Assembly: GCA_021108405.1 (NCBI GenBank)
Contig: JAIOQW010000058.1
Location: 1-33,317 of the forward strand
Reading direction: 5' to 3'
DNA from: Methanosarcinales archaeon
Lineage (GTDB): Archaea; Halobacteriota; Methanosarcinia; Methanosarcinales; Methanocomedenaceae
DNA length: 33,317 bases
The stretch's first letter is position 1. Every line of letters begins with the position of its first letter. The translations under genes and the position numbers were made by a program. Positions 1 to 33,317 of this stretch are shown in pieces. The notes beneath the pieces were generated by a model, which had not been told where the DNA came from, made no database searches, and saw only the letters and a list, made by a program, of their open reading frames with translations.

Positions 1-186
1 CTGAAAGGATGTTTCGTTCAGCAATGGGTAAATTATTATTTGTGAGTTGCCTAAAAGCATCGATACGTTATTCATCTCCACCACACAAACCCAAGCAAAT
101 CCCCACTTTTAGATTAAAATAATCTCTAGTCTTCGGCTGAATGAACACATGCTACAATGAATGAAAAGTCACAAAATGTTTTATTT

Positions 187-936
187 TTAAGTATCCCGTG
201 AAATCCTTATAATGAAATCAATTAAATGCTCAAATCTAATGAGTAGTGCTTTCATCTGTCTTTTATCGTATGGTTTTTCAATTGCATGGGTACCTTTTTG
301 TAATAAATCAAGAAAACTAAGAGCTACTGAGACATCCCGATCAACAAACGTAGTAAATGAATCATAATTTATGTTTCTGCAAATATAAAGTAGTCGTCCC
401 TTGCGTGTAGGACGACCGTTGTTTCGATACGATTTGTATTTATCCCACTCAAAGAAAGCTTTATCAGGTGCAAGTTCGAGGAGTATTTGTGTGAATAACT
501 CTCGCAACGAAATAGTAGCATGACGAACATGATCAACATTGTCAGATGCAATGGCGTTGATTGCTCCTTCATATAATGGAATTAGTCTCACGTCAATAGA
601 TGCAATAATTTTATGCATGTGCTGTTTGTTCGGTTTAATTTGAGCAAGAAATTTTTCCTCATCTGGCATAATTTCGGCTTCTATCGTTGATACCTCTACT
701 TGGTGAGTTGCGAGATACATTTCAATACTTGGAATTGTAATTACCATTGATGGAACCGAGAAAATCATTTGCGAATCGATACGAAATGCACTCCATAGAG
801 AATGATATGAATCTGCCATTTCTCTGAGTGGTTGGTAAAGGGCTTCCCTCGCATGATCTCCGATTTTGGCTGCCTCATCAATCGCCTGAAAATTGATACG
901 TGCAACTGACTGTTGAGCAAAAAGAGCAGAATTTGC
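187..936 (-). pseudogene. C-terminal part of a defence-associated gene broken by a 322-bp MITE
   Basis: The reading frame is open from the MITE edge near 941 down to the stop at 187. The first ATG in it is at 819, giving 210 aa, but the sequence upstream of that ATG (936-820) is clearly still coding. Removing the MITE (942-1263) and one 5-bp target copy joins this frame to the one at 1264-1674 without a shift, giving a protein of about 386 aa. Near the C-terminus there is a helical region with an acidic cluster, a GRPTRK motif and a basic stretch. I see a weak likeness to predicted nucleases found next to defence genes (pPIWI-associating nuclease type), but I do not claim that family. It lies at the distal end of the BREX accessory array. 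Positions 1-186 to its left hold nothing I can identify. Confidence 0.6.
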
Positions 937-941
937 TATTA

Positions 942-1263
942 CATGACTATCGGCTATTCCAAAATATGACCAAAATAAACTTCATCAATTATATGCCTTT
1001 ATGTCTATATTTTAAATATATGCATAAACAATGTTGGTAAGAGAGAACAGCAGATACTTGATAGAATAAATGATGTAAAGGAATCTAATCAATCGACAAG
1101 ATCTGAAAGCATATGCAGAGAATGGAATAAGCGGTTTAGCTAATTACAGAAAAGATGGTAATACAAAGAAGACCACATCTGATATTGAACATACCAAAAA
1201 TATTCGTTATTTTGTGTGATGAAGTTTAATTTGGTCAATTATTCAATTCAGCCGATAGTCATG
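942..1263. mobile_element. 322-bp MITE-like element with inverted ends and a 5-bp target duplication
   Basis: The two ends are inverted copies of about 46 bp. Both begin CATGACTATCGGCT, then diverge slightly, then agree again around GACCAAA and AAACTTCATCA. The element is flanked by TATTA on both sides (937-941 and 1264-1268). It carries no transposase. The interior has only a short plus-strand open stretch near 1030-1140 that may be a scrap of a parent element. Deleting the element plus one TATTA restores the host reading frame exactly, which supports these boundaries. The parent IS family is not recognised. Confidence 0.85.
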
Positions 1264-1674
1264 TATTAGGGAAAAGTCTCGTCCAATTATAGTTGCAATC
1301 CCTGTCACTTGAGATAGTGCTCCAATAGAAGCCTTAAGCGATTCAGCCCATCTTCGCTGGTCTTCTTGGAGTCGTATAGTAAAATCTTGATAGGGCCTAA
1401 GTGACATGAGTACATCGCTCATTTGGAGGTTGGCTTCACGAATAGTCTGTCCTAGTATCGGCTCGATACGAGGAATTGAAGCACTAAGAGCACGGATCTG
1501 CTTTTGCATGATCTTAAAATCTACCATGCTCATTTCCAGATTTCTCAGCATGCTGATGTGAGCGGGCTGTACCGTATTGGCCATACGGTCTATCTCTTGT
1601 AAGGCAAAGAGATTCTGTCTACGCCAATTCTCTGCGAATTTCGCTATTGTCTTGTAATATTCATCATCTTTCAT
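1243..1674 (-). pseudogene. N-terminal part of the MITE-interrupted 386-aa gene
   Basis: This encodes 143 aa from ATG 1674. About 137 residues are native, and the last six plus the stop come from the inserted element. The native part is hydrophilic and helical, with no signal peptide, membrane segment or catalytic motif that I recognise. Its frame continues after the MITE into 936-187 with the junction reading F-S-L-I / A-N-S-A. The gene follows pglX-tail copy A (1785). The short stretch between them (about 1708-1784) is homologous to the flank of tail copy C near 6115-6193. An interrupted protein could still yield a 143-aa product, but loss of function is the likelier outcome. Confidence 0.65.
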
Positions 1675-1707
1675 CTTGAAACAACATTATAATAACTGGA
1701 TTTTCGC

Positions 1708-1844
1708 ATAACAATACATATACGAACTCACTTCGCATATTCTTCCCTCATATCGAACGCTTCAATCATTATCCTCACCTTTTCTCATACCTTCCCAACC
1801 AACCTCTCAAACTTCGCATAATCCACCACAACCCCATCATCCAG
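1708..1844 (-). repeat. pglX 3'-tail copy A plus downstream flank
   Basis: Positions 1844-1785 encode the ending [20 protein letters not shown], one of six copies of the PglX C-terminal tail in this window. The following ~75 bp (1784-1708, minus-strand order) are homologous to the same interval after copy C. In copy A this flank reads as a short frame containing IEAFDMREEYAK. Homology between the two flanks stops at ATAAC on the plus strand (GTTAT on the minus strand), at 1708-1712 here and 6110-6114 in copy C. Confidence 0.75.
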
Positions 1845-2189
1845 ATCAATCTCAATAAAACCCAGCGCCTTATTATTCAGCACCTCATCATACTCTGCAA
1901 GCTCCTCTATCAATTTTGAAAGCCTGCTCATCTCCCGAACATCCTTATTTGACTCAGACGAAAGCATCCCAATCCTGGCATCAAGCTTATCCTCAAGCTT
2001 AAGCAGATAATCAGTCCTCACCTTAGCCAGCGATTCCTTATCATACTTGTGCATATACATCAGCACATTGAACCCCCTGCCCTTCCCTGATGTGAACTGC
2101 CAGTAAATGGGTCTTTTCTGGTAAGTCCTGGCAAGGTCTTTGAAGATCGAATTCACGAAGTAGTCCCTTGTCACAGTCTCATTTTTCAT
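1785..2189 (-). pseudogene. PglX C-terminal fragment (134 aa), second copy
   Basis: The product closely matches the last ~130 residues of the PglX C-terminal half at 13324-15054. It shares the motifs [29 protein letters not shown] and [19 protein letters not shown], and ends in YAKFERLVGKV. It lacks the FYRAS region and the rest of the recognition half, so it cannot be a complete specificity subunit. Its ATG lies inside the last codons of the upstream yhcG-like gene (11-nt overlap), so the two are translationally coupled. The same YhcG-to-PglX-C junction exists as a remnant at 15041-15178. Either this is a scar of recombination or a short helical adaptor that is still translated. The frame is intact. 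Confidence 0.8.
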
Positions 2190-3399
2190 GTTTTGAACCC
2201 TCTTCGATCAGTTGACGCTGGTGTTGGATCTCGCGTTTGAGTTCCTCTTCTGTTGGCAGATAGAGCATGTATTTTGAGGCGAATAGCTGCTTGCTGTTAT
2301 TGAGCACCGAATACTTTGCGATGGTCTCATTCTTCTTTGAACAAAGGATCAATCCGATAGTCGGATTATCGCCGGACGTGATGTATCTGTCGTCAAATAT
2401 CCTGACATAGCTATCCATCTGACCAACATCCTGATGCGTCAGTTCACCAATTTTCAGATCTATCAGCAGGTAGCATTTCAAAATGCAGTTGTAGAAAACA
2501 AGATCAATATAAAAGAAATCATCATCGAACTGTAGTCGTTTTTGTCGTCCAACAAAGGCAAAGCCCTTGCCAAGTTCAAGAAGAAATGACTGGAGGTTGC
2601 TGATAATGGCTTTTTCGAGCTTTGATTCGTGCAGAACATCTGAATCTGGTAAACCGAGGAAGTCAAGAATGTATGGTTCTTTTATTGTGTCTATCGGGTT
2701 TTTCGGATTGTGTCCTTCCCGCGTCAGCTTCATCAGCCCAACTTTATCCCTACTTTTAAGCAATCTCGCAAAGAGAAATGTGTTGATCTGTCGCTCCAGG
2801 TGTTCAACAGTCCAGCCCTCTTTCTCGGTCTCGATTTCATAAAATAAGCGTTCGTTCCTGTTTTCCACTTTGGTCAGTGTTCGGTAATGTGACCAGCTAA
2901 GTACAGGGGAAAAACCTTCCATGCATTCGCTTTGTTGAACTGCAAGGCTCATGTCTTCCAAAACATCACAAGCCATGTGATGATTTTGCGATATCCCATC
3001 CAACCGGCCAGATTCATCACAAGTCATGTGACGAATCTCAGGTAAGCGCTCAGAATATATCTGATAGAACAACCTGAAATAACGCAGGTTTGTCACGGAA
3101 AAGCCCCTGCCATACCTATGTGAAAGCCTGGCAGATAGCTCCTCCAGCACTTTTTTCCCATACTCTGCACATTCATCACCACCCTGAGCCGCCTGCACTA
3201 TCTCGCGCCCGATTAGCCAGTAGGCAATCACTATCTGGTTATTGACTGATCTGACAACATTCGCCCGCGCCTGATCAAGAATGAAAGCAACCCTGTCAAA
3301 CAGATCGCCGTTTTGAGGATGGTTACCGATCAGCGGACCTTGCCCACTGTTATTGGTGTTTGTATTCATTCCACGGCTTCTGGCTGTTTTCTTGTCCAT
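2179..3399 (-). CDS. YhcG/DUF1016 family PD-(D/E)XK nuclease, full length
   Basis: This 406-aa protein has the two-part YhcG layout. The N-terminal DUF1016 domain covers about residues 30-180 (YWLIGREIVQ near 60, RYGRGFSVTNLRYFRLFYQ near 95-115). The C-terminal nuclease domain has FFYIDLVFYN near 295-303 and LLIDLKIGE near 311-319, which supply the D...DxK catalytic pattern. Family members sit in type I R-M and other defence loci and are thought to act on DNA. Residues 121-160 are an insertion rich in short repeats (RHMTCDE, HHMACDV) encoded by DNA palindromes. The gene follows an AlbA_2-PglX-tail chimera (38-nt gap) and overlaps the PglX fragment downstream. A truncated near-identical copy lies at 11606-12088. 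The ATG at 3399 is used. A second in-frame ATG at residue 11 is possible. Confidence 0.85.
   Translation of the reverse strand: MDKKTARSRGMNTNTNNSGQGPLIGNHPQNGDLFDRVAFILDQARANVVRSVNNQIVIAYWLIGREIVQAAQGGDECAEYGKKVLEELSARLSHRYGRGFSVTNLRYFRLFYQIYSERLPEIRHMTCDESGRLDGISQNHHMACDVLEDMSLAVQQSECMEGFSPVLSWSHYRTLTKVENRNERLFYEIETEKEGWTVEHLERQINTFLFARLLKSRDKVGLMKLTREGHNPKNPIDTIKEPYILDFLGLPDSDVLHESKLEKAIISNLQSFLLELGKGFAFVGRQKRLQFDDDFFYIDLVFYNCILKCYLLIDLKIGELTHQDVGQMDSYVRIFDDRYITSGDNPTIGLILCSKKNETIAKYSVLNNSKQLFASKYMLYLPTEEELKREIQHQRQLIEEGSKHEK
2964..3033. repeat. Paired intragenic palindromes in the DUF1016 gene
   Basis: Two 19-bp palindromes lie in the coding sequence: CATCACA-N5-TGTGATG at 2964-2982 and CATCACA-N5-TGTGACG at 3015-3033. 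They encode the peptide motifs HHMACDV and RHMTCDE. The truncated copy at 11606-12088 repeats both. A related palindrome (15106-15124) sits at the equivalent place in the YhcG remnant upstream of PglX-C. They look like small palindromic insertions tolerated in a linker between domains. Confidence 0.6.
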
Positions 3400-3436
3400 A
3401 CTTACTGCATCCTGATATTAACGTCATTATTTTCGC

Positions 3437-3483
3437 TCATATCTTCTCCACCAATCTCCCAAACTTCGCATAATTCACCGCTA
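3437..3483 (-). repeat. pglX 3'-tail copy B
   Basis: It encodes NGVAVNYAKFGRLVEKI at the end of the AlbA_2 chimera. It corresponds to [18 protein letters not shown] of the PglX C-terminal half at 13324. The stop codon forms an ATGA overlap with a following ATG, as at copies D and F. Confidence 0.75.
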
Positions 3484-3742
3484 CTCCATTGATCTTGATA
3501 TTTTCCGGTTCCGGGATTATGTGGGGGTCTGTGCTTTGAGAAAATTGTTTTGTCCACTGGTTGAGTGTTTCTTTTCCGACTTTTATGCCTTTGATATTGT
3601 TTTTATCAGATACGCCTATGAAGATTATGCCACCCTTTGTGTTAGCGAAAGCTACTGCTGATTCAATGGTTTGCTCATCGAATTTTTCTTTGAATTCGAC
3701 TGTTTCGGATTCTCCGGTTTTGATTTGGTCTGGTAGGTTCAT
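3437..3742 (-). CDS. Truncated AlbA_2 domain fused to the PglX C-terminal tail (101 aa)
   Basis: Residues 1 to about 84 match the N-terminus of the full AlbA_2/RecG-C-like gene at 6273-7655 nearly exactly (TVEFKEKFDEQ, AVAFANTKGGIIFIGVSD). The homology then breaks at I-N-G and the protein ends VAVNYAKFGRLVEKI, which is the PglX tail. The join falls where both parents have a D/N-G pair, so short homology may have guided it. AlbA_2 (Schlafen-like) domains bind nucleic acid. Here the HATPase-like and winged-helix parts are lost. The TGA overlaps an ATG that opens a 12-codon frame ahead of yhcG. The same chimera recurs at 12126-12431, so it is either a recent duplication or a kept small protein. 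It starts 9 nt after the TIGR02391 gene. Confidence 0.75.
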   Translation of the reverse strand: MNLPDQIKTGESETVEFKEKFDEQTIESAVAFANTKGGIIFIGVSDKNNIKGIKVGKETLNQWTKQFSQSTDPHIIPEPENIKINGVAVNYAKFGRLVEKI

Positions 3743-3751
3743 ATTTTTGAT

Positions 3752-4561
3752 TTAAGTATGGCTATTATCAATTCTTCGTAGTACATAGGACGCAAGTGTG
3801 AAAAGGTCTAAAGCATCTTGTTCATCAAGATTCCATTCAATTTTTGGAGCATGAGCAGTGGGATTTCGAAATGTTCCAAACAACCCCTTCGCTAAGTTTG
3901 TAAATCCTCTCTGTTCACTTTTTTCGGTATCTGTTTTAAAAGCATTTATCTTAAGAATCGGATTTGTTCCTCCAAATGCATCATCTATGAGTTGTGCACC
4001 ATCAGTATTAAGTCCGGTCATTAAACGAACCTTTGATGCTACACTTTTTGTAGCTTCAAGTACGGCATGAAAATAATTGTCTTGAAGCAATTCAGCCCTA
4101 CAAAAGCGTAATAAATCCTTATGCAGGTTACGATCAAAAACAGAGGTTTTAAGGTTTTGAACTCGTTTTTCTGCTTCTGCTAATGTAGAAACTCGCTTGA
4201 TTGTATGAAACTTACCATCATCTCTAAATTCTAATCCATGAAAGGCTAAAACAATATTTACACCCCTTAACATTGAATCATATTGATTCCTGTTATTGAT
4301 AAATCTCGTAGGTTGCAGTGCTTTAGCGATAAATGAAAGAACCCTATTTCCATCTTGGCGTTTATTTTGATTTTCAGCAAGCGCATCGTATAAGCGTCTC
4401 CATTTCGTTATCGTTGGGTCTGTATCGATAACACCAATTTGTGCTAATATGTGGCCGATCTCGCTACCAGTCAATCCTGTATCAGTATCAGCTAGAACTT
4501 TACATAATGCCTCAAGATCTCCTGATGAAAATGGTTTACGCTTTTTTTTGTCATTTCCCAT
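3752..4561 (-). CDS. TIGR02391/Ymh family protein (abortive-infection-like)
   Basis: This 269-aa protein has the C-terminal Ymh/TIGR02391 domain from about residue 150: LHKDLLRFCRAEL, then the YFHAVLEATKSVASKVR helix, LIDDAFGG, and the FGTFRNPTAHAP motif typical of the family near residue 240. The N-terminal half is a helical domain with no known match to me. Family members occur in R-M, BREX and DISARM neighbourhoods and are usually called abortive-infection-like. The biochemical activity is not established. A GAGG ribosome site lies 8-10 nt before ATG 4561. Its leader begins near a GTTAAAC core at 4589-4595 (minus strand), discussed under the attC-like candidate. It is followed after 9 nt by the AlbA_2 chimera. 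Confidence 0.8.
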   Translation of the reverse strand: MGNDKKKRKPFSSGDLEALCKVLADTDTGLTGSEIGHILAQIGVIDTDPTITKWRRLYDALAENQNKRQDGNRVLSFIAKALQPTRFINNRNQYDSMLRGVNIVLAFHGLEFRDDGKFHTIKRVSTLAEAEKRVQNLKTSVFDRNLHKDLLRFCRAELLQDNYFHAVLEATKSVASKVRLMTGLNTDGAQLIDDAFGGTNPILKINAFKTDTEKSEQRGFTNLAKGLFGTFRNPTAHAPKIEWNLDEQDALDLFTLASYVLRRIDNSHT

Positions 4562-4588
4562 ACTAAAACCTCATTTTTGCTTATTTGC

Positions 4589-4705
4589 GTTTAACGATTG
4601 TATATAATGTTTCCAGTATACACAACATTGCAACAGAATGGACTAATTTCCCAAAGTGCAAAGTGAAAGCCCGTAGTGTATAGGCTGTATTATATGTTGT
4701 TGCTT
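4589..4705 (-). other. Imperfect hairpin between accessory genes, weak attC-like candidate
   Basis: This 154-bp gap between the 451-aa gene and TIGR02391 contains an imperfect long stem. On the minus strand the left arm near 4700-4675 (ATATAAT, TATACAC) pairs with the right arm near 4625-4600, with bulges, and ends in GTTAAAC at 4595-4589. The GTTRRRY core and bulged stem fit an integron attC. The matching R'' box is poor, with only its AAC present, so this is a weak candidate. Confidence 0.25.
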
Positions 4706-4715
4706 TGCTTCTCTT

Positions 4716-6071
4716 TTAATGAATTTTGCTTTCTTCAACTTCAATTCTTTTCCAATCATCGTCGAATCTTTTTATTATATCTTGCATTAACCAATCTCTT
4801 TTTCGCATAGGCCATATTTCTAACCCTTTTTTAGAATAGTAAAGGAACATATCGTTGATAGTAGCAAAAATATTACGACATGCTTGATCATAGTCTTTGC
4901 AGTCTTCTGGGGACATAGAGATATTTCCCGATTGAAGGTAAAGTTCTGTAACTCTTGGTTCTATTTTCTGCATTTTTAGGATAAATTTATCTTCGGAAGT
5001 GTTTCCACACTTGTATTCTCCAAAGGAATTAATCCCTTGTTTGCCAAGTTCTACCATTCCATTTAAAATGGGGCGAATGGCATCTAATACCTCCTCCTTC
5101 GTACCAAAACTGTTTTCGAAGACGTTTTTTTGTGATTTGTAGTCCTCATTCCAAAAGACTTCTATATCTCCAAGTATTTCATTGCTCTTGAAGCCAAGAT
5201 GGGGCATATTTTCTGGTAAAAATGGATCTATCCAACCTGTGCGACAAATCCAATTTACATTCCGAACGTCTTCCAAATCGTGAGCTATAAACAGCCACAC
5301 TACATGGGCCGGAATTTCATGCCATCGTGCTTTAACTCGCTCATTACGATAATAGTTATCATATTTTAATTTCTCTGTTGCTTTTTGAATAATTGTTCTA
5401 ATTACATCCTTCGAATAATGTTTGTCTAAAATAATAGTAGCAGAATAACGTTTGGCTCCAGCATGGCTTACATCTCTTTGACTTACGATTGTATATGATA
5501 GTTTATCTCTAACTTTCATTTCTAAAGCCAAACCTTCATCTCGCACATGTCTATTTGTACAGGTACCGGTATCATCATAAGGTGTTCCATCTTTTGGACA
5601 GATTTTTTCATAAGCAATAAACAGGCGTGCCCAGTCTTGAGCATCAATGATGAGATAGTCACATCCAGTATCAATAGCCGTTTGCACAAAATCTCTTTGT
5701 GCATCGTCTTGAATATTTCCAACTGCTCCAAAAACTATTAGCCCAAGTTCTGGAATTTGTCGCAGTTTAGCGAATTGATGAGTCACCTTTTTGCTTGAAA
5801 CCCTTGTGAAGCTCTTTCCTTTCAGGACGAAAGCGGTTAACCTCTTATTCCCCCTAACATGTACATGACTTGTCAGTATATCTGCTATTTCTGTAGGACC
5901 ATGAGGAGTTTCGTTTGGATCATATAAAATCTCTCGAATAAATCGTTCCATTTTGCTTTTCTCATCCAAATTCCTAGTTTCATTAAGTATCGCCTCGTTG
6001 ATAGTGGCATCATGAATAGCTTTAATTTCCGAAAACTCATCTACGTCATGTATTTTAACAAGTCGTCCCAT
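4716..6071 (-). CDS. Unknown 451-aa accessory defence-locus protein
   Basis: I do not recognise the family. The sequence is soluble, with no signal peptide or membrane span. The N-terminal ~60 residues are charged and helical. Residues ~60-160 look like an alpha/beta domain (PTEIADIL, TAFVLKGKSF, LGLIVFGAVGN, CDYLIIDAQDWARL) whose strand-K pattern could be a restriction-endonuclease-like fold, but the catalytic set is not clear. The C-terminal ~200 residues are helical with several Trp. The ATG at 6071 has a GAGGT site 9-10 nt upstream. The gene sits downstream of pglX-tail copy C and its shared flank, with a cassette-like boundary at GTTAT (6114-6110), and is followed by the hairpin at 4589-4705. 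A role in defence is inferred from position only. Confidence 0.6.
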   Translation of the reverse strand: MGRLVKIHDVDEFSEIKAIHDATINEAILNETRNLDEKSKMERFIREILYDPNETPHGPTEIADILTSHVHVRGNKRLTAFVLKGKSFTRVSSKKVTHQFAKLRQIPELGLIVFGAVGNIQDDAQRDFVQTAIDTGCDYLIIDAQDWARLFIAYEKICPKDGTPYDDTGTCTNRHVRDEGLALEMKVRDKLSYTIVSQRDVSHAGAKRYSATIILDKHYSKDVIRTIIQKATEKLKYDNYYRNERVKARWHEIPAHVVWLFIAHDLEDVRNVNWICRTGWIDPFLPENMPHLGFKSNEILGDIEVFWNEDYKSQKNVFENSFGTKEEVLDAIRPILNGMVELGKQGINSFGEYKCGNTSEDKFILKMQKIEPRVTELYLQSGNISMSPEDCKDYDQACRNIFATINDMFLYYSKKGLEIWPMRKRDWLMQDIIKRFDDDWKRIEVEESKIH

Positions 6072-6109
6072 TTAGAATACCTCATGATATGGTAGCCAAA
6101 CAATTGTAG

Positions 6110-6250
6110 ATAACGTTATACATACGAATTTACTTCCGCATATACATCCCTCTGATCGAAAGTCTCCAGCTTCAATCCCATCAATTCTTTCACTTATACC
6201 TTCACAACCAACCATTCAAATCTCGTATAATTCACCACAACCATATTATC
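6110..6250 (-). repeat. pglX 3'-tail copy C plus downstream flank
   Basis: Reading the minus strand from 6250, the frame DNMVVVNYTRFEWLVVKV ends at TAA 6196-6194. It is a degenerate copy of the PglX tail. It lies about 20-25 bp after the stop of the AlbA_2 gene (6273) and is not part of that gene. The next ~80 bp match the flank of copy A, including a frame LKLETFDQRDVYAE against IEAFDMREEYAK. The match ends at 6110. Confidence 0.7.
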
Positions 6251-6272
6251 AAGGTTGGCCCATTTGGCGTCT

Positions 6273-7655
6273 TTATGGCGCCTTTGTGGCGTCTTTGGCG
6301 TCTTTACAATAACTTATAATGTATACAGTTCCTTTTCCAGTAATTCCGACCTGATCAAAAAGTCCAGATGAAACCAGATCCGCCAGATCTCTTGATGCTG
6401 TTCTGTTAGATGTGGCGCAAACTTCCTGGTACTCTTTGTTTGTGATCTGTTCTTTTTCTTTGACATACATCACAGCTTTGATCTGCCTTTCATTTAGGTT
6501 CAGGCTGCGGAGATATTCTTCATCATAGACATCTTTTCTAAACACAACCTGGAACCCCTGATATTCCTCAAATATTGGTTCTGGAAGTCCGGCATCGAGA
6601 CAGTGTTGTTGTATTTTTTCTATGCCGCTGCCCCATCTTTCGATCAGTTCAGTATCATACAGTACTTCTGCCAGTCCTTTGTTTCGCAGGGTTGATGAAT
6701 GTGGTTTGTATAGTTCTTCCAGTGTGATCCCATAAGGTAAAAACCCGGGACTCCTGATTATGAGTTTGTCATCATATATTCGTACTTCTATGTTTGAGAA
6801 GATTGTATAGTCCCGATGGCAAATGGCATTGATGAGGGCTTCTCGCAGGGCTTCTAATGGGTAATCCCATATTTGATCCCTTTGTGGTCTGCCTGTCATC
6901 ACAAATTCGACATTGATGTTTTTGCGTATGAAGTCCATGGCTTCGTCTATCTGCTCAAAAACGGTGCCAACGATCATCCTGTCATCGATGACAATATTTT
7001 TTTCTTTGAACCTTCCGCAGTGTATTGCAGCCTGGGAAATGAATTTATTTGTCTGTTGGGAAAATAGAAGAATTGCTGCCCAGGTGGTTTGTCCTTCAGT
7101 TATGAGGTTCATTTTCTCAAGAACCTGCATTGGTTCTTCATCGTCCCCTATCTTTTTCCTGCCTGTTTCCCTGGCTTTCCTGATGTATCTATTTACGTTG
7201 TCGATATCAATATCTTCAAGGCTGGCATCTTTTGCAGGATATTTGTCCCAGCTCATTCCTGTTGAGTGCAGGTGCATTTGTGCCACTTCCTGCGCACTCA
7301 TGGCACGATTGCTGCTGTCTACTCTTTTGAGGCATCTGCCTTTTTTTGATATGGGTTTGATTGGATTTTCTTTTATTTTTACCGCAATGACAGTTTTTCC
7401 ATCGACTTTGATCTGTTCCAGTTCAGGGATTATGCGGGGGTCTGTGCTTTGAGAAATTTGATTTGTCCACTGGTTGAGTGTTTCTTTTCCGACTTTTATG
7501 CCTTTGATATTGTTTTTATCAGATACGCCTATGAAGATTATGCCGCCCTTTGTGTTAGCGAAAGCTACTGCTGATTCAATGATTTGCTCATCGAATTTTT
7601 CTTTGAATTCGACTGTGTTGGATTCTCCGGTTTTAATGAGGTCTGGTAGGTTCAT
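6273..7655 (-). CDS. AlbA_2 / RecG-C-like putative DNA-binding regulator, full length
   Basis: This 460-aa protein has the common AlbA_2 regulator layout. The AlbA_2 (Schlafen-type) domain covers ~10-130 (NTVEFKEKF, FANTKGGIIFIGVSD). A GHKL/HATPase_c_4 domain covers ~260-380 (EALREALINAICHRDY, RSPGFLPYG, ERWGSGIEKI). A winged helix near 390-450 has LNERQIKAVMYV and NRTASRDLADLV. Such proteins are common passengers in R-M and BREX loci and are thought to be DNA-binding, ATPase-like regulators. The C-terminus runs into short repeats coding K-D-A (DNA unit about AAAGACGCC, 6265-6300). The first ~84 codons are the donor-like match for the chimeras at 3437 and 12126. It starts 13 nt after the 69-aa gene. 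ATG 7655. Confidence 0.85.
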   Translation of the reverse strand: MNLPDLIKTGESNTVEFKEKFDEQIIESAVAFANTKGGIIFIGVSDKNNIKGIKVGKETLNQWTNQISQSTDPRIIPELEQIKVDGKTVIAVKIKENPIKPISKKGRCLKRVDSSNRAMSAQEVAQMHLHSTGMSWDKYPAKDASLEDIDIDNVNRYIRKARETGRKKIGDDEEPMQVLEKMNLITEGQTTWAAILLFSQQTNKFISQAAIHCGRFKEKNIVIDDRMIVGTVFEQIDEAMDFIRKNINVEFVMTGRPQRDQIWDYPLEALREALINAICHRDYTIFSNIEVRIYDDKLIIRSPGFLPYGITLEELYKPHSSTLRNKGLAEVLYDTELIERWGSGIEKIQQHCLDAGLPEPIFEEYQGFQVVFRKDVYDEEYLRSLNLNERQIKAVMYVKEKEQITNKEYQEVCATSNRTASRDLADLVSSGLFDQVGITGKGTVYIISYCKDAKDATKAP

Positions 7656-7668
7656 TTTAGTGATTTTC

Positions 7669-7878
7669 TTAGCTCACAACTTCTTTAAGCATTTCAATTT
7701 CGAAAACGGATAAATTAATTCGTTCCAAAGGTAACAATTTCAATTGTTCTAATACAACATCTAAGCCTTCGTCCAAGGAAAGTCTATTGGCAATTTTTAA
7801 TGATGCAGTGCAATGAAATGGATTTCTTGTCATTTTTGTCATTTTTGTCATCTTTGTCATTTTTGTCATCTTTGTCAT
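7669..7878 (-). CDS. Small protein with an N-terminal MTK repeat (69 aa)
   Basis: The protein begins with five M-T-K units and M-T-R, followed by about 50 residues rich in Leu/Glu with predicted helices. It resembles no family I can name. Every repeat unit supplies an in-frame ATG, so the true start cannot be fixed from sequence. The unique part begins at NPFHC. It lies 13 nt upstream of the AlbA_2 gene and 151 nt downstream of AIPR, so it may be co-transcribed with AlbA_2. The frame could also be non-coding leader. Confidence 0.4.
   Translation of the reverse strand: MTKMTKMTKMTKMTKMTRNPFHCTASLKIANRLSLDEGLDVVLEQLKLLPLERINLSVFEIEMLKEVVS
7830..7878. repeat. 9-bp tandem repeat (TCATTTTTG / TCATCTTTG)
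   Basis: About five to six units of a 9-bp motif run through 7830-7878, with two alternating variants. On the minus strand each unit is ATGACAAAA or ATGACAAAG. Because the unit is 9 bp, copy-number change would lengthen or shorten the 69-aa protein without shifting its frame. Confidence 0.8.
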
Positions 7879-8029
7879 TTTATATCTTTTACTTTCAATT
7901 TCATAATCTATACCATATTATTTTTGCAATTGAAAGGCATTTCTTGTGAATCAACCTATGTTTATAAAATGTTCCTTCACCCTTCTTCACTGCTTTTTCA
8001 CAAACAGCACTGTGTTTTTCTTGAGCCAA

Positions 8030-9781
8030 TTATTTATCCTCCTCCACAACCCCGTCAATCAGTTTCTCAATGAGGTCATAGTTTTCAGATATCCCGGCTA
8101 CTTTATTGTAGTCTATTCTGCATTGTGAGCTTTTGAAGTAACTGCTATGCGAATATGTTTTCTTATTTTGTTCTCTGCGATCCTTTTCATCATTAACATT
8201 TTCCTTAACTATCCCAACAGCATACTCATAGCCATTTTCTATATTTTTTTGTGTGAATTCTAACTGGTTTTTCGTCAAATATTTATAGATACCATAACTT
8301 AGAAGCTCATCACTATGCTCTAGAAAATCATTTGTATCCAATCGATTCTTTTTCTTTTCTACAACCAGTTTTATAATCTGGTAACTGTTGTATATCTGCA
8401 GGTAAATAGATGAAATTTTATCACCATCAAAGAGTTGTGCCAGCGGGTTTTCCTGATTAGTCGCATCAAATACTTCTTCCAGTACTATGGATATTGAATT
8501 TTTGGCAATTTCAGGTTTTTCATAATATGTAGCATACCAAAATTTAATGGCTTTTTCACTGGTTATTGATTCATGCATTTCCTTGCTTAATTTATTGGTA
8601 AATATCTCTCCTCTTTTTGATATGTATGCAACACCTTTATTTTCAAAGAGCAGCTTCACGTATTTTTGGAAATCTTTATTACTTATCTTGTCCCTGAAAT
8701 TGATAGAAGTCTGGGTGTTTGTAGCTTCAGTGATCTTATCAATGAGGTTCTGGTTTTTTGTTTCATAGAGGCGAACGGTAATATCAACACCATCTAATTT
8801 TGTTATATCCATCTTATAGATATCATATATTACTTTAGTTGTCTGGAGACCATTTACAATGACCGGATTTACCACTGGTATGATATATTGACCTGCCTGT
8901 GGATTTGATGGTATTTGCATTTCATCGCACAGGATTGTTATACCATTATTTAAAAATGGGAAATAGATTGATTCGGAAGTATCATTCAAAGTATCTTTTA
9001 TCTTGCGATTTGTTTTATTATACCCTAAAAACCCTCTAATGTTTTCTGAAAACAATTTTTCTTCAGCACCATTTGTCTCTATTTCCAGATCAACCAGATC
9101 ACATAATTCCAGTGCTTTCATTCTAAAGTTGATTGCTTTTACATTTAGTATGGAAAATGAAATGATTGCCTGCGGTTCTTTTGGTGATATATTTGATTTT
9201 TGTGCGTTAAATGTGAATTTGATTTCTTTTCTTCTTTTTTCACTTTTAATCAAATTTTCAATTCTTTTATCTAATTCATTTGAATCAAATATTAGAAAAT
9301 TATTAACAGGATCATTATATGATGCGAATAGGTCTTTATTAGCTGCATAATTGGTATCATGTATATTCCCATTGAAAATAAAGTTCAAATGATGCTCTAT
9401 ATGATATCCTTTTTTTGTAATTGAGATGTATTCATCCAATTTTGGCATTAAGCCTTCTGTATTGGGTTTGTCTCTTCTTCCTTTTTCAAAAACTTCTGCA
9501 AAATCGATTTTCATTTTTTCTAATTGGTTCTGTGCAAGTTTTTTTGAGTTCTTGCACTGGAATACTTCCATTATATAGAATCCATCCTGTTCATCGAAAT
9601 AGATTCCATCAATTCCTCCATCTGCTGGTCCTGGAATTATGACATCAGCGTAAATTTCATCAAATGTTTTGTCGAGGATAGTTGCTATGGAGAATATTTC
9701 AAATGCCTTGTCTTTGTTGATACTGAACTTTTCAGCTATTTTTTCAAGGTAAGTGGTGATGAATAATTCTTTATTGCTCAT
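8030..9781 (-). CDS. AIPR family abortive-infection protein
   Basis: The protein is 583 aa from ATG 9781, which has a GAGG site 8-10 nt upstream. The frame also opens at TTG 9841, overlapping the dGTPase stop, but the homologous part begins MSNKELF. The N-terminal ~110 residues hold a restriction-endonuclease-like pattern: GGIDGIYF near 55-62 and EVFQCKNSK near 72-80, giving D...ExxxK-type acidic and lysine residues. The AIPR domain follows (RGFLGYNKTNRKI near 245, FLNNGITI, NPVIVNGLQTT). AIPR proteins were named for abortive infection phage resistance. The N-terminal nuclease-like part suggests nucleic acid cleavage. It directly follows the dGTPase gene. A remnant of a second AIPR gene lies at 11536-11625. 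Confidence 0.85.
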   Translation of the reverse strand: MSNKELFITTYLEKIAEKFSINKDKAFEIFSIATILDKTFDEIYADVIIPGPADGGIDGIYFDEQDGFYIMEVFQCKNSKKLAQNQLEKMKIDFAEVFEKGRRDKPNTEGLMPKLDEYISITKKGYHIEHHLNFIFNGNIHDTNYAANKDLFASYNDPVNNFLIFDSNELDKRIENLIKSEKRRKEIKFTFNAQKSNISPKEPQAIISFSILNVKAINFRMKALELCDLVDLEIETNGAEEKLFSENIRGFLGYNKTNRKIKDTLNDTSESIYFPFLNNGITILCDEMQIPSNPQAGQYIIPVVNPVIVNGLQTTKVIYDIYKMDITKLDGVDITVRLYETKNQNLIDKITEATNTQTSINFRDKISNKDFQKYVKLLFENKGVAYISKRGEIFTNKLSKEMHESITSEKAIKFWYATYYEKPEIAKNSISIVLEEVFDATNQENPLAQLFDGDKISSIYLQIYNSYQIIKLVVEKKKNRLDTNDFLEHSDELLSYGIYKYLTKNQLEFTQKNIENGYEYAVGIVKENVNDEKDRREQNKKTYSHSSYFKSSQCRIDYNKVAGISENYDLIEKLIDGVVEEDK

Positions 9782-9837
9782 TTGGATTTCCTCTGTGGTT
9801 GTTCTGATAGCACTATAATATAATTTCTTAAATTCAT

Positions 9838-11451
9838 TCAATATAAATCTTTGAATTCTTTTTTGGCATAATTATCAGTCATTCCTGCAATATAATCGCA
9901 GATCGTTGAAAGAAAAGCATAGTTGTTTTCCAATAAACATTTTAAAAATTTTTCTTGCTCGGATGTTAGTTTTTCTGAATCATTATTATTAATTTTTTCA
10001 AATTCACTTAAATGACTTAGGAAACTTTCTTGATCAACCATATTTTCATTTAATTTTTCAAGTTTTAAAATGGATATAAAAGAATCAATTTCAGTTCGAT
10101 CCCCATCTTTGAACTTGATATCTTCCAACCTCCTCTCAGAAGAAACATTACTCTTTATTTTAATTGAAAAAAATTCAGAGTTATGTTTAATTTTTTTCTC
10201 CAACAGCTCCATAGTATAATGTGGCATCTGTAAAGGATTTTTATAATATGCTTTAAACAACTGTCTTATTAGGTATTTTGATTTTCCATTAGACTTATTT
10301 ATTTCATATGAGTTAATAATTTGTTTTTTTATGTAACTTTCAATAAAATCATCTAGCTTTTCTGCAACATCGGAAAAACAAACAATTTCTACATTCAATA
10401 TTTTTTTGTTATCTTGCAACATATATAGCATATTTTTATTGTAGTTGTATTTTGTTGTTGCAAAAACATCAAGTATGAAAAATTCAATGATATTCCTGAT
10501 CAAAGATACCTTTTTGAATGTTCTATTTTTAGATTTTTTATTTTGTTCTAATGTACTTACAAGCTCATTTAATAATTCAATACAATCATGTAAATGTTCT
10601 TTTTCAAACCCGATTTTTTCATTCAATGAAAGTTTTGTTTCTTCAATTATTTTTTGAGACTTCCCTATTATTTCTTCGTATAATTTGCTGATTCTTATAC
10701 TTGAAGGTAGACCTCGTAAACCATCATCAATATCATGTTGCCTCTGTGCAATTTCATCAGCAATAGCAACAATTTGTCCTTCAAGAGTAACTGAAAAATC
10801 GTGATTTAAATACAACCGTTCAATCAGTTCCTTGTTATTTACAAATCTTTCTATATCCCAGCATTTTCCACATTCTTCACATTCATCTTTTGGATGTCTA
10901 TTTATTGTTGTGTGTTTTAGTATACCTTCTAAAACCTGCCAGCTCAGATTTAAACCACTTATGTCTTCATATTTTAATTGTGTGACATCTAAAATCTTAA
11001 TACTATTGTAATTATGTTTAAAACCGCCATGGTTCAGTTGAATTTCTATATCTTTTCCCAAATTATCTTCTCCAGACATTATACCATCTAATACTTCTTC
11101 CCCTTGATGCCCAAAAGGTGTATGTCCTATATCGTGGCCTAAAGCTATAGCTTCTGCTAAATCTTCATCAACAGAAAGATATCTTGCTAAACTTCTTGAT
11201 ATTTGAGACACTTCCATTGTATGGGTTAATCTTGTTCTAAAATGATCTCCTTTTTCATATGGAAACATCTGTGTTTTGTGCTGGAGTCTTCTGAAAGCTC
11301 TTGTAAAGAGTATCCTATCTTTATCCCTTGCAAACCCATTTCTATCCATACCCTCTTGAAACTTATGCCTAATAGATACGGATTTTTCTACATCTTGCTC
11401 CAATCTATCTGCTTTATCGAACTTCTGTTTTAATTTGCTACATGGATTCAT
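9838..11451 (-). CDS. dgt: dGTPase-like HD-domain dNTP triphosphohydrolase
   Basis: The product is about 537 aa. ATG 11451 is chosen because it overlaps the stop of pglX-tail copy D (ATGA). A GTG at 11460 is also in frame. Motifs of the Dgt family are clear: DRILFTRAFRRLQHKTQ near residues 45-60, FRTRLTHTMEVSQI near 70-85, and ALGHDIGHTPFGHQGEE near 103-118, which carry the metal-binding H...HD. The enzyme hydrolyses dGTP (or other dNTPs) to the nucleoside and triphosphate. In some bacteria dGTPases defend by draining dNTPs during phage infection. Here the gene abuts an AIPR gene and lies inside a BREX array, so a defence role is a reasonable inference. The C-terminal half is Lys/Asn-rich and AT-rich compared with its neighbours. 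Confidence 0.85.
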   Translation of the reverse strand: MNPCSKLKQKFDKADRLEQDVEKSVSIRHKFQEGMDRNGFARDKDRILFTRAFRRLQHKTQMFPYEKGDHFRTRLTHTMEVSQISRSLARYLSVDEDLAEAIALGHDIGHTPFGHQGEEVLDGIMSGEDNLGKDIEIQLNHGGFKHNYNSIKILDVTQLKYEDISGLNLSWQVLEGILKHTTINRHPKDECEECGKCWDIERFVNNKELIERLYLNHDFSVTLEGQIVAIADEIAQRQHDIDDGLRGLPSSIRISKLYEEIIGKSQKIIEETKLSLNEKIGFEKEHLHDCIELLNELVSTLEQNKKSKNRTFKKVSLIRNIIEFFILDVFATTKYNYNKNMLYMLQDNKKILNVEIVCFSDVAEKLDDFIESYIKKQIINSYEINKSNGKSKYLIRQLFKAYYKNPLQMPHYTMELLEKKIKHNSEFFSIKIKSNVSSERRLEDIKFKDGDRTEIDSFISILKLEKLNENMVDQESFLSHLSEFEKINNNDSEKLTSEQEKFLKCLLENNYAFLSTICDYIAGMTDNYAKKEFKDLY

Positions 11452-11510
11452 ACTTTCCACACCAACCCCATAGACTTCATATAATTCACCTTCACTCCAT
11501 CATCCCAATC
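11448..11510 (-). repeat. pglX 3'-tail copy D (degenerate)
   Basis: On the minus strand the frame reads DWDDGVKVNYMKSMGLVWKV and stops at TGA 11450-11448. This aligns with [18 protein letters not shown] of PglX with several changes. It is preceded by the AIPR remnant, and its stop overlaps the dGTPase ATG. It is the most diverged of the six copies and so may be an old junction. Confidence 0.65.
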
Positions 11511-11535
11511 CTTACATCAATCCCTCGTCCACTGT

Positions 11536-11625
11536 GCCTGGAATTATTACGTTGGCATAGATCTCATCAAATGTTTTGTCGAGGATAGTTGCTATGGAGA
11601 ATATTTCAAATGCCTAGTTTTTGTT
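11536..11625 (-). pseudogene. AIPR gene remnant (~90 bp)
   Basis: The segment matches 9625-9715 inside the AIPR gene over about 90 bp, with a run of over 60 bp that is nearly identical. It encodes the ATILDKTFDEIY region and the following VIIPG, then hits a stop. It is joined on one side to truncated yhcG and on the other to pglX-tail copy D. It records that another AIPR gene, slightly different from the intact one, once lay here or was a recombination partner. Confidence 0.75.
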
Positions 11626-12088
11626 GAACTACAAGACTCATGTCTTCCAAAACATCACAAGCCATGTGATGATTTTGCGATATCCCATCCAACCGGCCAG
11701 ATTCATCACAAGTCATGTGACGAATCTCAGGTAAGCGCTCAGAATATATCTGATAGAACAACCTGAAATAACGCAGGTTTGTCACGGAAAAGCCCCTGCC
11801 ATACCTATGTGAAAGCCTGGCAGATAGCTCCTCCAGCACTTTTTTCCCATACTCTGCACATTCATCACCACCCTGAGCCGCCTGCACTATCTCGCGCCCG
11901 ATTAGCCAGTAGGCAATCACTATCTGGTTATTGACTGATCTGACAACATTCGCCCGCGCCTGATCAAGAATGAAAGCAACCCTGTCAAACAGATCGCCGT
12001 TTTGAGGATGGTTACCGATCAGCGGACCTTGCCCACTGTTATTGGTGTTTGTATTCATTCCACGGCTTCTGGCTGTTTTCTTGTCCAT
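11606..12088 (-). pseudogene. Truncated YhcG/DUF1016 gene (second copy)
   Basis: Residues 1 to about 156 are identical or nearly so to the full gene at 2179-3399. The frame then runs into the AIPR remnant and stops after Q-Q-K-L-G-I. The C-terminal PD-(D/E)XK nuclease domain is missing, so nuclease activity is not expected. The palindrome-encoded insert (HHMACDV) is kept. The 38-nt spacing from the upstream AlbA_2 chimera is the same as in the left copy. Confidence 0.85.
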
Positions 12089-12125
12089 ACTTACTGCATC
12101 CTGATATTAACGTCATTATTTTCGC

Positions 12126-12172
12126 TCATATCTTCTCCACCAATCTCCCAAACTTCGCATAATTCACCGCTA
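12126..12172 (-). repeat. pglX 3'-tail copy E
   Basis: It encodes NGVAVNYAKFGRLVEKI, the same as copy B, and lies inside the duplicated 811-bp block. Confidence 0.75.
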
Positions 12173-12431
12173 CTCCATTGATCTTGATATTTTCCGGTTC
12201 CGGGATTATGTGGGGGTCTGTGCTTTGAGAAAATTGTTTTGTCCACTGGTTGAGTGTTTCTTTTCCGACTTTTATGCCTTTGATATTGTTTTTATCAGAT
12301 ACGCCTATGAAGATTATGCCGCCCTTTGTGTTAGCGAAAGCTACTGCTGATTCAATGGTTTGCTCATCGAATTTTTCTTTGAATTCGACTGTTTCTGATT
12401 CTCCGGTTTTGATGAGGTCTGATAGGGTCAT
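12126..12431 (-). CDS. Truncated AlbA_2 domain fused to the PglX tail, second copy (101 aa)
   Basis: The protein is the same as at 3437-3742 apart from the first few residues (MTLSDLIKTG against MNLPDQIKTG), and it ends in the PglX tail YAKFGRLVEKI at 12126-12172 (tail copy E). It lacks the HATPase-like and winged-helix regions of a full AlbA_2 regulator. It follows the TIR gene by about 47 nt and precedes truncated yhcG by 38 nt. Two intact copies could mean selection, but the near-identity of the whole 811-bp block points to recent duplication. Confidence 0.7.
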   Translation of the reverse strand: MTLSDLIKTGESETVEFKEKFDEQTIESAVAFANTKGGIIFIGVSDKNNIKGIKVGKETLNQWTKQFSQSTDPHIIPEPENIKINGVAVNYAKFGRLVEKI

Positions 12432-12478
12432 TTTTAGATTATTTAGAACATGTATTTTTCTTGGGTTTCGAATAAATA

Positions 12479-13327
12479 TTAAATTAATCTGTTTGCATCA
12501 ACATCATAACCACACGATTGTAACTCTTTAACCATCTCTAATTCCCAACCTTTGTTAAAAGGTGTGTACAATGCCCCCACAAAATCGGAAGGATGCTCAA
12601 AATCGATTTCATCTTTAAAAAGAACAAGTACCTTAGTTCGTCCAAGCTTTCCAATAAAATAACCCAATTCCAATATTACATTTTGACGTGCTCTCAATTT
12701 TACGGAGTCGGGGAAGTTATTTGCTTTACACCCCTTATCATCAGGTGAAAGAAGAACAATTGCAAATGAAATTTTTTCAGATGATGCTTCAAATTTTTCT
12801 ATAATTGTTCTTCCTCTATTTGGCTGTTCATGTAAAATTATAGGTTCCAAATCTAATTTTTCAAGGGTTCGAGCAACGGTTTGCTTCATTTCTTCATCAT
12901 GACCGTGAACTATAAAAATTTTGTCGTTTTCGGGTATCATTCCAACTACCTCCATTCCATTATTGCCGCTTGCATGCTCTGATTTTTTATATCCAGATGG
13001 ACCTAAAATTAGTTCATCAGTTATATCCACACCTTTATCTGTAACATACCATTCATTAGAAATAGGAAGTATGACTCTACTTGACCTTATTTCAGCTCTA
13101 ATTTGTGGTAATAATCTTGAAGAATCAACATCAGTTCTATTAATCTTAATTCTCTCTATGTCATCAGGTTCAATTGATTTTCCATTGACTATAATATTAG
13201 TTCCATACTCATAGGGATTTAAAAATTTTTCAGTAAGTTGTTCTTTTGATAAATCCAACTTTATTTCATTGTGCCGACGGTCGGATTTTGTTGTAATCCT
13301 CACATGATAATATTCAGCTTCGCTCAT
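12479..13327 (-). CDS. TIR-like effector, PF10137 type (predicted nucleotide-binding)
   Basis: This 282-aa protein has a C-terminal PF10137-type TIR-like domain from about residue 135. It shows [11 protein letters not shown] (~136-146), [20 protein letters not shown] (~161-180), VLLSPDDKG, and [19 protein letters not shown] (~212-230), in which E220 is the likely catalytic Glu of TIR NADases. This domain is the effector of Pycsar/CBASS-like systems (Cap12 type), where it depletes NAD+. The N-terminal ~110 residues form an unrecognised beta-rich domain, perhaps a sensor. No cyclase gene is in the window, so activation by a cyclic nucleotide is not supported here. The ATG overlaps the stop of PglX-C (ATGA), so it is translationally coupled to BREX. 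Confidence 0.85.
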
Positions 13328-13382
13328 ACCTTCCCCACCAACCCCTCAAACTTCGCATAATTCACCACAACCCCGTCATCCA
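13324..13382 (-). repeat. pglX 3'-tail copy F (in the C-terminal half gene)
   Basis: This is the reference copy of the repeated tail, coding [20 protein letters not shown], in its native place at the end of PglX. The other five copies occur at 1785, 3437, 6194, 11448 and 12126. Confidence 0.8.
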
Positions 13383-15054
13383 GATCAATATCAATATACT
13401 CCAGCGCCTTATTATTCAGCACCTCATCATACTCCGCAAGCTCCTCTATCAATTTTGAAAGCCTGCTTATCTCCCGAACATCCTTATTTGACTCAGGCGA
13501 AAGCATCCCAATCCTGGCATCGAGCTTATCCTCAAGCTTAAGCAGGTAATCAGTCCTCATCTTAGCCAGCGTTTCCTTATCATACCTGTGCATATACACC
13601 AGCGCATTGAACCCCCTGCCCTTGCCCGATGTAAAGAGCCAGTAGATGGGTCTTTTCTTGTACATTTTGACATGGTCTTTGAAGAACGACTTCAGGAAAT
13701 AGTCCCGTATCACTTTCTCAGACGATTCACTACCCTTCTTTGACTTCGACAGCGTCCCGGCAATAAATTCAAGGTTCTCGGCAAGGCTCTCTGCCCCGAA
13801 TGTGACTTTCAGGAATTCCCTGAACCTGGACACGATGTCGTCTTTGAAGTATTCATCCTCAAGTATGGGGATGATGTTATCTTCATCAGGCATGAAACTC
13901 GGCTCAGGAACCTGCTGCAAGTAGTCATTAATGGTCTCACCCTGGTTAGCCAGAATCAGACCCGGCTTGTCCAATGAGTAGCGGCCGAACATGCAGCCTA
14001 CTGAATATGAGATGAACTCCTTGATGGTATCAGTCAGCAGCAGCGCTTCCAGTTCTTCCTTGCTCTTATTTCCCTTGTAGCGATAATGTGGATTGCATGT
14101 CAGCGTGATCTCGGAAAGTGGTACCTCTGGCGTTAGCTCATCCTGCAGGCCGTATGCGTCGATAAAGATGCGGTTGTTTTCTTCTTCCAGCTGCTGCATC
14201 TTTAAAGTCATTTCTCGCCAGTGAACGCGGAGTTTGGTGTAGGTTTCACGTATAGTTGGTTGGTGGTATTCAGATTGCAGGAGCGGGAGAGTAGTGAAAT
14301 TCCAAGAGGTTTCGTAGGAGTCCCAGTCGGTTTTGGACATTAAAATATTTGTCAGAGTATTACTATTAATAAGTTTGGGCAAATCCGATTTGAATGGAAG
14401 ATTAAGCACATGACCTAATTTAAAATCCAAAGTTGGGGCGAGCATCTTGATAAGATGATTGGTGATTTTACTATTCAAAAACGCTTCACAGTTATGTATT
14501 TCAGACATATTTTTTGGAAAACCCATCGGCCCTTTTGCATCAAACATGAATCCTACAGGGACATGCCGTACAGCAAAAATTCCGCTTGATATTCCTGACC
14601 AAGTAAAACCTGTTTTGAACGCATAATCCCCATTGTAGTTATGAGAACGTATTCTACCTGTTTTTTGATCCGAGAATTGTTTCATTGATTTTCCATCATT
14701 TTCCCAATTAACAACAAACTCGTAGTTACCAGACCATTTACGGAAATCTCCACCCTTTATATAACTGAACCAACAACGACCACTTTCTATAGCTTCTGAA
14801 TTTGATTTCATTTTGAAAGCTATATTCTTTAACGTTACTTCATACCACAGCCTCAGAAACAAGTCATTGGAACCTGTTGTTAATCCCTCGCGTGTTTCAG
14901 CCACATTCGAGAATTTGTGTACTTCTGAAAATATGTTTAATATCTGATTCGATGCCCAATAAGCAATCGGACTCCCCGGAATCTTCTTAAAATCCGCTGT
15001 AGAGGCACGATAGAAATTGGGAACCGGGTTATTTGCTGAATCATCGTTGGTCAT
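13324..15054 (-). CDS. pglX: PglX C-terminal half (target-recognition-like), as a separate gene
   Basis: This 576-aa protein begins MTNDDSANN and at residue ~14 enters [20 protein letters not shown], a motif found in the middle of intact BREX PglX proteins. The rest matches the PglX C-terminal half: [25 protein letters not shown], a region near 270-310 with coiled-coil character, [20 protein letters not shown], and a helical tail LEEL-type region ending [18 protein letters not shown]. There is no methyltransferase motif. With the half at 16913-18775 it makes a PglX of normal combined length (~1200 aa). The split resembles HsdM/HsdS of type I R-M. Its start lies inside the end of a YhcG remnant frame. 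Its stop overlaps the TIR gene. A 134-aa copy of its C-terminus is at 1785-2189. Confidence 0.85.
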
Positions 15055-15178
15055 GGGTTGATCCCTCTTCGAGAAGTTGGCGCTGGTTTATTGAGTTTTC
15101 AAAAACATCACATGGCCTGTGATGAATTTGCAGGCATTCATCGGTCACACGAGCACGAACATTAGTATATGCGCTCAT
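15041..15178 (-). pseudogene. YhcG remnant with large internal deletion (45 codons)
   Basis: A small frame starts MSAYTNVRARVTDE, passes QIHHRPCDVFENS and ends [16 protein letters not shown]. The middle matches the palindrome insert of YhcG (NHHMACDVLEDMS) and the end matches the last residues of YhcG (QRQLIEEGSKHEK). The central and nuclease regions are gone. It has a good GGAGG site before ATG 15178 and its last codons overlap the ATG of PglX-C, so it may now serve as a translated leader that couples PglX-C translation. A palindrome is at 15106-15124. Confidence 0.65.
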
Positions 15179-15324
15179 CCCACATCCTCCTGCCCCTCTA
15201 TAGCCAAGAAATCCTTACCTTTAGCCGTCAGGCGGTATTTCCGGGTATAACTGCTTGATGAATTTGATAGAGTTATTTCGATTAGAAGGCTATGAATATA
15301 CATTTGAAACGCCATCAGTATTCA
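15175..15324 (-). pseudogene. 3' remnant of an unidentified gene (winged-helix-like end)
   Basis: On the minus strand an open frame without a start reads MAFQMYIHSLL, SSSSYTRKYRLTAKGKDFL, and stops at TGA 15177-15175, which overlaps the ATG of the next remnant. The KYRLTAKGKDFL pattern is typical of the wing and C-terminal helix of a winged-helix protein. It is too short to assign. Just upstream, 15331-15385 holds three copies of a CTTTACGATTA-like unit. Confidence 0.5.
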
Positions 15325-15380
15325 CCATATTTCCTTTTCACTTTACGATTAGCGGAATTTACTTTACGATTACTTTACGA

Positions 15381-16916
15381 TTAGACCGGCCCTTTAAGAC
15401 GGTATCGTGTAGAACGGCCAGCTCCCAATTTATCTGCCAATCCCATTTCGACCAATTTTCTAAAGTCGCCTGATATAACAGGACGGGTGACATCAAATTC
15501 CACTTCACATTGCCGGCTGGTAAGTTCTTTACCTTCGACGAGCCATTGCATCATCTTGCGTTGCCTTTCGTTCAATTTGGCTTCCACTGCCGGAGTTACC
15601 TGCATCAACTGCTCAGGCACACGAAGGCGCTCGATGTTATCACCTGGTCCAGGGAAAGTTACCTGGAAATACCCTGTATCAGTACCGATAAGAGGCTTGT
15701 CCAGTCCATGGTTGAGCATCTGCTCGCGCATACGCCGAAAGCCGCTGCCACGCTCCTCTATGCGGTGGAAATAAGAGAGACACTGGGCCAGAACAGGATT
15801 ACGTGAACATGGCCTGTACGTTCCCTTGCGCAGGTTGGCAAGTGTGATAGGTGAAGGTGGAAGGCCAGGGCTGGAGACAATCACCTTATCAGAGAAGACC
15901 TCAAGCATGATCTTGCGCCCGGCGTCTTCGTATTGCCGGTGGGCCACAGCATTGACAAGTGCCTCCCTCATAGCCTCAACAGGATATTCATCAAGTCGCA
16001 CACGGTTAAGTCCCACAACTTTCATGGGATGCCTGGTATTCCTATCTATAAAAGCAATGGCACGCTCAATAACCACCGGCATAGGTCCCCGAATATCCTC
16101 ATGATCCCGTGGTTCCCCGTCAGGCTCAGAACTGCGGTAAGCATCCGCAAGCACACGACACTGAGGGAACACTGCAGACGGGTCTTTAGCCAGCAACACC
16201 ACACCAGCCGCTGTTGCGTAGTATTCCCTCGATTCCGATTCACGCCAAACAAGGCCACGCAACATCACGCCAGCCAATACATCTTCAGAAGACAACTCAT
16301 CGATATTCCTGCCTTCGGCTACACCCACAAGCCTGCGAGCCATGTCATGGTTAAGATCCTTCCAGCGGATTCGCATCAAAGGTTGAGATTCGAACTTAGA
16401 AGTAGCCTTTATGGTCTGGTCTGCTATTAGGTTCTCATCACTTGTAGGAACAATGCCGAACCGATCCTGAAGTAGCCTTACTAATGCGGTTCTTACTTCC
16501 TTCTGAAGTTCTATGACATTGCCAAAACGTTTATACTTAAAACCGTCAGCTTCCAGTTCCTTGAGTAAAACATCTGTACAACTCTCTCTTTTTACAGTAC
16601 GTTCGCCCTTTATAAAAGCCAGAATAGGCAATTCCCTTTGCTTTGCATGTCTGTATTCAGTGTGAGTTATAGATAGTTCACCCGCCGGAGTCCCATACTG
16701 CACGCCCACGATCAGCAAATACATCTGGCAATTGTCAAGTGACCTCAGGCAGCCTTCGAAAACCTTATCAGCAGATGCTGGTTCATATTCATAAAGTACG
16801 GGCGTGCAATGTGCCGATAGGAACGGATCGGTGTTCACAAGATTCTGGATGATGAGCCGCTCATCTTCAAGTTCTTTCTGCACGGAACTGACAAATACTT
16901 TGAACAATGAGGTCAT
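15381..16916 (-). CDS. DUF4062 + RecG-C/HATPase + winged-helix protein between the PglX halves
   Basis: This 511-aa protein has three parts. An N-terminal DUF4062 domain (KVFVSSVQKELEDER at 6-20, MYLLIVGVQYG near 65-73, HTEYRHAKQRELPILAFI near 85-102) resembles TIR/SLOG-type folds that often sense or process nucleotides. A middle RecG-C/GHKL-type domain has EYPVEAMREALVNAVAHRQYE at 310-330, SSPGLPPSPIT, and RIEERGSGFRRMREQ. A C-terminal winged helix (~455-511) has LNERQRKMMQWL and VTRPVISGDFRKLVEMGL. The AlbA_2 domain usual in the middle class is replaced by DUF4062. Its ATG overlaps the PglX-N stop (ATGA), so it is part of the brx operon. It may be a regulator or a separate effector. The sequence does not decide. 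Confidence 0.85.
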   Translation of the reverse strand: MTSLFKVFVSSVQKELEDERLIIQNLVNTDPFLSAHCTPVLYEYEPASADKVFEGCLRSLDNCQMYLLIVGVQYGTPAGELSITHTEYRHAKQRELPILAFIKGERTVKRESCTDVLLKELEADGFKYKRFGNVIELQKEVRTALVRLLQDRFGIVPTSDENLIADQTIKATSKFESQPLMRIRWKDLNHDMARRLVGVAEGRNIDELSSEDVLAGVMLRGLVWRESESREYYATAAGVVLLAKDPSAVFPQCRVLADAYRSSEPDGEPRDHEDIRGPMPVVIERAIAFIDRNTRHPMKVVGLNRVRLDEYPVEAMREALVNAVAHRQYEDAGRKIMLEVFSDKVIVSSPGLPPSPITLANLRKGTYRPCSRNPVLAQCLSYFHRIEERGSGFRRMREQMLNHGLDKPLIGTDTGYFQVTFPGPGDNIERLRVPEQLMQVTPAVEAKLNERQRKMMQWLVEGKELTSRQCEVEFDVTRPVISGDFRKLVEMGLADKLGAGRSTRYRLKGPV

Positions 16917-18775
16917 CGTGGCACCTCCATTTGATTTGTTTCAATATTTCTGGCCTGCATCACTGCCTCACGCAGCCATGCATCCTTTTCCGCTTCAGAA
17001 CTACCATCCACAATACGGATATAAGCCCCTTTATACTCAGGATACTGTACATCCTCAATAACAAAAGCTGTGGTTGAAACGACCTCGCCGCCAATGCTGT
17101 CAAATGCTCGTGGTCCAAGATGGGCCATGGACAGTATGGTATGGTTGTCCAGAATGCTCTCACGGAGTTTTTCAAAAGATGAAAGGAACATCCAGCTTTG
17201 CATGGTTATCATTGTAACCATGCCTTTTTGAATCGTCATGTCGAGATTACGCTCTATAAACATGGCAAAGAAATCAGACTTGCTGTTAGGGTAATTGTCC
17301 AGTGCGAATGTCTTCAACCCTGCATTCATACCCTTGCCACCCATGTACGGCGGGTTGGCAATGACCACATGGTATTTTGGACTGAGATAATCTGCCTGCT
17401 CCAGGACCTTGAGCACTTTTTGGTGGGTGGTGAAGAGTGTCAGGTTGCTGGATAAGTTCTTCTCGTTCAGCATGTGCCGGATGTCTGATACATTCGTGGT
17501 GGCTGGGCGGATGAGGGAGCCGAAGTTGTCGGCCTCCCCGAACTGGAGTAAGGTGCGTTGTAAGTCGGTGGTGAACAGGTGGCTATCGATGGCTGCCATA
17601 TACGACCGCAGTTCATCGTCTTCAAAAGAGATGCTTTGCAACGCGCAGATGTTGGGATGGACCGGGTTGCGGAAGAAATTGTGCTGTTTTTTTCTGGCTT
17701 TCATGGTCAAAGCAAAAGCTGCCAGTTCACCGGCACGCTTGTCAATCTCAATACCGAAGAGGTTGTGGCTTAAGATCTTTTCAGGAATCTCGGAGAGAGC
17801 ATAGCCTTCCTCTTCGTAGATGGAATGGAGCAGGTCAAACGCATAGACCAGCATGTGTCCGGAGCCGCAGGCAGGATCGCAAATCCTGATTTCTTCCGGG
17901 GAGTTAATTCTCAGAAAATCTGTTTCACTTTGCTCAGGTTTAATGTAATATTCCATCTGCTCGAATAAGCGGGAATGATGGCGATTAAGCATCCACAAAC
18001 GCCCCAGGGAGTTTTCAACAAGATAGCGGACGATCCAGTAAGGCGTGAATAACTGTGTAGCTGCCGGAATATTCTCCTTACTGATCTTGATGTTCTTTTT
18101 CATATCCTTGAACACCTTCTCCTTCCTGGGAGCAATGTAATCCTGGTATATCCACCCAATCACCTCAACTTTCTTCCAGTCATCTTCTTTGATAATCTCA
18201 TTTAAGTCCACCAGGATTGAATCAGTATGCAACAGCTTACCAGGGAACAGCAGTTCAGTATAATCCTCAATCGGTTCGAACAAAAACGGCATAATATCAT
18301 TCAAATAATTACACAGGCTCAGCGTAAGGTACTTATACAGCTCCTCATCCTTACTCCCCGACTTCAAATCGATAACAGTATCCCGGTCTATGTTTAAAAA
18401 ATCAAGTTCCGGGGACTTTGTAAGGATATCTGGTTCCTGCTTATTCGGCTCATCAGAAGAAAACACCTTAACAGGAAGGTACCCGTTGACCTCCATGAAC
18501 TTTAACGCAACAAAACGGTTGAACCATGTATAGGTGATCTCATCTATGACTTGGTCATAGCTTTTCTCCTTGACCTCCCTCACAAGCTGCTCTCTCTGCT
18601 GCTTGATTCTTTTATTAAAGACCCTACCACCAATGACAATAGAATCCTCGAACTCTTCATCCACATCCTGTATAGTATCAGGAAAGATGCCATAATAAGC
18701 AGCCTTTCTTTGTGTCTCCTGGAAAAGCTTATCCCTGACAGTATCTGAGAACCGGATGATACTGGCTTTATCCAT
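16913..18775 (-). CDS. pglX: BREX PglX N-terminal half (adenine-specific DNA methyltransferase)
   Basis: This 620-aa protein contains the catalytic half of PglX. AdoMet motif I DPACGSG is at residues 300-306 and the N6-adenine motif IV NPPY at 473-476. The preceding FTPYWIVRYLVENSLG and the N-terminal helical region are typical of PglX. It ends NQMEVPR just after VDGSSEAEKDAWLREAV, the point at which intact PglX continues to [16 protein letters not shown]. That continuation is found at 15054. PglX methylates host DNA and is needed for self/non-self discrimination in BREX. The start ATG is 2 nt after the brxC stop, and the stop overlaps the next gene. The two halves could act together as an HsdM/HsdS-like pair. 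Loss of function is the alternative. Confidence 0.9.
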   Translation of the reverse strand: MDKASIIRFSDTVRDKLFQETQRKAAYYGIFPDTIQDVDEEFEDSIVIGGRVFNKRIKQQREQLVREVKEKSYDQVIDEITYTWFNRFVALKFMEVNGYLPVKVFSSDEPNKQEPDILTKSPELDFLNIDRDTVIDLKSGSKDEELYKYLTLSLCNYLNDIMPFLFEPIEDYTELLFPGKLLHTDSILVDLNEIIKEDDWKKVEVIGWIYQDYIAPRKEKVFKDMKKNIKISKENIPAATQLFTPYWIVRYLVENSLGRLWMLNRHHSRLFEQMEYYIKPEQSETDFLRINSPEEIRICDPACGSGHMLVYAFDLLHSIYEEEGYALSEIPEKILSHNLFGIEIDKRAGELAAFALTMKARKKQHNFFRNPVHPNICALQSISFEDDELRSYMAAIDSHLFTTDLQRTLLQFGEADNFGSLIRPATTNVSDIRHMLNEKNLSSNLTLFTTHQKVLKVLEQADYLSPKYHVVIANPPYMGGKGMNAGLKTFALDNYPNSKSDFFAMFIERNLDMTIQKGMVTMITMQSWMFLSSFEKLRESILDNHTILSMAHLGPRAFDSIGGEVVSTTAFVIEDVQYPEYKGAYIRIVDGSSEAEKDAWLREAVMQARNIETNQMEVPR

Positions 18776-18777
18776 GT

Positions 18778-21700
18778 TTAAAGCACCCGTATTTTCTTAT
18801 CTTCTTTCAATATTGCCTTCATAGCCGCTCTCAATTTCTCAACATACTCATCAACATCGTCTTCAGTTTCGAGATTCTTCTGTGTTTTGAACACTGAAGA
18901 CCCCCTCAGGATTTCCACAGGAACAGCTTTAATTTCACTCTCGCCATCTCCTGTCTCCCTGATCTTTTGTTTATCCTGCTCAATGCTTTCATATGCACGG
19001 CCATTTAATTCATCGATCCTTGTAATCTGGAATTTCACAAAAGCACAATCATCTGCTACAGCAGTATTTTTCTCAACATCAATGAAACTGTCCATAACTG
19101 ACTGTTTGAATTCATCTGTGACCCCTTCATGATTTGCAAGTTCCCTTTCAAGATCCCCTTTCACAGACTCCAGTTTTGACTGAACCTCCTGTTTTAAACC
19201 AGACAATGCACTTTGAAGAGACACTTCAATTTCACTTTCCAGTTGTGGCAACTCTTTGATCCTTGAATACGGTTCATCGTGAGCAAGTATGACTTCAATC
19301 TCACCCACATCTGATTGTGCCTCACTACTTAAAAACTGGGCATTTCTTCTGAATGTATCAACCTTCTTTGAAAGACGCCTGAATATCCCAACCTGGGCGC
19401 TATCGAAAAAAGCCATCACAGGTTCTACCTTCCGGCGCACCCTCTCCAGTTCATCCCTCTCCTGCGCAACAGTTTTCAGGAACATAGACGGGTCTGTAAC
19501 ACCCTGGCCTCTCTTCAAAAATGTTGCATAATTATTGATATCCTCCTCACCCGGATACCTCTTCTCCTCAGCATATTTACCAGCAATATTCTGCACTTCC
19601 AGCAACTCATCAGTGAGGATACCATATGAAAAATTATAAAGGTCATTCTCCTTATCAGGAATATCAGTCTTATCGAACACATCCCTCAAAACAGACTTAA
19701 CAGCACTGATAATCTCAGCTTCCGTCTTTTTCCTAATCTCAATAATAATCTTATCAGCATCCTCCCTTCTGGTAAGATAACTGGCGATCTCCTCTGCGTT
19801 TAAGCCAAGATAAGTCCTCTGGTACCGCAGTTTCACCTCTTCTGCAGCAAACAGGGTGGCGATAATACCAGCAATGGTCATATCCTTCCATCCATAGGGC
19901 TTTCTCATGAAATGCTCCTTAAGGTCCTTCAACACCACAGTAGTATTTCTCTCATCACGAATTGTGACATAATTAAACACTTCCTCCAGTGCCAGTTTAT
20001 TCGTTTCGGATCCACCAATGCCAAACTTTTCAAGGTCATCAGACCTCAGTATCCGGAGGATATCAGTATCAGATTCATAAGGATAAGTGACATACGATGA
20101 TTTGCTATAGACATTTTTCACAAGTATCTCGAATCCATCCTTAACCCTCTCCTTCGGATTCTTTTTCTCGATACCAGTCACTTCTTTCCCATCAATGAAG
20201 ACCCTTGCATCCCGCACCCCTTCATGTATAGCCAGAATCCACGAATCTTTTAATTTTTCTGCTTCCTGCCTCTTATCCCCCAATATTCTTTGTATCTCGT
20301 CAATATTCCTGTTAGAACTATTCTGCAAAAGATACTTGTTTATCTGAAGATTACGCCTGATCAGGTCCACAAACTTGCTCTGCTCAGGGAAAATAAAAAG
20401 CAGCGTATCAGTAGAATCTATATTACTAAGATTCTCTCCATGCAAAGACTGCTGACCGCTTCCCCGCAACATCTCATCTGAGAACGGAGTTAAGAATTTG
20501 ATGGTAAGGTCCGCATTTGCAAGACTCTTGACCTTATCATCCACACATCGATTGAATTTTAGATCCCCTACCTTGACCGGACAGACATCATTGGAATTAT
20601 AGATCACATTATATATCTCATCAAGGATCAAGTGGTTCTCAATATCTAAGTTCTTTATCTCCCTGTTGATCTCTTGCTCCTCATTTGTCAGGAAATGGAA
20701 CGTTTCACCGGATTTGTTGATCAGCGTCTGTTCTTCCAGTCTCCTGAGCGACTCAACGATCTTCTCTCTTAATTTCAGTTTATCCTCATCAACATTTGAA
20801 ATAGACAGCACAACAAGATTATCAAGAGTAGGTTGGATCTCTTTGACATGCTTTATCATGAAAAGGATCTTCAAAATATCACTATCATGCTCCTCAAGCA
20901 GGTCATTTTGTTTAGCATGGTCTATTGTCCTCTTAATTATCGGGTCCAGAAAACTCTCCACAGTATTATAGAACGAATGGAATGGAATGAGCACGCCCAC
21001 GCTGCTATCACCATATTCCATAGCTGATTCCTTAAAAGCATTCAGCATCGAGCGCTCACCCCTGGCCAGGTGCTTCCCGGTAAACCCGGTTTGCCTGATC
21101 TTATCAAATACCTTCTGCAGGAGATTGATCTGATAAGGTACAAAAGGATAAACGCTTGCAAAACCTTCCTCATCCTTAAAATTCTTCATCTCCGCACTGC
21201 CCCTGGAGAATGATATCAGGTTTTTCAGGATGGTCTTCTTATCAGTATAGAATGAAGCAAGCATCTCACTGTGCTCTTCTTTCTTAAGCAGTATCCTCTT
21301 CTTGATCACTTCATCCACATTTGCACTTGATAAACTCAGCCTTGTATCAAAACGCGCCTGTATCTTTGAGAAATCATTACCTTTGACCTTATCCTTTGTA
21401 ACAGTATCAATATCAGCCTGGGATGTCACAATCACCCATGCTTTTCCCATCAGCTTTGTGCCAAGCTCTTCCACAACTGTCTGGAGGTTGAGCATTAATT
21501 CACTATCTTCACCTATGTACTGTCCGATTTCATCTATAAGGAAAATTACCTGATGGTCTTTACCCTTTGACCTGCAATATTTACCAACCTTCTTTGCGAA
21601 CTTCTCAACATCAAGATGGTAATTTCTGCCGTCACTCTCAAATAACCGCACAGATTCGTCTCTGCTTTGAAATCCGCAATTAGTAAGAGCCTCTATAATA

Positions 21701-22310
21701 TCATCATTTATAAAAGCATATGATTCTCTTTTTTCCTCCCAGGTATTACCGCTTAATTTTAATACCTCTTCTTTGAAAGCATTATATAATCCCTTATCCT
21801 GTAAATGTTCTTCAAGTTCTGCGATCCAGAAGACATCTCCAAAGAAGCCCATGTTTTCATTGAACGCCCGCATTAAAATATTGACGATTCGCTCTTTACT
21901 ATCACCTGCTTTGGAATCTATATTGAAAAGTATGACATCCTTTGTACCATAATTCACTGATTTTTCGATAGTATTGAACATTTCAGGGTCATGGATCTTA
22001 CTTTTGAAAAAGTCAAGAGCGGTTTTATCATAGACTGTTGTGTTTTCAAGTAAATATGATAAAATCTTAATAAAATGGGATTTACCAGAACCAAAAAAAC
22101 CAGATACCCAGACCCCGATCTTATCTGTTGGTGTATGAGTGGCATGGTAATATCTGTCAAAGAACCTATCAAAATGCTTTAGCGACTCTTTTGTAACCAC
22201 ATATTCCTCAAGTTCGGTATAGACGCTATCATCATCGTTTTTATCTACCTTGATAACCCCATCGATCTGTCTTTTAATATCTTTCTTAAATAGGTCCTCT
22301 ATCTTAACAT
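18778..22310 (-). CDS. brxC: BrxC, BREX P-loop ATPase
   Basis: This is a large AAA-type ATPase, about 1140 aa from the first standard start in frame (GTG 22200) and about 1177 aa if the expected N-terminus is included. Counting from the GTG, Walker A GFFGSGKS is at 34-41 and Walker B VIFLIDE at 218-224. The C-terminal third is rich in coiled coil. The codons before 22200 clearly still code BrxC (KIEDLFKKDIKRQIDGVIKV, then TELEEYV), but the only nearby ATG (22310) is out of frame by one base: ATG TTA AGA TAG as read, whereas one extra A gives ATG TTA AAG ATA GAG. So there is either a 1-bp deletion, a sequencing or assembly error, or an unusual start. It lies 36 nt after brxB and 2 nt before pglX. 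Confidence 0.9.
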
Positions 22311-22346
22311 TTATAGATATTTATATCACTCCCGGATCCCAGATAT

Positions 22347-22916
22347 TTAATCATTGATAAGCGGAAATGCACGGTAATAATTTCCGTCTTTAAATTTTCC
22401 AAATAGGCTCAGTTCATAATTGTCATATTTTCCCGGGTAAAACGTTACCAACGGGACATTGCCCAATACTGGTTGTAAATTGTTGAGAATTGAATGAGAC
22501 CGTACAAGGGACCACGCTTTTCCCACACCAGTTAAAAACATTAATTGAACATCTCCACTTAATTCCATCTTTACTTGTATAGCTTTCTTGATGATTTCGG
22601 GTTTGAGCATAATTTTCAGCTTTTTAAGCAATTCATCTGAACCCTTCTTATTCTCAAATTCGAATATTGTATCATTACCAAGTTTATTATTCAATAATTC
22701 CAGACACATTTCAAATAAATCAATGACAAGGACATTCACAGACATTTTTCCCAAATTAAGTGTTATTTTATCGATTGTTTCACGGACAAGCAACTCTTTT
22801 TCAGGAGGATAGTCAAATATCCAGAATGGAATTTCATTACCAAGTCCTCTTGCGCAAAGAAAATCATCATTTTGAACTTTTTGTTTTAACAAATCCAAGC
22901 GCTCTTCAAGTTTCAT
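22347..22916 (-). CDS. brxB: BrxB (DUF1788), BREX core protein
   Basis: This 189-aa protein fits DUF1788/BrxB in length and sequence: EERLDLLKQKV at the start, IPFWIFDYPPEKELLVRE near 29-46, NVLVIDLFEMCLELL, and MFLTGVGKAWSLVRSHSILNNL near 125-146, then LVTFYPGKYD. BrxB is a small BREX core protein of unclear biochemistry that is needed for defence. It is the first BREX gene visible on this strand. brxA (DUF1819), which usually precedes it, is not found in the 22917-23160 interval. A dinB copy follows instead. Confidence 0.9.
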   Translation of the reverse strand: MKLEERLDLLKQKVQNDDFLCARGLGNEIPFWIFDYPPEKELLVRETIDKITLNLGKMSVNVLVIDLFEMCLELLNNKLGNDTIFEFENKKGSDELLKKLKIMLKPEIIKKAIQVKMELSGDVQLMFLTGVGKAWSLVRSHSILNNLQPVLGNVPLVTFYPGKYDNYELSLFGKFKDGNYYRAFPLIND

Positions 22917-23015
22917 CGCAATTAAATTAATGAAGATATTATTTAAGGCTGTGGTTTAGAGACTTTTTAATATATTCCGGAGATGCCATACTTGCTTAAT
23001 AGTTTGTGAAATACT

Positions 23016-23158
23016 GAGACCGTTACATTACATGTTGGTACTATTAAAATAACCGCAGATGAACACAGATAAACACGGATACGCTGCCTGAAAATCTGTG
23101 TTCATCTGTGTTTATCTGTGGTTTCATAAGATTCACCAACACGAATTGTAACGGTCTC
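23016..23158. mobile_element. 143-bp palindromic MITE with an 8-bp target duplication
   Basis: The ends are inverted: GAGACCGTTACA at 23016 and its complement TGTAACGGTCTC ending at 23158, with partial extension to a shared TGTTGGT. The inside is a long hairpin of ACAGATAAACAC-type sequence. GAAATACT flanks it at 23008-23015 and 23159-23166. The second dinB copy shows the empty site with a single GAAATACT near 26419-26426, which confirms insertion after the duplication or loss in one copy. It lies at the dinB stop codon and does not alter the protein. Confidence 0.9.
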
Positions 23159-23165
23159 GAAATAC

Positions 23166-24248
23166 TTAAGTAGTGATCAGGAAATAATCAAACGTTGTCT
23201 GAATCATCTTGCTTTTATTCAGGTTAGAAAGCCTGATACCAAGTAGCCGTATCTTTCTTCCATAAAAGAATTCACTTGATAGTTCCTTTGATACACGTTT
23301 AATAATATCCCGGTCCTGCGAACTAAAACCCAGGGTCTTTGCCCTTGTAAAAGTAGTAAAATCCTCAAGCCTTACTTTTACTGATACGGTCCCGAAGGAA
23401 TAACCTTTATGCACTAATGATCTACACACCTTTTCTGCGATCATATCCAGAGTTTTGATCAATATTACCGGATCATCTGTATCTTCCTCAAATGTATGCT
23501 CCCTGCTGATGGATCTTATCTTAGAACTTTCTTCTACTTCACTTTCATCCTGACCCAGAGACAAACTGTGCATTTCAGAACCCCATTTACCAAATATTTC
23601 AATGAGCTTATTTTCATCAAAACAGGCCAGTTGACCTAAAGTGTTAATTCCCATCCCTGTCAATATCTTCTCGTTCTTCCTTCCAATACCAGATAGTTTA
23701 CGCACCTTTAGGGGTTCTAAGAATCCCACAACCTTATCAGGCTCTACCACTGTCAGGCCGTCAGGTTTGTTAAAGTCAGAGGCTATCTTGGCCACCGACT
23801 TGACAGGAGCAATGCCAATAGAACAGGTAAGTTTTTCTTTGTACATGATCATGGATTTGATCTGTTCGGCAAGCTGAACAGCCTCTTTATAATCCTGTAC
23901 CCTGTCGCTGATATCCAGAAATGCCTCATCTACACTTACCTGTTGGAACTTATCAGCATAGGATCTAAGGATTTCCATGATCCTGCAGGAGACCTCCTGA
24001 TAAAGGGACATGTTCACAGGCAAAAAAACAGCATCCTGACATAACCTGTATGCTCGGGATATTGGCATCCCTGAATGTATCCCGAAGTTGCGGGCTTCAT
24101 ATGAACAGGTACTGACTACACCTCTGCCCTTACCTTTTTTTGGGTCAGACCCTACAACTACAGCAAGTCCTGTGAGTCCTGGATTCTCACGCTGTTCCAC
24201 TGAAGCATAGAAACTATCCATATCCACATGAAGGATGATCCGGTCCAT
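23166..24248 (-). CDS. dinB: DNA polymerase IV (Y-family), copy 1
   Basis: This 360-aa Y-family polymerase has the catalytic motifs intact: LHVDMDSFYASVEQ at 6-19 (D9) and VSVDEAFLDIS at 104-114 (D107, E108). The helix-hairpin-helix region KLSGIGRKNEKIL and the little-finger domain follow, with a normal family length. It carries out error-prone synthesis past DNA lesions. The copy at 26424-27506 is almost identical (V8M is one difference). The ATG 24248 is the only good start. The terminal ITT matches the other copy despite the MITE at its stop codon. Confidence 0.95.
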   Translation of the reverse strand: MDRIILHVDMDSFYASVEQRENPGLTGLAVVVGSDPKKGKGRGVVSTCSYEARNFGIHSGMPISRAYRLCQDAVFLPVNMSLYQEVSCRIMEILRSYADKFQQVSVDEAFLDISDRVQDYKEAVQLAEQIKSMIMYKEKLTCSIGIAPVKSVAKIASDFNKPDGLTVVEPDKVVGFLEPLKVRKLSGIGRKNEKILTGMGINTLGQLACFDENKLIEIFGKWGSEMHSLSLGQDESEVEESSKIRSISREHTFEEDTDDPVILIKTLDMIAEKVCRSLVHKGYSFGTVSVKVRLEDFTTFTRAKTLGFSSQDRDIIKRVSKELSSEFFYGRKIRLLGIRLSNLNKSKMIQTTFDYFLITT

Positions 24249-24511
24249 ACTACTGCTCCTCTATTGTTCAATATTGGGTATTAGAGATACTGCCGTTTTC
24301 TGCTGATCAATACCATCAGAGGTAATTGACACAACTAACAGACACATATACAAGATAATTCTTATATTGATATTTTTGTTTTGTGCTATTTACACTATTT
24401 ACACTATTTGCAGTTTTATCTATCCAAAAGATAAGGCAAAAGCTGTGGGCGATATGGCCATGTTAGCCGAAGCAATTATCAGGAAGACGTGTATGGAGCT
24501 TGATATTGAGG

Positions 24512-24640
24512 TTATTGACATGAAACATGAAAGCTCTTATTTTTCAGAAACATGAACCCACGCTCAACATTACCCTGACTTTTATAATACGATAGTATTT
24601 CATCAACTGTAAGAGAATGACTCACCGCCGGACAGAGTCT
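24512..24640 (-). pseudogene. IS1634-like transposase fragment
   Basis: The minus-strand frame reads SHSLTVDEILSYYKSQGNVERGFMFLKNKSFHVS, split here only for length: SLTVDEILSYYKSQ, then NVERGFMFLK. This is the region near the end of IS1634-family DDE transposases (usually YKxQxxVERGFRFLKDP). Only about 40 residues remain, so it is inactive. The rest of 24249-24934 holds the shared dinB upstream region, a 62-codon plus-strand frame (24367-24555) with an unidentified gene scrap (AMLAEAIIRKTCMELDIEV), an AATCTGTG-type repeat near 24680, and an AT-rich gap with nothing recognisable. Confidence 0.6.
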
Positions 24641-24934
24641 TGATAAGGCGTTTCTCACCTGTATTCCACTATTAATCTGTGAAATCAGTGTAATCTGTGT
24701 CTTAAAAATTCCGAGCATTATGATCAATTAGCATTTAATTTGAAAGGGAAATATCAATTTCTGGCTCAATTGAACGATGATGGATGTGAGGTGGGAAGAC
24801 CCTATTCTCACATGTTTTTATTTTGTGTCTCATTTTTCATAAATTATAATACACAAACTTTTTTATGTATCATAGAATTGTCACAAAATCATGTTGCATC
24901 TTGTTGTATATTCTAATTTTCATCTACAAAGACA

Positions 24935-25168
24935 TCACAATTTTTTTAAAAAGTTGTTATACTCATATACACTGAGTTCTATCTCTCTTAGAATCTCTTT
25001 TATTAGAGGACGTGCTAAATCTCTATTGGAATGGTGAGGGACAGTCGTAGTTCTCCCATCAGGGTGTCTATAAAACACATGACTCCCTTTTTGACGTACT
25101 TTCCTAAAACCTAATTTAAACAGCAATTTATCCATTTTTTTGGCATCAATTATTTGAAGCCTACTCAA
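24935..25168 (-). CDS. hicA: HicA family mRNA interferase toxin
   Basis: This 77-aa protein fits HicA: KMDKLLFKLGFRKVRQKGSHVFYRHPDG, with the conserved G-S-H motif (catalytic His near residue 30), then TTTVPHHSNRDLARPLIKEILREI. HicA cleaves mRNA and is held inactive by HicB. The ATG overlaps the stop of the antitoxin gene (25165-25168), and the antitoxin comes first. The C-terminus is about ten residues longer than many HicA proteins. The pair lies between gene remnants and may stabilise the mobile region. Confidence 0.9.
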   Translation of the reverse strand: MSRLQIIDAKKMDKLLFKLGFRKVRQKGSHVFYRHPDGRTTTVPHHSNRDLARPLIKEILREIELSVYEYNNFLKKL

Positions 25169-25386
25169 ATACTCACCTCAACTTGCTGGATTCCAACAAA
25201 TTGAGGTAAATGTTGTATGGTTTCAGGCCCCATTTCTTCTAAAACTAATTCAAGTACTTCTTTAAGGTTTTCCTGAAGTTCATCAAGGGTTGCAGCCTGA
25301 GTATGAGCTCCTGGAATTCCTGGGACAATTGCCACATACAAACTGGTCTCCGGATCCTTTTCGATATATGCAGTTAATCTGAACAT
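25165..25386 (-). CDS. hicB: HicB family antitoxin
   Basis: This 73-aa protein has the HicB-type fold pattern: LTAYIEKDPETSLYVAIVPGIPGAHTQAATLDEL, then ENLKEVLELVLEEM. It is a short form with no C-terminal ribbon-helix-helix or HTH domain, so it should bind HicA but may not bind DNA itself. Start ATG 25386. It overlaps hicA by 4 nt. Confidence 0.9.
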   Translation of the reverse strand: MFRLTAYIEKDPETSLYVAIVPGIPGAHTQAATLDELQENLKEVLELVLEEMGPETIQHLPQFVGIQQVEVSI

Positions 25387-25427
25387 TTAAAACCTCAGTA
25401 ATTTTTTTTTTTAATTTCCTTATATTA

Positions 25428-26018
25428 CTAATTTGCCTTATATCTATTTGTATTCGGATGTGAATCAGCATTATAGTTCTTAACTAGCATTGATAGAGGG
25501 GTTTCCCACATATTGCCCATACTCAACCCCTGACAGAGGTGGACGTTACCATATGGATCGAGATGAACTCTCTCTGGTTCTTTTAAATCTTCATACGGAC
25601 ATTCTGTGAATTCTTCCCACCTTCTTTGCGGAAGCCCTTCTACCAACTTTTCAACTGCCCTCCCTCTAAACATAGTGCCACCACCAATAACTGGCGCTCC
25701 TTTATTTTGCTCCTTATCTATATCTGCTTCAACCGTAGGTTTCTCAATGCAAATCGAATCGACAGGCATGCTTAATCTTTTTGCCGCAGCTAAAGCTCGT
25801 TTAGCAAGGTTATCTTTTTCCTCTTCATAGTGGAATGAATCGTCACTTATACTAAGATCAGATATTCCTAATTTACAAAGAGGGGTGAGCCAAAGCTCTG
25901 CGTCTTCCTCAGATGTTGCGTAATACGCATTAGTTACTACACCTACTTTGAACCCCATACTACGGGCAATTTTGATTCCCTCAAGCATTAGAGGGTAGAA
26001 TAAAAACTGTCCTATCAA
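25428..26018 (-). pseudogene. Radical SAM protein, 5'-truncated
   Basis: About 190 residues of the C-terminal part of a radical SAM protein are open. They begin FLFYPLMLEG, which normally follows a G-G-E-P motif, and continue with GFKVGVVTNAYYA, LSISDDSFH and VHLDPYGNVHLCQGLSMGN near the end. The N-terminal part with the CxxxCxxC cluster site is missing, so it cannot be active. The break lies near 26015-26040, beside a small hairpin (GTCCTA...TAGGAC) and the attC-like site. It may be the stump of a cassette or of an insertion target. Confidence 0.75.
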
Positions 26019-26042
26019 ATTTTAGGACTCCGGATTTATTGA

Positions 26043-26132
26043 ATATAACGTTCTGCGAGTACCCGAAGTTGGCGATCAACGGGAGAGCCAGTTTGGGCGA
26101 AGCGTAGCTGAGCCGGGTACTCGCTGTTAGGC
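26043..26132 (-). other. attC-like recombination site (integron-type candidate)
   Basis: On the minus strand the segment begins GCCTAAC (26132-26126), a perfect RYYYAAC R'' box, followed by AGCGAGTACCCG. It ends CGGGTACTCGCAGAAC then GTTATAT (26049-26043), a near GTTRRRY R' box. The inner arms GCGAGTACCCG/CGGGTACTCGC pair over 11 bp. Between them is a variable part with CAGCTACGCTTCGCC, a common attC loop element. The length is about 90 bp, normal for attC. It follows the 3' end of the methyltransferase fragment, as a cassette attC would. No integrase gene is in the window. Confidence 0.5.
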
Positions 26133-26148
26133 GAATGTTGCCCTGTTT

Positions 26149-26364
26149 TTATATTTTGATAAAACTATACGTTTTACTCCCTTTTGAGAAATATTTAAAT
26201 GAATTTTTATTTGTTACCTTCGTAATAATATTTTTTTCTTTCATTAAAGGATCGTATAAAGATAAAATTCCATTTTCCTTTAATACACGATTTATTTCAT
26301 ATAGAATTGGATCGGGTTTTTCTAATTCATGAAAAAAATCAAATAAATAAACAACATCTATACT
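26149..26364 (-). pseudogene. SAM-dependent methyltransferase, C-terminal fragment
   Basis: The frame on the minus strand (about 71 codons) reads DVVYLFDFFHELEKPD, EINRVLKENGILSLYDPLM and ends SKGSKTYSFIKI. This is the C-terminal third of a class I methyltransferase of the UbiE/arsM-like type. The N-terminal part with the AdoMet motif I is absent. The upstream end is cut by the dinB duplication block (border about 26365), and the stop is followed after ~16 bp by the attC-like site. Confidence 0.7.
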
Positions 26365-26423
26365 TTTGAGACTTTTTAATATATTCTGGAAATACCATAC
26401 TTGCTTAATAGTTTGTGAAATAC

Positions 26424-27506
26424 TTAAGTGGTGATCAAAAAATAATCAAACGTCGTCTGAATCATCTTGCTTTTATTCAGATTAGAAAGCCTGATACCAA
26501 GTAGCCGTATCTTTCTTCCATAAAAGAATTCACTTGATAGTTCCTTTGATACACGTTTAATAATATCCCGGTCCTGCGAACTAAAACCCAGGGTCTTTGC
26601 CCTTGTAAAAGTAGTAAAATCCTCAAGCCTTACTTTTACTGATACGGTCCCGAAGGAATAACCTTTATGCACTAATGATCTACACACCTTTTCTGCGATC
26701 ATATCCAGAGTTTTGATCAATATTACCGGATCATCTGTATCTTCCTCAAATGTATGCTCCCTGCTGATGGATCTTATCTTAGAACTTTCTTCTACTTCAC
26801 TTTCATCCTGACCCAGAGACAAACTGTGCATTTCAGAACCCCATTTACCAAATATTTCAATGAGCTTATTTTCATCAAAACAGGCCAGTTGACCTAAAGT
26901 GTTAATTCCCATCCCTGTCAATATCTTCTCGTTCTTCCTTCCAATACCAGATAGTTTACGCACCTTTAGGGGTTCTAAGAATCCCACAACCTTATCAGGC
27001 TCTACCACTGTCAGGCCGTCAGGTTTGTTAAAGTCAGAGGCTATCTTGGCCACCGACTTGACAGGAGCAATGCCAATAGAACAGGTAAGTTTTTCTTTGT
27101 ACATGATCATGGATTTGATCTGTTCGGCAAGCTGAACAGCCTCTTTATAATCCTGTACCCTGTCGCTGATATCCAGAAATGCCTCATCTACACTTACCTG
27201 TTGGAACTTATCAGCATAGGATCTAAGGATTTCCATGATCCTGCAGGAGACCTCCTGATAAAGGGACATGTTCACAGGCAAAAAAACAGCATCCTGACAT
27301 AACCTGTATGCTCGGGATATTGGCATCCCTGAATGTATCCCGAAGTTGCGGGCTTCATATGAACAGGTACTGACTACACCTCTGCCCTTACCTTTTTTTG
27401 GGTCAGACCCTACAACTACAGCAAGTCCTGTGAGTCCTGGATTCTCACGCTGTTCCACTGAAGCATAAAAACTATCCATATCCATATGAAGGATGATACG
27501 GTCCAT
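26424..27506 (-). CDS. dinB: DNA polymerase IV (Y-family), copy 2
   Basis: This is a 360-aa near-duplicate of the copy at 23166-24248, at offset 3258. It has the same catalytic residues (D9, D107, E108) and is intact. Differences seen at the DNA level are a handful of substitutions at both ends. The region upstream (27507-27686) matches the other copy and then is interrupted by a mobile element, so regulation could differ between the copies if the promoter extends that far. Confidence 0.95.
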   Translation of the reverse strand: MDRIILHMDMDSFYASVEQRENPGLTGLAVVVGSDPKKGKGRGVVSTCSYEARNFGIHSGMPISRAYRLCQDAVFLPVNMSLYQEVSCRIMEILRSYADKFQQVSVDEAFLDISDRVQDYKEAVQLAEQIKSMIMYKEKLTCSIGIAPVKSVAKIASDFNKPDGLTVVEPDKVVGFLEPLKVRKLSGIGRKNEKILTGMGINTLGQLACFDENKLIEIFGKWGSEMHSLSLGQDESEVEESSKIRSISREHTFEEDTDDPVILIKTLDMIAEKVCRSLVHKGYSFGTVSVKVRLEDFTTFTRAKTLGFSSQDRDIIKRVSKELSSEFFYGRKIRLLGIRLSNLNKSKMIQTTFDYFLITT

Positions 27507-27686
27507 ACTACTGCTCCTCTATTACCTAATACTGGATATTAGATTATACTGCCGTTTTCTGCTGATCAATACCACCAGAGGTAATTGACACAGCAAACAG
27601 ACACATACTTGAGATAATCCTTCTATTGATATTTTTGTTTTGTGCTATTTACACTATTTGCAGTTTTATCTATCTAAAAGATAAAG

Positions 27687-28130
27687 GTATCCACTACAAA
27701 TATAGGGGTAATTAGCACGTCTTTAAAATTAAATCTGTGTAAATTACATATTAAATAGATCTGTATAAATCATTGGTATCCACTTCAAATTTAAGGGTAA
27801 TATAAAAAATATTAGACAGGATTGATAGAGTCAGAATGTATTTTTTTTCAGACACGGATTAACACTGATTTACACAGATTATTGAAAAAAGGGATATAAT
27901 ATTTTACGACAGAGTCAAAATAGCATCATATGGCCTAATAGATAATTACATAACACAGATTAACACTGTCTACCACGGCAACCTTAAATCCGTGTAAATC
28001 TGTGTTACCTGCACGCCCTTTAGGCGTAGCAGGCACTCAACTCCGTAGGAGTTGGGTGTATCCGTGTCTGAAAAAATGCTTTTGAACTGTATAAAGAGGT
28101 GCTAATTACCCTTAAATTTGAAGTGGATAC
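27687..28130. mobile_element. 444-bp non-autonomous element with ~32-bp inverted ends and an 8-bp target duplication
   Basis: The left end GTATCCACTACAAATATAG... and the right end (complement GTATCCACTTCAAATTTAAG...) agree to GGTAATTAGCAC. AGATAAAG is duplicated at 27679-27686 and 28131-28138. The matching place near 24420-24445 in the other dinB block is the empty site. A second copy of the end lies inside at 27776, so the element is nested or composite. It holds hairpins (CCTGCACGCC / GGCGTAGCAGG, and ACTCAACTCC-GTA-GGAGTTGGGT near 28010-28055) and repeated AATCTGTGTTA-type sequences. It has no transposase. Together with the shared dinB upstream region it fills the gene-free stretch 27507-28225. 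Confidence 0.9.
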
Positions 28131-28185
28131 AGATAAAGCAAAAGCTGTGAGCGAATAATACATAGCACATGATACCCCCACACAG

Positions 28186-28198
28186 GGAAATTTTTATC
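28186..28198 (+). promoter_or_regulatory. Possible archaeal TATA box of the fwd operon
   Basis: GGAAATTTTTATCAC lies about 30-35 nt before ATG 28226. It is the only TATA-like element between the mobile element and the first gene. No upstream BRE was assigned with confidence. Confidence 0.3.
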
Positions 28199-28225
28199 AC
28201 ATTACAATGAAATCTATCTCCCACT

Positions 28226-28687
28226 ATGACCAGTGTAATGGAAATATATCAACTCCTCCCAAAAACAAACTGTAAAGAATGCAATGAATCCACTTGCATG
28301 GCATTTGCAGTAGCATTATTATCAGGCAGCAGACAATATACCGAATGCCCGCCGCTCATTAAAGATGATAAATACCATAATTCCAGGATAAAACTGGAAG
28401 AGATATTAAAACCCATCCAGGGAGCCGAAGAGACAGGCCTCATAGTACATGAAGAACTATGCTCAGGATGCGGCAATTGTGTTGTAGCATGCCCTGTTAA
28501 TGTAGCCAATGATCCTCACGGCTCAGGTAGAGGTTTCGGACCCACCAATGAAAAGGTCATATTCAGGGTAATTGATGGTAAAGTAAAAGCAGCCAATATA
28601 GAGGAATGCAGACGATTCGGTAAAAACAGGATCATGTGCAATGCATGTATCGACCCCTGCCCTACAGAAGCTATAGAATTCGTTTGA
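28226..28687 (+). CDS. Fe-S/ferredoxin protein of the formylmethanofuran dehydrogenase cluster
   Basis: This 153-aa protein has three Fe-S sites. The N-terminal FeS-type domain (C16, C19, C24, C41; TNCKECNESTC) resembles that of CODH/ACS and Fwd-linked proteins. A first ferredoxin motif CSGCGNCVVACP is at 79-90. A second has CNACIDPCP at 138-146, with C128. It probably carries electrons to FwdB. The ATG at 28226 is used. ATG 28238 (MEIYQLL) is an alternative. It is 14 nt before fwdB. I do not give a Fwd letter, because FwdG/F proteins differ in layout. Confidence 0.8.
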   Translation: MTSVMEIYQLLPKTNCKECNESTCMAFAVALLSGSRQYTECPPLIKDDKYHNSRIKLEEILKPIQGAEETGLIVHEELCSGCGNCVVACPVNVANDPHGSGRGFGPTNEKVIFRVIDGKVKAANIEECRRFGKNRIMCNACIDPCPTEAIEFV

Positions 28688-28701
28688 GGAGGAGGAGTAA
28701 T

Positions 28702-29952
28702 ATGAGTGATATCACTACATGGATATGCACCGGATGCGCTCTTCTTTGTGAGGATATCCAGGTATATACCACAAATGGCCAGATAGAAAAAGTAGAGCAT
28801 GCATGTATAATGGGTAAATCCAGGCTTACCGGATGTAAACACACTGCAAAACCAATGATAGACCACAATGATGTAACTGTTGATAAAGCCATATCCCAAG
28901 CAGCCAATATCTTAAAAAATGCACATAATCCTGTGCTTTACGGCTGGGGTAATTCCACATCACAGGCCCAAATAGCAGGAATAGAATTAGCCAGGGTCCT
29001 TAATGCAGTTATTGATTCAACCTCTTCATTCTGTCAGGGTATCACTATCAATGAAATATTACAGGGACAAATACCTTCATGTACACTGGAAGAAGTAAGA
29101 GAAAAAGCTGATGTAATTCTCTACTGGGGTGCAGACCCGATGAGCTCACATCCACGTCATCTTTCCAGGTACTCATATTTCCCAAGAGGAGATATGCGCC
29201 AGCACGGATATGAAGAAGACAGAAAAGCTATTGCCATAGATGTCCGGCAGTCCCGGACAGCCAAGATATGTAAAGACATGTTCTATCGTATACCACCCGG
29301 TAGTGATCTTGAGTTCATGAAAGCTCTTTCGGATGCACTGGATGGTAAAGTACCGAAGTTATCCTTTGATATGGATATAAAAAGACTCCTGGAATTAGCT
29401 ACTCTATTAAAAAAGTGCGAGTTTGGTGTAATATTTGCCGGACTGGGGCTGGTCTATTCCATCAAAGAAGATATACATATACTATCCGGACTGATAAGTA
29501 AGTTGAATGAACTATCTGATTTTTCACTCATACCAATGGTAGGTCATTTTAATATGCGCGGGTTCAATCATAATCTTTTTAATGAGACCGGATACATCCA
29601 CAAGGTTAAATTCACAGATAAAGGCCCGGTATCAGGAGTTGAATATTCTATAATAGAACAACTAAAAGGCAATGCTGATGCCATATTAGTCATAGGTTCC
29701 GACCCGCTGGCAAGTCTTCCGGGTGCCCTATCAAAACGAATGGAAGATATACCACTCATACTAATAGACCCATGTGAGAACCTGACTACCAGAGCAGCAG
29801 ATGTGACAATTCCATGTATTGCATCAGGTATTGAAGAAGGCGGAACAGCTTATCGGATGGATGGAGAAATAATAGAACTATCGCCTTTTATACAAAGTAA
29901 GGGCATGTCTGATGAGATGATAATACAGCGAATTATAAAGGAGATCAACTGA
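28702..29952 (+). CDS. fwdB: Formylmethanofuran dehydrogenase subunit B (catalytic, Mo/W)
   Basis: This 416-aa protein from ATG 28702 is preceded by a strong GAGGAGGAGG site. [4Fe-4S] ligands are CTGCALLC at 9-16 and a Cys near 45. The metal-ligand Cys is C111 in STSSFCQG, where some methanogens have selenocysteine. Here it is a normal TGT codon. Further motifs are YWGADPMSSHPRHLSRYSYFPRG, IDVRQSRTAKICK, VIGSDPLASLP and EEGGTAYRMDG. FwdB binds the molybdopterin cofactor and catalyses CO2 reduction or the reverse step in methanogenesis and methane oxidation. It overlaps fwdD (TGATG). The FwdA and FwdC subunits are not in the window, so this set depends on partners encoded elsewhere. Confidence 0.92.
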   Translation: MSDITTWICTGCALLCEDIQVYTTNGQIEKVEHACIMGKSRLTGCKHTAKPMIDHNDVTVDKAISQAANILKNAHNPVLYGWGNSTSQAQIAGIELARVLNAVIDSTSSFCQGITINEILQGQIPSCTLEEVREKADVILYWGADPMSSHPRHLSRYSYFPRGDMRQHGYEEDRKAIAIDVRQSRTAKICKDMFYRIPPGSDLEFMKALSDALDGKVPKLSFDMDIKRLLELATLLKKCEFGVIFAGLGLVYSIKEDIHILSGLISKLNELSDFSLIPMVGHFNMRGFNHNLFNETGYIHKVKFTDKGPVSGVEYSIIEQLKGNADAILVIGSDPLASLPGALSKRMEDIPLILIDPCENLTTRAADVTIPCIASGIEEGGTAYRMDGEIIELSPFIQSKGMSDEMIIQRIIKEIN

Positions 29953-30344
29953 TGGCAGTGGATATAGGCAGGTTCATCAAAGCCCCTGAATATAATATAA
30001 CAATAATTACATACAGGGATGTTTTCCAGGCTGCCGTTTGTGAAGAGGATCGGTTCGGCAGTGAATATCAAGATCTGTCAGCCGTAATAATACTGGACGC
30101 TGCGCAGATGAAACATATGGGGATTACCGAGGGTTCAAATGTCAGACTTACCTCAAAGCACGGAAGTGTAGTGGTAAAAACCAGGGCATCACCGCAACAG
30201 GAACAAAAAAATATAGGATTCATGGTCAATAGTCCCTGGTCAAATGCACTAGTATCAGTTGATATATCTGATGGTTTTCCTGGTTATAAGCATATTGAAG
30301 TTACGATCGCAGTATCAAAGGAGGAAATAACCAGTCAAAGATGA
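29952..30344 (+). CDS. fwdD: Formylmethanofuran dehydrogenase subunit D
   Basis: This 130-aa protein matches the molybdopterin-dinucleotide-binding (MopB C-terminal) domain that FwdD supplies to FwdB: VIILDAAQMKHMGITEGSNVRLTSKHGSVVVK, then FMVNSPWSNALVS. The start overlaps fwdB and the stop overlaps the MFS gene (ATGA), so all four genes form one operon. Confidence 0.9.
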   Translation: MAVDIGRFIKAPEYNITIITYRDVFQAAVCEEDRFGSEYQDLSAVIILDAAQMKHMGITEGSNVRLTSKHGSVVVKTRASPQQEQKNIGFMVNSPWSNALVSVDISDGFPGYKHIEVTIAVSKEEITSQR

Positions 30345-31408
30345 GACTCAATTCGATCCAATTCCTCACAAATACATCCATGATGATGTCCTTAATGTTC
30401 ATCCCTACCCTGGCTGTTGATATGGGAGCCGACTATACCCTGGTGGGCATCATAATGTGCATAAACGGCTTGTGTTTGTTTATCTCAACCTTTTTCTTTA
30501 GTAAAATGGCTGATACCAGGGATATTAAGAAACTGCTGGTTATTGGTCTTTTACTTACTGCACTTGCATATTTTCTCCAGATATTTGCTTATGATCCTGT
30601 GAGTCTTGCTTTGATACGGGGAGCTGTAAGTATCTGCATAGGTATTTATCCGGCTGCCTTGATCATGCATATATACGGACATAAGCGCAGTATAGGCAAA
30701 TTCAGTTCATTCGGTGCTCTGGGCTGGGCTGCCGGTTTTTTAGGTGCAGGTATAATCGGGGATTATAACAGGATATTCATTGCCAGTGCATTATTAACAT
30801 TATTTTCTTTTTTTATTGCTTTAACACTACCTAGAGTAGAAGTGGAAAGGATCAAGATAGATTATTTCTCTTTCTCAACAATTAACAAGAATCTTACGAT
30901 CTATCTATCGTTCTTTTTACGGCATTGCGGTGCAGTAGGCTGCTGGACGATCTTCCCGATATTTATGAAAAGTGTCGGTGCTGACATGTTCTGGACCGGA
31001 GTGTTGTATTGTATCAATCCTATTGTCCAGTTCATCATAATGCGCCGGCTGGACAACAGGAATATGGAAATGATTGTAATAGTAGGCTATATACTATCTA
31101 TGGTTGCATTTATTAGCTTGATCCCGGTTAAGATATATTATCACATCATACCATGTATGATACTAATTGGACTGTCATGGTCGTTCCTGTTTGTAGGTTC
31201 CACTGAATTGCTCCTGGCACGCAACCGCGATAAAGCAACAGCTGCTGGTTATCTTAATTCTGCTATAGGTCTATCTATGATATTCGGCGCACTGTTAGGC
31301 GGTATAGTCTCTGATATGTGGGGATTTAATACCATGTTCATGATAGCTGCGGTCTTAAGTTTGGTCAGTATGTTAATAACTGTCAGGAGTTCTATTGCCA
31401 GATCATAG
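30341..31408 (+). CDS. MFS transporter in the fwd operon
   Basis: This 355-aa membrane protein has about 10-12 hydrophobic segments spread over the whole length and the MFS loop motif DTRDIKKLL after TM2 (near residue 63-71). It is short for a 12-TM MFS protein. It starts in ATGA overlap with fwdD and ends before a hairpin terminator. The substrate is unknown. The tight coupling to fwdBD suggests something linked to C1 metabolism or cofactor or metal supply, but this is inference from position. Confidence 0.8.
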   Translation: MRLNSIQFLTNTSMMMSLMFIPTLAVDMGADYTLVGIIMCINGLCLFISTFFFSKMADTRDIKKLLVIGLLLTALAYFLQIFAYDPVSLALIRGAVSICIGIYPAALIMHIYGHKRSIGKFSSFGALGWAAGFLGAGIIGDYNRIFIASALLTLFSFFIALTLPRVEVERIKIDYFSFSTINKNLTIYLSFFLRHCGAVGCWTIFPIFMKSVGADMFWTGVLYCINPIVQFIIMRRLDNRNMEMIVIVGYILSMVAFISLIPVKIYYHIIPCMILIGLSWSFLFVGSTELLLARNRDKATAAGYLNSAIGLSMIFGALLGGIVSDMWGFNTMFMIAAVLSLVSMLITVRSSIARS

Positions 31409-31414
31409 TAGAAC

Positions 31415-31439
31415 AAAATCCTCCCTTCGGTCGGATTTT
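31415..31439 (+). terminator. Hairpin after the fwd operon
   Basis: AAAATCC and GGATTTT pair over seven bases, with CC/GG extension around a TTCGG-type loop, directly after the MFS stop. The A/T flanks could work as a terminator for either strand, although the DUF234 gene on the other side ends 100 nt away. Confidence 0.6.
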
Positions 31440-31470
31440 CTTAAGTATATTATCCTACTGATTATATACT

Positions 31471-31542
31471 ATTAAAAGCAACAGTCTCTCAAAATTTGAG
31501 AAACAAATTCAAAACACATAAACTCCAGCATACTGCAAAAAA
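31471..31542. repeat. 72-bp direct repeat, left of the DUF234 ATPase
   Basis: ATTAAAAGCAACAGTCTCTC through CAGCATACTGCAAAAAA is repeated at 33170-33241 with one visible mismatch. It contains a small inverted repeat (TCTCAAA...TTTGAGA). It ends 2-3 bp from the ATPase stop codon. Confidence 0.85.
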
Positions 31543-31544
31543 AA

Positions 31545-32990
31545 CTAACAAATTCCATTGAAATCATCCAAATCAAAAACTATACAACCGTTTCTTTTGA
31601 GTTTTTCTTTCCCTTCAATTTTCTTAGCAATAAGACCAAAATATTCATTACGTTTGTTTTTGCTCCAGGATACAGAATTGGATTTCTTTTTAAGCTCATA
31701 CAAGACCTTTTGTGCTTTATTGAATTCTAAATCCTGCCATTTACATTCGATAAATAAAACTTTATTATGTTTCTTATTTAAGCCGATAAGATCTATCTCT
31801 TCAATTCTTTTGTTGTATGCATCTGTAGAAGTACCCCACCAGTTCCCGATTGTATCAAATTTGAATGGGAGATCACCGGCAGTGTTCTTCTTAATAAGGA
31901 ATTCTCTTGATATTTCTTCAAAAGCCTTTCCAATGAAGATATTATAATTATTAAGAAAAAAATTCCATAATTCCTCTATTCTGCGTTGTTCATAATAGGA
32001 TTCATACCGTTTCACAAAAGCAAACCAGAATTTCAAAAAATTATCATCTATTTGGTAAATTCCTGCTCTTGACTTTTTAGGATCATCTGTGATAGGGGTT
32101 TGCCTTCGAATTATCTCATATTCATTTCGAAGTAAGCTTAAGTATCGTGATGCTGTTGTACTTTTACCACCAAAAACATTGGCAATTTGACTAAGTCTGT
32201 TCTTCCCTGAAGCAATAGTTTCAAGTATTGAAAAATAGGTTTTATATTCTCCTCCGAACTCACTGATTAAAATTGTTTTTCCCTCTTCTTTCAATAGAGG
32301 TATTCGTATATCAAAGAAAAACATTTTAATTGCACTCTCAAAATCAGAAAATTCCATTCTATTAATGAGTTCGTAATATTTCGGGACGCCTCCGAATACA
32401 GAATAAAATTTAATCCTTTCAGAGATATCTTCTATACCTGCATCAAAAAGCATCTGCATTACTATGTCAATATCAAGTGGCAAAAGTCTCATTACAATAT
32501 CAGCACGGCCATATAGCGGGTGAGAATGTTCACCAAGGATTTTTTTCATAAGAGAAAAACTTGATCCACTTACCAATAGTGAGATATTTTTCTGTTTATA
32601 TTTATATTCATCAATAAGTTTTTGGAAATCAGAATATACACTTTTATCCAGATAATAAAAATTCTGAAATTCATCAAAGAAAATAAATTCATTTGTTTCA
32701 AGTAGATATTTTAAAAGGTCAGAAATGCTGGTAAATCTGGGTATATTCTCGCTGTTAGAAAGCTCATACAGAAATAAATCTACAGTTTTATCTTTTGGTA
32801 CAAAAACATAGGTATGTTCTTTATTTCTAAGGAACTCCTGGACAAGTCTTGTTTTTCCGATTCTTCGACGTCCATAGATGACTATGAATTTAAAACCCCT
32901 GGATGATGAGAGTTTATTTAGAAGAGCGAGTTCTTCTTTGCGATCATAGAATTTATAGTTAACATGCATGGGATGTAATATGTATACCAT
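31545..32990 (-). CDS. Archaeal AAA ATPase with DUF234 domain
   Basis: This 481-aa protein has the ATPase_2 (archaeal) plus DUF234 layout. Walker A IYGRRRIGKTRL is at ~38-49, Walker B FIFFDEFQNF near 102-111, and sensor LLVSGSSFSLM near 138-148. A winged-helix region follows (ASGKNRLSQIANVFGGKSTTASRYL). The C-terminal DUF234 part with GRAF-type EEIDLIGLN...VLFIECKW looks like a PD-(D/E)XK-like fold (D...ExK). This family is expanded in archaea and its function is not known. It may act on DNA or in defence. ATG 32990 or ATG 32969 (MHVNYKFYDRKEE) could be the start. It is bracketed by 72-bp direct repeats. Confidence 0.85.
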   Translation of the reverse strand: MVYILHPMHVNYKFYDRKEELALLNKLSSSRGFKFIVIYGRRRIGKTRLVQEFLRNKEHTYVFVPKDKTVDLFLYELSNSENIPRFTSISDLLKYLLETNEFIFFDEFQNFYYLDKSVYSDFQKLIDEYKYKQKNISLLVSGSSFSLMKKILGEHSHPLYGRADIVMRLLPLDIDIVMQMLFDAGIEDISERIKFYSVFGGVPKYYELINRMEFSDFESAIKMFFFDIRIPLLKEEGKTILISEFGGEYKTYFSILETIASGKNRLSQIANVFGGKSTTASRYLSLLRNEYEIIRRQTPITDDPKKSRAGIYQIDDNFLKFWFAFVKRYESYYEQRRIEELWNFFLNNYNIFIGKAFEEISREFLIKKNTAGDLPFKFDTIGNWWGTSTDAYNKRIEEIDLIGLNKKHNKVLFIECKWQDLEFNKAQKVLYELKKKSNSVSWSKNKRNEYFGLIAKKIEGKEKLKRNGCIVFDLDDFNGIC

Positions 32991-33169
32991 GTATATTAAA
33001 TAATTGCCTGATATATGTTATATTTTAGATTTTTACTGTATATGGGACTGTCGGAAAAGTGATAAAATAATAGTATTTTGCAGGACTATGATATATCTCT
33101 CCAAATCTGATTAATCTGATTTATCATATTAAAAATGAATCCCAATTAAATAAATTATTAAAATTAGCA

Positions 33170-33241
33170 ATTAAAAGCAACAGTCTCTCAGAATTTGAGA
33201 AACAAATTCAAAACACATAAACTCCAGCATACTGCAAAAAA
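33170..33241. repeat. 72-bp direct repeat, right of the DUF234 ATPase
   Basis: Partner of 31471-31542 (offset 1699). The gap 32991-33169 between the gene and this repeat is AT-rich with nothing recognisable. Confidence 0.85.
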
Positions 33242-33243
33242 AC

Positions 33244-33317
33244 GTATCCACTTCAAAAAGTATGGTATTTTGACATTTGTGATCGGTTAAGGAATTTTAA
33301 TCCGTGTTAATCTGTGT
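33244..33317. mobile_element. Start of another small element at the window edge
   Basis: GTATCCACTTCAAAAAGTATG at 33244 resembles the inverted end of the 444-bp element at 27687. The window closes in TTTTAATCCGTGTTAATC, the same kind of repeat found inside that element. The far end is outside the window. Confidence 0.45.

Follow-up and report, generated by a model that had tools for sequence, protein, structure and literature searches.

The window analysed here, a 33,317-nucleotide stretch spanning contig JAIOQW010000058.1 (assembly GCA_021108405.1) of a Methanosarcinales archaeon, encodes formylmethanofuran dehydrogenase subunit B (442 bits), which marks it as archaeal DNA. A BREX locus occupies positions 1775-22916. 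Its PglX is split into two ORFs (16913-18775 and 13324-15054), an additional PglX C-terminal fragment is found at 1785-2189, and 56-bp repeated gene ends occur at 1784, 3432, 6189, 12121 and 13319; the split PglX and the repeated gene ends look like swapped specificity segments. Two attI-like sites and one degenerate attC-like site in the BREX region (Table 1) suggest that cassettes were captured there. A short dispersed repeat with inverted halves at 22955-23162 is MITE-like and also occurs on contigs C188 and C66 of the same genome. A direct duplication of a dinB (DNA polymerase IV) segment brackets a HicA/HicB toxin-antitoxin pair (24935-25386) and the hairpin site that is the subject of this study, with HicA/HicB adjoining the cassette relic. 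Pairs of the HicA/HicB type are frequent integron cargo.

Read on the minus strand, the hairpin site has the order GCCTAAC-A-GCGAGTACCCG-loop-CGGGTACTCGC-AGAAC-GTTATAT. The first-pass annotation had described a perfect R'' box, an 11-bp inner stem, the loop element CAGCTACGCTTCGCC, a near R' box and a location just past the stop of a methyltransferase fragment, and each of these is present. The R'' box conforms exactly to RYYYAAC, the R' box departs from GTTRRRY by one letter, the two stem arms pair perfectly, and the methyltransferase stop (26149) lies on the same strand, 16 bp ahead of the site. The roughly symmetric spacers of a canonical attC, with an L-box stem carrying an extrahelical base, were not found; the spacers are 1 and 5 nt and the stem is a perfect 11 bp. 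Considered simply as DNA, the hairpin surpasses shuffled sequences by a moderate margin only (z = -2.4 for the minus strand and -2.0 for the plus strand). A covariance model, R1, was built from 13 sites outside of the window's order (other phyla and a phage), and the window site, which was not used in its construction, scored 93.4 bits (E ~6e-26). Since the motif was drawn from the same site family, this score places the site in the family but does not on its own prove that it functions as an attC.

Table 1. Cassette-related features of the window (all on the minus strand).
Feature	Coordinates	Strand	Evidence or remark
Putative attC-type recombination site (whole), 3' end of methyltransferase cassette	26043..26132	-	93.4 bits with model R1, site outside the training set
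R'' box GCCTAAC (26132-26126) with outer extension CAACATTCGCCTAAC, cassette-end arm	26126..26140	-	
Inner stem, 5' arm GCGAGTACCCG	26114..26124	-	Covariation of the stem in relatives
Inner stem, 3' arm CGGGTACTCGC	26055..26065	-	
Unpaired 5-nt spacer AGAAC	26050..26054	-	Asymmetric; 1 nt on the opposite side
R' box GTTATAT (26049-26043) with start of next cassette (GTTATATTCAATAAA)	26035..26049	-	Cut predicted at G^TT by analogy with attC
SAM-methyltransferase gene, 3' fragment (Methyltransf_11), of cassette	26149..26445	-	Intact copy (205 aa) on contig C102 of the same genome
Radical-SAM (YydG-like) gene fragment, next cassette	25428..26018	-	About 268 bp missing relative to C102
dinB segment, second copy (97%), cutting off the methyltransferase	26417..27684	-	First copy at 23159-24434
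attI-like site	1702..1783	-	44 bits; directly behind the PglX C-terminal fragment
attI-like site inside the BREX region	6102..6186	-	26 bits, weak
Degenerate attC-like site behind gene 4716-6071	4602..4695	-	16.7 bits, weak

The site was initially regarded as an isolated attC; however, model R1 identified twelve sites in the same genome at E ≤ 0.001. Copies are found on contigs C102 (96%) and C66 (83%), and others on C188, C192, C23, C27 and C39, while contig C22 carries a row of seven weaker sites on one strand. Strict sequence patterns were too narrow to retrieve the copies. A check proposed in the first-pass annotation, whether the copies follow different genes, gave a positive answer. The arrangement on C102 consists of a recombinase remnant, an attI-like insertion site, the intact methyltransferase gene and an attC, in that order, and the cassette-end arm on the R'' side matches the cassette start at attI in 10 of 14 positions. 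Block 25715-26367 of the window is equivalent to the C102 segment minus 268 bp and is broken where the dinB duplicate starts. C102 is the fuller parent, and the window copy is a rearranged single relic site. Beside the window site there is neither an attI nor a recombinase gene, a context from which the relic would have been separated by the duplication of the dinB segment and the 268-bp deletion.

A core motif derived from the loop was scanned against the genomes of 84,980 species and was found in 11: Heimdallarchaeota, GoM-Arc1, Aenigmatarchaeota, two Bacteroidales, Paludibacteraceae, Balneolaceae, Cloacimonadota, Chloroflexi, Omnitrophota and UBP2. In most of these, the layout AAC-A-stem-loop-stem-5 nt-GTT is preserved. 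A phage contig (IMGVR_UViG_3300028595_000036) presents about nine sites between its terminase and portal genes, each preceded by a small ORF that runs in the same direction; this row is a cassette array. The terminase gene of this contig apparently contains an intein. Repeated sites that each follow a co-directional gene, as expected of an integron array, are found in the phage, in Bacteroidales, and in genomes G018 and G022 (the genomes with G labels are mostly MAGs). Among 41 sites of the archaeal order, the stem accumulated 112 two-sided changes, compared to 40 in shuffled and 12-22 in slid controls. Wholesale contamination was set aside as an explanation, since G018 is one contig of 1.92 Mb and the window encodes an archaeal formylmethanofuran dehydrogenase subunit.

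In integrons, the sequence that opens a cassette is complementary to the one that closes that cassette, rather than to the opposite half of the recombination site. Among 38 adjacent pairs, cassette start and end match at 7.2 of 12 positions, compared to 4.6 for pairs drawn from different contigs (permutation p = 5e-5), and the complementarity spans about 15 nt at the start and end of one cassette. At least seven matches are present in 22 of the 38 pairs, and in 17 of those 22, position 11 does not match (A/G). In a UBP2 bacterium with an attI, a methyltransferase gene and an attC in succession, start and end are identical at 18 of 19 positions, with the sole mismatch at position 11. The complementarity expected of a circular intermediate is thus found overall, with the exception of the C22 row in the window's genome, in which cassette starts and ends, contrary to expectation, do not pair with their neighbours. 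In this row, the matches between starts and ends follow a permuted order (4762, 6150, 10714). It was considered that complementary ends of about 15 nt might be unique to the new family, but this idea was rejected because class-1 cassettes match at 8-9 of 12 positions with position 11 mostly matched. The distinctive features thus come down to two, the mismatch at position 11 and the 1/5 spacer.

To locate the attI, the end sequence of the first cassette served as a query for a matching start. Such a cassette start was found 64-191 bp past the recombinase stop at about 12 of the 16 loci, among them C102 of the window's genome. When aligned, the attI sequences present two imperfect palindromes (GGATATNCGAAC..GTTCGGATAT) flanking CCAAATTGGA and typically end in AACGA^GTT. 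An attI model, R2, gave about 100 strong matches in 40 genomes. With the training sites removed, 22 of the 23 attCs within 5 kb lie downstream on the same strand, and all 14 recombinase genes directly precede the attI in the same orientation. An attI beside a recombinase gene, as in an integron platform, is therefore present, while an IntI with the IntI-specific additional domain was not found there.

For 16 recombinase hits, a site lies within 5 kb. The site closest to the recombinase has the same orientation in every case, and it is located downstream in 14 of them and upstream in two. The best preserved arrangement is in G018, a single-contig archaeal genome of 1.92 Mb, where an intact tyrosine recombinase of 380 aa with HTH, SAM-like and catalytic domains is followed by two genes and then a site, with both attI and attC present. 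This recombinase exceeds the cut-off of the XerA-type model NF040815 (242 versus 220 bits) and does not pass the integron-integrase model. From an alignment, the IntI-specific insertion is missing in the recombinases of both G018 and G030. In a small tree, the G018 type branches separately from Methanoperedens XerA and E. coli XerC/D and is closest to the IntI clade without belonging to it. For the majority of XerA-like genes of Methanoperedens (TIGR02249 about 110 bits), there is no such site nearby, so the linkage applies to one branch of recombinases and not to all Xer relatives. Genomes G022, G026, G038, G191 and G188 retain only the last 60-100 recombinase codons, often ahead of an attI, as if the 5' part of the gene had repeatedly been lost in such genomes. 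Since many of the recombinases are fragmentary, the linkage to sites rests partly on remnants. In the window's genome, no intact recombinase of the site-linked branch was found, no IntI scored above the TIGR02249 cut-off, and the PF00589 hits have no linkage to the sites. True IntI proteins above this cut-off are encoded by order members G022, G077 and G080 and by Omnitrophota G193. The true IntI of G022 (contig C41) is accompanied by two different attC-like sites, GTTCAAC...GTTGAAC. The Heimdallarchaeota contig has a broken IntI-like gene next to its site, and an attI of the new type was not found there.

The window site is probably the 3' recombination site of a mobile cassette, present here as a relic copy, from an integron-like system with an Xer-type recombinase that lacks the IntI domain. 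This assessment, with which the first-pass reading of an attC-type cassette site on this strand agrees, draws on what can be read from the sequences themselves: the site family, the covariation of its stem, the terminal complementarity, the attI, the fixed order and orientation, and the absence of the IntI domain. The system is best summarized as a co-directional integron variant of the Xer type. The recombinase, encoded upstream and in the same direction as the cassettes, would insert them at an attI ending in GTTCGGATAT-NNNNNN-GTT behind its gene. The cassettes would be circles that start with GTTRRRY, continue with a gene and end with RYYYAAC and the hairpin. G^TT would be the point of recombination in both insertion and excision, and the substrate would most likely be one strand folded into a hairpin. 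That the domain-less recombinase performs the catalysis, that the substrate is single-stranded and that the cassettes are currently mobile is what we infer from this arrangement.

An alternative is that the sites, whether single or clustered, are ordinary integron attCs with no neighbouring integrase, on which a conventional IntI acts in trans. The R-box motifs, the complementary ends shared with class-1 cassettes and the true IntI proteins listed above, which could act in trans, are in keeping with this explanation, and IntI1 has recombined archaeal attCs (PMC9668308). The site itself argues otherwise. With a covariance model made from eleven class-1 attCs, it received 9.3 bits (E = 2.5), which is not significant though it was the top match in the window, while distant IntI-adjacent attCs from cyanobacteria, Omnitrophota and archaea received 26-38 bits with the same model. 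A poor attC score had been named at the outset as evidence against an attC; this came about with the class-1 model, whereas the family model R1 gave the high score described above. Thus, the attC type, the strand and the different host genes of the earlier interpretation were borne out, and its isolation was not. From the gap between these class-1 model scores, the window site is of a different type than an ordinary IntI attC: it appears to act like an attC, yet falls outside of the canonical IntI attCs. Its spacer is 1/5 and not 5/6, class 1 is without the position-11 mismatch, and neither do the adjoining recombinases have the IntI domain nor does the window's genome have an IntI above the cut-off. 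Ordinary attCs are accordingly an unlikely explanation.

A dispersed hairpin repeat of the MITE or REP kind, with no cassette function, would account for the many palindromic copies and their near-identity between phyla, but it is very improbable given that order and strand are fixed relative to genes, attI and recombinase, that cassette ends are complementary, and that the phage array serves different small genes. Least credible of all is an RNA element or transcription terminator, which would suit a hairpin directly past a stop codon; an Rfam scan returned no match, and it would leave unexplained why the outer boxes are conserved and why the ends are complementary over 15 nt.

In a broader sense, it is likely, though held with less confidence than the reading of the window site, that a second cross-domain class of integron, with a domain-less Xer-type recombinase, its own palindromic attI behind the recombinase gene and attCs with a conserved mismatch, explains many of the archaeal and bacterial attC clusters that appear to have no integrase. 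Archaeal integrons are not little known, as had been remarked of this site; they have been reported from 75 MAGs (PMC9668308), and their occurrence as such is nothing new. What would be new is a cassette system with a recombinase devoid of the IntI domain and its own type of attI and attC. No prior description of an Xer-type integron was found in the open-access papers searched, a scope outside of which lie most subscription journals and all preprints, and priority is not certain. PMC9668308 treats the IntI-specific domain as a requirement for integron recombination, with reference to Messier and Roy (2001), and uses it for finding integrons. If the proposed system is real, the need for this domain in recombination becomes directly testable, the missing integrase is supplied for many attC clusters seemingly without one, and there is a concrete route of gene exchange among archaea, bacteria and phages. 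For further searches and for building an assay, the sequence rules for attI, attC, end complementarity and the position-11 mismatch suffice.

The proposed system has in common with the class 1 integron (IntI1, attI1, attC) the GTTRRRY/RYYYAAC boxes, a hairpin attC, a cassette array and complementary ends. The class 1 IntI has the extra domain and points away from the cassettes, whereas the recombinase here is domain-less and co-directional; class 1 attCs mostly have a symmetric 5/6 spacer in place of the 1/5 spacer, and class 1 is without the mismatch at position 11. Archaeal attC arrays are shared with the archaeal integrons and CALINs of Ghaly et al. (2022; PMC9668308), in which a putative attI is also located downstream of the integrase gene. 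Those integrases were chosen for the IntI-specific domain, which the recombinases here lack, and the two systems are set apart by the integrase and not by a comparison of attCs. In the chromosomal integrons of Treponema (PMC3607928), the recombinase is transcribed toward attI in the direction of the cassettes, as it is here, but is an IntI. The XerA/dif and XerCD/dif systems have the recombinase architecture (above the NF040815 cut-off) and palindromic arms in common with the present system, which differs in its linkage to an attI and cassette arrays. Lastly, attC arrays carried by phages are described in work on phage-borne integrons and CALINs (PMC9892861), and the IMGVR phage array is of this kind, with the new site type in use.
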